From NCBI RefSeq assembly GCF_900176565.1, contig NZ_FXEH01000003.1, forward strand, positions 1-64,000: a stretch of 64,000 bases of DNA, given 5' to 3'. Below are positions 1-64,000 of this stretch, one piece after another. Position 1 is the first letter of the stretch. The number at the start of each line of letters is the position of its first letter. The notes under the pieces are model-generated. The model saw only the letters and a list, made by a program, of their open reading frames with translations, had not been told where the DNA came from and ran no database searches. The stretch is from Thalassobacillus devorans (lineage in GTDB: Bacteria > Bacillota > Bacilli > Bacillales > Halobacillaceae). Both the position numbers and the translations under genes were made by a program.

Positions 1-126
1 TAGATGAGATTTCCCATCACTTCGAGTGAGTAAGATCCCTCAGAGACGATGAGGTAGATAGGTCCGAGGTGGAAGCGTGGTGACACGTGGAGCTGACGGA
101 TACTAATCGATCGAGGACTTAACTAA
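1..126 (+). rRNA. 23S ribosomal RNA, 3' end (partial)
   Basis: The first ~126 bases are the conserved 3' terminus of bacterial 23S rRNA, including the stretch ending CGAGGACTTAAC just before the 23S-5S spacer. The gene begins outside the window. A 5S gene about 80 bp downstream confirms an rRNA operon read on the + strand. The exact 3' end is set by similarity and may be off by a few bases. Confidence 0.93.
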
Positions 127-203
127 CCTAATTTCGTGAAAGATGTTTGTGGTTGAATGTTGCTTATCTAGTTTTGAGGGTTCACCTCAATTAAATAGTC
201 AAG

Positions 204-318
204 GTCTAGTGGCGATAGCGGAGAGGTCACACCTGTTCCCATGCCGAACACAGCAGTTAAGCTCTCCAGCGCCGATGGTAGTCGGGTTTATCCCCGTGAG
301 AGTAGGACGCCGCTAGGC
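204..318 (+). rRNA. 5S ribosomal RNA
   Basis: A typical 5S rRNA of about 115 nt. The 5' strand TCTAGTGGCG pairs with 3' CGCCGCTAGG to form helix I, and the conserved internal segment CCATGCCGAACACAG is present. It follows the 23S 3' end by ~80 bp and completes the rRNA operon. Confidence 0.95.
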
Positions 319-353
319 TTTTTCTTTATATCCAATGATAATAGTAAAAGTTG

Positions 354-668
354 ATTATTCCACCGTAGCGAAGCCGTAAACATCTTGGAAACACTACAAT
401 GTAGGCTTTGCGAGGAGCTCAACATTACTCATTCAGCCAGCAAGATGAACAATAGAGTTGAACGACGAGCATAAAACTTGGATTGAAGCTCCATGACATA
501 CATAATTATATTATTCCACCGTAGCGAAGCCAACCTCTTCGAATAAACTACGAAGCAAGCTTTGCGAGAAGTTCAACATTACTCATTCAGCCAGCAAGAT
601 GAACAATAGAGTTGAACGACGAGCATAAAACTTGGATTGAAGCTCCATGACATACATAATTATATTAT
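354..668 (+). repeat. Tandem ~155-bp repeat carrying tRNA-Asn 5' fragments
   Basis: Two consecutive units of ~155 bp each begin with the first 11 bases of the downstream tRNA-Asn gene (TCCACCGTAGC at 359 and 515; the real tRNA starts at 669) and then diverge into a non-tRNA sequence starting GAAGCC. The last ~105 bp of the two units are essentially identical, including the A/T-rich leader that precedes the true tRNA. The segment after the fragment can form a hairpin (GCGAAGCC with GGCTTTGC in unit 1). The fragments lack anticodon and T arms and are not functional tRNAs. A similar element lies before tRNA-Thr(TGT) near 6005. Confidence 0.8.
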
Positions 669-743
669 TCCACCGTAGCTCAGTGGTAGAGCAATCGGCT
701 GTTAACCGATTGGTCGTAGGTTCGAATCCTACCGGTGGAGCCA
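669..743 (+). tRNA. tRNA-Asn (GTT)
   Basis: Complete cloverleaf: acceptor TCCACCG pairs with CGGTGGA, the anticodon loop contains GTT, the T arm reads GGTTCGAATCC, and CCA is encoded. It is the first intact tRNA after the 5S gene and the source of the two upstream 5' fragments. Confidence 0.97.
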
Positions 744-746
744 TTT

Positions 747-818
<72 letters not shown>

Positions 819-827
819 CTTAAATGA

Positions 828-861
828 AAAGCGATTTCCTTTTATAGGAAATCGCTTTTTT
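828..861 (+). terminator. Rho-independent terminator of the rrn-tRNA operon
   Basis: AAAGCGATTTCC and GGAAATCGCTTT form a perfect 12-bp stem with a short A/T loop, followed by a run of T. It ends the rRNA/tRNA-Asn/tRNA-Thr transcription unit. Confidence 0.9.
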
Positions 862-1051
862 GTGTCTATTTAACTATTTTTCCTATGTGTTTTTTACTGT
901 TTTCGGGATAGAAGCTAGCAAATCATGTAAATTTTTAGTAAATTTATATCAACATCTTAAGAATATCGGAAGATTCAAAAAATAAAGGAAGGAGGATAGT
1001 GGGTAAAAAGTAAGTCTTTGTTGGAATAAAAAATAGAAAGGGGTTTTTGTA

Positions 1052-4000
1052 TTGGGCACCCAAAGAAAGAAAAGGTTTTTAAAATGGCTCAGTCTAACAT
1101 TAGTACTAGCCTTAATTGTACCTTTCTTCAATTACACCAGTGCCGCAGCTGAGAATTCCCCAAATGTATCCATCAAAGATAATAAACAACAAGTGAATAA
1201 TAAGGTGAATCAAGACCTGATCGATTTGTTTGCTGATCAGAAGGAAGTTACTTACCTTGTGAAAATGAAAGAGCAGGGTGACACAAAAAAAGCTGCACAA
1301 GAAGCGTTATCCAAGGCAGAGGATAGTAAGGCTTCTCTTACAGCGCAGCAAATGAAACGAGTAAAGGCATCTGCAGTTGTGACAGAACTTCGTTCGACGG
1401 CCATCGAAACGCAGCAACAATTGAAGAAGCTGCTGACCGAAGCTGAAAAACAAGGCAGTGTCTCCTCGTTTCAATCTTATTATATCGTAAATGCGATGGC
1501 AGTTACTAGTAATGAAGAAGTCATGAAAAAGATAGCTGTTTTACCTGAAGTAGAAAAAATTCTTCCTAACCGTACACGACAGCTGAATCCTCAGGTAGAA
1601 GGAGCAGTGGAAGAAACGAAAGCGTCTCTTACTAAAGCGACTGACAAAGCAGAAACCAATAATACGGAATGGAACATCGACCGTGTTGGAGCCCCGCAAG
1701 TATGGTCTGAAACTGGAATCGATGGTTCAGGGGTTGTGGTGGCTAACATTGATACAGGGGTAGAGTGGGACCACCCTGCTCTAAAGGAGAAATACCGCGG
1801 ATTTGACCCAGCAAACCCTGACACTGCTGATCATGAATTCAATTGGTTTGATGCTACTGCAGGGCAAGGCGCTCCGTACGATGACCATGGTCACGGTACC
1901 CACACCATGGGAACAATGGTAGGTGCTGAAGAAGATGGTTCTAACCAGGTAGGTGTGGCACCTGGATCAAAATGGATTGGTGTTAAAGCATTTACTGCAG
2001 CTGGCGGCACAGATGTCGATCTTTTAGAAGCTGGTGAATGGATATTAGCTCCAAAAGATGACGATGGTAACCCTCATCCCGAGCAGGCGCCTGATGTTGT
2101 TAACAACTCATGGGGCGGCGGTCCCGGGCTTGATGAGTGGTATCGCCCGATGGTTCAAAACTGGCGTGAGTCTGGTATTGTACCAGTATTCTCTGCTGGT
2201 AACGATGGACCTGGTGATGGAACAATTGCCGCACCATCCAACTATCCGGAATCTATTGCAGTAGGTGCAACTACTGCTACTGACGGCTTGGCCAGCTTTT
2301 CTTCCAGAGGTCCATCTCCATATGATGGAGAAATCAAGCCGGATATTTCAGCACCCGGGGCCAACGTTCGCTCTTCTGTTCCGGGCGGCGGCTATGAAGG
2401 CGGATGGAATGGAACATCAATGGCTGGCCCTCACGTAGCGGGTACAGCTGCATTGCTATTACAGGCAGATAACTCTTTGTCAGTAGATGACCTGGAAGAG
2501 TTGATGCTTGAAACAGCAGATACAACTACTAATGACCAATATCCTGAAGATCCAAATGAAGGTTATGGCCATGGTATTGTGAATGCTTATACTGCTGTAT
2601 CAGCAGTTGTCAGCGGTATTGGCGAAATTAAAGGTTATGTATATGAAGAAGGAGAAGATGATGAAGCTCCTTCCATTGAACATGAATCTCCAAGTGAAAC
2701 TTATGAAGGTGTTCCGTTAACGTTAGTTGCAGATGTAAGTGATAATGTCAGCGTAAGCACCGTTGAGCTTTCTTACCGAATCGACCAAAGAGGTACGTGG
2801 GAGACATTCCCGGCTGACCTGGTAGATGGAGATTATCTGCAGGGAACCTATCAAACAATCCTTAATGGTGAAGATATTAGCGGAAGCCAACTCCATTATA
2901 AATGGGTAGTAAGTGACTTTGGGGGTAATGAAGTAGAGTCAGATACTTATGAAGTTGCCATCAAAGATGCCATTACCATTGGCTATGAACAGGACTTTGA
3001 AACTATCCCAAGTGGCTGGTTATCATTTGGCGAGAATAACAGCTGGGAATGGGGTGTGCCTGAAGATGGGCCGGAAAGTGCTGGCTCAGGTGAAAAAGTT
3101 TATGGAACCAATTTGACAGGCGACTATGATAACAATAGTGATATGACATTAATCATGCCGCCAGTTGAAGTCCCTGAAGGTGAAACCTACCTACAATTCC
3201 AAACCTGGTATAACCTTGAAAACAATTATGACTATGGTCATGTGGTTGTTTCTACCGATATGGAAAACTGGGAGCAACTGGCCGAGTATAATGGAACTAC
3301 GGATGGCTGGATAACCTCGGAAGTAAACCTTTCCAGTTATGCGGGTCAGAATGTTTTTGTCGGTTTCCATGTGGACACAGACTATAGTGTGACCAGAGAA
3401 GGCTTGTTTATCGACGATGTAGCTTTAACTGATCAATCATCTGGGTCTTCTGCTACAACTAATAAGCAATCGACTAAAAAGTCTGAATTAGGAGTAGTAG
3501 ATAAGGGCTCAGCGAAAATGAAAAAACCGGTTAACGCTAAGAAGCTGCTTCCAGGAGAAGTTATTGAGGTACAAGTCCCTCAATATAAAGAAAAAGGAAA
3601 GAAAAAGAAGGAAGTACAGCCAAATGTATTACCGTTGGATGCAACTGTTACTGTGGTAGAATCTGATCGTTCGGTCAGTACTAATCCTGCCGATGGAAGT
3701 TACAGATTAATGCATGCTGCAGGTGACTTTACGGTGGTGGCTGATGCTTATGGTTTCCATCCAAGTGAGCAATCCGTATCTGTTCCAGAAGATGGATCAG
3801 TAAGTGCTAATTTCACGCTGAATCCTATTGCGACAGGTACACTGGAAGGCACCGTAACAAACGAACAGACTGGTGAACCAATCGAGGGCGCTACCTTGAT
3901 GCTTATCGAAGATGCCGCAGTAGCCCCGGTTGAAACAGGAGAAAATGGTACATTCACTCTAGAAGCCTATGAAGGCGATTATACTTTAAGAGTGATGGCT

Positions 4001-5413
4001 CCGTCCTATCATGGTGAAGATGTCCCTGTTACCATCGAGGGTGGTGCTACCAATACAGTGGAAGTAGAATTGGCACCATTCATCGGTTATCCAGGTGAAA
4101 TCGGATATGATGACGGTACTGCCGAAAACGCTCGTGCATTCTATGATGCTGGTAATGGCTGGGCTGTTAAAATGTCCCTGGAAGAAGGACAGGAATCCGC
4201 TATGGTTACTGGTGGACTGTTCCGCTTCTGGACAGAGGAATGGCCAGTACCGGGCGGCAATGAGTTCCAGGTAGAAGTTTATGATGCTACAGGAACAGAT
4301 GGGGCGCCAGGTGAAAAAATCGGTGGTCCTTATGAAGCGGAAGCATTAAGAAATGGAGAATGGACACATGTAGACCTTTCCGATAAGGGAATTGTCGCGA
4401 ATGGTGATTTCTATATGGTGTATATCCAGACACAACCTAACCCGTACTCTCCTGGTCTGGCTACGGATGAAGACGGAGATTATGCTGACCGCAGCTGGCA
4501 GCTTGTAGGCGGCAGCTGGAGCAAATCTCCAGAAGCGGAAGGCAATTACATGATTAGAGCACTAGTCGATTATGCGGCGGAGGCTCCTGTAATTGAATCT
4601 CCAGCTGATGGGTCCTATACCAATCAGGAATCCATTACAGTAGAAGGTAGTGCTGCACCAACGACAACAGTCACTGTCTACAACGATGGTGAGGAGGCAG
4701 GCACTACAGGAGCTACTGAAGATGGAAGCTTTGCTGTTGATATCACCCTGGAAACAGGAGAAAATGAGCTGACAGCGATATCTTCCATGGATAACGGTTC
4801 CACTGAACCATCTGCCCCTGTAGTAGTGACATTGGATCAAGACAACCCTGTCTTGACAATTGACACTCCAACTAATGGCGATAAAACAAATAAAGAAGTC
4901 ATTACAGTTGCAGGTCAAGTAGAAGAAGAAAACCTTGATCGTGTCGAAGTTAATGGTCAAACTGCTGATGTGGATGAGGACGGTGCATACTCCAAACGCA
5001 TCATGCTATCAGAAGGTGAAAACGAAATAGTAGTCACTGCAACAGATTTAGCGGGTAACAGTGCGGAAGAGTCAGTCACTGTGGATGCTAAATTTAATGC
5101 AACTGATATTGAAAATCTACAACCAACAGAAGATAAGTATATGCAGGCTGGTGAGTCTGTCAAGATCGAGTTCGATGCCGGTCCTGGACTTGACGCAACT
5201 TTCTATATCAGAATGCCACTTACTAACTTCTCTGATCAGGCTACAGAGCTGCCAATGATGGAGACGGAAGAAGGGCATTATGTTGGCTACTGGACAGCAA
5301 CCTCTAACCTAGTAGCAGAAGGTGCCGAGATTGTTGTAAAAGCTGCCGATGATTATGGTAATGTGGCTGAAGAAGCTGCAGAAGGAAAACTTTATATTAA
5401 CACAGAAGAATAA
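1052..5413 (+). CDS. bpr: Secreted S8 serine protease, bacillopeptidase F-like
   Basis: A 1453-residue secreted subtilase, close to the length of B. subtilis bacillopeptidase F. It starts at TTG, with AGAAAGGGG 8 bp upstream. A signal peptide covers about residues 1-32 (basic start, hydrophobic core, SAAA). An inhibitor I9-type propeptide follows (about 55-180). The catalytic triad is visible: Asp234 in NIDTGVEWDHP, His281 in GHGTHTMG and Ser456 in NGTSMAGPHVAG. Downstream are an Ig-like segment, a MAM/immune-inhibitor-A-like domain (EQDFETIPSGW), two carboxypeptidase-regulatory-like modules, a jelly-roll-like segment and two bacterial Ig-like repeats near the C terminus. The protein is very acidic, as expected for salt-adapted secreted enzymes. 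It is monocistronic between two tRNA groups and has its own terminator. Confidence 0.92.
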   Translation: MGTQRKKRFLKWLSLTLVLALIVPFFNYTSAAAENSPNVSIKDNKQQVNNKVNQDLIDLFADQKEVTYLVKMKEQGDTKKAAQEALSKAEDSKASLTAQQMKRVKASAVVTELRSTAIETQQQLKKLLTEAEKQGSVSSFQSYYIVNAMAVTSNEEVMKKIAVLPEVEKILPNRTRQLNPQVEGAVEETKASLTKATDKAETNNTEWNIDRVGAPQVWSETGIDGSGVVVANIDTGVEWDHPALKEKYRGFDPANPDTADHEFNWFDATAGQGAPYDDHGHGTHTMGTMVGAEEDGSNQVGVAPGSKWIGVKAFTAAGGTDVDLLEAGEWILAPKDDDGNPHPEQAPDVVNNSWGGGPGLDEWYRPMVQNWRESGIVPVFSAGNDGPGDGTIAAPSNYPESIAVGATTATDGLASFSSRGPSPYDGEIKPDISAPGANVRSSVPGGGYEGGWNGTSMAGPHVAGTAALLLQADNSLSVDDLEELMLETADTTTNDQYPEDPNEGYGHGIVNAYTAVSAVVSGIGEIKGYVYEEGEDDEAPSIEHESPSETYEGVPLTLVADVSDNVSVSTVELSYRIDQRGTWETFPADLVDGDYLQGTYQTILNGEDISGSQLHYKWVVSDFGGNEVESDTYEVAIKDAITIGYEQDFETIPSGWLSFGENNSWEWGVPEDGPESAGSGEKVYGTNLTGDYDNNSDMTLIMPPVEVPEGETYLQFQTWYNLENNYDYGHVVVSTDMENWEQLAEYNGTTDGWITSEVNLSSYAGQNVFVGFHVDTDYSVTREGLFIDDVALTDQSSGSSATTNKQSTKKSELGVVDKGSAKMKKPVNAKKLLPGEVIEVQVPQYKEKGKKKKEVQPNVLPLDATVTVVESDRSVSTNPADGSYRLMHAAGDFTVVADAYGFHPSEQSVSVPEDGSVSANFTLNPIATGTLEGTVTNEQTGEPIEGATLMLIEDAAVAPVETGENGTFTLEAYEGDYTLRVMAPSYHGEDVPVTIEGGATNTVEVELAPFIGYPGEIGYDDGTAENARAFYDAGNGWAVKMSLEEGQESAMVTGGLFRFWTEEWPVPGGNEFQVEVYDATGTDGAPGEKIGGPYEAEALRNGEWTHVDLSDKGIVANGDFYMVYIQTQPNPYSPGLATDEDGDYADRSWQLVGGSWSKSPEAEGNYMIRALVDYAAEAPVIESPADGSYTNQESITVEGSAAPTTTVTVYNDGEEAGTTGATEDGSFAVDITLETGENELTAISSMDNGSTEPSAPVVVTLDQDNPVLTIDTPTNGDKTNKEVITVAGQVEEENLDRVEVNGQTADVDEDGAYSKRIMLSEGENEIVVTATDLAGNSAEESVTVDAKFNATDIENLQPTEDKYMQAGESVKIEFDAGPGLDATFYIRMPLTNFSDQATELPMMETEEGHYVGYWTATSNLVAEGAEIVVKAADDYGNVAEEAAEGKLYINTEE

Positions 5414-5425
5414 GGCCGGTTTAAG

Positions 5426-5456
5426 GAGCTGCCCCAGTTCGGGGCGGCTCTTTTTT
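5426..5456 (+). terminator. Terminator after bpr
   Basis: A GC-rich stem (GAGCTGCCCC with GGGGCGGCTC) and a 4-5 nt loop, followed by six T, 12 bp after the bpr stop codon. Confidence 0.9.
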
Positions 5457-5500
5457 AGGTTGTGCAGTCGATTAACTTTTTGCTTATTTTTAATCAATAA

Positions 5501-5651
5501 GTGAGACAAGCGCCCCGTATATAAGATAAATACATTAGAAGAGAGCAAATTTTTAACTATTGAGAGACAATTTCGAAATTATGAGAGACGGATTTAAAAA
5601 TAAAAGAGAAAAAGTCCATGGTAAGAGAGAGTCCACAGTCATGTATGAGAC
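5501..5651 (+). repeat. Eight-unit array of GAGAGAC-like motifs phased at 20-21 bp
   Basis: Short motifs related to GAGAGAC begin at 5501, 5521, 5541, 5562, 5583, 5604, 5625 and 5645, giving steps of 20, 20, 21, 21, 21, 21 and 20 bp. The ~14 bp between motifs are unrelated in sequence. No open reading frame crosses the array. It fills most of the spacer between bpr and the tRNA promoter at 5757. Outer units are degenerate (ATAAGAT, AAGAGAA), the central ones near-exact. A second array with the same period and a different core occurs at 29682-29834. Function unknown. Confidence 0.75.
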
Positions 5652-5756
5652 AGTACCAGGGGCTAATATCAATGTAGATGATTGGAGATTCAAGGGCAGC
5701 TTTTTTCAATAGAAAGTGGAGAGAGAAAGCAATAAGAAAAAAATTTAAAATTTCTC

Positions 5757-5786
5757 TTTACAAAGTACTAAGCGGCTGTATATAAT
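5757..5786 (+). promoter_or_regulatory. Sigma-A promoter of the tRNA-Glu cluster
   Basis: TTTACA (5757-5762) and a perfect TATAAT (5781-5786) are separated by 18 bp. Initiation near 5793 would give a short leader before tRNA-Glu at 5841. Confidence 0.75.
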
Positions 5787-5840
5787 AATATTTGTCAGTT
5801 TGAGAGGACAACCTTTCAACAGGCTGTCAACTGCTTCAAT

Positions 5841-5915
5841 GGCCCGTTGGTCAAGTGGTTAAGACACCGCCCTTTCACGGCGGTAACACGGGTTCGAATC
5901 CCGTACGGGTCACCA
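5841..5915 (+). tRNA. tRNA-Glu (TTC)
   Basis: Acceptor GGCCCGT pairs with ACGGGTC, the anticodon loop CTTTCAC gives TTC, the T arm is GGTTCGAATCC, and CCA is encoded. First tRNA of the second cluster. Confidence 0.96.
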
Positions 5916-5919
5916 CTTT

Positions 5920-5995
5920 GGAGGATTAGCTCAGCTGGGAGAGCACTTGCCTTACAAGCAAGGGGTCGCAGGTTCGAACCCTGCATCCTCCACCA
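5920..5995 (+). tRNA. tRNA-Val (TAC)
   Basis: Acceptor GGAGGAT/ATCCTCC, anticodon loop CTTACAA giving TAC, T arm GGTTCGAACCC, CCA encoded. It lies 4 bp after tRNA-Glu. Confidence 0.96.
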
Positions 5996-6004
5996 TTGAA
6001 TTTT

Positions 6005-6148
6005 GCCGGTCTAGCTCAATTGGTAGAGAAGCCGTAAACTTCCTCGAATTACACCATTGTAGGCTTTGCGAGGAGCGTAGGCTTCACCGAATAAACTGAC
6101 AACGAGACGAGCACAATTCTATAAAAATCCTGTTTACACTTAAACTAT
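6005..6148 (+). repeat. tRNA-Thr 5' fragment plus inserted hairpin element
   Basis: Bases 6005-6028 duplicate the first 24 bases of the intact tRNA-Thr(TGT) that begins at 6149. The copy then breaks off into a segment that starts AAGCCGTAAAC, forms an AAGCC/GGCTT hairpin with a 28-nt loop, and continues TGCGAGGAGC, close to the element found before tRNA-Asn. The segment ends with ACGAGACGAGCAC, also seen near 6930. It cannot fold as a tRNA. It may be an insertion or duplication scar. Confidence 0.75.
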
Positions 6149-6221
<73 letters not shown>

Positions 6222-6580
6222 TCTTACTATGTTTTCCTACAACGTCGAATAGACTTCTTGCTGGAAAACAATAGTAGTGCTGCAAAGTGCACCATTAAAT
6301 TGTTCCTTGACTACGTCGAATAATCTTCTATGATAAGGAACGATAGTAGTACTGAAAAGTGCATCTTACTATGTTTTCCTACAACGTCGAATAGACTTCC
6401 TGCTGGAAAACGATAGTAGTGCTGAAAAGTGCACCATTAAATTGTTCCTTGACTACGTCGAATAATCTTCTATGATAAGGAACGATAGTAGTACTGAAAA
6501 GTGCATCTTACTATGTTTTCCTACAACGTCGAATAACCTTCTTGCAGGAAAACGATCGTAGTACTGGACAGTGCATCCTT
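6222..6580 (+). repeat. 142-bp tandem repeat made of five covarying hairpins
   Basis: Two hairpin types alternate (A-B-A-B-A) with a 142-bp period. Type A has stem GTTTTCC/GGAAAAC, type B GTTCCTT/AAGGAAC. Each stem encloses a 25-26 nt loop with the conserved core ACGTCGAATA and is followed by a conserved tail, GTAGTACTGAAAAGTGC or a near variant. Stems change on both sides while loop and tail stay constant. Every type A unit is preceded by GCATCTTACTATG, which also forms the junction with the end of tRNA-Thr. No open reading frame is conserved. Three related units follow tRNA-Gly at 7141-7311. Confidence 0.8.
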
Positions 6581-6620
6581 AAAGAAAACAGTAGTACCAA
6601 TAATTTCTTGTAGAAAACTG

Positions 6621-6650
6621 TTGAATTATAGTAGGTATTTCTGTTATACT
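6621..6650 (+). promoter_or_regulatory. Candidate promoter before tRNA-Tyr
   Basis: TTGAAT (6621-6626) and TATACT (6645-6650) with 18-bp spacing, 18 bp upstream of tRNA-Tyr. It would restart transcription after the hairpin repeats. Confidence 0.5.
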
Positions 6651-6667
6651 TTTCAAGTGACTTTCTT

Positions 6668-6753
6668 GGAGGGATAGCGAAGTTGGCCAAACGCGGCGGA
6701 CTGTAAATCCGCTCCCATCGGGTTCGTAGGTTCGAGTCCTACTCCCTCCACCA
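6668..6753 (+). tRNA. tRNA-Tyr (GTA)
   Basis: A class II tRNA of 86 nt with a long variable arm. Acceptor GGAGGGA/TCCCTCC, anticodon loop CTGTAAA giving GTA, T arm GGTTCGAGTCC, CCA encoded. Confidence 0.96.
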
Positions 6754-6793
6754 TTTATTTTATTTATCTATGAATTAACTTTATAAAAAAAGC

Positions 6794-6824
6794 AAATAGT
6801 ACTTAATACTTGTACTATTTTTTT
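6794..6824 (+). terminator. Possible terminator or processing hairpin between tRNA-Tyr and tRNA-Gln
   Basis: AAATAGTAC pairs perfectly with GTACTATTT over a 9-nt loop, followed by a T run to 6824. It looks like an intrinsic terminator, but tRNA-Gln begins only 3 bp later with no obvious promoter, so it may be leaky or a processing structure. Confidence 0.5.
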
Positions 6825-6826
6825 AA

Positions 6827-6901
6827 TGGCCCATAGCCAAGCGGTAAGGCAGCGGATTTTGATTCCGTCATGCGCTGGTTCGAATCCAGCTGGGCCAGCC
6901 A
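6827..6901 (+). tRNA. tRNA-Gln (TTG)
   Basis: Acceptor TGGCCCA/TGGGCCA, anticodon loop TTTTGAT giving TTG, T arm GGTTCGAATCC, CCA encoded. Confidence 0.95.
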
Positions 6902-6907
6902 TTTTTA

Positions 6908-6976
6908 TTAATGAGCATAAGCTAGCAACGAGACGAGCACATTGCTCAATCAGGTTGTAATACTTCATTAAATAAT
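6908..6976 (+). repeat. Short scar repeat before tRNA-Lys
   Basis: TTAATGAGC at 6908-6916 resembles the junction at the start of tRNA-Lys (AATAATGAGC, tRNA from 6977). Instead of tRNA it continues with AAGCTAGCAACGAGACGAGCAC, sharing ACGAGACGAGCAC with the element before tRNA-Thr(TGT). It looks like a shorter version of the tRNA 5'-fragment elements. Confidence 0.5.
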
Positions 6977-7049
6977 GAGCCATTAGCTCAGTTGGTAGAG
7001 CATCTGACTTTTAATCAGAGGGTCGAAGGTTCGAATCCTTCATGGCTCA
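6977..7049 (+). tRNA. tRNA-Lys (TTT)
   Basis: Acceptor GAGCCAT/ATGGCTC, anticodon loop CTTTTAA giving TTT, T arm GGTTCGAATCC. CCA is not encoded. Confidence 0.95.
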
Positions 7050-7065
7050 CTTGTATCACTGTTAA

Positions 7066-7140
7066 GCGGGAGTAGTTCAGTGGTAGAACACCACCTTGCC
7101 AAGGTGGGGGTCGCGGGTTCGAATCCCGTCTCCCGCTCCA
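7066..7140 (+). tRNA. tRNA-Gly (GCC)
   Basis: Acceptor GCGGGAG/CTCCCGC, anticodon loop TTGCCAA giving GCC, T arm GGTTCGAATCC, CCA encoded. Hairpin repeats begin directly after its CCA. Confidence 0.96.
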
Positions 7141-7311
7141 TAAAGATTTTTGACTACGTCGAGTGAACCTCTTTGTTAAAAATCAATCGTGTACTGGAAG
7201 TGCTCCATTTAATCTTTTACTACGTCGAGTAAACATCCTTGCTAAAGATTAGTCGTGTACTGAAAAGTGCTCCATTTAATCTTTTACTACGTCGAATAAC
7301 CTTCTTATATC
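7141..7311 (+). repeat. Three hairpin repeats after tRNA-Gly, last one truncated
   Basis: Units of ~65 bp belong to the family seen at 6222-6580. Stems are GATTTTT/AAAAATC (7145-7184) and AATCTTT/AAAGATT (7211-7250), each with a 26-nt loop containing ACTACGTCGAGT and a tail ending ACTG(A)AAGTG. A third copy starts near 7269 and is cut off by tRNA-Ala at 7312. Junctions between units read GTGCTCCAT, copying the 3' end of tRNA-Gly (GCTCCA). The two stems differ in compensating ways from each other and from the upstream units. Confidence 0.75.
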
Positions 7312-7387
7312 GGGGCCTTAGCTCAGCTGGGAGAGCGCCTGCTTTGCACGCAGGAGGTCAGCGGTTCGATCCCGCTAGGCTCCACCA
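7312..7387 (+). tRNA. tRNA-Ala (TGC)
   Basis: Acceptor GGGGCCT/AGGCTCC (one G-T pair), anticodon loop TTTGCAC giving TGC, T arm GGTTCGATCCC, CCA encoded. Last tRNA of the cluster. Confidence 0.96.
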
Positions 7388-7430
7388 TTTCTTGTACCAT
7401 TACTAGCGACTTCATAAATTCAGACGAGAA

Positions 7431-7467
7431 AAAAGCTGACATGCTACTACCATGTCAGCTTTTTTTC
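7431..7467 (+). terminator. Terminator of the tRNA cluster
   Basis: AAAAGCTGACATG pairs with CATGTCAGCTTTT across a 7-nt loop, and the T run continues to 7467. Confidence 0.9.
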
Positions 7468-7550
7468 GTTTATTACAAACGTCATACATACCTCTGCACG
7501 AGGCGAGTAGCTGCGGGAGCTACCGTATATATATACACAATCATGTCCGG

Positions 7551-7580
7551 TTGAGTCATTTGTCTGAAAGCGTCTACAAT
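7551..7580 (+). promoter_or_regulatory. Candidate sigma-A promoter of the arginase gene
   Basis: TTGAGT (7551-7556) and TACAAT (7575-7580) with 18-bp spacing. A start near 7587 gives a ~20-nt leader holding the AAGGAGG ribosome site. No -24/-12 sigma-L signature is obvious, unlike the B. subtilis roc genes. Confidence 0.5.
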
Positions 7581-7607
7581 AATGGAGAGTAGAAGAAGGA
7601 GGATGAA

Positions 7608-8510
7608 ATGATGAAGAAGCTATCGATTTTGGGAGTACCGATGGATCTGGGACAAAACCGACGTGGCGTAGATATGGGACCGAGCGCGATTCGCTATGCA
7701 GGGGTTCTCGAGCGGTTAGAAAAGTTGGAGCTTGCGATCGAAGACCTGGGCAATGTTGAAATTGCGCAGCAGAAGGGTGAACAAAAGGAACTTGTTGATA
7801 ACCTACGCAACTTGAATGAAGTGATGGAAGGTAACGAAAAGCTCGCACAACGAGTAGATGACATAATCGAAGAGGGAAGTTTTCCGCTTATTCTTGGCGG
7901 TGACCATAGTATTGCAATAGGAACCCTTGCAGGTGTGTCCAAGCATTATGAAAATCTCGGTGTCATTTGGTATGATGCTCATGGTGATTTGAATAACAAT
8001 GAAACATCGCCGTCTGGCAACATTCATGGAATGCCGCTTGCCGTTAGTCTGGGTATCGGCCACCAGAGGCTGGTTAACATCCATGGTTACCAGCCGAAAG
8101 TGAAGCCAGAGAACATCGTCATTATTGGTGCACGTTCTTTGGATGCAGGGGAGCGAGAGCTGATTAAAGAAAAAGGAATCAAGGTCTTTACGATGCATGA
8201 AGTCGACCGGCTTGGCATGTCCGCTGTGATGCAGGAAACCATCGAATACTTGAAAGATCGTACCGATGGGCTTCATTTGAGTCTGGACCTGGATGGTTTA
8301 GATCCGGATACTGCTCCAGGAGTAGGAACGCCAGTCATGGGTGGATTGAGCTATCGGGAGAGTCACTTAGCTATGGAAATGCTGCATGAGTCTGGTCTGG
8401 TGACTTCGGCTGAATTTGTTGAAGTAAATCCGATTCTTGACGAAAAAAATAAGACAGCAAGTGTGGCTGTAGGTTTGATGGGGTCTTTATTCGGTGAGAA
8501 ATTATTATAA
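7608..8510 (+). CDS. rocF: Arginase
   Basis: A 300-residue ureohydrolase that converts arginine to ornithine and urea in the cytoplasm, the first step of arginine catabolism. The Mn-binding motifs of the family are all present: [18 protein letters not shown] (with [10 protein letters not shown] after it) and [18 protein letters not shown]. Length matches Bacillus arginases (~297). AAGGAGG lies 5 bp before the first ATG (7608) and 8 bp before the second (7611); the protein could start at either. It stands alone between the tRNA terminator and a bidirectional terminator, without other roc genes next to it. Confidence 0.95.
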
Positions 8511-8592
8511 AGCCATTAGAGAAACCTGGCTTATCGCTAAGTACTTATGGTGGAAGCCATAGATTTTAACAAAGTTAAATTTAAAGTAAAAA

Positions 8593-8632
8593 AATAACAG
8601 CAGCTTATCTTTAAGGATAGGTTGCTGTTATT
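8593..8632. terminator. Bidirectional terminator between rocF and the Spo0E-like gene
   Basis: AATAACAGCA pairs perfectly with TGCTGTTATT over a ~20-nt partly paired interior. A/T-rich flanks on both sides allow it to serve both convergent genes. Confidence 0.65.
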
Positions 8633-8633
8633 A

Positions 8634-8786
8634 TTATCTCGCTTTTTCAAATTGGTTAAGCAATTCATCTAATTGTCTGCTTATACTTACTACCTCTTCG
8701 GAAGATAAATCTAAATGTTTGCTCAAATCATTCATTTCTTTTCTGCATCTTTCAATTTCCACTAAAATCAACTTTTTTTGTTCCAT
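8634..8786 (-). CDS. Spo0E-like aspartyl-phosphate phosphatase
   Basis: A 50-residue protein too short for most gene finders. It has the features of the Spo0E/YisI/YnzD family: two predicted helices and the signature SRQLDELL near the C terminus (family core S-x-x-LD-x-L). Family members dephosphorylate Spo0A~P and so delay sporulation. A strong ribosome site, GGAGGG, lies 5 bp before the ATG on the minus strand. It is convergent with rocF and ends at the shared terminator. The assignment rests on the short motif and on length (family members are about 50-85 residues). Confidence 0.75.
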   Translation of the reverse strand: MEQKKLILVEIERCRKEMNDLSKHLDLSSEEVVSISRQLDELLNQFEKAR

Positions 8787-8890
8787 GACGCCCTCCAATA
8801 ATAAAATGTAATTATTTTTTTATTTGAATGTCCATACCCTGCTATGAAAAATGTTAAACTTTAAATGGGAAAATTTTCTTAGATATTTTT

Positions 8891-8917
8891 TGAAACCTTA
8901 CGAGCTGCTCATTCGTA
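8891..8917 (+). promoter_or_regulatory. Sigma-W-type autoregulated promoter
   Basis: TGAAAC (8891-8896) and CGTA (8914-8917) match the ECF sigma-W -35 and -10 elements, with 17 bp between them (16 is usual). The site lies 37 bp before sigW, as expected for autoregulation. Confidence 0.75.
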
Positions 8918-8953
8918 CAGGTAATACCGCAAGTATAGCGGAGGTATAAAAGA

Positions 8954-9517
8954 ATGGAAACCGTGATAAAAGAGAAAATCAAACAAATAAAAAAAGGAAA
9001 TCAGGCTGCATTTGAAGATGTAGTTTCTTTTTATCAAAATAAAGTGTATCAAATTTGTTTCCGGATGATAGGAAACGCTCATGAAGCAGAGGATCTTGCA
9101 CAGGAAGCCTTTATTCGGGCTTATACCAACATTGACCGCTTTGATGAACGGAGGAAGTTTTCAACCTGGCTCTATCGAATTGCCACCAACCTTACCATCG
9201 ACCGCATACGTAAAAAGAAACCGGATTATTTTCTGGATGCGGAAGTAAAGGGGACGGAAGGATTGAGCATGTACTCCCAAATAGCGGCAGATCAAGCTTT
9301 GCCCGAAGAAGAAGTGGAAAGTCTGGAATTACAGACTTATATTCACAAAGAGATATTAGCATTACCTCCTAAATACCGTAGTGTAATTGTACTAAGGTTT
9401 TTAGATGAACTGTCCCTGCAGGAAATAGCAGAAGTGTTGGAAATTCCTGTAGGTACCGTGAAAACCCGGATTCACCGGGGGAGGGAAACGTTGCGAAAAA
9501 GGCTTCGCCACGTGTAA
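8954..9517 (+). CDS. sigW: ECF RNA polymerase sigma factor SigW
   Basis: A 187-residue extracytoplasmic-function sigma factor that directs the cell-envelope/antimicrobial-peptide stress regulon. Region 2 (about 20-90) includes DLAQEAFIRAYTNIDRF and FSTWLYRIATNLTIDRIRKKKP. Region 4 (about 130-185) includes LPPKYRSVIVLRFLDELSLQEIAEVLEIPVGTVKTRIHRGRE. Length equals B. subtilis SigW. A sigma-W-type promoter lies upstream, and the anti-sigma gene rsiW starts 14 bp after the stop codon. This is the conserved sigW-rsiW-cdaA-cdaR-glmM-glmS block. Confidence 0.96.
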   Translation: METVIKEKIKQIKKGNQAAFEDVVSFYQNKVYQICFRMIGNAHEAEDLAQEAFIRAYTNIDRFDERRKFSTWLYRIATNLTIDRIRKKKPDYFLDAEVKGTEGLSMYSQIAADQALPEEEVESLELQTYIHKEILALPPKYRSVIVLRFLDELSLQEIAEVLEIPVGTVKTRIHRGRETLRKRLRHV

Positions 9518-9531
9518 AGGAGTGAGAGGGA

Positions 9532-10182
9532 ATGAATTGTAAAGAAGAAGCTATCGCTTTAATGCATAAATATTTAGACGACCATTTAACGCAAGCCGAA
9601 GAAAAGAAATTGCGCATGCATCTCCAGGCATGCCAGGAGTGCCAGACCCACTTTCATGAGCTGAAGCGGACGATCAGTCTGGTGAAGAGTTCAAGTCCCA
9701 TATCGGCACCCCAGGACTTCACCTCAAACGTGATGGCTAATCTTCCAAAGCAGAAGAAACGTAATCATTATACGAAGTGGTTCAGAAACCATCCGTTCTT
9801 TACGGCTGCGGCGGTGTTTTTCCTGATGATGTTCGGCGGTATTTTTTCTGCATGGACAGAAGATCAGCAGGTGACAGTTTCTAAACAAGAAAACTTAGTA
9901 ATAAAAAACCAGGTGGTCATCGTACCGGAAGATGTGACGGTTAACGGGGATCTGGTCGTTCGAAATGGGGATTTACGAATTGAGGGAGCAGTCAATGGAG
10001 ATGTCACCATTATAAACGGAGATCTCTTAAACCAGGACAACAGGGAAGATTCCCCTCTCGATGGAGAGAAATATATGGCTTATGTCAGCGGGGAAGTCAA
10101 TGAAGTGAATCAAGTGTTTGAGTGGATGTGGTATCATATCAAAAATACATGGGAGAGTGTATTTTCTTTAGCTAAAGAGTAA
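9532..10182 (+). CDS. rsiW: Anti-sigma-W factor RsiW
   Basis: A 216-residue single-pass membrane anti-sigma factor. The N-terminal zinc-binding anti-sigma domain (about 1-45) contains HLQACQECQ (H-x3-C-x2-C). A transmembrane segment at about 83-103 (FFTAAAVFFLMMFGGIFSAW) is followed by an extracellular domain. In B. subtilis the homologue is cut by PrsW and RasP to release SigW; the same logic is inferred here. The C-terminal part contains short repeats (VNGDLVVRNGDLRIEGAVNGD) resembling a bactofilin-like beta structure. Start chosen from GGAGTGAGAGGG upstream and the tight coupling to sigW. Confidence 0.92.
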   Translation: MNCKEEAIALMHKYLDDHLTQAEEKKLRMHLQACQECQTHFHELKRTISLVKSSSPISAPQDFTSNVMANLPKQKKRNHYTKWFRNHPFFTAAAVFFLMMFGGIFSAWTEDQQVTVSKQENLVIKNQVVIVPEDVTVNGDLVVRNGDLRIEGAVNGDVTIINGDLLNQDNREDSPLDGEKYMAYVSGEVNEVNQVFEWMWYHIKNTWESVFSLAKE

Positions 10183-10189
10183 TAATGAG

Positions 10190-10219
10190 AAAGACTGTCA
10201 GGCAGGGCAGTCTTTTTTT
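10190..10219 (+). terminator. Terminator after rsiW
   Basis: AAAGACTG pairs with CAGTCTTT over a ~14-nt partly paired loop, followed by a T run. It separates sigW-rsiW from the cdaA operon. Confidence 0.8.
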
Positions 10220-10331
10220 ATAGCGTTAGTAGTTAAGATATAAGAGGCACTAAGAACTTTCAAGGACGCCGACGATTCTGTCTTTTTATAAGCTTGGCAT
10301 GGGAGAGCATTATCACTGTGACTGGTAAGTA

Positions 10332-10340
10332 TGCTATAAT
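10332..10340 (+). promoter_or_regulatory. Extended -10 promoter of the cdaA operon
   Basis: TGCTATAAT is an extended -10 box (TG-n-TATAAT) 51 bp before cdaA. The -35 region is poor, which extended -10 promoters tolerate. Confidence 0.55.
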
Positions 10341-10391
10341 TATATGTACTTTGTTTTTATCTTGTAATTACTTATAAAAGGAAGTGTAGGC

Positions 10392-11207
10392 ATGCTTGAT
10401 GGGGGACTAGACTTATTGGATTACTTACTTATAGCTATTGATATCGCCCTCGTCTGGTTTGTTGTATATAAATTGATCATGTTGATCAGGGGAACGAAGG
10501 CAGTCCAGCTGTTAAAAGGGATATTCGTTGTCCTGGCGATATGGCTGTTTAGCAACTTATTCGGGCTGACTACCTTAAGGTGGCTGACTTCACAGGCAAT
10601 CACCTGGGGTTTTCTTGCAATCATCATTCTTTTCCAGCCTGAGTTCAGACGTGCGTTAGAACAGTTAGGGCGCGGCAGCTTTTTCAGCAGAACGACTTCT
10701 GAGGATCAAGGGGTGGAAAAATCCATCCAAGCCATCATAAAATCTTGTAATTATATGGCTAAGCGCCGGATTGGTGCATTGATTACGATTGAAAGAGAAA
10801 CAGGGATGGGAGATTATGTGGAAACCGGAATCAATATCGAAGGCCGGTTGACGAGCGAGTTGCTGACAAATATCTTCATTCCCAATACGCCTTTACACGA
10901 TGGCGCAGTAATCATACGTGGCGATGAAATTGTCGCTGCTGCATGCTACCTGCCATTGTCGGAAAGTCCATTCATCTCCAAGGAATTGGGTACACGGCAT
11001 CGCGCAGCTATGGGAATCAGTGAAGTAACTGATGCGCTGACGATCATTGTATCTGAAGAAACAGGAAACATATCATGCACCAAAAATGGTGAGTTACATC
11101 GAGAATTGAGTCAGGAAAAGCTGAGTGAAATCCTTCATAAAGAATTGAATGTACCGACCAAAGTTCCTGTGAAGACATGGAACTGGAGGGGGAAGAAAGA
11201 TGGATAA
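10392..11207 (+). CDS. cdaA: Diadenylate cyclase CdaA
   Basis: A 271-residue membrane-bound enzyme (formerly YbbP) that makes c-di-AMP from two ATP. Three N-terminal transmembrane helices (about residues 10-80) precede the DAC domain, with the diagnostic DGAVIIRG and RHRAAMGISE motifs. c-di-AMP controls potassium and osmolyte balance, relevant to a salt-living host. The stop overlaps the cdaR start by 8 bp. The cdaA-cdaR-glmM order is conserved in Firmicutes, where CdaR and GlmM bind and modulate CdaA. Confidence 0.96.
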   Translation: MLDGGLDLLDYLLIAIDIALVWFVVYKLIMLIRGTKAVQLLKGIFVVLAIWLFSNLFGLTTLRWLTSQAITWGFLAIIILFQPEFRRALEQLGRGSFFSRTTSEDQGVEKSIQAIIKSCNYMAKRRIGALITIERETGMGDYVETGINIEGRLTSELLTNIFIPNTPLHDGAVIIRGDEIVAAACYLPLSESPFISKELGTRHRAAMGISEVTDALTIIVSEETGNISCTKNGELHRELSQEKLSEILHKELNVPTKVPVKTWNWRGKKDG

Positions 11208-12438
11208 ATGGTTTAACAGCCCCTGGTTTATTCGTGTCATTTCGTTACTGCTTGCTATCTTGCTGTGGACGACTGTCAACCTGGATGATAACTCTCAAAG
11301 CGATGCATTATTGATTAATGATGGGTCGAGTGAATTTGAAGTGTTGAATAACATTCCATTGGACTTGATCTATGATGATGATAAGTATACAGTCAGTGGA
11401 GCGCCTCAAAATGTTTCGATGACATTGGAGGGCCCGAACAGCGTAATGACACCACTAGTTAGACAGAAAAATTTTGAAGTCTATGTAAACTTAGAAGGTT
11501 ATGGTCCAGGAGTTCATACGGTGAATGTCCAGCATAGTGGTATTTCCAATCGACTTCACGTCAATATTGAGCCTAGAACCGTTCAGGTCACCATTGAGGA
11601 AAAAGTGGAGCGAGAGTTTGATGTTGGTGTGGATCTGATCAATGACCAGGAACTGGTGGAAAATTATGAAATCGGTGATGCCAAAATTACTCCTGGGAAA
11701 GTGACCATTACCGGCGGGAAAGAACTTGTGGATAGTGTAGCGCTTGTGAAGGCGATGGTCGATGTCCGGGACACTACGGAGACGATAGAAAACGTCCAGG
11801 CTCCTGTAAAAGTATATGATATGCAAGGAAACGAATTGGACGTGCTGGTAGAACCGAATGTGGTGGACGTTACTGTTCCTATAGATGTACCAAGTAAACA
11901 GGTACCGATAGAGGTTCAAACGGAAGGAGAGCCGGCAGAAGGCTATGCCATCCAATCCGTTACACCGGATGTAGAGGAGGTAACGATTTACGGGCCTTTG
12001 GAAGCAATCAGTCAAATAGGCCGAATCGCTAACATCAATGTAGACACCACGGATTTATCTGAATCGGAAACCCAGGAAGTGGTGGTACCAGTACCTGATG
12101 GTATCCGGAAAGTAGAGCCTGAAACAATAGAAGTGGACATTGAAGTGATGGAATCTAAAGATCAGGCAGAACAAGTAATCGACTCGATAGAAATTGGGGT
12201 AGCAAACCCTCCTGAAGAAGGTTCCGTAAGTTTTCTGGATCCGGAAGATCAACAAATATCATTGACTGTTCTTGGTAAAGAAGAAGACATTGAAAATCTG
12301 CAAGCGGAAGATTTTCAGGCAGAAATTGATGTGTCCGGTTTAGAGGCTGGGGAGCACGAAGTGCCTATTGAAATAACCGGGCCGGATAATGCAGCATATG
12401 AGCTGAACGACCCCAATGCAATGATACGAATCGGATAA
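11200..12438 (+). CDS. cdaR: CdaA regulatory protein CdaR (YbbR repeats)
   Basis: A 412-residue extracellular regulator of CdaA. An N-terminal membrane anchor (about 8-28, WFIRVISLLLAILLWTTVNL) is followed by four YbbR repeats of ~80 residues, recognisable by alternating segments such as VKVYDMQGNELDVLVEPNVVDVTVPID. It begins inside the end of cdaA with GGAGGGGGAAAG as ribosome site, so the two are translationally coupled. Highly acidic, as expected for a surface protein of a halophile. Confidence 0.93.
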   Translation: MDKWFNSPWFIRVISLLLAILLWTTVNLDDNSQSDALLINDGSSEFEVLNNIPLDLIYDDDKYTVSGAPQNVSMTLEGPNSVMTPLVRQKNFEVYVNLEGYGPGVHTVNVQHSGISNRLHVNIEPRTVQVTIEEKVEREFDVGVDLINDQELVENYEIGDAKITPGKVTITGGKELVDSVALVKAMVDVRDTTETIENVQAPVKVYDMQGNELDVLVEPNVVDVTVPIDVPSKQVPIEVQTEGEPAEGYAIQSVTPDVEEVTIYGPLEAISQIGRIANINVDTTDLSESETQEVVVPVPDGIRKVEPETIEVDIEVMESKDQAEQVIDSIEIGVANPPEEGSVSFLDPEDQQISLTVLGKEEDIENLQAEDFQAEIDVSGLEAGEHEVPIEITGPDNAAYELNDPNAMIRIG

Positions 12439-12479
12439 AAATAGAATGTTTGTAACGAATGAAGGAGAGATTAGACATC

Positions 12480-13829
12480 ATGGGTAAATATTTTGGTACA
12501 GATGGAGTCAGAGGAGTAGCAAATAAAGATTTGACTCCGGAACTTGCTTTTAAATTAGGACGATTCGGCGGTTATGCAGTAACAAAAGGAGTAGAAAGAC
12601 CAAAAGTTCTGATAGGTCGGGATACGAGGATTTCCTGCCATATGCTGGAGGGAGCTTTAACAGCTGGTCTGCTCTCAATCGGAGCCGAGGTCATGAGGGT
12701 CGGTGTCATTTCTACACCAGGAGTAGCCTATTTGACAAAAGCGCTTGGTGCTGAAGCAGGTGTCATGATTTCTGCTTCCCACAACCCGGTGGAAGATAAC
12801 GGGATTAAATTCTTTGGACCGGATGGTTTCAAACTTTCCGATGAGCAGGAAGAAGAAATTGAGGCATTACTCGATAAAGATAGCGATGACCTTCCTCGTC
12901 CTACGGGAGGAGACCTCGGTCAGGTAAACGATTATTTCGAAGGAGCTCAACGCTATATGCAATATCTGAAACAGACGGTCGATCATGACTTCGATGGTCT
13001 TCATCTTGCATTAGATTGTGCTCACGGCGCCACTTCCGCACTTGCATCCCATATGTTTGCTGATCTGGAAGCCGATATTTCTTCTATCGGTTCATCTCCG
13101 GATGGATTGAACATCAACGATGGTGTAGGATCCACGCATCCGGAGGCAGTCAGGAAGCTTGTTCTTGATAAAGGAGCCGATATCGGACTTGCGTTTGATG
13201 GTGATGGAGATCGACTGATTGCTGTGGACGAAAAAGGTAATATTGTTGACGGAGACCATATCATGTACATATGCGGGAAGCATATGAACAATTCCGGCAT
13301 GTTGAATCATTCTACCGTCGTCTCTACGGTTATGAGCAACCTTGGTTTCTATAAAGCGATTGAAGCTAATGGGATGAAGAGCGATAAAACAGCGGTAGGC
13401 GACCGATATGTAATGGAAGAAATGAGACAGGGCGGTTACAATCTGGGCGGAGAGCAATCCGGTCATATCATCTTCTTAGATTACAATACGACAGGGGATG
13501 GAATGCTTAGTGCATTGCAGCTCATCAATGTCATGAAAGATACAGGCAAGCCGTTATCGGAACTTGCTGCTGAAATGAAGAAATTCCCACAGGTCTTGAA
13601 AAATGTGAAAGTAACCGATAAAGCTGCGGTTCAGACTCACCCGCGTATTCAGGATACAATTAAAGCGGTAGAAGAAGAGATGGGAACGCAAGGACGTGTT
13701 CTTGTACGGCCTTCCGGTACGGAACCACTTGTACGCATCATGGTAGAAGCACCAACAGAAGAAGATTGCGAGAAATATGTTGATCAAGTAGTGGAAGTTG
13801 TACAAGAAGAATTGGGTATGACGGAGTAA
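12480..13829 (+). CDS. glmM: Phosphoglucosamine mutase GlmM
   Basis: A 449-residue alpha-D-phosphohexomutase that converts glucosamine-6-phosphate to glucosamine-1-phosphate, feeding peptidoglycan precursor synthesis. The phospho-serine loop [20 protein letters not shown], the metal loop DGDGDRL, the sugar-binding GGEQSGH and the phosphate-binding [10 protein letters not shown] are all present. An upstream in-frame ATG at 12459 would add seven residues but overlaps the Shine-Dalgarno GAAGGAGAG; the ATG at 12480 gives [12 protein letters not shown], the usual family start. GlmM also inhibits CdaA in related species. Confidence 0.96.
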
Positions 13830-13840
13830 TGTTTCAGAAT

Positions 13841-13877
13841 GCGCAGCCGGCACATCACAGCTGGCTGCGCATATTTT
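13841..13877 (+). terminator. Terminator after glmM
   Basis: GCGCAGCCGGC pairs with GCTGGCTGCGC across an 8-nt loop, followed by ATATTTTG. The weak T tract suggests partial read-through. Confidence 0.75.
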
Positions 13878-13943
13878 GTTATAGTCGAGTTTATAAGATT
13901 GTTACAATGGGAAGTCATTTGTGTAAAGGTAAAAAAATAATGA

Positions 13944-13973
13944 TTGACCTTTAAAATCTTTCTCGAGTAAAAT
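13944..13973 (+). promoter_or_regulatory. Promoter of the glmS transcript
   Basis: TTGACC (13944-13949) and TAAAAT (13968-13973) with 18-bp spacing. Initiation near 13981 places the ribozyme cleavage site about 108 nt into the leader. Confidence 0.6.
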
Positions 13974-14088
13974 GGTTAGTAGCCTTGCTTTTTTGCCTGC
14001 AGGTTTAAAGATGGCTTACTAAGGTAATGGAGTAGGGGTGCATTCAAGGAAGGTAAGGAGGATAGTTTTTCAAGAACAATCATTTAAA

Positions 14089-14320
14089 GCGCCAGGACTA
14101 TTTTCGTTCGGCATGAAAATAGTTGACGAGGAGGAGGTTCATCGAGCTTTCGGCGGATGCCTCCCGGTTGTTGCACTTCAACCGTCTGTTCAGCTTTTAA
14201 AACAAAGAGGCGACTCTTTCGGACAACAAAGCTGAATAAAGTGCAGACCAATCATAGTAAACACGAGAAAGGGGCAGAACTTGCCCCTCACGGGTGCCGG
14301 TCTCTGCCCCTTCTGAGGAG
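14089..14320 (+). promoter_or_regulatory. glmS ribozyme-riboswitch
   Basis: The leader matches the glucosamine-6-phosphate-activated ribozyme. It contains AGCGCCAGGAC at the cleavage site (predicted cut between A14088 and G14089), GTTGACGAGGAGGAGG, TTCGGCGGATGCCTCCC, and GGTTGT/CAACCGT pairing, then a GGGGCAG-containing 3' domain. With GlcN6P the RNA cleaves itself and the downstream glmS message is degraded by RNase J1, giving feedback control. The 3' border is approximate. Confidence 0.95.
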
Positions 14321-14341
14321 ATTTAAGGAGGAAATACCGAC

Positions 14342-16147
14342 ATGTGTGGAATTGTAGGATATATTGGATATGATGATTCGAAAGAGATTTTATTAAAAGG
14401 GCTGGAAAAGCTGGAATACCGTGGTTATGACTCCGCAGGTATCGCAACGTTGAATGATGAAGATGCGTACATTGCAAAAGTTAAGGGACGGATTGCACAG
14501 CTTCGTGAGGCTGTTGACGATAACGTAGAGGCAACGCTTGGAATTGGACATACGCGCTGGGCGACACATGGACCGCCAAGCCAGGAAAATGCTCATCCGC
14601 ATCAAAGTACATCCGGGCGTTTTACCATCGTTCATAATGGTGTCATTGAAAACTATCTGGAAGTACGCAAGGAATACCTTGGGGATATGGAATTAAAGAG
14701 TCAGACCGATACAGAAATTATCGTACAGTTGATTGAAGTACTGTATAATGAAATGAAGGACGTAGCGGCTGCATTCCGTAAAGCTGTAGAACTGTTGAAA
14801 GGCTCTTATGCGATTGCTTTAATTGATGCAGAAGATAAGGATACGATTTATATCGCAAAAAACAAGAGTCCGCTTCTTGTAGGGTTGGGAGACGGCTTCA
14901 ATGTCGTTGCCAGTGACTCCATGGCAATGCTTCAAGTGACAGATCAATTTCTTGAATTGATGGATAAAGAAACTGTCCTGTTGCGCCGTGACTCTGTAGA
15001 AATCCTGAAGCTTGATGGTTCTAAGGTAGAAGAGCGCGAGCCTTTTACAGCTGAACTGAATGAGTCAGATATTGAAAAGGGGACCTACCCTCACTTTATG
15101 CTGAAAGAAATTGACGAACAGCCGTTAGTGCTCCGTCGAATCATCCAGGAATATCAAAATGAAGACAATGAAATCAAACTGGACCCGGATGTACGCCAGG
15201 CGATGAAGGATTGTGACCGTATTTATATCATCGCTGCAGGTACCAGTTACCATGCAGGTTTGATCGGGAAGCAATTCATCGAAAAGTTTGCCAAAATCCC
15301 TGTAGAAGTACACGTAGCAAGTGAATTCTCCTACAACATGCCATTGTTGTCAGAGAAGCCGCTTTTCGTCTATATTTCTCAAAGTGGGGAAACGGCAGAC
15401 AGCCGTGCCGTACTGGTCCAAACAAAGCAATTAGGACATCCGGCATTGACGATTACGAATGTGCCAGGGTCCACCCTTTCTCGTGAAGCAGATTACACCT
15501 TGCACTTGCATGCAGGACCAGAAATCGCAGTAGCTTCTACCAAAGCCTATACAGCTCAAATGGCTGTTCTGGCTATCTTAGCTGTAGATACAGCAAAAGC
15601 GAAAGGCATCGAGCTTGAATTCGATCCAATGCAGGAACTCGCCATCGTAGCGAATGCTATGGAAGCCTTAGCTGACCAGAAAGAAGTATTCGAGGACTTG
15701 GCTCGTGACTTCTTAGCAACAACACGCAACTGCTTCTTTATCGGCCGCAGCATCGATTACTATGTTGGTGTGGAAGGGGCCTTGAAGCTGAAAGAGATTT
15801 CTTACATCCAGGCAGAAGGTTTTGCCGGCGGTGAGTTGAAGCATGGTACTATTGCATTGATCGAAGAAGGAACACCAGTCATCGCCCTTGCTACACAGGA
15901 AGGCGTCAATGACTCGATCCGCGGCAATGTACAGGAAGTCATTGCTCGTGGAGCAAATGCTTGCGTAATCAGTATGAAAGGTCTGGAAAAAGACGGTGAC
16001 AGCTTCGTACTGCCGAAAGTACATGAGCTGCTGACACCGATTGTTTCTGTCCTTCCATTACAGTTGATTTCCTATTACGCAGCGCTTCACCGTGATTGTG
16101 ACGTAGATAAGCCACGTAACCTTGCCAAAAGTGTTACAGTGGAATAA
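14342..16147 (+). CDS. glmS: Glutamine-fructose-6-phosphate aminotransferase GlmS
   Basis: A 601-residue enzyme that forms glucosamine-6-phosphate from fructose-6-phosphate and glutamine, the entry point to cell-wall amino sugars. The N-terminal nucleophile Cys2 ([10 protein letters not shown]) starts the glutaminase domain (about 1-235). Two SIS isomerase domains follow, with [11 protein letters not shown] in the first and the C-terminal [13 protein letters not shown]. The ribosome site AAGGAGG lies 6 bp before the ATG. Expression is controlled by the ribozyme in its leader. The length is normal for Bacillus. Confidence 0.97.
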
Positions 16148-16171
16148 ATAACTCTCAAAAGGAGTGTACAC

Positions 16172-16429
16172 ATGCTAAAGGAATCGGATTTTCCGACAGA
16201 GGAACTAAGGGATCAATGGATCAAAGTCCGCAATAGGAAATTGGAAGAAATGGCGCAGTATATCCAGCGTTACTTCCACCTCACAAAAGTTAGAGAAAAC
16301 GAAGGCAGCTATGAGGTTCAAGGCTATGTCTATCAGCCAGGATATGGTGAGATCAGGATGGCCTTTGAGTTCACATACGAACACGTAGCTAAAATGACAG
16401 ATCTATTTGATGAGTCTATTGAAAAATAA
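16172..16429 (+). CDS. Small conserved-looking protein of unknown function
   Basis: An 85-residue protein with no family I can name. It begins 24 bp after glmS with a good ribosome site (AAAGGAGTG) and ends before a strong terminator, so it is probably co-transcribed with glmS. It is charged, without a signal peptide or membrane segment; the N-terminal third looks helical (ELRDQWIKVRNRKLEEMAQYIQRYF) and the rest beta-rich. Codon use resembles its neighbours. Reality as a gene is supported by the ribosome site and position only. Confidence 0.7.
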   Translation: MLKESDFPTEELRDQWIKVRNRKLEEMAQYIQRYFHLTKVRENEGSYEVQGYVYQPGYGEIRMAFEFTYEHVAKMTDLFDESIEK

Positions 16430-16445
16430 AATGTGTGCATCACGA

Positions 16446-16480
16446 TGCCCCCAGTTACAACTAGTAACTGGGGGCATTTT
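16446..16480. terminator. Terminator between glmS unit and threonine dehydratase
   Basis: TGCCCCCAGTTAC pairs perfectly with GTAACTGGGGGCA over a 5-nt loop, followed by TTTT. It sits between convergent genes; the minus-strand stop codon is just beyond it. Confidence 0.88.
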
Positions 16481-17442
16481 CATTGACGATTCGTAGGAAC
16501 GATCAGTTCCCCTACTCTGCTTATATCTACATTGCCGCCTGAAACGACGGTCACTACTTTTTTGTTTTCCAAGGGCAGTCTGCTGTGGATCAGTGCGGCG
16601 ATTGCAACAGCGCTCGAGGGTTCAATCAACTGCTTCATCCGTTCCATAACAAAACTGAAAGCGAAGCGGATTTCTGCTTCTGAAACTAAAACAAGGTCAT
16701 CGAGGTACTTTTGCAGTACCGGAAAGGTTAAATCACCAGGCTGAGAAGTACGCAGCCCGTCAGCAATCGTGCTGGTGGCTGGAATGGCTGTAATTTTATT
16801 ATTGTTTAGCGACAGGTACGTGTCATTAGCGATTTTCGGCTCTGCTCCGTAGACTTTGATGCTTGGGTTGGTTTCTTTGATAGCCGTTAAAATTCCGGAG
16901 ATGAGGCCTCCACCGCCAACTGGTACCACTATGGCGTCTGCATCTTTTACTTGCTCTAAAATCTCCAGTCCGACAGTCCCCTGACCCGCCATGATATAAG
17001 GATCGTCGTAAGGAGGGATATAAACACCTGTCTGGTCTTCGGCGAGCTGTTTTGCTCTGGGAATCCGTTCGGCTGACGTGGTGCCGCATGTTTCAATTTT
17101 TCCTTTATAAGCCTGGATGGCTTCCACTTTGCATTGACTGGCATCTGTCGGCACGACGATGGTAGCAGGAACACCGAGTTGATTGGCGATGTAAGCAACT
17201 GCCTGTCCGTGGTTTCCGGAAGAAGCGGCTGTGATCGATTTTGCCCCTTCCTGCACGGCATGCTTTACTTTATTAGTAGCGCCCCGGATTTTAAAAGAAC
17301 CTGTTTTTTGAAGGTGTTCGGACTTTAGAAAAATCTGGTTATTACACAGTCTGGATAGTTGTTCAGATTGCAGGATGGGAGTTGTATGGATGATCTTGGA
17401 AATAGCTGCCTTAGCTGCATGAATATCTTGAACAGTAATCAT
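16480..17442 (-). CDS. Threonine/serine dehydratase (PLP fold type II)
   Basis: About 320 residues, catabolic threonine ammonia-lyase type, deaminating threonine to 2-oxobutyrate (or serine to pyruvate). The PLP lysine is in GSFKIRGATNK and the phosphate-binding glycine loop in VPVGGGGLISG. It lacks the C-terminal ACT-like regulatory domain of biosynthetic IlvA (over 400 residues), so it is closer to TdcB or serine racemase-like enzymes. The start ATG at 17442 is preceded by AGAAAGGAG; the longer frame (to 17475) lacks such a site. It is read toward the glmS terminator and lies just downstream of nifS on the same strand. Confidence 0.88.
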   Translation of the reverse strand: MITVQDIHAAKAAISKIIHTTPILQSEQLSRLCNNQIFLKSEHLQKTGSFKIRGATNKVKHAVQEGAKSITAASSGNHGQAVAYIANQLGVPATIVVPTDASQCKVEAIQAYKGKIETCGTTSAERIPRAKQLAEDQTGVYIPPYDDPYIMAGQGTVGLEILEQVKDADAIVVPVGGGGLISGILTAIKETNPSIKVYGAEPKIANDTYLSLNNNKITAIPATSTIADGLRTSQPGDLTFPVLQKYLDDLVLVSEAEIRFAFSFVMERMKQLIEPSSAVAIAALIHSRLPLENKKVVTVVSGGNVDISRVGELIVPTNRQ

Positions 17443-17499
17443 CAGGATGCTCCTTTCTGATTCAATTACTATCATTCTAGCAGAAAGGGGGGCATCTAT

Positions 17500-18642
17500 T
17501 CAGACTTTTACCCTTGTGACATAGTGGCGGACGTCGATCACTTCCTTCAGGCAACCTCCCAAGGCTGTTACATCGTCAGCGGTGGTATGTTTACCAAATG
17601 AAATACGGATAAATGTTTTCGCCTCTTCCTCTGAATACCCCATGGCTAGTAAAGTTTTCGAAGGAGTTTGCTGATGAATGGAGCAGGCGCTTCCTGTGGA
17701 GATGGCACAGCCCCTGCGGTTGGCTTCAAGCATGGTCCATTGCCCCTCCAATCCCGGTACCAGCATTCCTATGATCGTCGATTCGACTGCCGTTTTCCCG
17801 ACGATTTTTATTTGGTTCTCTACAGGCAATAGAGTGTGTCTGAATAGGTTTCTCAAATGTCGGAAGTGTTCCTGGTGTTTACATAACTGATGGATATTTT
17901 CCTGGGAAGCGGCTGTAAAGGCGGCAACTCCCGGGAGGTTTACGGTACCTGACCGTATCCCCTTTTCGTGTGACCCGTGCCTTACCTCAGATGGTAGTGG
18001 TACAGAAGGGGAAAGGTAAACAGCTCCGACACCCTTAGGACCATAAATTTTATGGCTTGATAGGGAAAAACTATCGAGGAGGGGGGTGTAGGCTTTCATA
18101 TCGACTTTTCCTAATGCCTGGACACAATCGCTATGAAAATAAATCCTATTTTTCCGGCAAATAGAAGAGATTTCTTCTATTGGCTGAAATGTACCGATTT
18201 CCCCGTTCATCATTTGGACAGTTACGAGGACCGTATCTTTTCGGATAGCTTTTTCTAAGTTATCCATATCGACAAAACCCTCTTTGGTAAATGGGATTTT
18301 CGTAACCTCAAAACCCTCTTTCTCCATCATTTCCAACGCGTGGTGAACGGAGGAGTGTTCGGCTTGCGACGAAATAATATGCTTTCCACTCCCAGCTTTT
18401 GCTAACGAGTGTATTCCCAAATGGTTACTTTCTGTTCCACCGCTTGTAAAATATAACCCTTCACTTTCAACCCCTATGGCATCTGCCAGAATTTCCCGAC
18501 AGTGCTCCAGCAGTGTGCCAGCTTTTGTTCCTTCATCATGGAGGCTTTCTGTATTACCAAAGTAGTCCCTGGAAACATCGTGGTATATGTTCAAGGCTGT
18601 ATCGTCTATGGGACAAGTTGCTGCATAATCAAAGTATCTCAT
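17500..18642 (-). CDS. nifS: Cysteine desulfurase NifS (NAD-cluster type)
   Basis: A 380-residue PLP enzyme releasing sulfur from cysteine, here most likely for the 4Fe-4S cluster of quinolinate synthase NadA. The PLP lysine is in SLSSHKIYGPKGVGAVYL, the His-containing active site in QAEHSSVHHALE, and the catalytic cysteine in STGSACSIHQQTPSKTL. It is divergent from nadB-nadC-nadA, the arrangement of B. subtilis. The ATG at 18642 is preceded by GAGGGAG with good spacing; a GTG three codons upstream is less likely. A candidate NAD-repressor site lies in the shared promoter region. Confidence 0.9.
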   Translation of the reverse strand: MRYFDYAATCPIDDTALNIYHDVSRDYFGNTESLHDEGTKAGTLLEHCREILADAIGVESEGLYFTSGGTESNHLGIHSLAKAGSGKHIISSQAEHSSVHHALEMMEKEGFEVTKIPFTKEGFVDMDNLEKAIRKDTVLVTVQMMNGEIGTFQPIEEISSICRKNRIYFHSDCVQALGKVDMKAYTPLLDSFSLSSHKIYGPKGVGAVYLSPSVPLPSEVRHGSHEKGIRSGTVNLPGVAAFTAASQENIHQLCKHQEHFRHLRNLFRHTLLPVENQIKIVGKTAVESTIIGMLVPGLEGQWTMLEANRRGCAISTGSACSIHQQTPSKTLLAMGYSEEEAKTFIRISFGKHTTADDVTALGGCLKEVIDVRHYVTRVKV

Positions 18643-18711
18643 AGGTATCACTCCCTCTTATTCGTACCAGAAAAAAGCACTTGCCATAAGTTTAATTCTA
18701 TGTAAATATAA

Positions 18712-18723
18712 GTGTCAAGACAC
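18712..18723. promoter_or_regulatory. Candidate NiaR/NadR (YrxA-type) operator
   Basis: A perfect inverted repeat GTGTC-AA-GACAC sits between divergent nifS and nadB, within A/T-rich flanks. In B. subtilis the niacin-responsive repressor YrxA/NiaR controls this same pair of operons from the shared region. The match to its operator is from memory and not scored. Confidence 0.5.
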
Positions 18724-18748
18724 ATGTAAAATCAAAGGAGTGCCCAGC

Positions 18749-20314
18749 ATGATGGAACAGTCAGAAGTAATTATTGTGGGAAGTGGCATTGCGGCCTTAC
18801 AACTGCTGGCAAACTTACGCTGGGATATGAATGTGATTGTACTCACAAAGTCAGAAGTAAAGACGAGTAATTCTTTTCATGCCCAAGGAGGTGTGGCAGC
18901 AGCATTAGCGCCCGAAGATGATCCGTATGCGCATTACATAGATACGATAGAAGCAGGCAGAGGACTCAATGATCCGGAAGCAGTCAGCCAATTGACCCGA
19001 CAGGCTCCTTCTGTTATCCGCGAATTGTTAGAAGCAGGCTGTGCGTTTGATCGAGATGAGCGAGGAGAAATAGTTTTGGGGAGAGAAGGGTCCCATCGTT
19101 GGAATCGAATTGTCCATGGGGGCGGGGATCAGACCGGAAAACGTCTTGTCAACTGCCTTTTGGGGAAGATTGGAGCCAATGTGTCCGTTAAAGAGCATGA
19201 ATTTGTCTTTCAATTGCTCACTGATGAACAAGGTAAATGCTATGGGGTGAAAAGCAAGGGACGAGATGGAACCATCAGTACTTATATGGCTCCCCATGTC
19301 GTATTAGCGACTGGAGGATGCGGACAGCTTTACGCTGCCACTTCCAATGCCGAAACCGTGACTGGAGATGGGCTTGCACTTGCCTACCTTGCGGGCGCAG
19401 AGCTTGTCGATATGGAATTTGTGCAATTCCACCCTACGATGCTTTCTATCAACGGAGATATCAAAGGTTTGGTTACGGAAGCGGTAAGGGGAGAAGGGGC
19501 AGTACTCGTCGATGAAAGCGGGAGAAGGATCATGAAAGGGGTGCACCCGCAGGAGGACTTAGCTGCACGTCATATTGTAGCCCAGGCGATCTTTGACTGC
19601 ATCAGCCAGGGAAGAAGTGTTTTTTTAAATATGACAAACATCACTCATTTCTCAAAGAAATTCCCTACGGTCGCACAGCTTTGTAAAGCAAACGGGGTGG
19701 ATTTGGAAAAAGGAAAAATACCTGTTGCACCAGGAGCTCATTTTCTAATGGGGGGAGTCAAAACAGATGAAGCAGGCAGAACAACTGTAGATGGACTTTA
19801 TGCGATTGGTGAAGTAGCTTGTACGGGGGTTCATGGAGCAAACCGTCTGGCTAGTAATTCGCTATTAGAAGGGCTGGTCTATGGAAAACGACTGGCAGCC
19901 CATCTCAACCAACAGGCTTGGGAGGTTCCCCGATACCATGCGTTATCAGGAAACCTGGAACAGCGAGAAATAATGCTTCCTGCCGTTATGGAAATTCAGC
20001 AATCGATGATAGAGCGTGTCGGTATCATGCGGACAGGGAACGAACTGCGGAAGCAAAAAGAATGGATAGAATCCTTTTTCATACCTGAAAACCTGGACGC
20101 ACTATCTACCAGCCAGATAAGCCGTGTGTTTATGCTCATCACTTCCTGGCTGGTCACTACATCCGCGCTTGTCAGGACAGAAAGCAGGGGCGGTCACTTC
20201 CGAGAAGATTTTCCGAACGAAAACAGTGAATGGCAGCAAAGACATATCCAGTTACAAAAAAATAGAAAGAAGGGTGAAATCTATGAATCTACTGAAGCTC
20301 CGGCGTTCACTTGA
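18749..20314 (+). CDS. nadB: L-aspartate oxidase NadB
   Basis: About 521 residues. A FAD flavoprotein that oxidises aspartate to iminoaspartate, the first step of de novo NAD synthesis. The N-terminal dinucleotide-binding site is VIIVGSGIAALQLL; the succinate-dehydrogenase-like active-site segments are NSFHAQGGVAAAL, HRWNRIVHGGGDQTG and FVQFHPTML; and GEVACTGVHGANRLASNSLLEG is the family FAD signature. ATG at 18749 follows AAAGGAG by 8 bp; an upstream GTG (18740) overlaps that site. It overlaps nadC by 32 bp, showing coupling. Confidence 0.95.
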   Translation: MMEQSEVIIVGSGIAALQLLANLRWDMNVIVLTKSEVKTSNSFHAQGGVAAALAPEDDPYAHYIDTIEAGRGLNDPEAVSQLTRQAPSVIRELLEAGCAFDRDERGEIVLGREGSHRWNRIVHGGGDQTGKRLVNCLLGKIGANVSVKEHEFVFQLLTDEQGKCYGVKSKGRDGTISTYMAPHVVLATGGCGQLYAATSNAETVTGDGLALAYLAGAELVDMEFVQFHPTMLSINGDIKGLVTEAVRGEGAVLVDESGRRIMKGVHPQEDLAARHIVAQAIFDCISQGRSVFLNMTNITHFSKKFPTVAQLCKANGVDLEKGKIPVAPGAHFLMGGVKTDEAGRTTVDGLYAIGEVACTGVHGANRLASNSLLEGLVYGKRLAAHLNQQAWEVPRYHALSGNLEQREIMLPAVMEIQQSMIERVGIMRTGNELRKQKEWIESFFIPENLDALSTSQISRVFMLITSWLVTTSALVRTESRGGHFREDFPNENSEWQQRHIQLQKNRKKGEIYESTEAPAFT

Positions 20315-21137
20315 GGAATTCTTTATAGAGGATATCGGCGATCAGGACCTTACCAGTGATGTGTTATTTGACCGGGATACGAAAGGGGAAATTCGCTTCC
20401 AGGCCAAACAGGTAGGAATATTATGTGGCACGGATGTTATTACCACTGGCTACGGCATAATCGATCCTGAGGTGGAAATAGAGGTATGGCAACAGGATGG
20501 ACATCAACTGCAGGCAGGTGATGAGATTGCAAGAGTCTATGGAAATATGGCCAGCCTGCTGAAAGGAGAGCGTGTTATTCTCAACCTTCTCCAGCGGATG
20601 AGCGGTATTGCGACGCTGACCAGGCAGGCTGTGCAGAATCTTGCCAGTGACCATACAAGAATTTGTGATACACGAAAAACAACTCCCGGACTCCGAATGT
20701 TAGAAAAATATGCGGTCCGTACTGGCGGCGGGTACAACCACCGGAATGGTCTCTATGATGCCGTCATGCTTAAAGATAATCATATCGCTTTTGCCGGGTC
20801 ATTAGATGAGGCGGTGCGTAAACTGCGGGACAGACTGGGACATATGGTGAAAATTGAAGTAGAAACAGAAAATGAAGAACAAGTTGCAGCAGCTGTGAAA
20901 GCAGAAGTAGATTGCATTATGTTTGATAACCGGAGTCCGGAAGAAATCAAAGGACTCGTCCAGCTGGTCCCTGGTTCGATAAAGACAGAGGCGTCAGGAG
21001 GAATAGCGATGGATCAGCTGGCAAGTTTTCGTGATTGCGGTGTCGATTATATATCTCTTGGCTGCCTGACTCATTCAGCGCCTGCTCTTGATATCAGTGC
21101 GAAAGTTCCCATCATGGAAAGGAGTCTTTCATCATGA
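20283..21137 (+). CDS. nadC: Nicotinate-nucleotide pyrophosphorylase NadC
   Basis: About 284 residues. It converts quinolinate and PRPP to nicotinate mononucleotide. Family motifs: [11 protein letters not shown] at the start, [46 protein letters not shown], and SGGI. A longer open frame reaches back to 20124, but the ATG at 20283, giving [14 protein letters not shown], follows GAAGGGTG and fits the family length. It starts inside the nadB end and overlaps nadA by 4 bp (ATGA). Confidence 0.95.
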
Positions 21138-22240
21138 ATCTATTAGAAGCTTTAGAGAAGAAAAGTCCGATGCTGCCTGACAATTATAGGCAAATGAGCA
21201 AAAGTGAACTAGAAGCGCGAGTACAGGGTGTAAAAGAGCGGATGGGGAAGCGGCTTTTCCTTCCCGGTCATCATTATCAGAAGGATGAAGTCATCCAGTT
21301 CGCTGATGCACGAGGTGACTCTTTAAAACTTGCCCAATTATCAGCGGAAAACCAGGAGGCTGAAGCCATCGTTTTTTGTGGAGTACATTTTATGGCAGAA
21401 ACCGCTGATATTTTAACGAAGCAGGATCAAACCGTTTATCTGCCGGATATGCGTGCGGGGTGTTCCATGGCGGACATGGCAGACTTGCAGCAGACAGAAA
21501 GGGCATGGGAAGCTTTAATGGATAGGTTCGATGATACGATATTACCGCTTACGTATGTCAATTCGACGGCGGCTATTAAAGCATTCGTTGGGAAACATTC
21601 CGGTGCTACCGTCACTTCCTCTAATGCGGAGAAGATGGTACGCTGGGCTTTTACACAAAAAGAACGGATATTATTTTTGCCTGATCAGCATTTAGGCAGA
21701 AATACTGCATTTAATTTAGGAATACCCTTGGAATACATGGCGGTGTGGGATCCGCTGATGGAGGAATTAATCCATGAATGTCCGCTGGAAGAAGTCAAAG
21801 TGATCCTATGGAAAGGGCATTGTTCCGTACATGAAAACTTTACGATAGCCAATGTGAGACAGGTTCGTGACCAATATCCGGACATGAAGGTCATCGTCCA
21901 CCCTGAGTGCCGGAGGGAAGTGGTAGCACTTGCTGATGAGGCTGGGTCGACCAATTATATTATCCAGAAGATCCAGGCAGCTCCTGCGGGTAGTGCCTGG
22001 GCCATCGGTACAGAAATGAACCTTGTCAACCGCATCATTGCAGACCATCCCGATAAGCATATCATTTCCTTAAACCCGAATATGTGTCCTTGCCTGACGA
22101 TGAACCGGATAGACCTTCCTCACCTGGCCTGGTGTCTCGAAACAATAGAAAAAGGTGAACCCCATAATAACATTGAAGTGCCGGAAGCTATTGCTGGTAA
22201 CGCAAAGAAAGCTTTAGCACGTATGCTGGAAAGAGCATAA
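21134..22240 (+). CDS. nadA: Quinolinate synthase NadA
   Basis: A 368-residue 4Fe-4S enzyme condensing iminoaspartate with dihydroxyacetone phosphate. Family features: [18 protein letters not shown] near the N terminus, [31 protein letters not shown] and the C-terminal [14 protein letters not shown]; the conserved cysteines that ligate the cluster lie within these. Length matches the long Bacillus form. Cluster assembly is probably aided by the divergent NifS. It is the last gene of the operon, followed by a terminator. Confidence 0.95.
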
Positions 22241-22273
22241 GGAAAGTTCAAATTCTATTCAACAGAGCAAATA

Positions 22274-22325
22274 AAAAAGGTTGCCCAAGTAAGTCGGTTG
22301 CAGACTTATGGGCAGCCTTTTTGAG
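22274..22325 (+). terminator. Terminator after nadA
   Basis: AAGGTTGCCCAAGTAAGTC and AGACTTATGGGCAGCCTT form a long imperfect stem, followed by TTTTT. It may also serve the convergent oxidoreductase gene. Confidence 0.85.
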
Positions 22326-22329
22326 TTGG

Positions 22330-23391
22330 TTAATGCCGTTTGTTCAACCATAACACACCGGATTTAGCAAGACGTGGAAGCAATCCGGTCACTGGTTTTT
22401 GGAGCATGTTTCCAAAACCATCGGATTTTCCAAGCGAGCCTAGTGCACCTTTCAATTTGATTTCTCCTGGTTTTTCCGGTTCTTTTTCTCTCAATACAGC
22501 GGATAAGACCTCGGCAATTTGTTCGCCTTGCTGCCCAGCCAACTGAGCACTTGGAGAATATTCAGAAGCGGCACAGTCACCGACTACGTATACATTCGGT
22601 TTCTCCGGTACCTGATAGAAATCGTTCAGGATGATTTTTTCCTGCGAATCTTTTTCGAATGGCAGTTCCCGGACCAGGAAGTTTGGTCGTACACCAGCAG
22701 TCCAAATGGTTACATCATTGACGTAACAGATGCCGTTATTGCATACGCCGTCTTTTTCTACGTATTCAACATTAGCATTATGGATCACTTCTACATCATT
22801 TTTTTCGAACCATTCTTCTACATAGTCCTGAATTTTTTTATCGAAAGCTCTTAAAACAGTTTCGCCACGATCTAACAAACGGATATTCAAGTCTGGTCTG
22901 CTTTCCCTTATTTCAGAAGCGACCTCGATTCCGCTCAAGCCGGCTCCGACAACGGAAACCATGCCATAAGCTTTAAGATTATTGATAACATAGCCGGTAT
23001 GTCTCGCTTTTGAAAATGTTTGGACACTTTCGGTGAATTCTTTGGCACCTGTTATGCCATGGTAGTTATCTTCACACCCAAGACCGATGACCAAATAATC
23101 ATACTCCACCGGTTCTCGATTATCACGGACGATAATGTGCTCTTGATCCGTATCGATTTTTTCTATTTCCCCGTATACATAATCGACTCGATCATGTTCA
23201 GGAAACTCAATACGGACATTTTTATCTGATTCCGTTCCGGCGGCAATTGCATAAAATTCTGTTTTCAAGGAGTGGTACGGGTTTCTGTCTATCATAGTGA
23301 TATGGGTGTCTTTCGGCAGCCCTTTATCAAGCAGGTTCAATAGTATTTTGACACCGCCATAGCCGCCTCCTAAAATGACTAATCTCTTCAT
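22330..23391 (-). CDS. FAD-dependent NADH dehydrogenase-like oxidoreductase (YutJ-like)
   Basis: A 353-residue two-dinucleotide-domain flavoprotein of the type II NADH dehydrogenase group. The FAD-binding motif is VILGGGYGGVKIL at residue 5, the NAD-binding motif VSVVGAGLSGIEVASEIRE about residue 147, and a second FAD segment NVYVVGDCA about residue 275. There is no signal peptide; the C terminus could attach to the membrane. It most resembles the shorter YutJ/YumB-type proteins. Substrate specificity is inferred from family only. Confidence 0.8.
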   Translation of the reverse strand: MKRLVILGGGYGGVKILLNLLDKGLPKDTHITMIDRNPYHSLKTEFYAIAAGTESDKNVRIEFPEHDRVDYVYGEIEKIDTDQEHIIVRDNREPVEYDYLVIGLGCEDNYHGITGAKEFTESVQTFSKARHTGYVINNLKAYGMVSVVGAGLSGIEVASEIRESRPDLNIRLLDRGETVLRAFDKKIQDYVEEWFEKNDVEVIHNANVEYVEKDGVCNNGICYVNDVTIWTAGVRPNFLVRELPFEKDSQEKIILNDFYQVPEKPNVYVVGDCAASEYSPSAQLAGQQGEQIAEVLSAVLREKEPEKPGEIKLKGALGSLGKSDGFGNMLQKPVTGLLPRLAKSGVLWLNKRH

Positions 23392-23399
23392 ATTTATAC

Positions 23400-23784
23400 C
23401 CCTTTTAAGATTGTACTGATTATTAGATGGAAGAACATGACCTTCTATGTTAAAACGCTTTCTTACTGTCCATCCTAAAGATTATCAAAAAACATGTCGA
23501 AAGACTAGAAAAATCCCATAAAAATAATACAAATAGTGTTAAATCATTTTCCCTGGGAGATATGTTTTGAAACTTTCAGCGCAGGAATCAGTAAAAACCC
23601 GGTAAGCAACCCTTAAGAGTTCCCTCGCAGTGGGGGAGGAGTGGAAATTTTCTTATTCGACAGAAGCTTTTATCTGCAAAGGTTGTAATCGACAAAAAAG
23701 CTTCCCTTGTTCAAACGTTTGATTGAGAAAAACTTGGTCTCTTTTATATTAAGTTTTACCTATAAACCTTTAGTTGATGCTTAC
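23400..23784. other. Intergenic region without recognised gene
   Basis: About 385 bp between two minus-strand genes. It is A/T-rich with one short GC-rich patch (around 23575-23645). I see no ORF with a ribosome site, no tRNA and no convincing riboswitch. The right part holds the glpQ terminator; the left part must contain the promoter of the YutJ-like gene. Confidence 0.5.
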
Positions 23785-23820
23785 AAATAAATAAATGACC
23801 GGCTCATAGTGAGCCGGTCA
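23785..23820 (-). terminator. Terminator of the GlpQ-like gene
   Basis: On the minus strand TGACCGGCTC pairs with GAGCCGGTCA over a 5-nt loop, followed by TTTATTTATTT. Confidence 0.85.
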
Positions 23821-23837
23821 ATAAAGGGAAGTGTCTA

Positions 23838-24686
23838 TTATTTCGGTGGGTGTGGAGCTACGTAATCTGGATAGTCTGTAATGATGCCGTCAGCGCCAGC
23901 TTCTAATAAAAAATTAGCAGATTCACGGTCTCTTACTGTCCAAGGGTGCGTTTTCATATTGTAGTCATGGATTCGTTCTACAAGCGAGGCATCAACCATG
24001 CTTTTACTAGGGTTAACATAGTCTGCGTATGCTTTATACCTATCCAACTGCTCATCTGAAATTCCTTCTGGACTGTAACCAAGCAGAACACCTACTGGAA
24101 CTTGTGGAAGAAGCTCATGGAATTTTTGCATGGATTCATGGTTGAATGATTGGACAATGATTTTTTCGTTTTCCGGCTTGTCTAAATTACGGGCTGTTAG
24201 CTCCTCGGCAACTTTTTGTTCGATGCCCGGGTAGAGGGAAGGAGATTTCAGCTCGATCAAAATCCCAGTCCTTCCTCTGTATTCATCAAGGACTTCGCTA
24301 AGGGTGGGAATGGTTTCACCGGTAAAGGATTCACCGAACCAGCTTCCGGCATCCAGGCTTTTTAACTCTTCCAGGGTTAAATCTTTTACACTTCCTGTAC
24401 CGTCTGTTGTACGGTCAACCGTCGTGTCATGGATAACTACCAATTCTCCATCTTTACTCATTTGTACGTCCAATTCAAACATGTCTGCTTTCATTTCTAC
24501 ACTTTTTTCAAAAGCAGCCATCGTGTTTTCCGGCGCATAGCCAGAAGCCCCGCGGTGAGCGATGTTAAGTACTTGTTTTTGATCTTTCGTCGCTATGCCC
24601 TCGTTTGCAAAAGCACTTCCTCCCGGAGCAAAGAACACCATAATAGCTAATGCTCCTGCAGATAAAGCAGATACCCATTGTTTCAT
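23838..24686 (-). CDS. glpQ: Secreted glycerophosphodiester phosphodiesterase
   Basis: A 282-residue GDPD-family enzyme that hydrolyses glycerophosphodiesters to glycerol-3-phosphate, and possibly teichoic acid. A signal peptide covers about 1-27 (LSAGALAIMVFFAPGGSAFA). The catalytic core shows NIAHRGASGYAPENTMAAFE, FELDVQMSKDGELVVIHD, and the C-terminal TVRDRESANFLLEAGADGIITDYPD. Length and architecture fit GlpQ. It is a single gene with its own terminator. Confidence 0.9.
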   Translation of the reverse strand: MKQWVSALSAGALAIMVFFAPGGSAFANEGIATKDQKQVLNIAHRGASGYAPENTMAAFEKSVEMKADMFELDVQMSKDGELVVIHDTTVDRTTDGTGSVKDLTLEELKSLDAGSWFGESFTGETIPTLSEVLDEYRGRTGILIELKSPSLYPGIEQKVAEELTARNLDKPENEKIIVQSFNHESMQKFHELLPQVPVGVLLGYSPEGISDEQLDRYKAYADYVNPSKSMVDASLVERIHDYNMKTHPWTVRDRESANFLLEAGADGIITDYPDYVAPHPPK

Positions 24687-24854
24687 TTTTTCTTCTCTCC
24701 CTTCGCAATGTTCAAGTTTAACTGTAGCGAAGAAATATTTAGCATGGATAAACCTGGTGTTTTGGTTTTGTTTAGCTAATGTTACAAAAATAAGGCCGAA
24801 ATTCCTTAAATTGTTTACTTATATATGATAAAAGGACTAGGAAGGAAAAGGCAT

Positions 24855-24884
24855 AAAAAAGCCAGGCAGCTTGTCTGCCTGGCT
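24855..24884 (-). terminator. Terminator of the old-yellow-enzyme gene
   Basis: On the minus strand AGCCAGGCAGAC pairs with GCTGCCTGGCT and is followed by TTTTTT, immediately after the stop codon. Confidence 0.85.
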
Positions 24885-24890
24885 GTATGA

Positions 24891-25997
24891 TCATTCTGTA
24901 ATTTTCACATTCAATTCGCTATCTTTAATGTGGGCGTGTGGAAGTAGTGTATTCTCAAAATCGAAGTCTGTTAGTTCTATACCTTGTTTGACTCGATTAG
25001 GAAAGTCAGGATTAGCGAGAGCACTGGTACCAAGGGAAATGATGTCCGCTTCTTCTTTCTTAATCATTTTGGCAGCTTTCTCGGGATTCCCGAGATTACC
25101 ATTAGCTATTACTGGGAGGCTCCCAAAATCCCTGGCAGCTTTTGCTAATGTTCTAGACCCCTCGCCAAAGGCTGGGGCAGTCGCATCGGAATCTGTCACA
25201 TGAATATAATCAAGGGAAGTTTTGCTTAACTCCGAGAAAATAAACGAGGCATCGTCTTCACCGCCAGCCCACTTATGGTCGGGATCGGCTACTTTAATTT
25301 GGGAAATTCGGATTCCGATAATGAATTCCTCCCCAACTTCTTTACGAACTTCTTCAATGATCTCTAGCATGATCCGAAGCCGATTTTTGAGAGAACCGCC
25401 ATATTGATCTTCTCGCTGATTCAAATAATCTGTTAAAAATTGATCGAGCAGATAACCATTAGCCCCGTGAATTTCAACCCCATCAAAGCCGGATTGCTTT
25501 GCGTTGAGAGCCCCATCTACAAAAGCTTGTTTGGCAGATGTGATATCCTGCTCTGTCATCTTTCTAGGTTTTGGAAAAGGACCTGACCCTCCATAAAACT
25601 CGAGCTGCTCGCCCTTTGGCGGCACCTCAGATGGAGCGATGGACTCCGTTACATATGCATTCCCTTGTCCCTGTCCGCCTGCATGCATTAATTGGGCAAT
25701 GAAAACAGCATCATAATTGTGAACGGCGTCAACAACGGGCTTCCAGCTTTGGACATGCTTGTCATTGGCAAGCCCCGGCTGATTATTATATCCCTGGCTA
25801 TAGCTTTCATCCAGATAGATCCCCTCAGATATTACTGTCCCAAAGCCGCCTTTTGCAAAGCGAGAGTAATAATACTTCATCCGGTTGGAAGCCCTGCCGT
25901 CATCTTCTGCGCTGACACGTGTCATTGGAGCGACCGCCAATCGGTTTTTCAGTGATTGATTTTTGATGTTTATTGGATTAAAGAGTTCTTTATTCAT
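24891..25997 (-). CDS. NADH:flavin oxidoreductase, old yellow enzyme family
   Basis: A 368-residue FMN TIM-barrel enzyme. Visible motifs: LKNRLAVAPMTRVSA, AQLMHAGGQG, FVDGALNAKQSGFDGVEIHGANGYLLDQFL, NQREDQYGGSLKNR, and the phosphate-binding end DIISLGTSALANPDF. There is no Fe-S/FAD extension, so it is a single-domain OYE rather than a dienoyl-CoA reductase. Physiological substrate unknown; the family reduces activated alkenes. The ATG at 25997 is preceded by AAAAGGAGAAG. Confidence 0.88.
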   Translation of the reverse strand: MNKELFNPINIKNQSLKNRLAVAPMTRVSAEDDGRASNRMKYYYSRFAKGGFGTVISEGIYLDESYSQGYNNQPGLANDKHVQSWKPVVDAVHNYDAVFIAQLMHAGGQGQGNAYVTESIAPSEVPPKGEQLEFYGGSGPFPKPRKMTEQDITSAKQAFVDGALNAKQSGFDGVEIHGANGYLLDQFLTDYLNQREDQYGGSLKNRLRIMLEIIEEVRKEVGEEFIIGIRISQIKVADPDHKWAGGEDDASFIFSELSKTSLDYIHVTDSDATAPAFGEGSRTLAKAARDFGSLPVIANGNLGNPEKAAKMIKKEEADIISLGTSALANPDFPNRVKQGIELTDFDFENTLLPHAHIKDSELNVKITE

Positions 25998-26219
25998 AGA
26001 TGACTTCTCCTTTTCGTGGAAGTTTTGAAAACAATCTTAAATCCAGGGTTCTTAAATGGCAAATGAAGTGCTCATTCTCTCTATTAAAATGTAAGAAAAA
26101 GGGTTGAATCTAACGAACGAAGGGTAAAAATAAATCATTGAGGAGTCGGTGTAATCAATTACCATTGGTGTAATCGCTTCATCTGTGGCCTCATTTTTGT
26201 TATTATGAATATTGTGTGA

Positions 26220-26234
26220 AATTTTCTCAAAATT
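26220..26234. promoter_or_regulatory. Candidate CodY box upstream of the symporter
   Basis: AATTTTCTCAAAATT differs at one position from the CodY consensus AATTTTCWGAAAATT. It lies 18 bp before the symporter start, where binding would block transcription in amino-acid-rich conditions. Two GGTGTAATC direct repeats 19 bp apart (26148, 26167) lie further upstream. Confidence 0.6.
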
Positions 26235-26251
26235 TTTAAAGGAGCGATTTT

Positions 26252-27700
26252 ATGGAAAAATGGCTGACAATGGATACGTGGCTCGGTGATCTTGTCAATG
26301 CCGGAAACAACCTGCTGTGGACTTATATTCTTATTGGTTTATTGCTCGCATTAGGTGTCTGGTTCACTGTTCGGTCACGTTTTGTCCAGTTTCGGATGCT
26401 AAAAGAAATGGTCCTCCTCTTAATCAAGGGAACAGACCATACAGGTTTCAAAGAGAGAAAAGGTACGACACCATTTCAGGCGTTTGCGATTAGTACTGCT
26501 GCCCGTGTCGGAACAGGAAACCTTGCAGGTGTCGCCATCGCAATCTCTGTCGGAGGTCCGGGAGCAGTATTCTGGATGTGGATGATTGCCTTAGTCGGAG
26601 CTGCGACAGGGTTTGTTGAGAGTACACTTGCCCAAATGTATAAAGTGAAAGATAAAGACGGTTTCCGCGGCGGTCCCGCCTATTATATGGAAAGGGCGCT
26701 TGGAAAACGGTGGATGGGTGTTTTATTCGCTATCCTGATTACTCTTTGTTTTGGGCTGATTTTTAACGCGGTGCAAGCCAATACGATTTCTCAGGCATTT
26801 ACAGGCGCTTATAATATTCACCCGCTTATTATCGGCTTTATTATAGCGGCAATGATCGGAATTGTTGTGTATGGAGGGATCAGACGTATTGCCGTAGTTG
26901 CCGAGGTAATCGTCCCTGTATTTGCGGTAGCTTATATTATCGTAGCCTTCATTATTATGATGCTCAATATTGATCAGTTGCCAGGTATCATTTCTCTTAT
27001 CGTAAGTAATGCATTAGGTATCAGGGAAATTGCCGGCGGTGGTATCGGGGCAGCTCTGATGAATGGGATTCAGCGTGGGTTATTCTCGAACGAAGCAGGT
27101 ATGGGTAGTGCGCCGAACGCGGCTGCTACTTCCTATGTAAAACACCCGGTCGAACAAGGGCTTGTCCAGACGCTTGGAGTATTTACAGATACATTGATTA
27201 TCTGTAGTTCTACGGCATTTATCATTCTATTAGCAGATGTTCATACCGTTGGTGAGATGGATGGTATCCAATTGACACAGCTGGCCTTGAACACTCACCT
27301 TGGCAGCTGGGCGGATGCCCTTGTAGCTATCACTATTTTCTTTTTCGCCTTCAGTTCTCTGTTGGGCAACTACTATTATGGTGAGACTAATCTCCAGTTC
27401 ATCTCAGAAAATAAAATGTATATTCATGTTTTCCGGATTGCATTTTTGATCATGGTACTGGTCGGGTCTATGAGTGAAATTGAAATCATCTGGGGACTGG
27501 CAGACCTATTCATGGGCTCCATGGCGCTCGTCAACTTGATCGCTATTGCTCTATTGACTAAGATAGCAGTCGCTGCCCTTGATGATTATCAAAGACAACG
27601 GAAGCTCGGCCAAACACCTGTCTTCTATAAAAATAGCATTCCAGGGATCAAGAATTTAGAAGCCTGGGAGAGAAAACCGAACACGTATAAAGAAAAATAA
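26252..27700 (+). CDS. Alanine/glycine:cation symporter (AGCS family, AlsT-like)
   Basis: A 482-residue sodium-coupled amino-acid transporter with about 10-11 membrane segments. Family signatures: GTGNLAGVAIAISVGGPGAVFWMWM and GGPAYYMERALGKRWMG, plus NEAGMGSAPNAAATS. In B. subtilis relatives carry alanine or glutamine. Start ATG has AAAGGAGCG 7 bp upstream. A near-perfect CodY box just before the gene suggests amino-acid control. Single gene with terminator. Confidence 0.92.
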   Translation: MEKWLTMDTWLGDLVNAGNNLLWTYILIGLLLALGVWFTVRSRFVQFRMLKEMVLLLIKGTDHTGFKERKGTTPFQAFAISTAARVGTGNLAGVAIAISVGGPGAVFWMWMIALVGAATGFVESTLAQMYKVKDKDGFRGGPAYYMERALGKRWMGVLFAILITLCFGLIFNAVQANTISQAFTGAYNIHPLIIGFIIAAMIGIVVYGGIRRIAVVAEVIVPVFAVAYIIVAFIIMMLNIDQLPGIISLIVSNALGIREIAGGGIGAALMNGIQRGLFSNEAGMGSAPNAAATSYVKHPVEQGLVQTLGVFTDTLIICSSTAFIILLADVHTVGEMDGIQLTQLALNTHLGSWADALVAITIFFFAFSSLLGNYYYGETNLQFISENKMYIHVFRIAFLIMVLVGSMSEIEIIWGLADLFMGSMALVNLIAIALLTKIAVAALDDYQRQRKLGQTPVFYKNSIPGIKNLEAWERKPNTYKEK

Positions 27701-27708
27701 GTAGTGAA

Positions 27709-27744
27709 GAGAGAAGTTCCGTTGTCGGGACTTCTCTTTTTTTG
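27709..27744 (+). terminator. Terminator after the AGCS symporter
   Basis: AGAGAAGTTCC pairs with GGGACTTCTCT, a 6-nt loop, then a run of T. Confidence 0.88.
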
Positions 27745-27824
27745 CAGAAAAATCAGTTGTACTGGAGAAAATTGTGTCTTTAGCACTAACAAAATAGGTC
27801 TTAACGTAGTAGTATTTAGTTCAG

Positions 27825-27839
27825 AATTTTCAGTAAAAT
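27825..27839. promoter_or_regulatory. Weak CodY-like box upstream of ggt
   Basis: AATTTTCAGTAAAAT matches 13 of 15 positions of the CodY consensus. It lies 30 bp before the ggt start. The identical 15-mer occurs again at 55346 upstream of the LVIVD-repeat gene. Confidence 0.35.
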
Positions 27840-27869
27840 TAAAGGTAGACTAGAAAGGAGGAAAGTAAA

Positions 27870-29627
27870 GTGAATCAGAAGATTACTCGCTTTTTATCCA
27901 TTTTTGTCCTATTAGCATTAGTGTTCTCGATGTCTTTTCCTGCTGATTTGTTTGCCAAGGCTCCGGACCGAACCGGTGACAAGGTGGCCTATGGATCAGA
28001 AGGTATGGTGGCCACTGCACATCCTGATGCGTCAAAAATTGGGGCAGATGTGCTGAAAAAAGGTGGAACAGCAATGGATGCAGCCATAGCCATCCAGTTT
28101 GCACTTAATGTAACCGAGCCGATGATGTCAGGAATTGGCGGTGGCGGGTTTATGATGGTCTACGATGCAGAAGCAGATGATGTATCGATCATTGACAGCC
28201 GTGAACGAGCTCCTGCTGGTGCAACGCCTGATATGTTTCTAGACGAAGACGGCAATGTCATCCCTTTCTCTGAACGTCACATCAGCGGTGACGCTGTGGG
28301 TGTCCCTGGTACATTGAAAGGTTTGATGGAAGCCCATGAACGATGGGGCATAAAGCCGTTCAATCAATTGATTAACCCTGCGATTAAGCTTGCTCACAGT
28401 GGTGTAGAAGTGAATGGCGTACTTGCCGATGCGATTGCCGACAACCAGGATAAACTGGCCAGGAGTGCCGCTGCGGAAGTGTTCATGCCAGATGGAGAAC
28501 CGCTTCAGGAAGGTGATATTTTAGTACAAAGGGATTTAGCTGATACATTTAAGAAGATACGTAAAGATGGGGTAGATGCATTCTACGGCGGAGAAATCGG
28601 CCAGGCCCTTGCAGATACGGTCCAGGATTTTGACGGCAGTATGACAAGCCAGGACCTTGAAAATTATGAACTTACTATCGATGAGCCTGTTACAGGAACT
28701 TATCGTGGCTATGAAATAGCTTCTATGTCGCCGCCAAGCTCAGGTGGATTAACTATCCTGCAGATGTTGAAAATATTAGAGGGATTCGATCTTTCCGACT
28801 ATGACGTGAAATCCCCGGAAAAGTACCACCTGCTTGCGGAAGCTATGCACCTTGCTTATGCTGACCGCAACACGTATATAGGCGATACACAGTTTGTTGA
28901 TGTGCCGATGGAAGGCATGTTGAACGAAGACTACCTGGCTGAAAGAAGGTCACTGATTGAACTTTGGGAAGCGAATGACAATGTCGAGCCAGGGGATCCA
29001 TGGGCTTATCAGGATGGCGAGCCAGCTGAGGCAGCAGCTCAGCCGGATGATCGTGAAATTGGAGAAACGACTCATTTTACTGTAGCGGATAAATGGGGAA
29101 ATCTTGTTTCTTACACGACTACGATTGAACAGGTATTCGGAACGGGTATCATGGTGCCAGGCTATGGTTTTATGTTGAACAATGAACTGACTGACTTTGA
29201 TGCGGTTCCTGGTGGACCTAATCAGGTAGAGCCAAATAAGCGTCCGATGAGCAGTATGAGCCCGACGATTGTGTTTAAAGATGGCGAACCGTTCATGACG
29301 GTGGGATCACCGGGCGGCCCGACAATCATCACCTCGGTATTGCAGACAATTATCAATGTCATCGACTACGACATGGGATTGCAGGATGCTATTGAAGAAC
29401 CGAGAATTTACAGCTCCTCCTACCCACAAATCAGGTGGGAAGAAGGGATACCAGCGAGCACAAGAGAAACCATGGAAGCATGGGGTCATGAATGGCAGCG
29501 CTCGCCTGTGAACATTGGGAACGTCCAGGCTATAAAAATACTGGAGGACGGCAGCTTTATCGGAGCCGCGGATTCTACCCGGGAAGGGACCGCCATTGGA
29601 CTGGATAAAACTGCTGGAAAGAAATAA
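27870..29627 (+). CDS. ggt: Gamma-glutamyltransferase (secreted)
   Basis: A 585-residue secreted Ntn-hydrolase that transfers or hydrolyses gamma-glutamyl groups from glutathione, glutamine or polyglutamate. Signal peptide at about 1-29. The precursor self-cleaves before Thr400 (GETTHFTVADKWGN) to give large and small subunits. GTGIMVPGYGFMLNNELTDF, NKRPMSSMSPTIV and GSPGGPTIITSVLQ line the active site. It starts with GTG after GAAAGGAGG. The stretch around the lid loop is acidic, as in salt-tolerant GGTs. Single gene. Confidence 0.95.
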   Translation: MNQKITRFLSIFVLLALVFSMSFPADLFAKAPDRTGDKVAYGSEGMVATAHPDASKIGADVLKKGGTAMDAAIAIQFALNVTEPMMSGIGGGGFMMVYDAEADDVSIIDSRERAPAGATPDMFLDEDGNVIPFSERHISGDAVGVPGTLKGLMEAHERWGIKPFNQLINPAIKLAHSGVEVNGVLADAIADNQDKLARSAAAEVFMPDGEPLQEGDILVQRDLADTFKKIRKDGVDAFYGGEIGQALADTVQDFDGSMTSQDLENYELTIDEPVTGTYRGYEIASMSPPSSGGLTILQMLKILEGFDLSDYDVKSPEKYHLLAEAMHLAYADRNTYIGDTQFVDVPMEGMLNEDYLAERRSLIELWEANDNVEPGDPWAYQDGEPAEAAAQPDDREIGETTHFTVADKWGNLVSYTTTIEQVFGTGIMVPGYGFMLNNELTDFDAVPGGPNQVEPNKRPMSSMSPTIVFKDGEPFMTVGSPGGPTIITSVLQTIINVIDYDMGLQDAIEEPRIYSSSYPQIRWEEGIPASTRETMEAWGHEWQRSPVNIGNVQAIKILEDGSFIGAADSTREGTAIGLDKTAGKK

Positions 29628-29631
29628 TGAT

Positions 29632-29661
29632 AGGGGGGCAGCCATGGGGCTGTCCTCTTTT
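29632..29661 (+). terminator. Terminator after ggt
   Basis: GGGGGCAGCC pairs imperfectly with GGGCTGTCCTC around an ATG loop, followed by a short T run (TTTT). Confidence 0.75.
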
Positions 29662-29681
29662 GCATACGAAAAGCTGGCTCT

Positions 29682-29834
29682 TACTAGCAATAAAGTTTCC
29701 ATACTAGACTCCACCATGTGGTTACTAGACAATTATGGAGACTAACTAGACACTTTGAAGTTTTTATTCGACATAATGGGAATATTACTAGACATTATTT
29801 GGTTTTTACTCGACGGATTCGTCATTTACTAGAC
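29682..29834 (+). repeat. Eight-unit array of TACTAGAC motifs phased at 20-21 bp
   Basis: TACTAGAC or close variants start at 29682, 29702, 29723, 29744, 29765, 29786, 29807 and 29827; steps are 20, 21, 21, 21, 21, 21 and 20 bp. Four copies are exact; others vary (AACTAGAC, TATTCGAC, TACTCGAC, TACTAGCA). The 13-bp spacers are unrelated. The array ends 9 bp before the -35 box of the next gene. The layout mirrors the array at 5501-5651: also eight units, the same period, and a shared AGAC core ending. Confidence 0.85.
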
Positions 29835-29843
29835 AGCCCTTTA

Positions 29844-29873
29844 TTGGATAACCATGGGAAACAGCGTTAGAAT
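29844..29873 (+). promoter_or_regulatory. Promoter of the Gfo/Idh/MocA gene
   Basis: TTGGAT (29844-29849) and TAGAAT (29868-29873) with 18-bp spacing. A start near 29880 leaves a ~20-nt leader with the ribosome site. It directly follows the 21-bp-phased array. Confidence 0.55.
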
Positions 29874-29901
29874 GGTAGTATCAAAAGTGAGGGGTGTTAA
29901 C

Positions 29902-30804
29902 GTGAAGATTGGAATGATAGGAATTGGGGATATTGCGCAAAAGGCGTACCTGCCAGTGTTGAGCCAGGTCCCAGGTATTGAACTCCATGTGTGTACAAGA
30001 AATGAGAAAGTACTGGAGGAAGTCGCGGCTAAATATCATCTCAACCATACATATCATAGCATGGATGACTGGCTGGCTAGTGGCATGGAAGCAGCTTTTG
30101 TCCATTCTTCCACGGACTCCCATGAAATGATAGTAGACCAATTGCTTGATCATGGCATTCATGTATATATCGATAAGCCTATCAGTTATCATGGAGAAGT
30201 TTCTTCGCGATTAGTGGAAAAGGCGAAGAATAAAGGTTTGATATTGATGACAGGCTTTAACAGAAGATTTGCACCGCCATATCAAAAGCTGAAAGAGTTG
30301 GCGGACCCGAATATGATTGTCATGCAGAAAAATCGTGGCCGCCAGGCGACTGATGTCCGCACATTTGTCTTTGATGATTTCATTCATGTGATCGATACGC
30401 TGCTTTACCTTTTTCCATACGCAATCCAGGATATTAACATACAAGGAAAAAAGAAGGATGGAAAGCTTCATCATGTCGTCATTCAGCTGTTAGCGAAAGA
30501 GGGCATAGCCATCGGAATTATGAACCGGGAAGCAGGGACCACGGAGGAAAAAGTGGAGGTTATGAGTGTGAGTGAGACACGTACCGTCATGAATGTAAGT
30601 GATATTACCACCCATAAGGATAAAAGTATTTTAAACCATGGAAGCGATGACTGGGAGCCGACCCTGTTAAAGCGAGGGTTCCACAGTGTGACCGCTGCAT
30701 TTTTAGAAGCTGTTGAGAAGGGGTCAACAGCTCCTGAAAACTATGACCGCGATTTGCAGCCTCACTTGATTGCGGAAAAGATTGTCCGGACAATCGGGGA
30801 GTAA
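29902..30804 (+). CDS. Gfo/Idh/MocA-family NAD(P)-dependent oxidoreductase
   Basis: About 300 residues. The Rossmann motif MIGIGDIAQKAYLPVL begins at residue 4, and the family EKP-type segment appears as YIDKPISYHG. The C-terminal half is the substrate domain. A longer open frame begins at 29854, but that start lies inside the promoter; the GTG at 29902 follows GAGGGG with 7-bp spacing. Substrate cannot be told from sequence. Single gene, convergent with the subtilisin gene. Confidence 0.85.
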   Translation: MKIGMIGIGDIAQKAYLPVLSQVPGIELHVCTRNEKVLEEVAAKYHLNHTYHSMDDWLASGMEAAFVHSSTDSHEMIVDQLLDHGIHVYIDKPISYHGEVSSRLVEKAKNKGLILMTGFNRRFAPPYQKLKELADPNMIVMQKNRGRQATDVRTFVFDDFIHVIDTLLYLFPYAIQDINIQGKKKDGKLHHVVIQLLAKEGIAIGIMNREAGTTEEKVEVMSVSETRTVMNVSDITTHKDKSILNHGSDDWEPTLLKRGFHSVTAAFLEAVEKGSTAPENYDRDLQPHLIAEKIVRTIGE

Positions 30805-30831
30805 TTATGGCTTTTGCATTTTCTTTCAAAA

Positions 30832-30861
30832 ACAAGCCTCCTTGTACGCAAGGAGGCTTGT
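30832..30861. terminator. Bidirectional terminator between oxidoreductase and subtilisin genes
   Basis: ACAAGCCTCCTTG pairs perfectly with CAAGGAGGCTTGT over a 4-nt loop. T runs flank it on both strands (GATTTTTC on +, GTTTTTG on -). Confidence 0.88.
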
Positions 30862-30872
30862 GATTTTTCAAA

Positions 30873-32084
30873 TTATCTTAAAACAGCGCCGTAAGAATCG
30901 ATACGACCATGCTCAAAGTAGTAGCCGGTTCCGCTGATGGCATCTGCGGATTGTTCAATGTCCTGGCGGATTTGCCAGTTGCTCTTGCCTTGTGCGGCCA
31001 ACAGTCCAGCCAGGCCGGCTACATGAGGAGAAGCCATGGATGTACCGGACATATAGGCGTAACCGCCACCAGGAACTGTGGAGGCAATATCAACACCAGG
31101 GGCTGTGACATCTACCCACGTGCCATAATTGGAGAAAGAAGCCTTACGATCATAACGATCGACTGCACCAACAGCAATGACATTAGCGTAGGAAGCCGGT
31201 TCAAATGTTGTGGATACCCCATCATTACCAGCGGCAGCGATAATAACGGAACCTTTATTCCAGGCATAGTTCACCGCATTTTCTAATGTAGTGGTATCAC
31301 AGTTACAGCCAAGGGACAGGTTGATGACTTCTGCTCCCTGGTCAGCAGAATAAGTAATGGCATCAGCTATGTTAGCGAGGGATCCGCCACCATTGGCATC
31401 GAGTGCACGTACCGCCAGGATTCTGGTGTTTGGTGCCATCCCGGCAACACCCTGGGAGTTATTTGTTTCAGCAGCAGCAGTACCGGCGACATGTGTGCCG
31501 TGGTCGTTTTCATCCATCGGGTAATAATCGTTATCAACAAAATCATAGCCACGAATAGTTTTTCCGTCTAAATCAGGATGGTTATAATCGACGCCTGAAT
31601 CGATAATGGCAATTTCCTGGCTGCTGCTTCCCCGGGTGACGTTCCAGGCTTGTTCCGTATTTGTATTTTGCGGACCATACTGATAGCCGCTATAGTAAGT
31701 ATCATTAGGCGTCCAAGTGACGTTGAATTTATAATTTGGTTCTGCATATTCCACGTTAGGATTATTGTTCAATGCTTTCACAACAGCTTCGACATTCCCT
31801 ACTTCCAAAACATCGAATTCCGATTCCACCGCATCCACATCAGGCTTCACCTTGGCATTCGCCTGAGCGATCGCTTCTTTTTTGGCTGACTGCTTCACAT
31901 TATCCTTAAATTTTACGACCACTTCCCCTTTTACATAATCTACTGTGCCTTTTTCAACCTGTTTCATTGGAGAGGCGTTGGATTCTGTAAGGTCCACCTT
32001 AGGTGATGCTTCTCCTACGGCAGGTAATACAGCAAGTGACAGTGCAAGTGACAGGGACAAACCAGCAACTTTCTTTAATTTCAT
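30873..32084 (-). CDS. Secreted subtilisin-like serine protease
   Basis: About 403 residues: signal peptide (1-26, LSLSLALSLAVLPAVGEA), I9-like propeptide (about 40-120, VVVKFKDNVKQSAKKEA) and a ~280-residue catalytic domain. The triad motifs are AIIDSGVDYNHPD, DHGTHVAGTAA and SGTSMASPHVAG, with AAAGNDG for the oxyanion Asn. It resembles thermitase/alkaline-protease-type extracellular subtilases. The ATG at 32084 follows AAGGAGGAAG; a longer frame to 32186 has no ribosome site. Divergent from the NprR-like regulator with 266 bp between them, so it is the best candidate target of that regulator. Confidence 0.92.
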   Translation of the reverse strand: MKLKKVAGLSLSLALSLAVLPAVGEASPKVDLTESNASPMKQVEKGTVDYVKGEVVVKFKDNVKQSAKKEAIAQANAKVKPDVDAVESEFDVLEVGNVEAVVKALNNNPNVEYAEPNYKFNVTWTPNDTYYSGYQYGPQNTNTEQAWNVTRGSSSQEIAIIDSGVDYNHPDLDGKTIRGYDFVDNDYYPMDENDHGTHVAGTAAAETNNSQGVAGMAPNTRILAVRALDANGGGSLANIADAITYSADQGAEVINLSLGCNCDTTTLENAVNYAWNKGSVIIAAAGNDGVSTTFEPASYANVIAVGAVDRYDRKASFSNYGTWVDVTAPGVDIASTVPGGGYAYMSGTSMASPHVAGLAGLLAAQGKSNWQIRQDIEQSADAISGTGYYFEHGRIDSYGAVLR

Positions 32085-32238
32085 ACTACTTCCTCCTTTG
32101 TTTGGGTTACTATACAACTTCACGCAGAACGAGGGAGAATCCTGCTGATTCTTGTTGAGAAAAACCGGCAGAATCGTGGGCCTCAAAAGGGGGAATGAAG
32201 CCGATTTTCGAAAGTGATTTAATCCATTAATAGTCCTA

Positions 32239-32254
32239 TATACCTACATACATA
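32239..32254. promoter_or_regulatory. Weak PlcR-box-like site in the protease-regulator intergenic region
   Basis: TATACCTACATACATA matches the PlcR-type palindrome TATGNAN4TNCATA except at two positions. It lies between the divergent subtilisin and NprR-like genes. The match is weak, and NprR-type regulators may use a different operator. Confidence 0.25.
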
Positions 32255-32350
32255 AGTCTACCTTCTGATTTTTTATCTGTGGGGTTCCGGTACAATGATA
32301 GTAAGGAAAAATCGACATTTTTCTACCAATTGAATAATCGGAGGGGTATC

Positions 32351-33616
32351 GTGGAGTTAACAGATAAATACCAAAAAGTAGATTATGGAAAGCTTATTTA
32401 TCTGGAGCGTGTGAAACAACGATTGACCCAAAACGAGCTTTCTCGCGGCGTATGTTCCGTACCATATTTGAGCAAGCTGGAGAATCAGCGGATTTCTGAT
32501 CCCAATCCTGAGACAGTTTCCCTTCTCCTTGAAAAACTGAAAGTTGATTATCGGTCTCAGGTATCACGGGTCCAGGAAGTTTTGGAAGATATGGAACATT
32601 GGTACAGTTGTATAACAAGTAAAAATGACAGCCAAATGGAAAGTTATTATCAGAAACTGGAATCTCTTCCTTTGCACTATTATCCTGATTTGACAATCTG
32701 GTTCCAATTGATTGCTATTCGTTATTTCATACGTAAACACGACACGTTACAGGCTGAAATGTCCCTCCAAAAGCTTGTTGCAAAAGAAAATAAGCTGGAT
32801 CGTTACCAGACTTTCTACTATCTTTACTTTTCAGGATTAATAGATTGCTTGAAGCAGCATTACAAGGATGGACTGCTGAAACTTCATGAGGCTGAAGAAT
32901 TCGCTAAAGAACAAGGTATCCATGAATCGGAGCTACTCTATCACCTTGCGCTTACCTATAGTCACATCAGCCATTCCTCGCTTGCTATCTACTACAGTCA
33001 ATCTGCCAAACGATATTTTGATCAGACGATGAACATCCACCGGGGAGTAGACTGTCAGGTTATCCTGGGAATCAACTTTTTGAGAATAAAAAGGTATGAC
33101 AGTGCGGAGAAAGTTTTCAAAGATATTCTCCGTATCAGTCAATCGATCAACGATACACAGCTGGTCGGAAAGACATATCATAATCTCGGTTTTCTCTATG
33201 CTGAAAAGGGGGAACTGGAGGCAGCGCTAAGTTACTATTACAAAGCGCTGGAAATTAAGAAGGAATACAGCAAAGGGTACTATAGCACCGTGCTACGCGT
33301 CATCCATGCCCATCAACAGCGCGGAGAAACCGGACAGGCCATGGCATGGGTCGACGAAGTGCTTGAAAATGATGATCATGAGCCGGATACGACCATCCAA
33401 TTTAAGCTCAAGAAACTGGAGTTGGCGGGAGAAAGCGATGATTACTATCAATATATCAACGACATCGCACTTCCTTACTTTTTGAAAGTAAATGATAAAA
33501 AAAGTATTAGTCGCTATGGCCAAAAAGCTGCACTATATTATGAAGAAAATTTTCATTATAAAAAAGCGAATGAGTTTTACAAATTGATATTAAATCAAGG
33601 AGGTGAAATCAGTTGA
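32351..33616 (+). CDS. NprR-like RNPP-family quorum-sensing regulator (HTH + TPR)
   Basis: About 421 residues, almost the length of NprR (423). An N-terminal Xre-type helix-turn-helix (about 10-65: LIYLERVKQRLTQNELSRGVCSVPYLSKLENQR) is followed by a long helical TPR domain; clear TPR units include TYHNLGFLYAEKGELEAALSYYYKALEIKKEY. RNPP proteins bind imported short peptides through the TPR. GTG at 32351 follows GGAGGGG; the longer frame from 32279 starts upstream of the -10-like TACAAT and is rejected. The stop codon overlaps the start of a small secreted-peptide gene, the classic cassette layout. It is divergent from a protease gene. Confidence 0.85.
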   Translation: MELTDKYQKVDYGKLIYLERVKQRLTQNELSRGVCSVPYLSKLENQRISDPNPETVSLLLEKLKVDYRSQVSRVQEVLEDMEHWYSCITSKNDSQMESYYQKLESLPLHYYPDLTIWFQLIAIRYFIRKHDTLQAEMSLQKLVAKENKLDRYQTFYYLYFSGLIDCLKQHYKDGLLKLHEAEEFAKEQGIHESELLYHLALTYSHISHSSLAIYYSQSAKRYFDQTMNIHRGVDCQVILGINFLRIKRYDSAEKVFKDILRISQSINDTQLVGKTYHNLGFLYAEKGELEAALSYYYKALEIKKEYSKGYYSTVLRVIHAHQQRGETGQAMAWVDEVLENDDHEPDTTIQFKLKKLELAGESDDYYQYINDIALPYFLKVNDKKSISRYGQKAALYYEENFHYKKANEFYKLILNQGGEIS

Positions 33617-33750
33617 AAAAAGGACTATTGAAAGTGTTATTACTCCTAATCGTCAGCACAGCAGCGGTTTATGGTACTCCAATGAATGACAGCGCAGCCT
33701 ATACCCCTGAGACTCCTAACTTCTCCGATGAAGATCATCCAGAGTATTGA
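33613..33750 (+). CDS. Putative signalling-peptide precursor (NprX-like)
   Basis: A 45-residue ORF with TTG start, overlapping the regulator's stop codon by 3 bases. The ribosome site AAGGAGGTGA is near-ideal, 6 bp before the start. The N terminus (MKKGLLKVLLLLIVSTAAVYG) is an export signal; the remainder is short, polar and acidic, ending FSDEDHPEY. This is the architecture of NprX/PapR/Phr precursors: export, then trimming to a C-terminal pheromone of 5-8 residues that is re-imported and binds the TPR protein. The mature peptide cannot be fixed from sequence; the C-terminal residues are the likeliest source. A terminator follows 12 bp later. Confidence 0.8.
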   Translation: MKKGLLKVLLLLIVSTAAVYGTPMNDSAAYTPETPNFSDEDHPEY

Positions 33751-33761
33751 TACTTAGCGGC

Positions 33762-33803
33762 AAAAGGACTCCATTCCTATTCAAAAGGGAGGAGTCCTTT
33801 TGT
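33762..33803 (+). terminator. Terminator of the regulator-peptide operon
   Basis: AAAAGGACTCC pairs with GGAGTCCTTTT over an 18-nt loop, with the stem's own T run as tail. Confidence 0.8.
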
Positions 33804-34042
33804 GTATTTAAAGATAAATAAACCTGTATTTTCTAAGTCAGTTAATGTCGAATCGACGCAAAAAATAGGTCGAAAGTATTGGTTTATTTGAAGCGAAAGG
33901 ACCGATTTATAGGAAAAGAGAAGGGTAAAGTTTTAATAGTGAGGAAGAGAGAGGGATGAGGATGGCAGTCAGAACAAAATGTTGTCTTCTTACATAAAAA
34001 TCTGCTCCTAGATATAACAAATAAGAATGGTAGGGGATATGT

Positions 34043-34066
34043 ATCTTAACGGGGGTCAGTTAAGAT
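34043..34066. promoter_or_regulatory. Inverted-repeat operator upstream of the KaiC-like gene
   Basis: ATCTTAAC and GTTAAGAT are perfect inverted 8-mers separated by 8 bp. A TATAAT box lies at 34085-34090 without a good -35; the right arm covers the expected -35 position. This fits an activator- or repressor-controlled promoter for the KaiC module. The rest of the 380-bp spacer (33804-34132) shows no gene. Confidence 0.5.
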
Positions 34067-34132
34067 GAGGTTGACACCTTTCCATATAATCCAAAGAGCA
34101 GAAATATAAAGATAGATGGAGTAGGTGAACGG

Positions 34133-35554
34133 ATGCAAAAACAGATCACTACAGGTATTCATGGACTGGATACTATATTATCCGGGGGAATTCCCGCACA
34201 ATCTACCGTCATTATTGATGGAGCACCAGGAACAGGAAAAACGACTTTGGGCGTACAATTCCTATATGAAGGAATTGCGCAAAAGGATGAAGCGGGGATA
34301 TTGATTACATTTGAAGAATTTCCAGATCAAATCTATGATGATATGAAATCATCGTTCGGATGGGATTTAATGAAGCAGGAGAAAGCAGGGAAGTTGAGAG
34401 TCATAGGGATGTCGCCCGATATTTTTATGGAGCAGTTGTTGGAACCTGATGGGTTGATGGAACAAATGATCAGGGAAATAGAGTGCAAGCGAATCGTAAT
34501 TGACAGCATCAGCTTATTCCGATATTTAGCTAAGGAAGATAGTTTTGATGAACGACGTTTATTGTATCAGCTTCGTAATATTTTACGGAAATTCGGTTTG
34601 GTTTCCTTGTTGATTCAGGAAAGATCTGACTTGAATATCAGTCATGTTCCGGATTCTTATTTCATTGTGGATGGTGTGATACGCTTAAACGTCCGTGCTC
34701 ATTTAGATGTATTTCGGAAGCGGACACTTGAAGTGGTCAAAATGCGAGGAACACGAGTGATTGAAGGAGAACACACCTACAAGATTACAGATCGTGGGCT
34801 CTATCCAATGATTGCTGCTCAAACTGTAATGGATTATCAGGGCGCTGAATCAGAAAAGGTTTCTACAGGGATCCAGGGACTTGACCGCCAGCTTTATGGT
34901 GGAATGGACCGGGGAGCCGTTTACATGCTTGATACCAACAGCCGTGCCAATTATATGCCTGTCATTGGCTCCATTCTTTCTGAGCGGTTAAGAATCGGCG
35001 ACAATGTGTTGACGGTACTTTCAAGCACTCAGACGATAGACGACTTAAATAAGCTGCTTTCTCACCACCATATTGATGTAGAAGAAGTGGTCAGAAAGCA
35101 ACGGATTCACTTTATCGAGCATTATCGTCGTTCTGTACCTGATGGCTGGGAGAACTCCGTATTCTATGTGGATCAATTGTCTAACGATGATTACAATCAA
35201 TTTTTAAAGAATCAGTGTTATCCCTTGCTCCATAATGGAGAAAAGGAATGGTTTGTTTATTATGATTTGAACACGATTATCACGGAGCGGGGTACTGATT
35301 ATGTACTAAGTTCATTTGCGAAAGAAGCGGCTTTTGCGAGGTCGCTTGGAATGACGGTACTGGTATTATGTAATTTCAAAGAAGTAGGAGAACAAGTGGC
35401 TTCGTTCCTGGAACGTACCACAAATGGTGTATTTAAGACATGGGTTGATGGGTCGAATCAATACCTGCAGGTTACCAAGGCATCTAATGGGCAGCTGTCC
35501 GAACCTTATCTACTTGAGAGTATGAAAGAGCACCCGTTTATCCGCTTGATTTAG
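34133..35554 (+). CDS. KaiC-like RecA-superfamily ATPase, two domains
   Basis: A 473-residue double RecA-fold protein of the KaiC/RAD55 family. Domain 1 (about 1-235) is intact: Walker A GAPGTGKTT at 30-38, the paired catalytic glutamates of KaiC in TFEEFPD near 60, and Walker B RIVIDSISLF near 120. Domain 2 (about 240-473) keeps the fold opening STGIQGLDRQLYGGMDRG, but the P-loop is lost (DTNSRANYMP), so it is probably inactive as an ATPase. No kinase partner or KaiA/KaiB gene is nearby; this is a KaiC-like signalling protein rather than a clock. It begins a + strand run with a wHTH-like protein, a LuxR regulator and the Tad locus. Confidence 0.85.
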   Translation: MQKQITTGIHGLDTILSGGIPAQSTVIIDGAPGTGKTTLGVQFLYEGIAQKDEAGILITFEEFPDQIYDDMKSSFGWDLMKQEKAGKLRVIGMSPDIFMEQLLEPDGLMEQMIREIECKRIVIDSISLFRYLAKEDSFDERRLLYQLRNILRKFGLVSLLIQERSDLNISHVPDSYFIVDGVIRLNVRAHLDVFRKRTLEVVKMRGTRVIEGEHTYKITDRGLYPMIAAQTVMDYQGAESEKVSTGIQGLDRQLYGGMDRGAVYMLDTNSRANYMPVIGSILSERLRIGDNVLTVLSSTQTIDDLNKLLSHHHIDVEEVVRKQRIHFIEHYRRSVPDGWENSVFYVDQLSNDDYNQFLKNQCYPLLHNGEKEWFVYYDLNTIITERGTDYVLSSFAKEAAFARSLGMTVLVLCNFKEVGEQVASFLERTTNGVFKTWVDGSNQYLQVTKASNGQLSEPYLLESMKEHPFIRLI

Positions 35555-35565
35555 GGGGGAAAACG

Positions 35566-35823
35566 ATGGAGAAAAAAGAGGCTTTGCCGCTTCAGATGGA
35601 ATGTACGATGTTCTTCCAGTCTAATCCATACATGATTGAATCATTAGCTGGATTGGAAAACAAATTAGGAAGAAGAAAAGAAGACCTTCAACCAATCCTG
35701 GAGATTTTAGTCCAACAAGGGATCATCCGCCAAATAGGGAAGGATTCAAAATACTTATACCGTTATAAAGAGCCCGATATCATTACCGAAATGACTATTC
35801 CTGATAAGTTGGAGAGTCCATGA
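35566..35823 (+). CDS. Small protein, probable winged-helix fold
   Basis: An 85-residue protein starting 11 bp after the KaiC-like gene (ribosome site AGGGGGGAAA) and overlapping the next gene by 4 bp, so it belongs to the same operon. The predicted layout resembles a winged helix: short helices (YMIESLAGLENKLGRR, DLQPILEILVQQGII) and a beta wing (IRQIGKDSKYLYRYKEPD). No catalytic motif. I infer a DNA-binding or protein-interaction adaptor to the KaiC-like ATPase; the family name is not known to me. Confidence 0.7.
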   Translation: MEKKEALPLQMECTMFFQSNPYMIESLAGLENKLGRRKEDLQPILEILVQQGIIRQIGKDSKYLYRYKEPDIITEMTIPDKLESP

Positions 35824-37940
35824 TGAAAAACGCCGAGCTTTTAGAAGAGTTGCAGCACGTTTATGCGGAGCGATTCGGACTTACCATTTTGATCACAGAT
35901 GAAAATGGCGAACGGGTTTCTACTATTACTGGTGACAATGCATTGTGCGGCCACCTCCTGGAGCATGGGGATTTATGGTGCCATATCCAGGAGGCAGCTG
36001 TATGGGATTGGGAAATAACAAAACCAGCATTTTATGATATTCTTCCTGGGATTTATTTTTTAATCATTCCTATAAACGATAGGAATGGCAGCGATTATTT
36101 AATTTGGGCAGGAGTAATGGTTGAGGAAGGAACGCATGCGCTTACGAAAGAACAATTAAAAAAGCGTTATGGTCCTGATGCTGACTGGGAAAAGCTGCTA
36201 ACAGCCATTCCTGTCATCCAACCAGAGAATAAAGACTGGTGGATACATAGAAGTGCCAAGCTTTCCAGACTTGGCCAGGCTTTACTTCAAGGGGCAAGTG
36301 AGGAAGACAGCTTAGCCTGGCAGTACCCTTTATTGCAACAAGGAATAGGAACTGGGGTCACTGACATGGAGGAACTTTTTCATCTTTTTCTTGAAAAACG
36401 GGATGATTACGAATTTATTGGATTAGCAGAAGCGCAGGAAGAAGAGCAATACAGCATCACACACGTAGCGGGAAGAGAAATGGAGGGTTTGCGTGGGGCC
36501 TTATTCGCACCAGGGGAAGGATTCCTTGGCAGAATCGCCATAACGAAAGAGGCTGCCTATTGGGAAGACATTGAAAAAAATCCCCGGGCTTTTTTCTTTC
36601 ACCGGAGACACTCCTATCCAAAAACAATGAGCTGTTTTCCAATTCAGCGTTATGATGGGACAACGGCTGTCCTGTTTGGAGGGAGCCTGTCTGATACAAA
36701 AGTGTCTAAGCAGATGATGGAAACAGGACAATTCATGGCATCCATGCTGGAAGCCGGTTTATATACGGATGACTTGCAACAAGAAAATATGCATCAGGTA
36801 AATCGTCTTTCCTCCTTGATTGAAATATGCAAACTGATGGCTGCCACTCCCGATGTGAAGCGAATTCTATATATTCTAGTTGACATCAGTTTGAATCTTG
36901 TCGAGGGACCATTTACAACGGTCATTTTAAAAGATCCGGATAATGACCGGGTCCAGCTGGTCTCCCGTGGAGAAATTCCTGCGAGCATGGAAGACTATGT
37001 CCAGGAGGTCATCAAACGGCATTATAAATCCAGGACTGTTACAGCAGCTCAATTGTATGATGCGAAATGGCGGACGACTGTGATAGAATGTCCCCTTTAC
37101 TATAAAGAAGAACTGCTTGGTGTCTTATGTGTCGGAGCGGGAGACACGACGGAGCAGCAATTAAAAGAGCACCAGACTTTCTTAGATACATTGGCGATAA
37201 TAGGGGCTACTTCCCTGCAACTGGCAAAACAAGAACAGGCCTCAGAAACAGCTGCAGGGCAGGCGGAGGCGTTATATCGAGCGATTGGTCAGTTTGATGC
37301 AGAAGCGTTTGCGAAGGCAGAAACAACCGCCGCACTGGCCGGAGACTTTTCTCATAAAATTGGGCTGCCAGCCCCGCTGGTGAAAGATATTATTGCCGCC
37401 TGCCAGCTCTCCTGCTACTCTCCGGGCTTTTTGAAGGACATGCTTCCGGATAGCAAAGTACCGGATATAGTGGAAGAAGGGAAAAACTTATTGCAATCCG
37501 GTGGAAATATCGCATGGGATGACGCAAGTATCGGCAGCCAGGTAGTCGCATTGGCAATTGCACAGGAAACAAATGAGGGTGCATGGCATGCTGACTTGAC
37601 GAGCGAACAAGGGATCGTGGAAGAATTTCATTCCTTTGTAAAAGAAAGACAAGTATCGGAGCAGGAATTCACTCTCCAGGAAGAGGGTAGTAGCACACCG
37701 GAATTGATGGTCGCGGACCATGCGGTGAAAGAACAAATGAGCCTGTCGCCCCGGGAGCAGGAAGTGTTGGAATTAGTCATCCAGGGGTTGAATAACAAAG
37801 AGATTGCAGAAGAATTGTATATCAGCGGCCATACGGTAAAAAATCACGTGACAAAAATCTTCCAGAAACTCGACGTGCCTGACCGTGCACATGCCATATC
37901 GAAGGTCTACCAATTGAAATACCAGCACAGTAATCGATGA
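35820..37940 (+). CDS. GAF-domain transcriptional regulator with LuxR-type HTH
   Basis: A 706-residue cytoplasmic regulator. The N-terminal ~130 residues form a sensory-looking domain with two cysteines (ALCGHLLEHGDLWCHI). Two GAF-like domains follow (about 190-310 and 325-465). The C terminus (about 638-703) is a LuxR/NarL helix-turn-helix: LSPREQEVLELVIQGLNNKEIAEELYISGHTVKNHVTKIFQKL. There is no receiver domain or membrane segment, so the signal is probably a small molecule or the KaiC-like partner. It overlaps the upstream small gene by 4 bp and precedes the Tad locus; control of pilus genes is inferred from position. Confidence 0.82.
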   Translation: MMKNAELLEELQHVYAERFGLTILITDENGERVSTITGDNALCGHLLEHGDLWCHIQEAAVWDWEITKPAFYDILPGIYFLIIPINDRNGSDYLIWAGVMVEEGTHALTKEQLKKRYGPDADWEKLLTAIPVIQPENKDWWIHRSAKLSRLGQALLQGASEEDSLAWQYPLLQQGIGTGVTDMEELFHLFLEKRDDYEFIGLAEAQEEEQYSITHVAGREMEGLRGALFAPGEGFLGRIAITKEAAYWEDIEKNPRAFFFHRRHSYPKTMSCFPIQRYDGTTAVLFGGSLSDTKVSKQMMETGQFMASMLEAGLYTDDLQQENMHQVNRLSSLIEICKLMAATPDVKRILYILVDISLNLVEGPFTTVILKDPDNDRVQLVSRGEIPASMEDYVQEVIKRHYKSRTVTAAQLYDAKWRTTVIECPLYYKEELLGVLCVGAGDTTEQQLKEHQTFLDTLAIIGATSLQLAKQEQASETAAGQAEALYRAIGQFDAEAFAKAETTAALAGDFSHKIGLPAPLVKDIIAACQLSCYSPGFLKDMLPDSKVPDIVEEGKNLLQSGGNIAWDDASIGSQVVALAIAQETNEGAWHADLTSEQGIVEEFHSFVKERQVSEQEFTLQEEGSSTPELMVADHAVKEQMSLSPREQEVLELVIQGLNNKEIAEELYISGHTVKNHVTKIFQKLDVPDRAHAISKVYQLKYQHSNR

Positions 37941-37965
37941 ACCTCCCATTTCGGGAGGTTTTTTC
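37940..37965 (+). terminator. Terminator after the LuxR-type regulator
   Basis: AACCTCCC pairs perfectly with GGGAGGTT over a 5-nt loop, followed by TTTT. It separates the KaiC module from the pilus transcripts. Confidence 0.85.
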
Positions 37966-38153
37966 TATTACTAGGACTTCCTATAGGAAGGAGGGCGGAA
38001 ACAGGATAGGAATAGGAATGGATTCTTATTAGGCAGGAATCTTGATAACAGGAATGGCGGGGGATAGGTTTTCCTGTCGAAACATTGCATAATAAAACTC
38101 GTAAGTTGTCGCTTACAAGCTCAACGCCGGATACAAGCTGGAGGTGAACTGGC

Positions 38154-38525
38154 ATGGCAGTTATCAATCTCGATACGAACCAGATAATCGTTGAAGAAGT
38201 AACAAGAGCGGATAAGTTTTGGACGAGATTCAAGGGGTTGATGGGAAGGAAAAGCATCCCGGATGATTTCGCTCTTCATATCGTCCCTTGTCCATCGATC
38301 CATACCTTCTTCATGAAGTTTCCAATCGATGTCCTGTACCTGGACCAGAACAATCAGGTCATTGGCATCGAAGAAAACCTTCAGCCGGGAAAATTGGGAA
38401 AGCGATTCTCTGGTGGACACTCAGTTATCGAGCTGCCAGCAGGGAAAGTGGCCCAGACGGAGGTCGCTGTGGGCCAAACAGTAGTATTTGTTGAAGGAAA
38501 GTTGAGCAGGCGTGCTGTAAAGTAG
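38154..38525 (+). CDS. DUF192 family protein
   Basis: A 123-residue DUF192 protein, recognised by RFKGLMGRKSIP, the CPSIHTFFMKFPIDVLYLD core and the C-terminal VIELPAGKVAQTEVAVGQTV. The function of the family is unknown; members are often found beside type II secretion or Tad pilus genes, as here. No signal peptide is evident although many homologues are secreted. Ribosome site GGAGGTGA lies 7 bp before the ATG. It is 39 bp upstream of the Flp pilin gene. Confidence 0.88.
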   Translation: MAVINLDTNQIIVEEVTRADKFWTRFKGLMGRKSIPDDFALHIVPCPSIHTFFMKFPIDVLYLDQNNQVIGIEENLQPGKLGKRFSGGHSVIELPAGKVAQTEVAVGQTVVFVEGKLSRRAVK

Positions 38526-38564
38526 GTTAGTCATTATACATTTATATAAAAAGGAGAGGTTTAC

Positions 38565-38729
38565 ATGTTAGAAATGTTCAAAGGGTTGCTAGTTGAAGAA
38601 GAAGGTCAAGGGATGACAGAATACGGTTTGATTTTGGGTCTTATCGCTGTTGGCGTAATTGGTGCTTTAGCGATTTTGGGTGATAAGATTAGTGAATTCT
38701 TTACTAAAATAAACACTGAACTTGAATAA
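38565..38729 (+). CDS. flp: Flp-type major pilin
   Basis: A 54-residue type IVb prepilin, too short for most ORF lists. A short charged leader ends in Gly, and the mature protein would start QGMTEYGLILGLIAVGVIG: Glu at +5 and Tyr at +6 are the Flp hallmark, followed by the hydrophobic assembly helix. The leader peptidase would be the A24 enzyme encoded next. Ribosome site AAGGAGAGG is strong. A stable hairpin follows the stop, suggesting much higher pilin than machinery expression. Confidence 0.93.
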   Translation: MLEMFKGLLVEEEGQGMTEYGLILGLIAVGVIGALAILGDKISEFFTKINTELE

Positions 38730-38731
38730 AT

Positions 38732-38770
38732 TAAATGGGTTAGACCTTCTGTAGGGGGTCTAACCTATTT
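38732..38770 (+). terminator. Attenuator/terminator-like hairpin after flp
   Basis: AAATGGGTTAGACC and GGTCTAACCTATTT form a long stem with a ~10-nt loop, followed by A-rich then T-containing sequence. There is no strong T tract, so it may be a processing or stability hairpin rather than a full terminator. Confidence 0.6.
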
Positions 38771-38809
38771 AAAAAAATTTATCAAAAAACGAATGAAAGG
38801 ATGGCCGTT

Positions 38810-39319
38810 ATGCTGGATGTTTTCCTGCTTATCATTCTATTAATCTGTGTCATCACAGATTTTAAAAACAGAAAAATCTACAACAAGGTGATTTACCCTG
38901 CCTTACTGTTTACATTCATCTTTCATTTCGCAGTCAGCGGATGGACAGGACTCAGCCATTCTTTCCTTGGTTTTTTGATTGGCTTCAGCATTTTACTGAT
39001 CCCATATTTCCTGGGAGGAATGGGGGCGGGGGATGTGAAACTGCTTGGATTGATCGGAGCGATCAAAGGTGGCGCTTTTGTGTTCCAGTCGTTCCTCTAT
39101 ATCGCTTTAATTGGCGCTTTGATGGCAGTGTTGATACTCGTCTTTCGGCGGGGAATATTTAAATCGATTCTTTACTATGTTGCCAGTTTACGAGGCGGTG
39201 TCAAGCTTCCTGGCGGTATAGCCAGAGGGTCGCTGACGGCAACGTATCCATATGGCGTGGCAATTGCTCTCGGAGCGGTAGTGGGAATGGCTTTAGAAGG
39301 GAAGCTGCTGCCATGGTAA
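38810..39319 (+). CDS. tadV: Prepilin peptidase, A24 family (TadV/CpaA)
   Basis: About 169 residues, the short form without the N-terminal methylase domain. The two aspartates of A24 peptidases are in ITDFKNRKIYN and GMGAGDVKLLG, the latter the GxGD signature. About five membrane helices. It should cleave Flp prepilin and the TadE-like pseudopilin. An upstream ATG at 38801 directly abuts the Shine-Dalgarno GAAAGG, so the ATG at 38810 (9-bp spacing) is preferred. It overlaps tadE by 7 bp. Confidence 0.9.
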   Translation: MLDVFLLIILLICVITDFKNRKIYNKVIYPALLFTFIFHFAVSGWTGLSHSFLGFLIGFSILLIPYFLGGMGAGDVKLLGLIGAIKGGAFVFQSFLYIALIGALMAVLILVFRRGIFKSILYYVASLRGGVKLPGGIARGSLTATYPYGVAIALGAVVGMALEGKLLPW

Positions 39320-39690
39320 GGAAAGAGGACGGGCAGTCGCTCGTAGAATTTGCGCTTGTCCTCCCGTTACTTCTCTTATTGGTGGTGGGAATCTTTGATT
39401 TTGGGCGGGTGCTGTATACCCACCTGCAAATGGAGCTTGTCGCTCAGGAAGCAGTCCGTCTGGGCGGGCTTGGTCTGGGAGATGAAGCAATCAAATCTTA
39501 TGCAGCCGAGCGCTTTCACGCTGGAGATGTGGAGAAATTGAATGTCACGGTGACACCTTCAGCTGCCGAGCGCAGTTCCGGTGACTATGTGAAGGTGACG
39601 TTAACCTATCCGGAAACACTTTTACAGCCGCTTGGCAATGCATCAATTCCTTATACCGTTACCACCAGTTCAACGATACGAGTCGAATGA
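39313..39690 (+). CDS. tadE: TadE-like pseudopilin
   Basis: A 125-residue protein with a single N-terminal membrane segment in a TadE motif: EDGQSLVEFALVLPLLLLLVVGIFDFGRVLY, with Glu at +5 after the Gly as in pseudopilins. The rest is an extracellular domain. It overlaps both tadV and the next gene, so it belongs to a tight operon. Confidence 0.88.
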   Translation: MVRKEDGQSLVEFALVLPLLLLLVVGIFDFGRVLYTHLQMELVAQEAVRLGGLGLGDEAIKSYAAERFHAGDVEKLNVTVTPSAAERSSGDYVKVTLTYPETLLQPLGNASIPYTVTTSSTIRVE

Positions 39691-39701
39691 GGGAAAAGAC
39701 T

Positions 39702-40622
39702 ATGAAAAGATTTTGGAACCGCATGATAAAAAAGGAAAATGGCAATGCGATCGTTCTTGTTGCTCTGGCAATGGGAGGGATGATTGCACTAACAGGGCTG
39801 GTCATCGATGGCGGCCATTTATTCATGAATAAAAGCCACTTGCAAAAGACAGCTAATGCAGCAGCATTGTCCGGTGCCCAGGAACTTGTGAATGAGGAGA
39901 CAGCAGTCACTACAGTTGTTGATGAGGTGCTCGATGCCCATGGGGAAGCAGAAAGTTTACTGCATGCAACCATTGATAGTGACCGTTTGTTACTGGTGGA
40001 ATTAAAACGGGATGTACCATTATTTTTTTCGTCATTGTTCGGAGTCGAGCACTTACCTGTATCTGCAGAAGCGAAAGCAGGCATAAACCCAATGGGAGAA
40101 ACGAAGGGTGCTGTCCCGCTTGGAATCGATGAGTCTGTTGAGCTTATTTATGGCAACACTTATGAATTGAAAGTAGATGCCGGCGATTCGGAAGCCGGTA
40201 ATTTTGGCGTACTTGCTCTCGAAGGTCCGGGTGCGAAATCGTATGAAGACAGTTTGACGCACGGGTTTGACGAAAACTTGAAAGTCGGGGATGTGATTAA
40301 CACCCAGACAGGTAATATCGCAGGAGCTACAAGAAGAGGGATTGATTTTCGAATCAACGAATGTCCGAATCCAGAAGGGAACCTGCAAATGCGGGATTGT
40401 GAGCGAATCATGAAAGTCATCGTGTACAAGCCCGAAGAACAGGCGACCAATCAGCTGAAAAGTGTTCGGATAACCGGTTTTGCTTATTTTTATGTAACGG
40501 AGCGGATGGGGCAAAATGTTGATTCCATCCAAGGGGTCTTCATCCGGCGCGCAGGAGATGGCACGGCAGGCGGAGAAGGTACGCCTGATCGCGGGGCGTA
40601 TGCGATACGATTAATGGAGTAG
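39702..40622 (+). CDS. tadG: TadG-like pilus assembly protein
   Basis: About 306 residues. An N-terminal charged stretch and one membrane helix (ENGNAIVLVALAMGGMIALTGLVIDGGHLF) match the TadG/Tad N-terminal domain, followed by an extracytoplasmic domain rich in acidic residues. It lacks the long von Willebrand domain of many proteobacterial TadG proteins. ATG at 39702 follows GAGGG; an upstream ATG at 39687 inside tadE is less likely. Confidence 0.82.
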   Translation: MKRFWNRMIKKENGNAIVLVALAMGGMIALTGLVIDGGHLFMNKSHLQKTANAAALSGAQELVNEETAVTTVVDEVLDAHGEAESLLHATIDSDRLLLVELKRDVPLFFSSLFGVEHLPVSAEAKAGINPMGETKGAVPLGIDESVELIYGNTYELKVDAGDSEAGNFGVLALEGPGAKSYEDSLTHGFDENLKVGDVINTQTGNIAGATRRGIDFRINECPNPEGNLQMRDCERIMKVIVYKPEEQATNQLKSVRITGFAYFYVTERMGQNVDSIQGVFIRRAGDGTAGGEGTPDRGAYAIRLME

Positions 40623-40632
40623 GTGAACAGAC

Positions 40633-41544
40633 ATGAAACCGAAAAGAATATTAATGCTCGCGCTGTTATCAGGTCTTATTACAACAGGCATCTTTTATCT
40701 ATTTATGAACCAGGCTAGTTCTAGTTCAGTCGAAAAGGAAGCAGCAATGGTAGAGATTGTTGTCGCTGGTGAGGACATAGAGAAGAATCAGACAATCACA
40801 GAGGAACAGCTTGTTACCAGAGAAGTAGAAGAAAGCGAAGTTCACCCTGAGGCAATCAAAGATACAGCTGAAATAACCGGTAAACTTGCTATTACGGAAA
40901 TCAAGGCAGGGGAGCCGTTGATGAAGCATCGGGTGCAAAGCGGGAAAGATGAGGAAGAAGTCATCGCCAGAAAAGTGACGGAAGGAAACAGGGGTTTTTC
41001 TATCGAGGTTGACTACGTGAAATCCGTCTCCAATATGATAGAGCCAGAGGATTATGTTGATATCGTAGTTAGCGTTGGAAAAGAAGAAGCAACTACCTCG
41101 GAACTTATTCAGGAAAAAGTCAGGGTGCTAGCGGTCGGAAAGCGGATGGTGGAAAAGAAACCAGATGCACCAGATGAAGAGTATCACGCCGTTACGCTGG
41201 AGCTGACTCAGGAAGATACGGTGAAAGTAATCAATGCCAGCGAGCGAGGCAGGCTGCATTTAGCGCTTCACAGTAAAGTGACAGGACAGGAAAAGGAAGC
41301 AGCAGAGGAAAAAGAGCAGGAAGAAACAAGTGCGGAATTGGATCCGCTGCCTTCCAGGTCAGTCATTCGTTCGGGCCCAGGGCTTGATCAAGGAGTCATC
41401 ACAGTCGTCGATCAAGGTACCGTCTTGCTTGATTTAGAGAAGGAAGAAACCGATGGAGATGGGCGGATTTGGTTGAAGGTAGAAACACCTGATCAGCAGG
41501 AAGGCTGGATCAGCTCAAGAATCATCAAGTATAAGGGTGAATAA
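40633..41544 (+). CDS. cpaB: CpaB/RcpC-like pilus protein with C-terminal SH3-like domain
   Basis: A 303-residue protein. An N-terminal membrane anchor (5-25) precedes a SAF-like domain (about 35-105, IVVAGEDIEKNQTITEEQLVTREV) and an RcpC/CpaB domain (about 110-225). The last ~65 residues (239-303) after an acidic linker read as a bacterial SH3 domain: RSVIRSGPGLDQGVITVVDQG, ending EGWISSRIIKYKGE. In Gram-negatives RcpC works with the outer-membrane secretin; here no secretin gene exists, and an SH3 domain suggests cell-wall binding. It starts 10 bp after tadG. Confidence 0.87.
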   Translation: MKPKRILMLALLSGLITTGIFYLFMNQASSSSVEKEAAMVEIVVAGEDIEKNQTITEEQLVTREVEESEVHPEAIKDTAEITGKLAITEIKAGEPLMKHRVQSGKDEEEVIARKVTEGNRGFSIEVDYVKSVSNMIEPEDYVDIVVSVGKEEATTSELIQEKVRVLAVGKRMVEKKPDAPDEEYHAVTLELTQEDTVKVINASERGRLHLALHSKVTGQEKEAAEEKEQEETSAELDPLPSRSVIRSGPGLDQGVITVVDQGTVLLDLEKEETDGDGRIWLKVETPDQQEGWISSRIIKYKGE

Positions 41545-42390
41545 ATGGAGAAGGGGCTGACAGGTACGATGGAGCATCAACAAGCTATCGATTCCGGTTT
41601 TGAAAATAAGGTAGTTGCCGTTTGCAGTGCTACCGGCGGCATGGGAAGAACAACCATCGCAGTCAATCTGGCAGCCCTGGCTGCCAAAAACAAAAAGAAG
41701 GTCACTATTCTCGATGGTGACCTGCAATTTGGAGATGCGGCGATGGCATTGGATTTGAAAGGTGAAAATACCATCCAGCACATCGTAGAGAGGAATGATT
41801 TTGCCAATAGTCAGGACTATTGCCTGAAGCATGAGAGTGGAGTTCAGTTACTGGCTGCGCCAACACGTCCAGAGTATGCGGATTTAATTACACCGGCCAG
41901 CCTTGTCAGAGTACTGGAAGCGACGGCTTTACATGCGCAATTGTTACTGGTGGATGTTCAGGCTGGTCTGACAGAACATAATATCCAGCTTTTAGAACAA
42001 GTGGACCGTATTCTGGTTGTGACGACGCCAGGTATGGCTGCATTGAAAAATACAAAATTAATGATAGAAACGCTGGATGCTCTCGGATGGAAAGATAAGG
42101 CGAGCGTAATTGTCAATAAATCAACCGGTATGACGTTAATGGATGTCCATGACATTACTGAGCTGTTACAAGTGGAAGAAGCCTTTTATTTACCGGATGA
42201 AGATAAGCATGTTCCGCTTGCTATGGAACGAGGAATACCAGTGGTGATCAGCCACCCCAAGCTTCCGTTTTCTAAAGAATTAGCTAAAATCAATGGGCAC
42301 TTGTTTCCACCTGCATTATCGGATACGCCTGGACATAAAACACTGGCCAGGCGACTTACCAAAAAGCTTAGGTTTGAGGGGGAAAGATGA
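41545..42390 (+). CDS. cpaE: CpaE/TadZ-like MinD-family ATPase
   Basis: A 281-residue ParA/MinD-type protein that positions Tad machinery in other bacteria. The deviant Walker A is SATGGMGRTTIAVNLAALA; the second lysine of the usual GKT/S is replaced by Arg. DGDLQFGDAAMALDL is the Walker A' region typical of CpaE. It lacks the N-terminal receiver-like domain common in proteobacterial CpaE. It begins immediately after the cpaB stop codon and overlaps the next gene by 4 bp. Confidence 0.87.
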   Translation: MEKGLTGTMEHQQAIDSGFENKVVAVCSATGGMGRTTIAVNLAALAAKNKKKVTILDGDLQFGDAAMALDLKGENTIQHIVERNDFANSQDYCLKHESGVQLLAAPTRPEYADLITPASLVRVLEATALHAQLLLVDVQAGLTEHNIQLLEQVDRILVVTTPGMAALKNTKLMIETLDALGWKDKASVIVNKSTGMTLMDVHDITELLQVEEAFYLPDEDKHVPLAMERGIPVVISHPKLPFSKELAKINGHLFPPALSDTPGHKTLARRLTKKLRFEGER

Positions 42391-43832
42391 TGAGTTTATT
42401 AGCAAAACTGCAATCAAAACATCAAGGGGAAGCTGAAACGACGGAACGTACAACGGTGATTGCAGAAGTACCTGAAGAAAAAGGTCATCAGCCTGTGGCA
42501 ACAACAGAAGCTGCGCCTGCCCTTGATCCCATCAAGCCGAAGAAGAAAGAAAGAAAACAAGTGAAAGCAGAAAAAGTAGCAGATGAGCATAAAGAGCTGA
42601 AAGACCTGATTTTTAAGTACATTTTGAAGGAACGTCAGAATGAAGATGTGGAAGAAATCATTTCTGATTTGGATGATATTATAGAAGAAATTTTTAATGA
42701 AAATGAAGACTTGAATGTAGTCAACGACCTTGACCAATTAAAAGCAGAAATCACCAATGATTTGACCGGGTACGGCCCGATCAACCCACTGCTCCTTGAT
42801 GAGGAAGTAACAGAGGTGATGGTGAACGGCCCCCAACAAGTATATGCCGAGCGGGGCGGGAGGTTAGAGCTGACAGATATTACTTTCCGTGATAACGACC
42901 ATGTCATGGCTGTACTGGAAAAAATCGTGGCACCGCTTGGACGAAGAGTGGATGAAAGCAGCCCGATGGTAGACGCACGGCTTAAAGACGGATCGCGGGT
43001 AAACGCGATTATACCACCGCTGGCGTTGGGCGGTCCGACGATTACGATTCGAAAATTCTCTAAAGATCCTTTCACCATCCATGATTTAATCAGGTTTGGT
43101 ACGTTGACGGAAGAAATGGCAGCCTTCACCAAAGCCTGTGTCGAAGCGAAGCTGAATATATTTGTCAGTGGGGGAACAGGTTCCGGAAAAACGACAACCC
43201 TTAATGTATTATCCTCGTTCATCTCCAACAAAGACCGGATTGTGACAATTGAGGATGCCGCCGAGCTTCAGCTGGGACAGGAGCATGTCGTATCGCTGGA
43301 AACACGGCCCCCTAATATTGAAGGAAGAGGCGCCATTACGATACGTGACCTTGTCCGGAATTCGCTTCGGATGCGACCGGACAGAATTGTCATCGGTGAG
43401 GTGCGAAGCGGGGAAGCGCTTGATATGCTGCAGGCGATGAACACCGGACATGATGGATCACTGGCGACAGGCCATTCGAACAGCCCTCGTGACATGGTCG
43501 CCCGACTGGAAACGATGGTATTGATGGCCGGTATGGAACTCCCTGTTAAAGCAATCCGGGAACAAATTGCCGGGGCTCTGGATGTTATCATTCAGCAATC
43601 CCGCCTGAAGGATGGCTCGCGAAGAATCACCAATATTACAGAGGTGCAGGGGTTAGAAGGAGATATTATCGTATTACAGGACATTTTTACGTTCAAACAG
43701 TTTGGCGTCGATGATAATGGAAAGATTATTGGAAAGCTGGTGCCAACAGGAGTCCGTCCTAAATTTTATGAACGCATGGAACATGAAGGCATCCATCTCC
43801 CTGCCTCTATTTTTATGGAAAAAGGAGAATGA
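42387..43832 (+). CDS. tadA: Tad pilus secretion ATPase CpaF/TadA
   Basis: A 481-residue type II/IV secretion ATPase that powers pilus extension, and in Caulobacter also retraction. Walker A is VSGGTGSGKTTTLNVLS, the Asp box RIVTIEDAAELQL, Walker B RMRPDRIVIGEVRSGEA, and the His box TGHDGSLATGHSN. The first ~70 residues are a variable charged extension. Its ATG overlaps the cpaE end. The strongest marker that this is a Tad rather than competence pilus locus. Confidence 0.95.
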   Translation: MMSLLAKLQSKHQGEAETTERTTVIAEVPEEKGHQPVATTEAAPALDPIKPKKKERKQVKAEKVADEHKELKDLIFKYILKERQNEDVEEIISDLDDIIEEIFNENEDLNVVNDLDQLKAEITNDLTGYGPINPLLLDEEVTEVMVNGPQQVYAERGGRLELTDITFRDNDHVMAVLEKIVAPLGRRVDESSPMVDARLKDGSRVNAIIPPLALGGPTITIRKFSKDPFTIHDLIRFGTLTEEMAAFTKACVEAKLNIFVSGGTGSGKTTTLNVLSSFISNKDRIVTIEDAAELQLGQEHVVSLETRPPNIEGRGAITIRDLVRNSLRMRPDRIVIGEVRSGEALDMLQAMNTGHDGSLATGHSNSPRDMVARLETMVLMAGMELPVKAIREQIAGALDVIIQQSRLKDGSRRITNITEVQGLEGDIIVLQDIFTFKQFGVDDNGKIIGKLVPTGVRPKFYERMEHEGIHLPASIFMEKGE

Positions 43833-43835
43833 CAG

Positions 43836-44765
43836 ATGCAGTGGATTTTACTTATCTCCCTATTCTTTACGATCTTTCTCATCATGCTGGCAATTACGAT
43901 GCGGAATCCATCAGACACGGATACTCATGCAGAAAATAACCCACTGACATTCAAGGATACGTTGAAAAAAGCGAACCAGCAGCTGAAGCTCCTGCTGCTC
44001 AGGAAAAAGAAAACAACCAGGAAAAAAGGGCGCCTGGAACTGCAGATCAGTGCAGCCGGTCTTTCGATGAAAGTGGAGGAATTCCTTATATTCAAATGGT
44101 TCGCCGTCATTATCACCGGGGGCATTTTCCATTTGATTTTTAACGATTTATTCCTGGTATTGGTAGGCGCAATTATCGGACTGCTACTGCCGGGACTTTG
44201 GCTTAAGAGAAAGCAGACAAAGCGGCTGAAGGAATTCAATGCTGGTCTGCCAGGAATGCTGACCTCGATTATCGGTTCGCTTCGTGCCGGATTCAGCTTT
44301 CCTCAGTCTCTGCAAATGGTGGGAGAAGAGTCTTATTCGCCGATAAAAGAAGAAGTTCAGCATGTATTGAAGGCGATGCAATACGGGACAAGTATCGAGG
44401 ACGCTCTGGTTGACTGGAAAAAGCGAATGCCGAGCGATGATTTATCCTTATTAGTCGAAGCCATCCTCATTCAGCGGCAGGTCGGCGGAAACCTTGCTTA
44501 TCTGCTTGATAAAATTGTAGAAACGACCCGGGAACGGACAAAAATTGAAAACCAGATTAAAACACTGACTGCCCAGGGAAGGCTGTCGGGCATCATCATA
44601 AGCCTGCTCCCGGTAGTGCTTGGTATTATCATTTATATGATGAATCCTGATTATATCGGTACACTCTTCACCAATCCAATCGGTCAGGGGATGCTCGTCG
44701 CTGCAGGCATTGGGGGGATCATCGGTTTTATGTTGATTCGGAAAATAACGACCATCGAGGTGTAA
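43836..44765 (+). CDS. tadB: Tad pilus inner-membrane platform protein TadB
   Basis: A 309-residue GspF/T2SF-domain protein: N-terminal membrane helix, two central helices near residues 85-130, a cytoplasmic T2SF domain (LPGMLTSIIGSLRAGFSFPQSLQMV) and two C-terminal helices. It should pair with TadC as platform for the ATPase. Three bases separate it from each neighbour. Confidence 0.92.
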   Translation: MQWILLISLFFTIFLIMLAITMRNPSDTDTHAENNPLTFKDTLKKANQQLKLLLLRKKKTTRKKGRLELQISAAGLSMKVEEFLIFKWFAVIITGGIFHLIFNDLFLVLVGAIIGLLLPGLWLKRKQTKRLKEFNAGLPGMLTSIIGSLRAGFSFPQSLQMVGEESYSPIKEEVQHVLKAMQYGTSIEDALVDWKKRMPSDDLSLLVEAILIQRQVGGNLAYLLDKIVETTRERTKIENQIKTLTAQGRLSGIIISLLPVVLGIIIYMMNPDYIGTLFTNPIGQGMLVAAGIGGIIGFMLIRKITTIEV

Positions 44766-44768
44766 ATT

Positions 44769-45686
44769 ATGCTGTTTATCTATATAAGCTTTTTCCTATT
44801 TTCGTTCCTGCTTACCTATGCACTGGCAGCATTACGCGCAGAAAAGAAATGGTTGGTGAAAAGGCGAATCGATGATTTTATAACAGCCCCTGCAGGTGTG
44901 GGTGGGGAGATGGAAACAGAAGATCCTTCCTTTTATAAACGGATAGTAGCACCGGAGTGGAAAAAGCTGAAGCGGCGTTACCAGAGACGGCTAGGGAGAG
45001 AAAAAGCCTCCAAATTAGAACTTAAACTTTTACAGGCAGGGGAGCCATTTGGGTTTACTCCTGTAGAATTTAAAATATTCCAGCTCGTACTTGTCAGCTT
45101 TTTCTTCCTGATTGGGGCAGCAGCAGGTATGCTGGCTGGTACAAGTTTGGCATTCATCATTTTATTCGCTGTACTTGGTGCGGGGATTATCACTGTGCTA
45201 CTCAACCATTTTTTAAAAGCGAGAGCCTTGAAGCGAAGTAAAACAGCTGTGAAAGAATTACCAGATACCCTCGATTTATTGACCATCAGTTTAGAGGGAG
45301 GGCTTGGTTTTGATGCCGCACTAAGTAAAGTGGTAGCAAGAAAGCGTGGGGTGTTATCGGATGAATTCAAAGTGTGTCTGGAAGAAATCCGGTTAGGAAA
45401 GACAAGAAAAGAAGCTTTAAACGGCATTAATCAACGGCTTGATGCAGAAGAGCTGAAGTCATTGATTTATAATATTGTCCAGGCGGAGAAGCTCGGAATA
45501 GGAATGGTTTCTGTACTAAGAGTCCAGACCGAAGACATCCGGGAACAGCGGAAGCAAAGAGCGGAAGAGGCTGCCATGAAAGCCCCGATCAAAATGATGT
45601 TTCCCTTGGTGTTGTTCATTTTTCCTACGCTGTTTATTATTCTGCTGGGGCCAGCCATTCTCCAGTTTCTGGATGCGTTTAAATAA
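44769..45686 (+). CDS. tadC: Tad pilus inner-membrane platform protein TadC
   Basis: A 305-residue T2SF-domain membrane protein paralogous to TadB. The core is LPDTLDLLTISLEGGLGFDAALSKVV, with flanking membrane helices, the last being MFPLVLFIFPTLFIILLGPAILQFLDAF. It is the final gene of the pilus operon and is followed by a strong shared terminator. Confidence 0.92.
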   Translation: MLFIYISFFLFSFLLTYALAALRAEKKWLVKRRIDDFITAPAGVGGEMETEDPSFYKRIVAPEWKKLKRRYQRRLGREKASKLELKLLQAGEPFGFTPVEFKIFQLVLVSFFFLIGAAAGMLAGTSLAFIILFAVLGAGIITVLLNHFLKARALKRSKTAVKELPDTLDLLTISLEGGLGFDAALSKVVARKRGVLSDEFKVCLEEIRLGKTRKEALNGINQRLDAEELKSLIYNIVQAEKLGIGMVSVLRVQTEDIREQRKQRAEEAAMKAPIKMMFPLVLFIFPTLFIILLGPAILQFLDAFK

Positions 45687-45733
45687 AGGTAGGCTCGTTA
45701 TTGAGAGAAAGAACACAACGATACGACATTACT

Positions 45734-45766
45734 AAAAAGCCCCTGGCAATACTGCCAGGGGCTTTG
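45734..45766. terminator. Bidirectional terminator between tadC and cytochrome genes
   Basis: AAAGCCCCTGGCA pairs perfectly with TGCCAGGGGCTTT over a 4-nt loop, with A/T runs suitable for both convergent units. Confidence 0.9.
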
Positions 45767-45769
45767 CAA

Positions 45770-46669
45770 TTAATCTTTCGGTACCACGTTTTCAATTTCT
45801 GACCAGTCAAATGTGCCGGCACGGATTTGCTCACGGCGTTCCTGAGTAATGATGTCCGGTGGACCATCACCATTTGGCCAGTCATTTTCGTGATCATCCC
45901 AGACTGGGCGGTCATGGGACAGGACATAGGCAGCTAAGTCTGCTGCTTCCTGTTTCGTCAGTGTATTTTCGTCTCCTTTAGGCATGTTGGCCTGGATATA
46001 GCCGGCTGCTTTGCTGAGGCGGCCCATACCGGCGCCATCATTAAAGGAACCATCTCCCCATAACGCAGGTCCTGAGTTAGGGCTTCTTCCAGCTCCATCA
46101 GCCCCATGACAGGTGATACAGCCTTTCGTTTCATATAACTCTTCTCCACGGGCTACATCAGGCTCTGGTGTTTTATCGAAAGTCGGTGTTTGAAGGCCTT
46201 CCATATCGTCTCCATGCTGTTCTGCCCCTTCGGATAAGTATGTCATATAGGCGACCATAGCACGCATTTCCCTGCTGTCATGATCCAGTTTTTTACCATT
46301 CATGCTTCGTTGCATACATCCGTTCACACGATCTTCCAGGGTGAAAATGGTGTCTGAGCGTGGACGGTAAACTGGGAATTGTCCTGCAACTCCCATAAAT
46401 GAATTCGTATTAGAGATACCGCCATTTGCGTGACAACTTGTACAGGAAAGTTCGTTGCCAACCTCGTCAGCAAGCATCGTGTTCGTATTATACATTAACT
46501 TCTCGCCATAACGGATTTCTTCTGTCATTGGATCATCTGGATCCAGTTCGCCTAGTGTACTTTCATAATGGTTTGGTGTGTCAAACTCGGACTCAGAATT
46601 ATTAGAGCAAGCTGCAAATGCTGCAATAATTAAAAGTAATAGAGCGATCAGCCATTTGTTTTTCCACAT
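45770..46669 (-). CDS. Dihaem cytochrome c lipoprotein (TsdA-like), copy 1
   Basis: A 299-residue lipoprotein: signal peptide with lipobox AFAAC, mature Cys at about residue 21. There are two haem c motifs, CTSCH near 78 and CITCH near 186. The segment FTLEDRVNGCMQRSMNGKKLDHDSREMRAMVAYMTYLSEG resembles thiosulfate dehydrogenase TsdA, where a conserved Cys or Met completes haem ligation. It may pass electrons from a sulfur or other substrate to a terminal oxidase; the substrate is unproven. It has a close paralogue 33 bp upstream, probably co-transcribed. Confidence 0.82.
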   Translation of the reverse strand: MWKNKWLIALLLLIIAAFAACSNNSESEFDTPNHYESTLGELDPDDPMTEEIRYGEKLMYNTNTMLADEVGNELSCTSCHANGGISNTNSFMGVAGQFPVYRPRSDTIFTLEDRVNGCMQRSMNGKKLDHDSREMRAMVAYMTYLSEGAEQHGDDMEGLQTPTFDKTPEPDVARGEELYETKGCITCHGADGAGRSPNSGPALWGDGSFNDGAGMGRLSKAAGYIQANMPKGDENTLTKQEAADLAAYVLSHDRPVWDDHENDWPNGDGPPDIITQERREQIRAGTFDWSEIENVVPKD

Positions 46670-46702
46670 GCAACTGCCTCCTTTTCTTGTTAACTTCGTA
46701 CA

Positions 46703-47623
46703 TTAGTCTGCCGGGACAACATTTTCAATTTCTGTCCAGTCAAATTCTCCATTTTGAATTTGTTCGCGACGTTCCTGGTCGATGATATCAGACGGGCGAC
46801 CGCCATTTGGCCAATCATCCTCATGTCCTTCCCATTCGGGGCGATCCTGTGAAAGGATATAGGCAGCCAGGTCGGCAGCTTCCTGGTCAGTCAATTCCTC
46901 ATCATCACCAGGTGGCATATTTCGTTTGAGGAAACCTGCCATTTTCGATAATCGAGACATACCGGCTCCGTCGTTAAAAGAATCTTCTCCCCATAGTGCC
47001 GGTCCAGAGTTTGCTCCTGTACCTGAACCATCCTGGGCGTGGCAGGACATGCAGTTCTTGGTTTCGTACAACTCCTCACCACTGGCAACATCTGGTTCCG
47101 GTACTTCTTCCATTGTGTTTTGCATACGCCAAGGAATATCTGCGCCATGATCGATACCTTCGGATATGTAGGTTAAGTAAGCGACCATTCCTCGCAATTC
47201 GTCACTTTCACGATCGAGTTTTTCCCCATTCATGCTTCGGACCATGCAGCCATTGATCCGGTCAGATAAGGTGAAAACGGCTCCTTCCCTTGGACGGTAT
47301 TGTGGGAATTGGGTAGAAACACCGACCATGGATGAACCTTGGCCAACACCACCATCAGCATGGCAGCTTTGACAGGAAAGCTCATTACCGACCTCATCAG
47401 ATAAGACAGTATTTGTCTCATTAAAGGCTTTTTCTCCTAATTTGATGTATTCGGTCATTGGGTCATCCGGATCCAAATCATCGGTAGAAGGAGGATCATA
47501 TTCTGGTTCTTCTGGTGTCTGGTCAAAAGGTGCGGATGGAGTAGATGTATCATTGTTTGAACAAGCTGCAATGCTGACAATGATCAAAAGCAGCATCCAA
47601 AATAACCATTTGTTTTTGAACAT
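46703..47623 (-). CDS. Dihaem cytochrome c lipoprotein (TsdA-like), copy 2
   Basis: About 306 residues, a paralogue of the downstream gene. Lipobox SIAAC, haem motifs CQSCH and CMSCH, and FTLSDRINGCMVRSMNGEKLDRESDELRGMVAYLTYISEG. The ATG at 47623 (MFKNKWLFWMLLLIIV) follows AGGAGG; a longer frame to 47674 lacks a ribosome site. Both copies end with the same motif, REQI-x5-FDW-x-EIENVVP, showing recent duplication. First gene of the pair; its leader contains several hairpins (47710-47871). Confidence 0.82.
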   Translation of the reverse strand: MFKNKWLFWMLLLIIVSIAACSNNDTSTPSAPFDQTPEEPEYDPPSTDDLDPDDPMTEYIKLGEKAFNETNTVLSDEVGNELSCQSCHADGGVGQGSSMVGVSTQFPQYRPREGAVFTLSDRINGCMVRSMNGEKLDRESDELRGMVAYLTYISEGIDHGADIPWRMQNTMEEVPEPDVASGEELYETKNCMSCHAQDGSGTGANSGPALWGEDSFNDGAGMSRLSKMAGFLKRNMPPGDDEELTDQEAADLAAYILSQDRPEWEGHEDDWPNGGRPSDIIDQERREQIQNGEFDWTEIENVVPAD

Positions 47624-47709
47624 TATTACCAACCTCCTGATATGAACGAAACTGTCAAGGCTCCCACTCTCCAAGGTTTTTTAAATTATTTTTGGGCAAT
47701 TTTAAGAAG

Positions 47710-47871
47710 AGAAGCTGTTTTGGCTTCTTTCTTTGGTTACTCTTATTAGCCATTCTGGCTAAATTATCTCTTACCTTTAGCTTACCAATTACCTCTCACC
47801 TCGCAGAAGGGCTGTCAAGTGTATTCCTTGACTGGTCTTCTGCGAGGTGAGACCCTACTTTAAAGCTAAAG
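47710..47871. other. Three consecutive hairpins in the cytochrome leader / IS flank
   Basis: Hairpin 1: AGAAGC/GCTTCT (47710-47728). Hairpin 2: TTAGCCA/TGGCTAA with a 3-nt loop (47746-47762). Hairpin 3: a 97-bp structure with outer stem CTTTAGCTT/AAGCTAAAG (47775, 47863), an inner perfect 15-bp stem CTCACCTCGCAGAAG/CTTCTGCGAGGTGAG (47795-47809, 47837-47851) and a tip GTCAAG/CTTGAC. It lies between the cytochrome start and the IS110 element. It could be a regulatory leader (minus strand), an IS end, or a terminator; no clear T tract follows. Confidence 0.6.
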
Positions 47872-47932
47872 ATAACGTCGGTTCGTCCCTCCTTTTATTC
47901 CTTTTAAACAGTTGAATAGAGGGTAAGAACAC

Positions 47933-48110
47933 GGCACGAAGGCAAAAATCTCTACTGCGGTTTGCATTCTGATATCCGTGGGTTTTCACAATTTATCTTT
48001 CCGTATAAAGGACTAATCCACTAACTCGAGACGTGCGTTATTCTTATAGAAATAGCACAGAGGAGGCACGTGGGTTTTCCTTTCCGGTATTACCTCTTTG
48101 CCTTCGAGCC
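47933..48110 (-). ncRNA. Candidate IS110/IS1111 bridge RNA (seekRNA)
   Basis: A 178-nt segment is bounded by GGCACGAAGGCAAA (47933) and TTTGCCTTCGAGCC (48097), which pair at 13 of 14 positions. It lies directly 3' of the IS110-family transposase, where IS1111-type elements encode their guide RNA. Inside, CGTGGGTTTTC occurs twice (47977 and 48069), as could be expected for guide loops sharing sequence. The strand follows the transposase. Size is close to the ~177 nt reported for IS621. No promoter was identified; the assignment is inference. Confidence 0.45.
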
Positions 48111-48174
48111 CTATTCTCATCCATCTATCTAATTTAAATGAAGCTTATAATGAATTCAGTTAAACCTCTACATT

Positions 48175-49287
48175 TCAAATGTTTGAAACATCTTCTAACT
48201 CTTGAGTGATCGCCCAAACAAAACCAGCTAATTCTCTAGCCACTGCAGTAATAGCTTTACCGCTTTCTTTACCTCTGGATAATAATCGATAATACTTCTT
48301 GTGAAGCCTGTTTTGTGCCTTCCAGGATATTGATTGGATATTGGGGGCTTGACCATGTTGTCTCTTTTTTAATTCTCCTTTTACTGCAGGTCGATAACGA
48401 TAACTCCAGGCCGCTTCTACTAATAAACGTCGTGCGTGGCGATTTCCTGTTTTCGTAATATCACCTTGTCGCCTACTCTCCCCACTTGAAGATTCACTTG
48501 GAATCAATCCAAGATAAGACATAAACTGTCTAGGAGAAGGAAAACGCTTGAAAGAACCAATTTCAGCTACAAGACTTGCTGCTGTAATCAGCGCCACCCC
48601 TCTTAATGATTGAAGAGCTTGAATGGTTGGCGCGTGCACACCTTCGGTTGCCTGAACTCTTATTTCTTCTTCCAGTCTTAAAATTCGTTGTTCTAACTCT
48701 TGTATTTGATGATAATACTCCTGAAAAACTACTTGTAAGGAAGAGCGTTCAAACTTTAGTGCATCCAGCCAATCTCGATACTTTCTGGTCCACCTATTAA
48801 CTCCTGGGGGTGCTTGAATATTATTGCGCAGGAGAAATTTAGTTAAACGATGCTTCGCCCTTAGCTCATCTTCTTTAGCGTCTTCACGTGCCCTGACTAG
48901 ATCGCGAAGTGCTTCATCCTCAGGGGTGGGAACATAAATAGACGTTAATTCCCCAGCTCGATATAATTGAGCGAGACGAATAGAATCCCTGCGATCTGTT
49001 TTGATACGCTCACCAGGTCTTTGGGGAATTAAGGACGGCGCGATAACCTCACAATGAACATCCAGGGTAAGGAAAAGCCTATATAATGCATATCCTGTGG
49101 GGCCAGCCTCGTAACAAAACCGTAAGGCTTTTGGATCCCCAAGTTTTTTCACCAATTTCTTAATTGCTTCTGGTGTATGAGGTATCATCCCCCAGTACCT
49201 GGGCGCTTCGCGCCCTTCTTCAGCGATAGCGACTGCAATTTTTTCCTTTGATACGTCTAAACCAACGTATTTAATGGTATCCTTCAT
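48175..49287 (-). CDS. IS110-family transposase (DEDD recombinase)
   Basis: A 370-residue recombinase. The N-terminal RuvC-like DEDD domain begins KYVGLDVSKEKIAVAI, with further acidic positions in CYEAGPTGYALYR and KTDRRDSIRLAQL. A coiled-coil lies at about 190-225, and the C-terminal Tnp domain shows LQSLRGVALITAASLVAEIG and ESSSGESRRQGDITKTGNRHARRLLVEAAW, holding the catalytic serine region. Full length and uninterrupted. The ribosome site AAGGAG is part of a long hairpin in the leader. Confidence 0.92.
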   Translation of the reverse strand: MKDTIKYVGLDVSKEKIAVAIAEEGREAPRYWGMIPHTPEAIKKLVKKLGDPKALRFCYEAGPTGYALYRLFLTLDVHCEVIAPSLIPQRPGERIKTDRRDSIRLAQLYRAGELTSIYVPTPEDEALRDLVRAREDAKEDELRAKHRLTKFLLRNNIQAPPGVNRWTRKYRDWLDALKFERSSLQVVFQEYYHQIQELEQRILRLEEEIRVQATEGVHAPTIQALQSLRGVALITAASLVAEIGSFKRFPSPRQFMSYLGLIPSESSSGESRRQGDITKTGNRHARRLLVEAAWSYRYRPAVKGELKKRQHGQAPNIQSISWKAQNRLHKKYYRLLSRGKESGKAITAVARELAGFVWAITQELEDVSNI

Positions 49288-49390
49288 AATAACTAGCTCC
49301 TTCCGTAATGTAGCTCTGGTTTGGTTTTTGTTTAGCAGTAATCATTCTAACCAGATTAACCTACGATTTTACGAGTAAGGAGCTAGTTTT
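49288..49390 (-). promoter_or_regulatory. Long hairpin sequestering the transposase ribosome site
   Basis: AACTAGCTCCTT near 49291 and AAGGAGCTAGTT near 49378 are exact inverted repeats ~75 bp apart. Further nested pairings (CGTAA/TTACG, GTAG/CTAC, TCTGGTT/AACCAGA) extend the structure. On the transposase mRNA one arm contains AAGGAG, the Shine-Dalgarno, so read-through transcripts would hide it. Alternatively this is part of the element's 5' end structure. Confidence 0.55.
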
Positions 49391-49595
49391 CGTTCATGAT
49401 AACTCGTCTAGTTGTTACAACTACTATTACCCCCATTTTAAAAGCTATTTAGCTTGGAAATGGAGCAAATGGGAATTCTACATATAATCTTCATAAAATT
49501 ACAACTTATCTGTAAAAGGGGAGAACTGGACTTGGCCGGTCACATTATTAATACCTTTACCCCATCGGCTATATTTGAAACATATTGGAAAAAGA

Positions 49596-49635
49596 AAAAA
49601 CAGGAGACCCAATAATAAGAAAGGTCACCTGTTTA
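49596..49635 (-). terminator. Terminator of the DASS transporter gene
   Basis: On the minus strand AACAGGTGACC pairs imperfectly with GGGTCTCCTGTT, followed by TTTTTT. Confidence 0.75.
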
Positions 49636-49640
49636 AGGGG

Positions 49641-51293
49641 TTATCTATATTGCTCCGGAAAACTTGTAATATCAATGCCCCAGACTAATGGCATCAGTAA
49701 ATAGATGAATATCGCAATGATGAATATCGCCAGTATGTTTAATAAGAAACCGGCTTTTGCCATGTCAGGAATCCTTAGATACCCGGACCCGAAGACAACA
49801 GCGTTCGGTGGGGTGGCAACCGGAAGCATAAAAGCACACGAAGCAGCCAGTCCAGCACCTATCATCAGACTATATGGATGAACATTGATTGCTGCTGCGA
49901 GAGAAGCCATAATCGGAAACATCATCGTTCCGGTAGCTGTGTTGGAGGTGATCTCAGTCAGGAAAATGACGAGACCGATAACAGCGATCAGAATAATAAA
50001 GAAATTTACATTGGCAAGTACAGTCAATTGTTCCCCAAACCATTCGGCTAGACCGGACTGACTAAACCCGGCAGCGATTGCGAGCCCTCCACCGAATAGC
50101 AAAAGGATCCCCCATGGCAATTGTTTGGCAGTATCCCAATCTATTAACGCTTCCCCTCGGTAGCGTTTGGAAGGAATAACAAAAAGAATTAAGGAAGCAG
50201 AAATAGCAATAATGGCGTCATCGATGCCCGGAATAAATTCGGCCAATAGGAATGATCGGGTGATCCACGCTAGTGCTGCAAATGTAAAGACAGTCATTAC
50301 TGCCTTTTCTTCTGGCACCATCTTACCTAAGGCTGACTGTTCATCACGAATGACTTTTTGTCCTCCAGGCAGCTGGTCGAACTTCATTTTATAAGCGACC
50401 TTCACCAGGTAGATCCAGGCGATAATTAAGAATACCGCGGAGATTGGCACTCCAAATAACAACCAGCGGGCAAAGGAAATTTCAACCCCATATAATTCCG
50501 ATACTACCCCGGCGAATATTGTGTTCGGTGGGGTCCCAATTAATGTTCCCAGCCCCCCGATGGAAGCGGAGTAGGCGATACCCAGCATCAGCGCTTTACC
50601 GAAATTGAAATTTTCAGGGCTTGTATCAATGGAGTCGTCATCCTTTAATAAATCGGAAACTTGATAAATGATTGCAAGACCGATCGGAACCATCATCATG
50701 GCTGTGGCTGTGTTTGAAATCCACATGGATAACCCGCCAGTTGCGACCATGAATCCGAGTATGATTTTTTCTGTACTGGTTCCGATCAAAGAAATGATCC
50801 ACAGCGCTATTCGTTTATGTAAATTCCAGCGCTGCATTGCCAATGCGATGATGAAACCACCCATGAACAGGAATATAGTATCTGATCCATAGGAAGAAGC
50901 TGTTGCATCCATGTCGAGTCCGCCAGTCAATGGAAACAAGACAATGGGAAGCAGGGATGTGGCGGGAATAGGTATTGCTTCTGTGATCCACCAGGTGGCA
51001 ATCCAAAGGGTAGAGGCTAAAATAGCCACCCCTTCTGCAGAGAGGGATTCTGGTTTCACGAATAGTAAAGTTAATAAAAATAAGAGTGGTCCCAGCCATA
51101 GACCAATTTTTTGTCTGGGATCGAATCCGGAAGGGGGTTCATCCCCTTCCTGCTTATGGCGTGTGCTTTCAGCGGATTCTGTATCCCACTGGGAGTTGTT
51201 TCCGCTTACAGAAAACTTCATCAGGTTTTTTGCTTCATGATGCAAAACCCACATCCGCTTCCACACAGCAGTTGCGCTATTCATCAGATTCAT
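49641..51293 (-). CDS. DASS-family (SLC13) sodium:dicarboxylate/sulfate symporter
   Basis: About 550 residues with ~11-12 membrane helices after a ~65-residue polar N-terminal tail. Family signatures: WWITEAIPIPATSLLPIVLFPLTG, the duplicated SNT motifs (WISNTATAMMMVP and EITSNTATGTMMFP), and LIGTPPNTIFAG with VATPPNAVVFGSGY. It should import succinate, malate or fumarate with sodium (SdcS-like); sulfate is possible. The ATG at 51293 follows AAGGAGG; a longer frame reaches 51425 but includes A/T-rich leader. Confidence 0.9.
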   Translation of the reverse strand: MNLMNSATAVWKRMWVLHHEAKNLMKFSVSGNNSQWDTESAESTRHKQEGDEPPSGFDPRQKIGLWLGPLLFLLTLLFVKPESLSAEGVAILASTLWIATWWITEAIPIPATSLLPIVLFPLTGGLDMDATASSYGSDTIFLFMGGFIIALAMQRWNLHKRIALWIISLIGTSTEKIILGFMVATGGLSMWISNTATAMMMVPIGLAIIYQVSDLLKDDDSIDTSPENFNFGKALMLGIAYSASIGGLGTLIGTPPNTIFAGVVSELYGVEISFARWLLFGVPISAVFLIIAWIYLVKVAYKMKFDQLPGGQKVIRDEQSALGKMVPEEKAVMTVFTFAALAWITRSFLLAEFIPGIDDAIIAISASLILFVIPSKRYRGEALIDWDTAKQLPWGILLLFGGGLAIAAGFSQSGLAEWFGEQLTVLANVNFFIILIAVIGLVIFLTEITSNTATGTMMFPIMASLAAAINVHPYSLMIGAGLAASCAFMLPVATPPNAVVFGSGYLRIPDMAKAGFLLNILAIFIIAIFIYLLMPLVWGIDITSFPEQYR

Positions 51294-51456
51294 TTCTTTA
51301 CCTCCTTGGTCAGTATAATTGGTATTTACCACAATAACATAAATCATCAGCTGATTATTTAAATACATATAAAATTTCGACAATTTACCTAGAGACCAGT
51401 CTTTAATTAAGGAAAAAAAGACCACCGGGGATAGGTCGATGGTCTTTACTGAGATT

Positions 51457-52836
51457 TTAAAACAGCTTTCCTTGTCGGTATAGAATAGTCGATAGTTTAG
51501 TTACAGCATGGATATAGCAATTCTGCCGTAATGGGAATGGATCTTTAAAAAATTGCGGAAAGATCGTGTCTAACGTATGCTGCATTTTATCGTATAACAA
51601 CTCAAAAATCTGATCTTCTGTATAGAATTGTGTTTCCCTTCCTTGCATCCATTCAAAGTAAGAAACGATGACACCACCGGCATTAGCGAGTATATCAGGA
51701 ACGATAAGCACTCCATCTTCACTTAAATACTCATCTGCATCTTCTGTAACCGGGGCATTGGCGCCTTCCACAATCAAACGGGCTTTTATATTTTTCATAT
51801 TACCCGGGTGAATCTGATCTTCTAAGGCTGCCAGAAACAGAGCATCTACCTCCTGTTCGAGTAAATCATCACGATCGTGGACAGTAGCTTTAATAGCATG
51901 TTCGGCCAACGCTTCTTCATCGGCAGGGAGGTCCCCTTCATGGTCCATCGTATACTCAATCAAAGCTGGAATATCTAAGCCATCTGAATTATAGAGCATG
52001 ACGTTGTGGTCGCTGACGGCCACAACTTTATTTTGCAGGTAGTCACATTGATAAGCTTGAAGAGCAGCCACAGAGCCCACATTTCCAAATCCCTGGATGG
52101 CTATTGTCAGCGGACGGCCATAATGGGCCATGGCTGTTCTGGCAAACCGGTTGTCACTGTCTTCCATCCAGGTTTCGTTATTTTTGATAAAGTTGTGCAT
52201 CATATATCGGAAAGTAAAATATACCCCTTTACCAGTAGCTTCCCGTCTGCCTAAAGAACCTCCGTTGATGACACTTTTTCCCGTAAAGCTGCCGCGGTAA
52301 GTCTGGCCTGGGTGGATGGTTTTGTATTCGGCCATCATCCAATCCATTTCCCGTTCGCTTGTCCCGACGTCGGGGGCTGGTATATCCTTTTCCGTACCTA
52401 AAATATCACTGAAATATTGCACATACTTTTTACAAATCAAATTTAGTTCTTTAGGCGAATATTCCCGCGGGTTGATAATAACTCCGCCTTTTCCTCCACC
52501 GAAAGGTACTTCATGAAGCGCGTTCTTTAAAGTCATCAGTTTAGCAAGGTTGGAAACCTCATCTTCATTTACAGATTCGTGAAAACGGATGCCTCCTTTG
52601 TAAGGTCCTAATGTATTGTTATGTTGAACCCGGAAAGCGGGGATGCGGACGACGGTCCCATTTTCCAGGGCGATCCTCAGAAACGATTTATTGATATGGT
52701 TTGGAGTCGAAAGTATGGATACCAAGGATTTGAATGCCTGGCGTCTAGAGTCGCCTTGTAAGTCCGGTAAAAACGTTTCGTCTTCCAGTAGTGCGTTCAA
52801 TGATCTGCCAATAATGTCTTCCGTCTTCTTTTCCAT
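51457..52836 (-). CDS. Glutamate dehydrogenase
   Basis: About 459 residues. A Glu/Leu/Phe/Val dehydrogenase interconverting glutamate with 2-oxoglutarate and ammonia. Substrate loop GPYKGGIRFHESV, catalytic Lys in PFGGGKGGV, nucleotide site IQGFGNVGSVAALQAY, and EGANAPVT. It is ~30 residues longer than B. subtilis RocG/GudB (about 424-427). The start ATG (52836) has GGAGGG ~12 bp upstream, a wide spacing; the open frame extends further to 53043 into the divergent channel gene and is rejected. NAD or NADP preference cannot be told. Confidence 0.9.
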   Translation of the reverse strand: MEKKTEDIIGRSLNALLEDETFLPDLQGDSRRQAFKSLVSILSTPNHINKSFLRIALENGTVVRIPAFRVQHNNTLGPYKGGIRFHESVNEDEVSNLAKLMTLKNALHEVPFGGGKGGVIINPREYSPKELNLICKKYVQYFSDILGTEKDIPAPDVGTSEREMDWMMAEYKTIHPGQTYRGSFTGKSVINGGSLGRREATGKGVYFTFRYMMHNFIKNNETWMEDSDNRFARTAMAHYGRPLTIAIQGFGNVGSVAALQAYQCDYLQNKVVAVSDHNVMLYNSDGLDIPALIEYTMDHEGDLPADEEALAEHAIKATVHDRDDLLEQEVDALFLAALEDQIHPGNMKNIKARLIVEGANAPVTEDADEYLSEDGVLIVPDILANAGGVIVSYFEWMQGRETQFYTEDQIFELLYDKMQHTLDTIFPQFFKDPFPLRQNCYIHAVTKLSTILYRQGKLF

Positions 52837-53006
52837 AAAAAAACATACCCTCCTGTAAAAAGAATAACTGCTACTATTTGTATCTTCCCCTTTATTACAA
52901 AATAGTAATCGTAAAGTTACATAGAGGTAACAAATCATGACCTGCGTAAGGAATATGTGATAAACTAGAAAGCTAGCAAGCCTATTTATTGGAGGTTTCA
53001 GTAGAC

Positions 53007-53837
53007 GTGATGAAGAGAAATTCAGGATCAGGTGTCCGCTCAAAACTATATGGCTTAGTTCACCATCCTTACTTTACTAACACCGTACTATTCTTAATTT
53101 TTATCAATTCAATCACCATCGGTTTGGAAACTTATCCGGGGATTTTTAAGGAATATCAAAACTGGTTTGTTGTAATAGAAGGTTTTTTTCTTTGGTTTTT
53201 CACTATAGAAATCATTTTAAGAATAATTGCCCACCGGCCTGTGCTGCATTTCTTTAAAAATGGCTGGAATATCTTCGATTTCATTATTATCGGCGGGGTA
53301 CTGATTTTCAGTGGTACTCATTATATTTCTGCTTTACGGATTCTTCGTGTTTTGCGAGTCATGCGCACTGTTTCCGTCAGCCCGTCACTGCAGCGTCTGA
53401 CCACTGCATTGTTACGAACTGTGCCTGCTATGGCCAACATCCTTTTGCTATTAGCAATTGTGTTTTATGTGTTTGCTGTGATTGGTGTCATTTTATATCG
53501 TGATCTGGCACCTGAGTACTTCGGTTCTCTTCATTTATCCATGGTGACATTGTTCCAGGTAGTTACACTGGAATCCTGGGCGAGTGGTGTGTTCCGGCCA
53601 ATATTTGAAGAGGATCCATGGTCGTGGATTTATTTTATTTCTTTCATCTTGATCGGCACCTTCATCGTTCTTAATTTGTTTGTCGGAGAAATTGTCAATA
53701 ATGTCCAGAAGGTTAATGAGATGTATGAAGCGAAGGAGAAAGAAAAAGAAGGAAAAAAAGAAGTGGATCACGAGATGCTATTAAAAGAAATTGCCGAACT
53801 GAAAGCGATGATAAAGGAAAATCAGGACAACAAATAA
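53007..53837 (+). CDS. Voltage-gated sodium channel, NaChBac family
   Basis: About 276 residues, matching NaChBac (274). Six membrane helices; S4 is ALRILRVLRVMRTVSV with four arginines at every third position; the selectivity filter is TLESWASG, identical to the NaChBac filter. A C-terminal coiled-coil (VNEMYEAKEKEKEGKKEVDHEMLLKEIAELKAMI) should hold the homotetramer. Start GTG at 53007 follows GGAGG by 11 bp; ATG at 53010 is an alternative. Such channels are typical of salt- and alkali-living Bacillaceae, serving pH and sodium homeostasis and motility. Divergent from glutamate dehydrogenase. Confidence 0.95.
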   Translation: MMKRNSGSGVRSKLYGLVHHPYFTNTVLFLIFINSITIGLETYPGIFKEYQNWFVVIEGFFLWFFTIEIILRIIAHRPVLHFFKNGWNIFDFIIIGGVLIFSGTHYISALRILRVLRVMRTVSVSPSLQRLTTALLRTVPAMANILLLLAIVFYVFAVIGVILYRDLAPEYFGSLHLSMVTLFQVVTLESWASGVFRPIFEEDPWSWIYFISFILIGTFIVLNLFVGEIVNNVQKVNEMYEAKEKEKEGKKEVDHEMLLKEIAELKAMIKENQDNK

Positions 53838-53862
53838 AGGCGGCCCAAACGGCCGCCTTTTT
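53836..53862. terminator. Bidirectional terminator after the sodium channel
   Basis: AAAGGCGGCC pairs with GGCCGCCTTT over a 5-nt loop, followed by TT on the + strand and A/T sequence on the other side. Confidence 0.85.
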
Positions 53863-53865
53863 ACA

Positions 53866-55242
53866 TTATTCACTTTCAGTCGGAGCGTCATTATCAGGTG
53901 TCTTTTGTAATACTTTCAAACCTTGGCCCATATCAGAAGCGAGGACGTAGTTACGGTCTACATAAACACCCCAGATATTAGAACGACTAGGTATATAAGC
54001 TCCCGTTTCAACTGGATTTGCCGGATCGGTGATATCCACTGCCCGTACACCCCCGGAATAGTGGGACAAGTAAAGCGTATTGCCTCTTACTTTCGGGTCG
54101 TGGACGGTAGCGCCGCCTGGTATTGTTTCAGTAAAATCCGTTTTAAAAGAACTTAGCAAGGTAGGTTTTGTCTTATCTTTTATGTCATAAATCATTGTGT
54201 AACCATAGGCTGACTCAAAGCCTTCACGAACAGGACCGAATACTTCTCTCGTCTCAATCAGAACATTTCCGCCTTTAGCAAGTGTGGAAGAGTGCGCTGC
54301 TCCCTGAACAGTCGGAGCGAAGTCTGTTCTTCCCATATATACAGGGTTTTCAGGATCTTTGATATCGAGAATAATCGTTCCTAAATCCCAATAAGAGAGG
54401 TAAGCGGTGTCGCCATTATTATCTGTCATAACACTATGGGCGAAAGCGGCACGGCTTAAACCGTCTTCATCCGTCCAATTATAGCCATCATAGTTGTCAT
54501 CACTGACTTCATCGATGTGATCCCTTGGATCGAATTGATATATAGACTCAGGGTTCGCCGGGTCACTGACATCGACTAAATGAACGTCCATCTGTTCGCC
54601 ATGGGAATAGTAGTCAGCATAGTTATTGGCTGTCATCACATATGGCTTTCCATTCTGGACGAATAAGTATAGTTCGTGTGTGCCGCGGGCTCCGGATGTA
54701 TCTTCCCAAAATCCTAGTTTTTCAGGATTTTCAGGATCGGTTACATCATATAAAAGGAAACCACCGGTGGCATCAGAATCACGGTCGAGCTTTTGCACAC
54801 TGACAGCAGCCAGATCGCCTTTAAAGTTTGGTGTGTTTACGGATTTTACGATCACTTTTTCCTGCCAGGTACCTTCATGATGGCCAAAAGAAGTGACTTC
54901 TTTCGGATTGGCAGGATCCTTCATATCAAAGACCCGCACACCGCCTTCTCCGCCATTGCGAGTGTGGGTTCCAAGATAAGCATAGCCTTTGTAGCTGTAA
55001 ACGTCAGCTGTAGAATTTTTCACTCCATCCTTCACTTCCTGCAGCTCTACAGCAGCAACTTCTTTCCAGTGGCCGACATTTTTAGTTCCTTCTAAGAGTG
55101 GAACCGAAAGTTCCTCACCTTCCAGGTTTTCACCTTTTTCTCCTCCACCGCCCAGTTCATCATGGGCGAACGCTGTGGCGGGAACCAGGGAAAATGTCAA
55201 CGCTCCAGCTAAGGTCAAGTTCAATATCCGTTTCTTTTTCAA
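53866..55242 (-). CDS. Secreted LVIVD-repeat beta-propeller protein
   Basis: A 458-residue exported protein: signal peptide (1-26, ending TAFA), then a series of LVIVD-type repeats such as VRVFDMKDPANPKEVTSF, FLLYDVTDPENPEKLGFW, VHLVDVSDPANPESIYQF, IILDIKDPENPVYMGRT and VRAVDITDPANPVETGAY. These form a beta-propeller. The protein is highly acidic. No enzymatic motif; function unknown. A weak CodY-like box lies ~105 bp upstream. Confidence 0.85.
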   Translation of the reverse strand: MKKKRILNLTLAGALTFSLVPATAFAHDELGGGGEKGENLEGEELSVPLLEGTKNVGHWKEVAAVELQEVKDGVKNSTADVYSYKGYAYLGTHTRNGGEGGVRVFDMKDPANPKEVTSFGHHEGTWQEKVIVKSVNTPNFKGDLAAVSVQKLDRDSDATGGFLLYDVTDPENPEKLGFWEDTSGARGTHELYLFVQNGKPYVMTANNYADYYSHGEQMDVHLVDVSDPANPESIYQFDPRDHIDEVSDDNYDGYNWTDEDGLSRAAFAHSVMTDNNGDTAYLSYWDLGTIILDIKDPENPVYMGRTDFAPTVQGAAHSSTLAKGGNVLIETREVFGPVREGFESAYGYTMIYDIKDKTKPTLLSSFKTDFTETIPGGATVHDPKVRGNTLYLSHYSGGVRAVDITDPANPVETGAYIPSRSNIWGVYVDRNYVLASDMGQGLKVLQKTPDNDAPTESE

Positions 55243-55345
55243 AATGGAAACCTCCTGAATGATCTGTATTATTCTCCATTCCCGGGTTGGAGGGTTTTTC
55301 CAAATTCAGTATATCCTAGCTGGGTGTTATTAACAATAAATTATG

Positions 55346-55360
55346 AATTTTCAGTAAAAT
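55346..55360. promoter_or_regulatory. Weak CodY-like box upstream of the LVIVD gene
   Basis: The same 15-mer as at 27825 (AATTTTCAGTAAAAT), matching 13 of 15 positions to the CodY consensus (on either strand). It lies ~105 bp before the LVIVD gene start. Confidence 0.3.
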
Positions 55361-55438
55361 AAGCCTGCATAAATAAGTATTTGTTCCTAACATATTTATT
55401 ATTTTCTCTGTTGGTTTTACAGAAAAGCTCCCAGTTGC

Positions 55439-55710
55439 TGAAGACTCAATTTCGAGACTTTTGATTGCGGTTATGGTGGCCGGGAAAACGGATCGCTTTC
55501 CGTGGGCATGTTGTGAACTTTCTAGGATTAGCCTTGCGGATCTCACCGCTCATTTTCATCCCACAGGATTTTGAAATACTTCTTTGAAACGACACCGCAC
55601 GAAGGAAATGCGTAGCATTTTCGAGGAGTCTCACCGAACTCCCGTGGAAAGCGACTCGTTCCCCCACGCCCCGCTCCTCCAACCAATATCTCGAAATCAA
55701 GTCTTCGACT
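55439..55710. repeat. MITE-like degenerate repeat with inverted ends
   Basis: About 270 bp bounded by GAAGACTCAATTTCGAGA (left) and TCTCGAAATCAAGTCTTC (right), inverted copies with two mismatches. The interior has paired segments typical of a repeat family common in halophilic Bacillaceae (GCGGATCTCACCG, GGAGTCTCACCGAACTCCCG, GGAAAGCGA). The right end shares AAATCAAGTCTTCGAC with the copy ending near 63081. No coding potential with a ribosome site. It fills most of the spacer before uvsE. Confidence 0.65.
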
Positions 55711-55855
55711 TTTCAGTCCTTTAATTGAATAATGAAAAACCAGCCCAGAACTGCCCTTTGAGGAGAACTGTAAGAGGAGATGTTTTGGTTTAGAAAGGAT
55801 TCATAGTGGAAAACTTACATGGAGCAAGTACTATCCTATAGAGAAGGTGAATGTG

Positions 55856-56812
55856 TTGATCATTCGGTTCGGTTATGTCGCTCATGCTTTGAACCTGTGG
55901 GATGCTTCTCCGCAGAAAACCATGACATTTTCCCGCTGGAAGCAGTTAGGGGAAGAGGAAAGAACTAACAAATTACATGAAATCACGAGGAAAAACCTCC
56001 ATCATACGTTACGGGCACTCCATTATAATATTGCTCATGAAATCAAGCTGTATCGATTATCATCCTCCATTGTGCCATTAGCCACACACGAGGATGTGAA
56101 CTGGGATTACATATCACCATTCCGGGAGCTTTATGAGGAAATTGGAGCGTTGGTGAAAAAACATGAAATCCGAACGAGTTTCCATCCTAATCAATTTACG
56201 TTATTTACAAGTGACAAACCGCATGTGACGCGTAATGCCGTGCGGGATATGGAATATCATTATAGTGTAGCTGAAGCAATGGGGCTGGCAAAAGAATTAT
56301 CCATTAATATTCATGTAGGCGGTGCCTATGGAAATAAAAAAGAAGCCGTCGGCAGGTTTCATGACAACCTGCTTCAGCTTCCAGGCCACATAAAAAAACA
56401 GATGACTTTAGAAAACGATGATAAAACCTATACTGCTGGCGAAACTTTGGGTATCTGTGAACAAGAATCGATTCCGCTAATGTTTGATTACCATCATTAT
56501 ATAGCTAATCATGAGGAGGGGGAGAGCCTGGAGACTATTCTTCCACGCTTTATGAAGACATGGGATCATTCTCCCCATCGCCCGAAAATTCATGTTTCCT
56601 CTCCTAAGTCTGAACAGGCGTTTCGAAGCCATGCGGATTATGTGAGTCTCGATTTTTTGCAGCCGTTGATCACAGACTTGAAACGTAACGGCCGATCTGT
56701 TGACGTTATGGTCGAAGCAAAAGCAAAGGATCGGGCACTGCTTCAGCTGGTCGAGGAAATGGCAGCTATGAGAGGCGTGAAGCGAACCGGAGGAGCTACT
56801 TTAGAATTATGA
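55856..56812 (+). CDS. uvsE: UV damage endonuclease UvsE
   Basis: About 318 residues, TIM-barrel UV endonuclease cutting 5' of dimers and other lesions. Motifs: RFGYVAHALNLWDASPQKTMTF, NLHHTLRALHYNIAHEIKLYRLSSSIVPLATH, RTSFHPNQFTLFTSD, NIHVGGAYGNKKEAV, LENDDKTYT and FDYHHYIAN (metal ligands among the His, Glu and Asp). A TTG start at 55856 gives MIIRFGYVAHA, matching the usual N terminus, with GAGAAGG 8 bp upstream; GTG codons at 55847 and 55853 are alternatives. Confidence 0.92.
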   Translation: MIIRFGYVAHALNLWDASPQKTMTFSRWKQLGEEERTNKLHEITRKNLHHTLRALHYNIAHEIKLYRLSSSIVPLATHEDVNWDYISPFRELYEEIGALVKKHEIRTSFHPNQFTLFTSDKPHVTRNAVRDMEYHYSVAEAMGLAKELSINIHVGGAYGNKKEAVGRFHDNLLQLPGHIKKQMTLENDDKTYTAGETLGICEQESIPLMFDYHHYIANHEEGESLETILPRFMKTWDHSPHRPKIHVSSPKSEQAFRSHADYVSLDFLQPLITDLKRNGRSVDVMVEAKAKDRALLQLVEEMAAMRGVKRTGGATLEL

Positions 56813-56817
56813 GCAGC

Positions 56818-58287
56818 TTAGTCACGATTATGTATTTCAAAAGCCGCACGAATTCCAGATTCAATCGCTCCTTCGATCCATCCATGAAAAGAGGAAGTGT
56901 GTTCACCCGCGAAGTGCAGTCGCTGTTCAGGTAGAGGGATGATATCCGCATAGTTAACTTCCTGGTTAGGGGTAAACAGGGTAAAGCATCCAGACGAAAA
57001 GGGATTTTGACTCCAATTAAAAGTGACTCCCTGAATAAATTCGTTGTACACTTGCGGACCGTAAACTTCCGCAAGTCCATCTAATGCCAGCCGGATATGC
57101 TCTTCTTTGGGACGGCTGTTCCATAAGAGAGCATTATGTCCCCAGTTATAGCTGGCCAGCAGGACGGCGGGGCCTGGTTTTCCAATATTCTGACTGGGTA
57201 CATAAGCAAATCGCAGCGGAGTATCGGATATGATATTCCCGAGTTTTTGTTGCTCCCAAAAACGGCTCTTGAACTCAAGGGCTATTTTTACAGAAGGGAT
57301 ATTGGGCAATTCTTTAATGACTGACCATTTTTCAAAAGAAATGGAATCATAGGGCTCTACCTTGATGAACTGGAAAGCTGTAAATGGAATGGTAGTGATT
57401 CCGAAATCGCCGTGAAAACAATGGGACTCTCCTGTCATCCTGTCTTTGGTTTGAAACAGTATCTCCTTATCTTTCTGAATAATTTTAGTTATTTCCTGGT
57501 TCAGGTAGATACGATCACCGAGTTCAGGCAAAAAAGCCCTTGGAAGCTGGTCGTTTCCACCTGGGATTTGATAAAATTCAGTAGCCTCACTGAAAATAGG
57601 GTAGATGATATCTGTCAGAATATCGACGAATGAGAATTCCGGAAAGCCCTCTATGCCTAATAGAACGCTTATTTTTCTAATAGCGTTTACCGACATGGAT
57701 TGACCGAGCGGGTTATTCTTTAGAAAGTCTCCCATAGAGTAACGGGCAAATTTTTTACGCAGCTCTTCTTGTTGTTCTTCATTGCTTGCATTGTATAATT
57801 CGAGGAATGGCTGGACAGCAGATAGAAGCAGCTCTGTAGCTGTCTTTCCTTTTTCCCAATCTTCCACAGGGAAATATAACGAATCCGGATTCTCTTCATA
57901 TTGTTTACGTGTCACGATACGACCATTAGCAAAAAACAGGTCGTGGGGAGAGGTATTGACAAATTTAGCTACAGGCAGTCTGAACCGGCGTATGTACTCG
58001 AAAACGAGGGCATGGTTATCGGGAATACGCATGGCTCCTAATTCTATATAGTTGCCTTGGTGAAAGGGTTGCCTAAGTGTAAAAACCCTTCCTCCGATAC
58101 GGTCATTTCCCTCCAGTATAGTAACCTCATGTCCAGCCTGTCTTAATAGAAGAGCGGCGGTTAAACCAGCCATTCCCGCACCGGCTATCACTACTTTTTT
58201 TGGCCGTGATTTTGGCTGCAGCCCTTCTCTTAATAGTTTAATCATATCTTCTGGATAGTTAAGTTCCTGATATGCTCTTTTTTTCAT
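56818..58287 (-). CDS. FAD-dependent amine / L-amino-acid oxidase
   Basis: About 489 residues of the flavin amine oxidase family. The FAD site VVIAGAGMAGLTAALLLRQAGHEVTILEGNDRIGGRV begins near residue 35 and the C-terminal FAD segment is LHFAGEHTSSFHGWIEGAIESGIRAA. It is closest in layout to L-amino-acid oxidases. No signal peptide. Start ATG at 58287 follows GGGAGGTGG; the longer frame into the gpx gene is rejected. It ends 5 bp from the convergent uvsE. Confidence 0.85.
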   Translation of the reverse strand: MKKRAYQELNYPEDMIKLLREGLQPKSRPKKVVIAGAGMAGLTAALLLRQAGHEVTILEGNDRIGGRVFTLRQPFHQGNYIELGAMRIPDNHALVFEYIRRFRLPVAKFVNTSPHDLFFANGRIVTRKQYEENPDSLYFPVEDWEKGKTATELLLSAVQPFLELYNASNEEQQEELRKKFARYSMGDFLKNNPLGQSMSVNAIRKISVLLGIEGFPEFSFVDILTDIIYPIFSEATEFYQIPGGNDQLPRAFLPELGDRIYLNQEITKIIQKDKEILFQTKDRMTGESHCFHGDFGITTIPFTAFQFIKVEPYDSISFEKWSVIKELPNIPSVKIALEFKSRFWEQQKLGNIISDTPLRFAYVPSQNIGKPGPAVLLASYNWGHNALLWNSRPKEEHIRLALDGLAEVYGPQVYNEFIQGVTFNWSQNPFSSGCFTLFTPNQEVNYADIIPLPEQRLHFAGEHTSSFHGWIEGAIESGIRAAFEIHNRD

Positions 58288-58360
58288 TCGTCCACCTCCC
58301 ATTTTACATAATATGTTAAGGGGAGGTCTTGTATGAGGAGAAAAAGGGAGAGGTATTATA

Positions 58361-58394
58361 GAAAAAGACGAGCACTTCGCGCGCCCGTCTTTAC
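58361..58394 (-). terminator. Terminator of the glutathione peroxidase gene
   Basis: On the minus strand AAAGACGGGC pairs with GCTCGTCTTT (one bulge or mismatch), followed by TTTTTC. Confidence 0.7.
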
Positions 58395-58397
58395 ATT

Positions 58398-58877
58398 CTA
58401 GTTCAATAGTTTTTGTATATCCTTCTCTATATCTTCTGGTTTTGTTTGGGGTGCGTAGCGATCGACGACATTGCCGTTTTGGTCGACGAGGAATTTTGTG
58501 AAGTTCCACTTGACCTGATCGGAAATCATTCCGGGGGCTTCTTGTACCAGATGCTGAAAAAGTGGATGGGCATCTTTTCCTTTTACATCAACTTTGCTGA
58601 ACATCGGAAAGCTGACACCGTAATTGACCTTACAAAACTCCTGAATATCTTGTTCCGTTCCAGGTTCCTGATTCATGAACTGATTGCTCGGAAATCCTAG
58701 CACTTCAAATCCTTGCTCGTTATACTTGTCGTATAGCTCTTGCAGGCCTTCGTACTGGGGTGTGAACCCGCACTTGCTGGCTGTGTTGACTACTAGCAGC
58801 ACTTTTCCTTTGAAATCGGCCAGGGACTTTTCTTCTCCCGTAATCATTATTGCTGAAAAATCATGCACATTGCTCAT
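58398..58877 (-). CDS. Glutathione peroxidase family thiol peroxidase
   Basis: A 159-residue Gpx/BsaA-type peroxidase. The catalytic Cys is in [16 protein letters not shown]; the conserved Gln and Trp are in [13 protein letters not shown] and [11 protein letters not shown]. Bacillaceae lack glutathione, so it probably uses thioredoxin or bacillithiol. Strong ribosome site (AAGGGAGG) before the ATG. Confidence 0.93.
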
Positions 58878-58949
58878 GATAACGCCTCCCTTTTAATTCA
58901 AAACCTATCAGCATTCAACAGGCAAGTCAAAAGATAAAGCAGCTTACAT

Positions 58950-58997
58950 AAAAAATACAGCCAGCGAAGGATCATTCTCCTGAACGCTGGCTGTATG
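58950..58997 (-). terminator. Terminator of the hom-thrC-thrB operon
   Basis: On the minus strand ATACAGCCAGCG pairs perfectly with CGCTGGCTGTAT over a ~17-nt loop, followed by TTTTTTA. It overlaps the thrB end. Confidence 0.88.
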
Positions 58998-59924
58998 TTA
59001 TTTTGCTGCCGAGCATTTATAGCTATCGACGGTGACTCCTGATTCAGCGGGAAGTAATAGCTCCACCACTGCTTCTCCTGGAAAGGAGGAAGCGAGTGTG
59101 CGTTTCACTGTTTCTCCTTTTCCAGGTGGGGTGAAGCAGAGAAGAATCGGACCGGCACCGCTGATAGCTACTCCGTAGATTGGTAATGATTCTTTTAATG
59201 TCATGACTGTGTCCCATTCCGGAATCGACTGGACTCGATAGGGTTGATGGAATAAGTCTTCGGTCATCATTTTTCCAGCAAGCTCCCAGTCATGCTGCAG
59301 AAGGGCAGCGACCAGTACATTGCTGATGCTGCTGGCTTCCACAGCTTTAGCGTAAGGAAAGCTTTCTGGCAAAAGTCCTCGTGAAGCATCTGTTTTCATT
59401 TCATAGGACGGGATGACAGCGACGATATCAACTTCCGGACGTCCGCCTAAAACAATATGTGTGTCTTTTTCCTGGTGACATCCAATCACCAGCCCGCCGT
59501 AAAGGGAAGCGGCGACATTGTCAGGGTGGCCCTCATAAAGACTTGCATATCGTGCTTTCTCTTTCAATGAAAGGTTGAGGTCCAGCAGATAGTCAGCAAG
59601 TTCGATGCCGGCTACGATGGCAGCAGCACTGCTTCCGAACCCCTTAGACATGGGGAAGTCGCTGCTTAATTTAACGGAGACAGGAGGGAGTGAGCCTTTT
59701 TTATGGTTCTCTGCCACAAATGCTGCGACCTGATAAATCAGGTTATCCTTCCCTGCGGGCAGTCCTTTTAAGTTCCCGGTTTCAGGTTCGAAAGACCATT
59801 GGCTGTCCGGCGCCACATCCAGTGTCAAATATCGGTTGACGGCTAGACCGACAGAGTCGAATCCCGGGCCTAAATTAGCAGTGCTGGCCGGGACTTTGAT
59901 CGTGAACATCCCGCTGGCACTCAT
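58998..59924 (-). CDS. thrB: Homoserine kinase ThrB
   Basis: A 308-residue GHMP kinase that phosphorylates homoserine for threonine synthesis. The ATP-binding motif is [16 protein letters not shown] and the N-terminal motif [14 protein letters not shown]. Its ATG overlaps the thrC stop by 4 bp (ATGA). An internal Met at residue 6 is the more usual family start but lacks a ribosome site. Last gene of the operon. Confidence 0.95.
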
Positions 59925-60982
59925 GGTTTGACACGTCCTAAAATATGATCGAACACCACTTCTTCTTCGTTTGGAAGAACTACCGGTTTCAAAGTGGAGT
60001 TCTCAATGGCGCAGTCTGGATCCTTTAGTCCATTCCCGGTCAATACAGCGACAACTTTAGAACCTTTTTTGATATGACCGTTTTCGATGTCTTTCTTTAA
60101 ACCTGCTATGGACGCACAGGAAGCCGGTTCCGCAAAAACTCCCTCAGACTGTGCGAGAAGGTGATAAGCTTCCAGAATTTCTTCATCCGTGACCGAATCG
60201 ATTTTCCCTTTAGACTCATCCGTAGCAACCAGTGCCTTATCCCAGCTGGCCGGGTTTCCTATCCGGATGGCGGTAGCCAGTGTTTCCGGGTTTTCGACGA
60301 CTTCGTTTCGTACGATAGCAGCTGAACCTTCTGCTTCAAATCCGTGCATGCTTGGCAGGCCGGTGTTATTTTGCTGATGATATTCCTTGAACCCTTTCCA
60401 GTACGCCGTAATATTACCGGCATTTCCGACTGGTATGGAAAGGTAGTCAGGAGCGGTGCCCAGTTGTTCACATACTTCAAAGGCCGCTGTCTTCTGTCCT
60501 TCGATCCGGTATGGATTGACAGAGTTGACGAGGGTGATCGGCGCTTCCTCGCTCAGGTTGCGCACCATTTGCATGGCATTATCAAAATTTCCTTTAATGG
60601 CGTAAATTTCTGCGCCATACATGACGGCTTGTGCCATCTTACCCATCGCAATTTTGCCATCTGGTATGACGACGATACAGCGCATGTTGGCTCTGGCGGC
60701 ATAGGCGGCAGCAGCGGCTGAGGTATTCCCTGTCGATGCACACATGACCGCTTCACTGCCTTCTTCCTTCGCTTTGGCAACTGCCATCACCATTCCGCGG
60801 TCTTTAAACGATCCGGTGGGGTTAAGACCTTCATATTTCACGTGCAGCTCCACGCCAAGTTTTTCTGATAAATCATCGAGAGCAATCAATGGCGTATTGC
60901 CTTCCCACAAGGATAGTTTCGGTGTTTTTTCATTGATTGGTAAATATTCTTCGTATTGATGAAGCAGGCCTTTCCAGTTCAT
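59921..60982 (-). CDS. thrC: Threonine synthase ThrC
   Basis: A 353-residue PLP enzyme converting O-phosphohomoserine to threonine. The PLP lysine is in [14 protein letters not shown], the phosphate loop in [11 protein letters not shown], and [15 protein letters not shown] is the family dehydratase-like motif. Compact class II Bacillus form. It overlaps hom by 1 bp upstream and thrB by 4 bp downstream, so the operon is translationally coupled. Confidence 0.96.
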
Positions 60983-62280
60983 CAGCGTTCATCTCCTTCG
61001 ACACGGTAACTGCTTTTGATTTCAGAAACGACATCCAGATCATGCAGCTGCTGTAGAATAGATTGATAGTTCTTCTTTGATACGGTATGAGTCGTCATGA
61101 CAATATCTGCTATGTCTTCTTCTTTGGCAGGCAGCTGCAGAATTTTTTCTAAACTTACACCATAGCTGGAAAATAGGTTTGTTAAAGCAGAAAATGTTCC
61201 AGGCTGATCTTTGGCATGCAAGCGTATGAAATACTTCGCCTGGATTTCATCCTCATCCTTCAGGTTCTTTTCAAACTGCGGCAAGACAGCACTGTTACCT
61301 GTGACACCGAGCCGGATATTTTTCATGACATCAACTAAATCGGAGACTACGGCCGTTGCGGTTGGGAGCTTTCCCGCCCCCGGACCATAGAACATGGTTT
61401 CACCAACTGCTTCCCCGTGCACATATACAGCGTTGAATTCATCATTTACGGCTGCTAGTGGATGGTTTTCGGGGAACAAAGCAGGCTGTACACTTACTTC
61501 TACTTTATCACCGGAACGATCAGCGATACCGATCAGTTTCATTGTATAACCGAGCTGTTTGCTGTATTCAAGGTCTTCCTGGGAAACATTGGATATTCCT
61601 TCGATCGATACGTCATCCAATTCCAGGTGCATCGAGAAACCCAGGGTGCCGAGGATAGCTATTTTTCTGGCTGCGTCGATTCCTTCCACGTCTGCAGTGG
61701 GGTCTGCTTCGGCATATCCCAGTGCTTGCGCTTCTTTCAAGACGTCGTCGTAGGCAGCACCCTCCTGAGTCATTTTTGTCAGAATATAGTTAGTCGTACC
61801 ATTTAAAATTCCCATCATTTTTGTGATGCGGTCTGACGATAACCCTTCCACAAGGCTGCGGAGGATTGGTATGCCGCCAGCAACGGAAGCTTCATAAAAT
61901 AAATCGCAGCTGTTCTCTGATGCTGTTGCCAGTAATTCGCTCCCGTATACAGCCATGAGGTCTTTATTGGCTGTCACCACGTGTTTTTTATTTTGGAGGG
62001 CTTGGACAATATAGTCTTTCGTCGTCTCGACTCCGCCCATTACTTCAATGATGACATCAAGCTCTGGATCATTTAGCACGTCATCAGGATTGGTGGTCAA
62101 TCTCGCACCGTTTAAAACGACATCGCGCTTTTTGTCCGGGTTGTTGACCAGGATGTGTTTGACTTCTACATTACATCCGACCTGGTGTTTTAGTTTATCC
62201 TGATGCTGGTCAATAATATGCACGACCCCGCTTCCTACAGTGCCTAATCCGAGCAGGCCTATCGAGATTGTTTGTGTCAT
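60982..62280 (-). CDS. hom: Homoserine dehydrogenase Hom
   Basis: A 432-residue enzyme reducing aspartate semialdehyde to homoserine. N-terminal NAD(P) site [17 protein letters not shown]; catalytic segments [55 protein letters not shown]-terminal ACT domain (about 350-425, [30 protein letters not shown]) for threonine feedback. First gene of the operon. Ribosome site AAGGAGGAC before the ATG. Confidence 0.96.
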
Positions 62281-62336
62281 GTCCTTTGTCCTCCTTTTGT
62301 ATTTTTAGAAAGTACATTCGTTTACGTATAAAGGAC

Positions 62337-62365
62337 ATTATAGTAATGAACAGGCCGTTTTACAA
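62337..62365 (-). promoter_or_regulatory. Sigma-A promoter of hom-thrC-thrB
   Basis: On the minus strand TTGTAA (62360-62365) and a perfect TATAAT (62337-62342) with 17-bp spacing. The ~50-nt leader shows no T-box or leader-peptide structure. Confidence 0.7.
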
Positions 62366-62502
62366 CCCTTTTTCAGAAAGTTTTTTAAAAAGATCTTCCT
62401 ATATAAATTGGTTTATTTTCCCATTGATATAAAAAGGTTTAACTTATCCATAAATAAGGGAAGCTATTAGTAGAAAGTGATCAGAAGAAAGGATGAATAT
62501 GA

Positions 62503-62571
62503 ATGATCCGTACAATTTTAATGATTATCGGTGCAATTGTGGTAATCGGTGCAATTTTATCTATGATTTAA
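62503..62571 (+). CDS. Small hydrophobic membrane peptide (22 residues)
   Basis: ATG at 62503 opens a 22-residue frame, MIRTILMIIGAIVVIGAILS plus MI, a single hydrophobic helix with one charged residue. AAAGGATG lies ~9 bp upstream and a strong terminator follows 15 bp later, giving a complete small transcription unit. A sigma-B-like pair, GTTTAA (62437) and GGGAAG (62458) with 15-bp spacing, lies upstream (slightly long). A different frame from 62494 would run into the terminator and is less likely. Function unknown. Confidence 0.5.
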   Translation: MIRTILMIIGAIVVIGAILSMI

Positions 62572-62586
62572 TAAGAGTAATTAATG

Positions 62587-62628
62587 AAAGCAGGAGCCAG
62601 GCGAACAGCCCGGCTCCTGCTTTTTTTA
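62587..62628 (+). terminator. Terminator after the small membrane peptide
   Basis: GCAGGAGCC pairs with GGCTCCTGC around a ~13-nt partly paired loop, followed by seven T. Confidence 0.85.
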
Positions 62629-62689
62629 TACTTTAAGAAATTTTAAATATGTTAAAAAGGACTAAAGTATAACACTTTTCGGGCTGAAG

Positions 62690-62752
62690 CCCTGCGGGAT
62701 CTCACCATGCACTATCCTCCCATCGGAGTCTCGCAATTTCCCGAACCTCCTT
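62690..62752. repeat. Partial inverted copy of the Bacillaceae repeat
   Basis: The segment from CCCTGCGGGATCTCACC to GGAGTCTCGCAATTTCCC resembles the reverse complement of part of the larger repeat at 62860-63110. It is truncated and degenerate. Confidence 0.5.
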
Positions 62753-62859
62753 GCGTTTATGGGAAAAACGGAAACATCGATATTTAGGATTCAACAAAAG
62801 GGAGAGCTACTTATAAAAGTTTTCTTGTCACCTGCATCATACTTCCAATTATAGGTGGA

Positions 62860-63110
62860 AGACGTCTTCATCTATGGCAGGGGTTCATTTCTCTCATCTT
62901 TCGGATGGGTTGGTTGGGAAACTGCGAGACTCCCGCGGGAGAAGGAGCCAGGCGAGACCCCACAGGGAGTGAAATGACTGAGGAGGCTTGCCGGTTCCCC
63001 GCAGGAAAGCGAGTAGTTTCCCAGCCAACCCTGGCTCTATTATGGTAAAGAACCCTTGGTATCTTGAAATCAAGTCTTCGACTTTTTGGGTTTTTAATTG
63101 AATAAACCTT
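62860..63110. repeat. Large palindromic Bacillaceae intergenic repeat
   Basis: GGGTTGGTTGGGAAACT (62907) pairs with AGTTTCCCAGCCAACCC (63015) with one wobble, enclosing a GC-rich core with GCGAGACTCCCGCGGGAG, AGGCGAGACCCC and GAGGAGGCTTGCCGG. The right end carries AAATCAAGTCTTCGAC and TTTTTAATTGAATAA, nearly the same as the element ending at 55710-55730. The left end is degenerate. No gene. Together with the partial copy this fills most of the 62.6-63.1 kb spacer. Confidence 0.65.
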
Positions 63111-63164
63111 CTCCAAAACTAAACAACGATTATCTGTGCAGTTTTCTCAAATAAAAAATAAATA

Positions 63165-63200
63165 GGGGGATTTCCCCGAGAGGATGGGGGGTTTCCCCGA
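63165..63200. promoter_or_regulatory. Two GGGG-TTTCCCCGA direct repeats before the terminal gene
   Basis: GGGGATTTCCCCGA (63166) and GGGGGTTTCCCCGA (63187) are direct, each partly palindromic, and 21 bp apart. The second abuts the presumed -35 of the promoter at 63201-63229. They look like tandem operator half-sites on the same DNA face. Confidence 0.5.
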
Positions 63201-63229
63201 TTACGAAAAACTCCTTCGCTTTCTATAAT
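63201..63229 (+). promoter_or_regulatory. Candidate promoter of the NarI-like gene
   Basis: TTACGA (63201-63206) and a perfect TATAAT (63224-63229) with 17-bp spacing. The poor -35 next to direct repeats fits regulated activation. Confidence 0.5.
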
Positions 63230-63292
63230 TAAATTAACAAGTTACAGGGATCACACAAACACATAAAAAAGTTAAGCGAAGGGGAATTAAAA

Positions 63293-64000
63293 ATGGCTGA
63301 AACAGTGTTAAGAAAACCAATGAAAGCAACTCATTCCATTAATGATGCATTTGCTTCGAAATTTGCAAAGTCCATGTTCCTTACTGTCAGTGCAATCCTG
63401 GTGCTGATGTTCATCGGAACGAGGATGTTCACACATGTCGACTTGAACTTGTACGGATATATGGTAGGTACTTTCGTATTCATCGCAGGCTTCTTCTACC
63501 GCTTCATTGCCTGGGGAGAAAGACCGCCAACAAAGATTATCATCAAAAAAGGGATCAAGCTTTTGTTCCGTAAATCTACACCGAAAACTTCCGTCAACCA
63601 TCTTGGTACGTACGAATTCATCTGGAATAGGGGAATTTACCGATGGACCCAGCACTTGCTGATTGGCTGGGGTGTTATTTTATCCTGCCTGGTTACATTT
63701 CCTCTCGTTTTTGGGTGGATGTATTTCACGATGGAGGAAAGCGGCTATTATACTATCGTTGCCATGGGAGTGGATCTCATTACTGTGCCGGCTGATGGCG
63801 TTATCGCTTTTCTTTCTTATAATGCTCTTAATATCACAGCCATCATGGTAATTATCGGGGTATGCATGGCGCTGTACCGCCGCTTAAAGAATATGCAGGC
63901 GAGAGCAGAACAGAAATTTCTGTATGACTTTCTACCATTATACTTATTGCTTTTCATCAGTATCACCGGTTTGATTTTGACTTTCATGAACGTGTTTTTA
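63293..64000 (+). CDS. Multi-pass membrane protein, NarI-like cytochrome b subunit (partial)
   Basis: An open frame running off the window end; 236 codons are visible. ATG follows GAAGGGGAA. At least five hydrophobic helices are seen, e.g. MFLTVSAILVLMFIGTRMF, YRWTQHLLIGWGVILSCLVTF and DFLPLYLLLFISITGLILTFM. The last two resemble haem-b-binding quinol-oxidase subunits of the NarI/DsrM/HdrE type, with a His in TQHLLIGWG. I infer a menaquinol-linked electron-transfer subunit, possibly followed by Fe-S partners outside the window. Family assignment is tentative. Confidence 0.6.
   Translation, partial: MAETVLRKPMKATHSINDAFASKFAKSMFLTVSAILVLMFIGTRMFTHVDLNLYGYMVGTFVFIAGFFYRFIAWGERPPTKIIIKKGIKLLFRKSTPKTSVNHLGTYEFIWNRGIYRWTQHLLIGWGVILSCLVTFPLVFGWMYFTMEESGYYTIVAMGVDLITVPADGVIAFLSYNALNITAIMVIIGVCMALYRRLKNMQARAEQKFLYDFLPLYLLLFISITGLILTFMNVFL

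Follow-up and report, generated by a model that had tools for sequence, protein, structure and literature searches.

A probable NprR–NprX-type signalling cassette with a subtilisin neighbour in Thalassobacillus

In Bacillus thuringiensis, nprR lies upstream of nprA and is followed by a co-transcribed nprX, and the NprR–NprX complex binds nprA in the region of its −35 box, as described in a 2014 review (PMC4147580) that also counts seven NprX pherotypes in the B. cereus group alone. Two residues of NprR, H201 and W167, are reported to stack on the lysine of NprX (PMC4970707). NprR has been reported in 21 genera, and all 17 of the long NprX precursors examined carry repeated pheromones, in up to six copies (PMC9765709); other reports give 34 high-confidence RRNPP clusters (PMC10075063) and duplications of nprX (PMC5199041).

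We analysed a 64,000-nucleotide stretch of Thalassobacillus devorans DNA (the window), for which an initial annotation had proposed a new RNPP quorum-sensing cassette beside a subtilisin gene. The receptor and transcription regulator (32351–33616, plus strand; GTG start, TGA stop; ribosome site GGAGGGG at 32340–32346) has the NprR length and HTH–TPR architecture first ascribed to it: 421 residues, with an HTH_3 match for the N-terminal helix-turn-helix at residues 18–66 (32402–32548, plus strand; E 1.9e-7, above the curated cut-off) and a TPR_12 match at residues 239–305 (E 4.3e-11). Immediately behind it is a predicted exported pro-pheromone gene (33613–33750, plus strand; MKKGLLKVLLLLIVSTAAVYGTPMNDSAAYTPETPNFSDEDHPEY), 45 residues from a TTG start to a TGA stop, with a charged start, a hydrophobic stretch and, at its end, the codons of the predicted mature signal SDEDHPEY (33724–33747, plus strand; seven to eight residues, with inferred ends). 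The good ribosome site claimed for this small gene is there, AAGGAGGTGA (33597–33606, plus strand), 6 nt before the TTG and invariant in five aligned Thalassobacillus sequences; the overlap of the two genes is four bases (TTGA, 33613–33616), one more than the three originally given. The divergent neighbour is a subtilisin, as annotated (30873–32084, minus strand; 403 residues, Peptidase_S8 E 3.5e-57), predicted to be secreted from an N terminus judged signal-like by eye, and the likely local target of the receptor.

A terminator-like hairpin (33762–33801, plus strand), with an 11-bp perfect stem (AAAAGGACTCC/GGAGTCCTTTT) and an 18-nt loop, appears to close the receptor–peptide unit. A terminator scan limited to loops of 3–8 nt gives a shorter stem at 33782–33802 in its place, the loop of the 11-bp stem being longer than the scan permits; its output for the cassette stretch is two terminator-like sites against a shuffled mean of 1.6. 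On the receptor side of the intergenic region, a conserved block (32250–32270, plus strand; ACATAAGT..AC.TTCTGATT) has invariant positions in the five-genome alignment. Elsewhere in the window, a KaiC-like ATPase gene (weak MEDS match), a small ORF and a gene for a GAF/LuxR-type regulator follow 3′ of the cassette on the same strand (34133–37940), and a 1,453-residue ORF about 26 kb from the cassette (1052–5413) contains a second S8 protease domain (1724–2575).

Searching solved structures with the receptor sequence returned NprR first (E 2.6e-35) and the best Rap at 2.9e-10, with neither PlcR nor AimR among the best 60 of 100 matches; NprR was also first by profile comparison. The NprR subfamily is characterized by an N-terminal HTH followed by a three-helix bundle and a superhelix of nine TPRs, and the alignment spans the bundle and all TPRs of the NprR structure 4gpk. 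An AlphaFold2 model of the receptor is helical (mean pLDDT 89.7), and Foldseek matches it best to apo NprR (E 6.2e-13, TM 0.63–0.67 by query length), with apo RapI ranking third, ahead of peptide-bound NprR chains. Judged by sequence and by this predicted model, the receptor is NprR-like: of the solved structures, NprR is its nearest relative, ahead of Rap, PlcR and AimR. None of the NCBIfam models matched the receptor at its cut-off; its architecture, its closest relative of solved structure and the order of the genes lead us to class it with the NprR subfamily. The closest named match is the receptor of T. devorans CECT 7046 (96% identity).

A mobile origin was considered and rejected. The receptor has no match among phage records at E ≤ 1e-15, ten plasmid records match it at 22–29% identity, and the receptor–peptide pair sits on a 240-kb contig in a position common to the genus. 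The same genome contains three further matches to the receptor: one at 28% identity that is itself followed by an exported peptide, one at 22% and one TPR stretch. Two same-genome NprR-like receptors, L002 (C3:188759–189976) and L003 (C4:83165–84394), are each followed by an exported peptide ORF; the L002 peptide ends NDSDYPRLGSVEKV, and that of L003 ends ADKPRVGGLNSIEITD, with a KP core as in B. cereus NprX.

Residues were compared through an alignment of the TPR domain to NprR (86/340 identical, 25%) and across a survey of 89 receptors. H201 and W167 correspond to H205 and Y171, both kept in all five Thalassobacillus genomes; a histidine at the H201 position occurs in 14 of the 20 rows listed for the receptor's branch (described below) and in 17/89 receptors overall. 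The pheromone histidine, replacing the NprX lysine before the proline, would fit the H205/Y171 pocket. Other NprX-contact residues (R126, N306 and D309) are replaced by H130, G309 and S312, the closed-form switch residue Y165 is replaced by Q169, and R343 falls in an alignment gap. The four Spo0F-contact positions D107, Y118, E188 and Y223 read Y111, A122, E192 and M227, which leaves E188 as the sole residue kept (E or D within Thalassobacillus). At the tetramer positions Y223 and F225 the receptor has M227 and I229, an unusual pair given how widely the survey keeps the originals (Y in 43/89 and F or Y in 62/89, respectively). Y118 is outside the six commonest survey residues at its position, and losses of the other replaced NprR residues are common across the survey. 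Because several of the Spo0F-binding and tetramer residues are replaced, we do not call the receptor a bifunctional NprR of the B. cereus type.

The peptide gene occupies the same place in all five Thalassobacillus genomes, the window's own included, and SDEDHPEY is invariant in all five, with only synonymous codon differences. When the window is compared with strain MSP14 or T. cyri, the last ten codons carry synonymous changes only, whereas the middle 15 codons carry 12 non-synonymous and 2 synonymous changes. In T. pellis the last ten codons contain one F-to-Y replacement, with SDEDHPEY intact, and the start codon is ATG in place of the TTG of the other genomes. Comparison at the codon level shows strong constraint on the C-terminal end of the predicted precursor and a drifting middle. 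The 45-residue peptide gave no match in Pfam or NCBIfam, and its tail is, in line with the initial remark, unlike the NprX pheromone SKPDIVG, to which SDEDHPEY has no sequence match. A peptide of Rossellomorea sp. AcN35-11, behind a receptor of 34% identity, ends NEDHPEY. Of 397 genomes, two contain the DNA pattern for EDHPEY followed by a stop codon, one being that of the window and the other G071; we take the latter match as chance because its frame has only 14 codons and no exported leader.

Receptors of this kind are common, a profile match at E ≤ 1e-50 being found in 219 of the 397 sampled genomes of the order. For the survey, 126 ORFs (E ≤ 1e-10, < 600 aa) were collected and those sharing the same last 350 residues merged, which gave 108 distinct receptors. 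A single strict rule finds a small exported ORF downstream of 69/108 receptors, compared with 9/250 control ORFs (non-receptor ORFs, ≥ 300 aa, from the same loci). The initial annotation was prepared to give up its reading if the peptide ORF were not conserved beside homologous regulators; these counts and the five Thalassobacillus genomes speak for conservation. For 39/108 receptors the strict candidate was absent, and a looser scan gave plausible ones for some. The motif [DE]x0-2[HYFL]P occurs in 48/69 tails (shuffled mean 15.8, maximum 27) and, counted on distinct tails, in 41/61 (shuffled mean 13.5, maximum 23).

The survey yielded several further observations. One control ORF (L017), not recognised as a receptor, is followed by a 45-residue exported ORF that ends AEDHPPWFGVSSVQVDNNN and resembles a pheromone precursor; given its tail, AEDHPPWFG..., the control count of 9/250 may include a real pheromone. 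Tandem copies of the signal occur in pro-pheromones of L096 (in G070), L118, L122, L016, L116, L115, L120, L121 and L026, examples being EEHPKFN in five copies, EPDHPKIV in three, DELYPDP in three and HESHPDP in six. Neither the strict nor the relaxed scan found a convincing downstream peptide for a series of Fictibacillus receptors (L054–L056, L058, L061, L063, L065, L066, L068–L072, L076 and L085), which may be orphans or have their peptide gene elsewhere. By eye, two NprR-like receptors (L042 and L044) lie beside divergent ORFs of 1,534 and 1,518 aa that suggest peptide synthetases, and another (L047) beside genes that suggest bacteriocin-type maturation.

The subtilisin is divergent from and adjacent to the receptor in all five Thalassobacillus genomes, with 81–97% identity in the four others. 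S8 proteases occupy eight places in the 4.07-Mb genome, so a chance S8 neighbour is unlikely for one gene. On the minus strand, two blocks that are invariant in 5/5 aligned intergenic regions, GAATCCTGC (32137–32145) and TGTTGAGAAAAA (32153–32164), form a candidate receptor-binding site at and above the −35 of the inferred subtilisin promoter. We read its −10 as TATAGT (32114–32109), which is broken in T. pellis; this promoter is not among the six promoter-like sites returned by a promoter scan. The intergenic region also has a 13-nt direct repeat, whose subtilisin-side copy is weaker in T. cyri and strain MSP14. From gene position, we infer that the peptide controls the protease. The locus is probably an NprR–NprX-type quorum-sensing cassette of Thalassobacillus whose mature signal would be close to DEDHPEY and whose local output would be the subtilisin. 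Counted against this explanation is the Rossellomorea pair that shares the signal end, as its 13-kb locus has no S8 or M4 match.

The receptor–peptide pair could also be real and have its main output elsewhere, in sporulation timing or in distant genes, the subtilisin being a conserved neighbour and not a target. In B. thuringiensis, NprR is reported to control at least 41 genes and to act on Spo0F as well (PMC3325205, PMC4970707). In our survey, 77/108 receptors have no S8 or M4 gene within 700 bp (some loci offering only ~1.5 kb of flank), and the KaiC-like and LuxR-type genes downstream of the cassette are kept in two of the four other Thalassobacillus loci (L034 and L036). The subtilisin, however, is kept in five of five Thalassobacillus genomes where the other flanking genes are not, and three of the four Spo0F-contact positions are replaced. 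When the genome was searched for the combined block near the subtilisin −35, with up to three mismatches allowed, the locus itself was the only match. Proteases are also enriched beside receptors: an S8 or M4 gene lies within 700 bp of 31/108 (22 of them divergent upstream) but of only 5/132 control ORFs from the same loci (p 7.5e-8, kinship uncorrected; five S8/M4 queries, four of them taken from neighbours of surveyed loci). We regard an output elsewhere as unlikely, though it deserves to be kept in view. On the receptor tree, the S8 and M4 labels need four changes each among 30 labelled rows, and the survey points to a secreted protease being retained beside NprR-like receptors in several lineages, its class varying.

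The tree comprises 89 of the 108 receptors (at least 200 bits, < 480 aa), B. cereus NprR not being among its rows. The Thalassobacillus rows fall within a loose group of 23, with a fork support of 88/31. Tails of the form [HYFLI]Px[YWF] make up 12 of the 15 distinct tails in this group and 1 of 35 elsewhere (Fisher 4.5e-8, shared descent ignored), a comparison based on the 61/89 receptors that have a peptide, collapsed to 15 + 35 distinct tails, with two relaxed-scan peptides of Priestia koreensis added. The relaxed scan gave six more peptides that were left out; all of them come from outside the branch, and by eye none has the motif. The branch limits were drawn after the peptides were seen, the fork is weak and kinship is uncorrected, so the association is a lead only; as such, the survey suggests that signal ends track receptor branches.

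A more ambitious reading joins these strands. It supposes a branch-specific signal class [H/Y/F/L]-P-x-[Y/W/F], in which the endings EDHPEY, EEHPKF, EHPDW, VYPNY, EELPEY and LLPPY would be placed, and a Thalassobacillus receptor that, having shed the Spo0F and tetramer residues, would act as a density switch devoted to the adjacent protease (a slot filled by S8 or M4 according to lineage), which would also free the pheromone. Taken as a whole, this is quite unlikely; were it true, the subtilisin would free the pheromone and the loop would be closed.

Part of it can be put separately: alone or in addition to being a target, the subtilisin might release the pheromone by cleavage, in which case the cassette would carry its own maturation protease. 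Subtilisin, Epr and Vpr are reported to mature some Phr peptides of B. subtilis, and Bpr and NprE to be involved in the case of phage Phr peptides (PMC11343458); the processing of NprX was termed uncharacterized in the 2014 review (PMC4147580), and the protease is adjacent in every Thalassobacillus genome compared. Against this, any of the other S8 proteases among the eight places in the genome could perform the cleavage, and M4 proteases, of different specificity, occupy the same place in other loci, which leaves the proposal a slim chance.

That the 45-codon ORF is an untranslated or chance frame behind a receptor whose true ligand lies elsewhere is barely credible: the TTG start, the lack of a family match and the 9/250 controls with a candidate under the same rule would allow it, but the codon-level constraint on the last residues, the invariant ribosome site, the exchange of TTG for ATG in T. 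pellis and the recurrence of the same peptide end behind the distant Rossellomorea receptor all argue against it.

Returning to the preferred explanation, a cassette of NprR–NprX type with the subtilisin as local output, we infer its translation, processing, uptake, binding and protease control as follows. Once the precursor had left the cell by the Sec route, an extracellular protease would release roughly its last seven residues (DEDHPEY or SDEDHPEY), and this mature signal would be re-imported by an oligopeptide permease; these export, trimming and re-import steps are taken from the known behaviour of NprX and Phr peptides. The genome has three SBP_bac_5 places. Inside the cell, the signal would lie in the TPR groove, where its histidine would sit between H205 and Y171 and stand in for the lysine of NprX. 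The loaded receptor would then act through the conserved block near the −35 to turn on the subtilisin promoter. We propose that, with the promoter switched on in this way, a population would release protease together at high density.

DEDHPEY is a short candidate signal that can be synthesized, and it comes with a one-promoter readout, which would make NprR signalling testable outside the B. cereus group. Natural receptor–pheromone pairs of this sort could be swapped to learn the rules of specificity.

Among the titles listed from the article text of the CC-licensed PMC literature, none concerned this cassette; where occurrences of the word Thalassobacillus were counted, no listed entry contained it. 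The initial description of a new RNPP cassette stands for the signal sequence and falls for the kind, NprR being reported in 21 genera (PMC9765709) and matched in 219/397 genomes here. The RNPP reading itself holds in its conserved peptide, its NprR-like receptor and a subtilisin linkage kept in the genus; it is weaker on newness of kind and on the proposed control of the protease, and its overlap length is corrected to four bases. What appears new, in that it did not turn up in the literature matches listed, is the Thalassobacillus signal sequence with its S8 partner; the NprR-type kind is known.

Set beside the described systems, the cassette is closest to NprR–NprX–nprA of the B. cereus group (4gpk, 5dbk). 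Both have an HTH and TPR receptor of about 420 residues, a peptide gene of 43–45 codons directly 3′ of it and an adjoining gene for a secreted protease. H201 is kept, W167 is exchanged for another aromatic residue (Y171), and a proline follows a basic or imidazole residue in both signals (KP in SKPDIVG, HP in Thalassobacillus). The Thalassobacillus signal end, SDEDHPEY, shares with SKPDIVG only this [K/H]P core position, its protease is of class S8 and not the neutral protease NprA, and Y118, Y223, F225 and Y165 of NprR are A122, M227, I229 and Q169. Rap–Phr systems belong to the same TPR fold class, with RapI and Rap3T the next structural matches after NprR; the Thalassobacillus receptor has an HTH_3 domain, whereas Rap proteins are described as lacking an HTH (PMC9765709). 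PlcR, of PlcR–PapR, is described with five TPRs (PMC12700828), unlike the 421-residue receptor that aligns with NprR over its full length. The Rossellomorea sp. AcN35-11 pair (L038) shares the EDHPEY end and a histidine at the H201 position; its peptide gene starts 16 bp past the receptor stop, whereas the two Thalassobacillus genes overlap.
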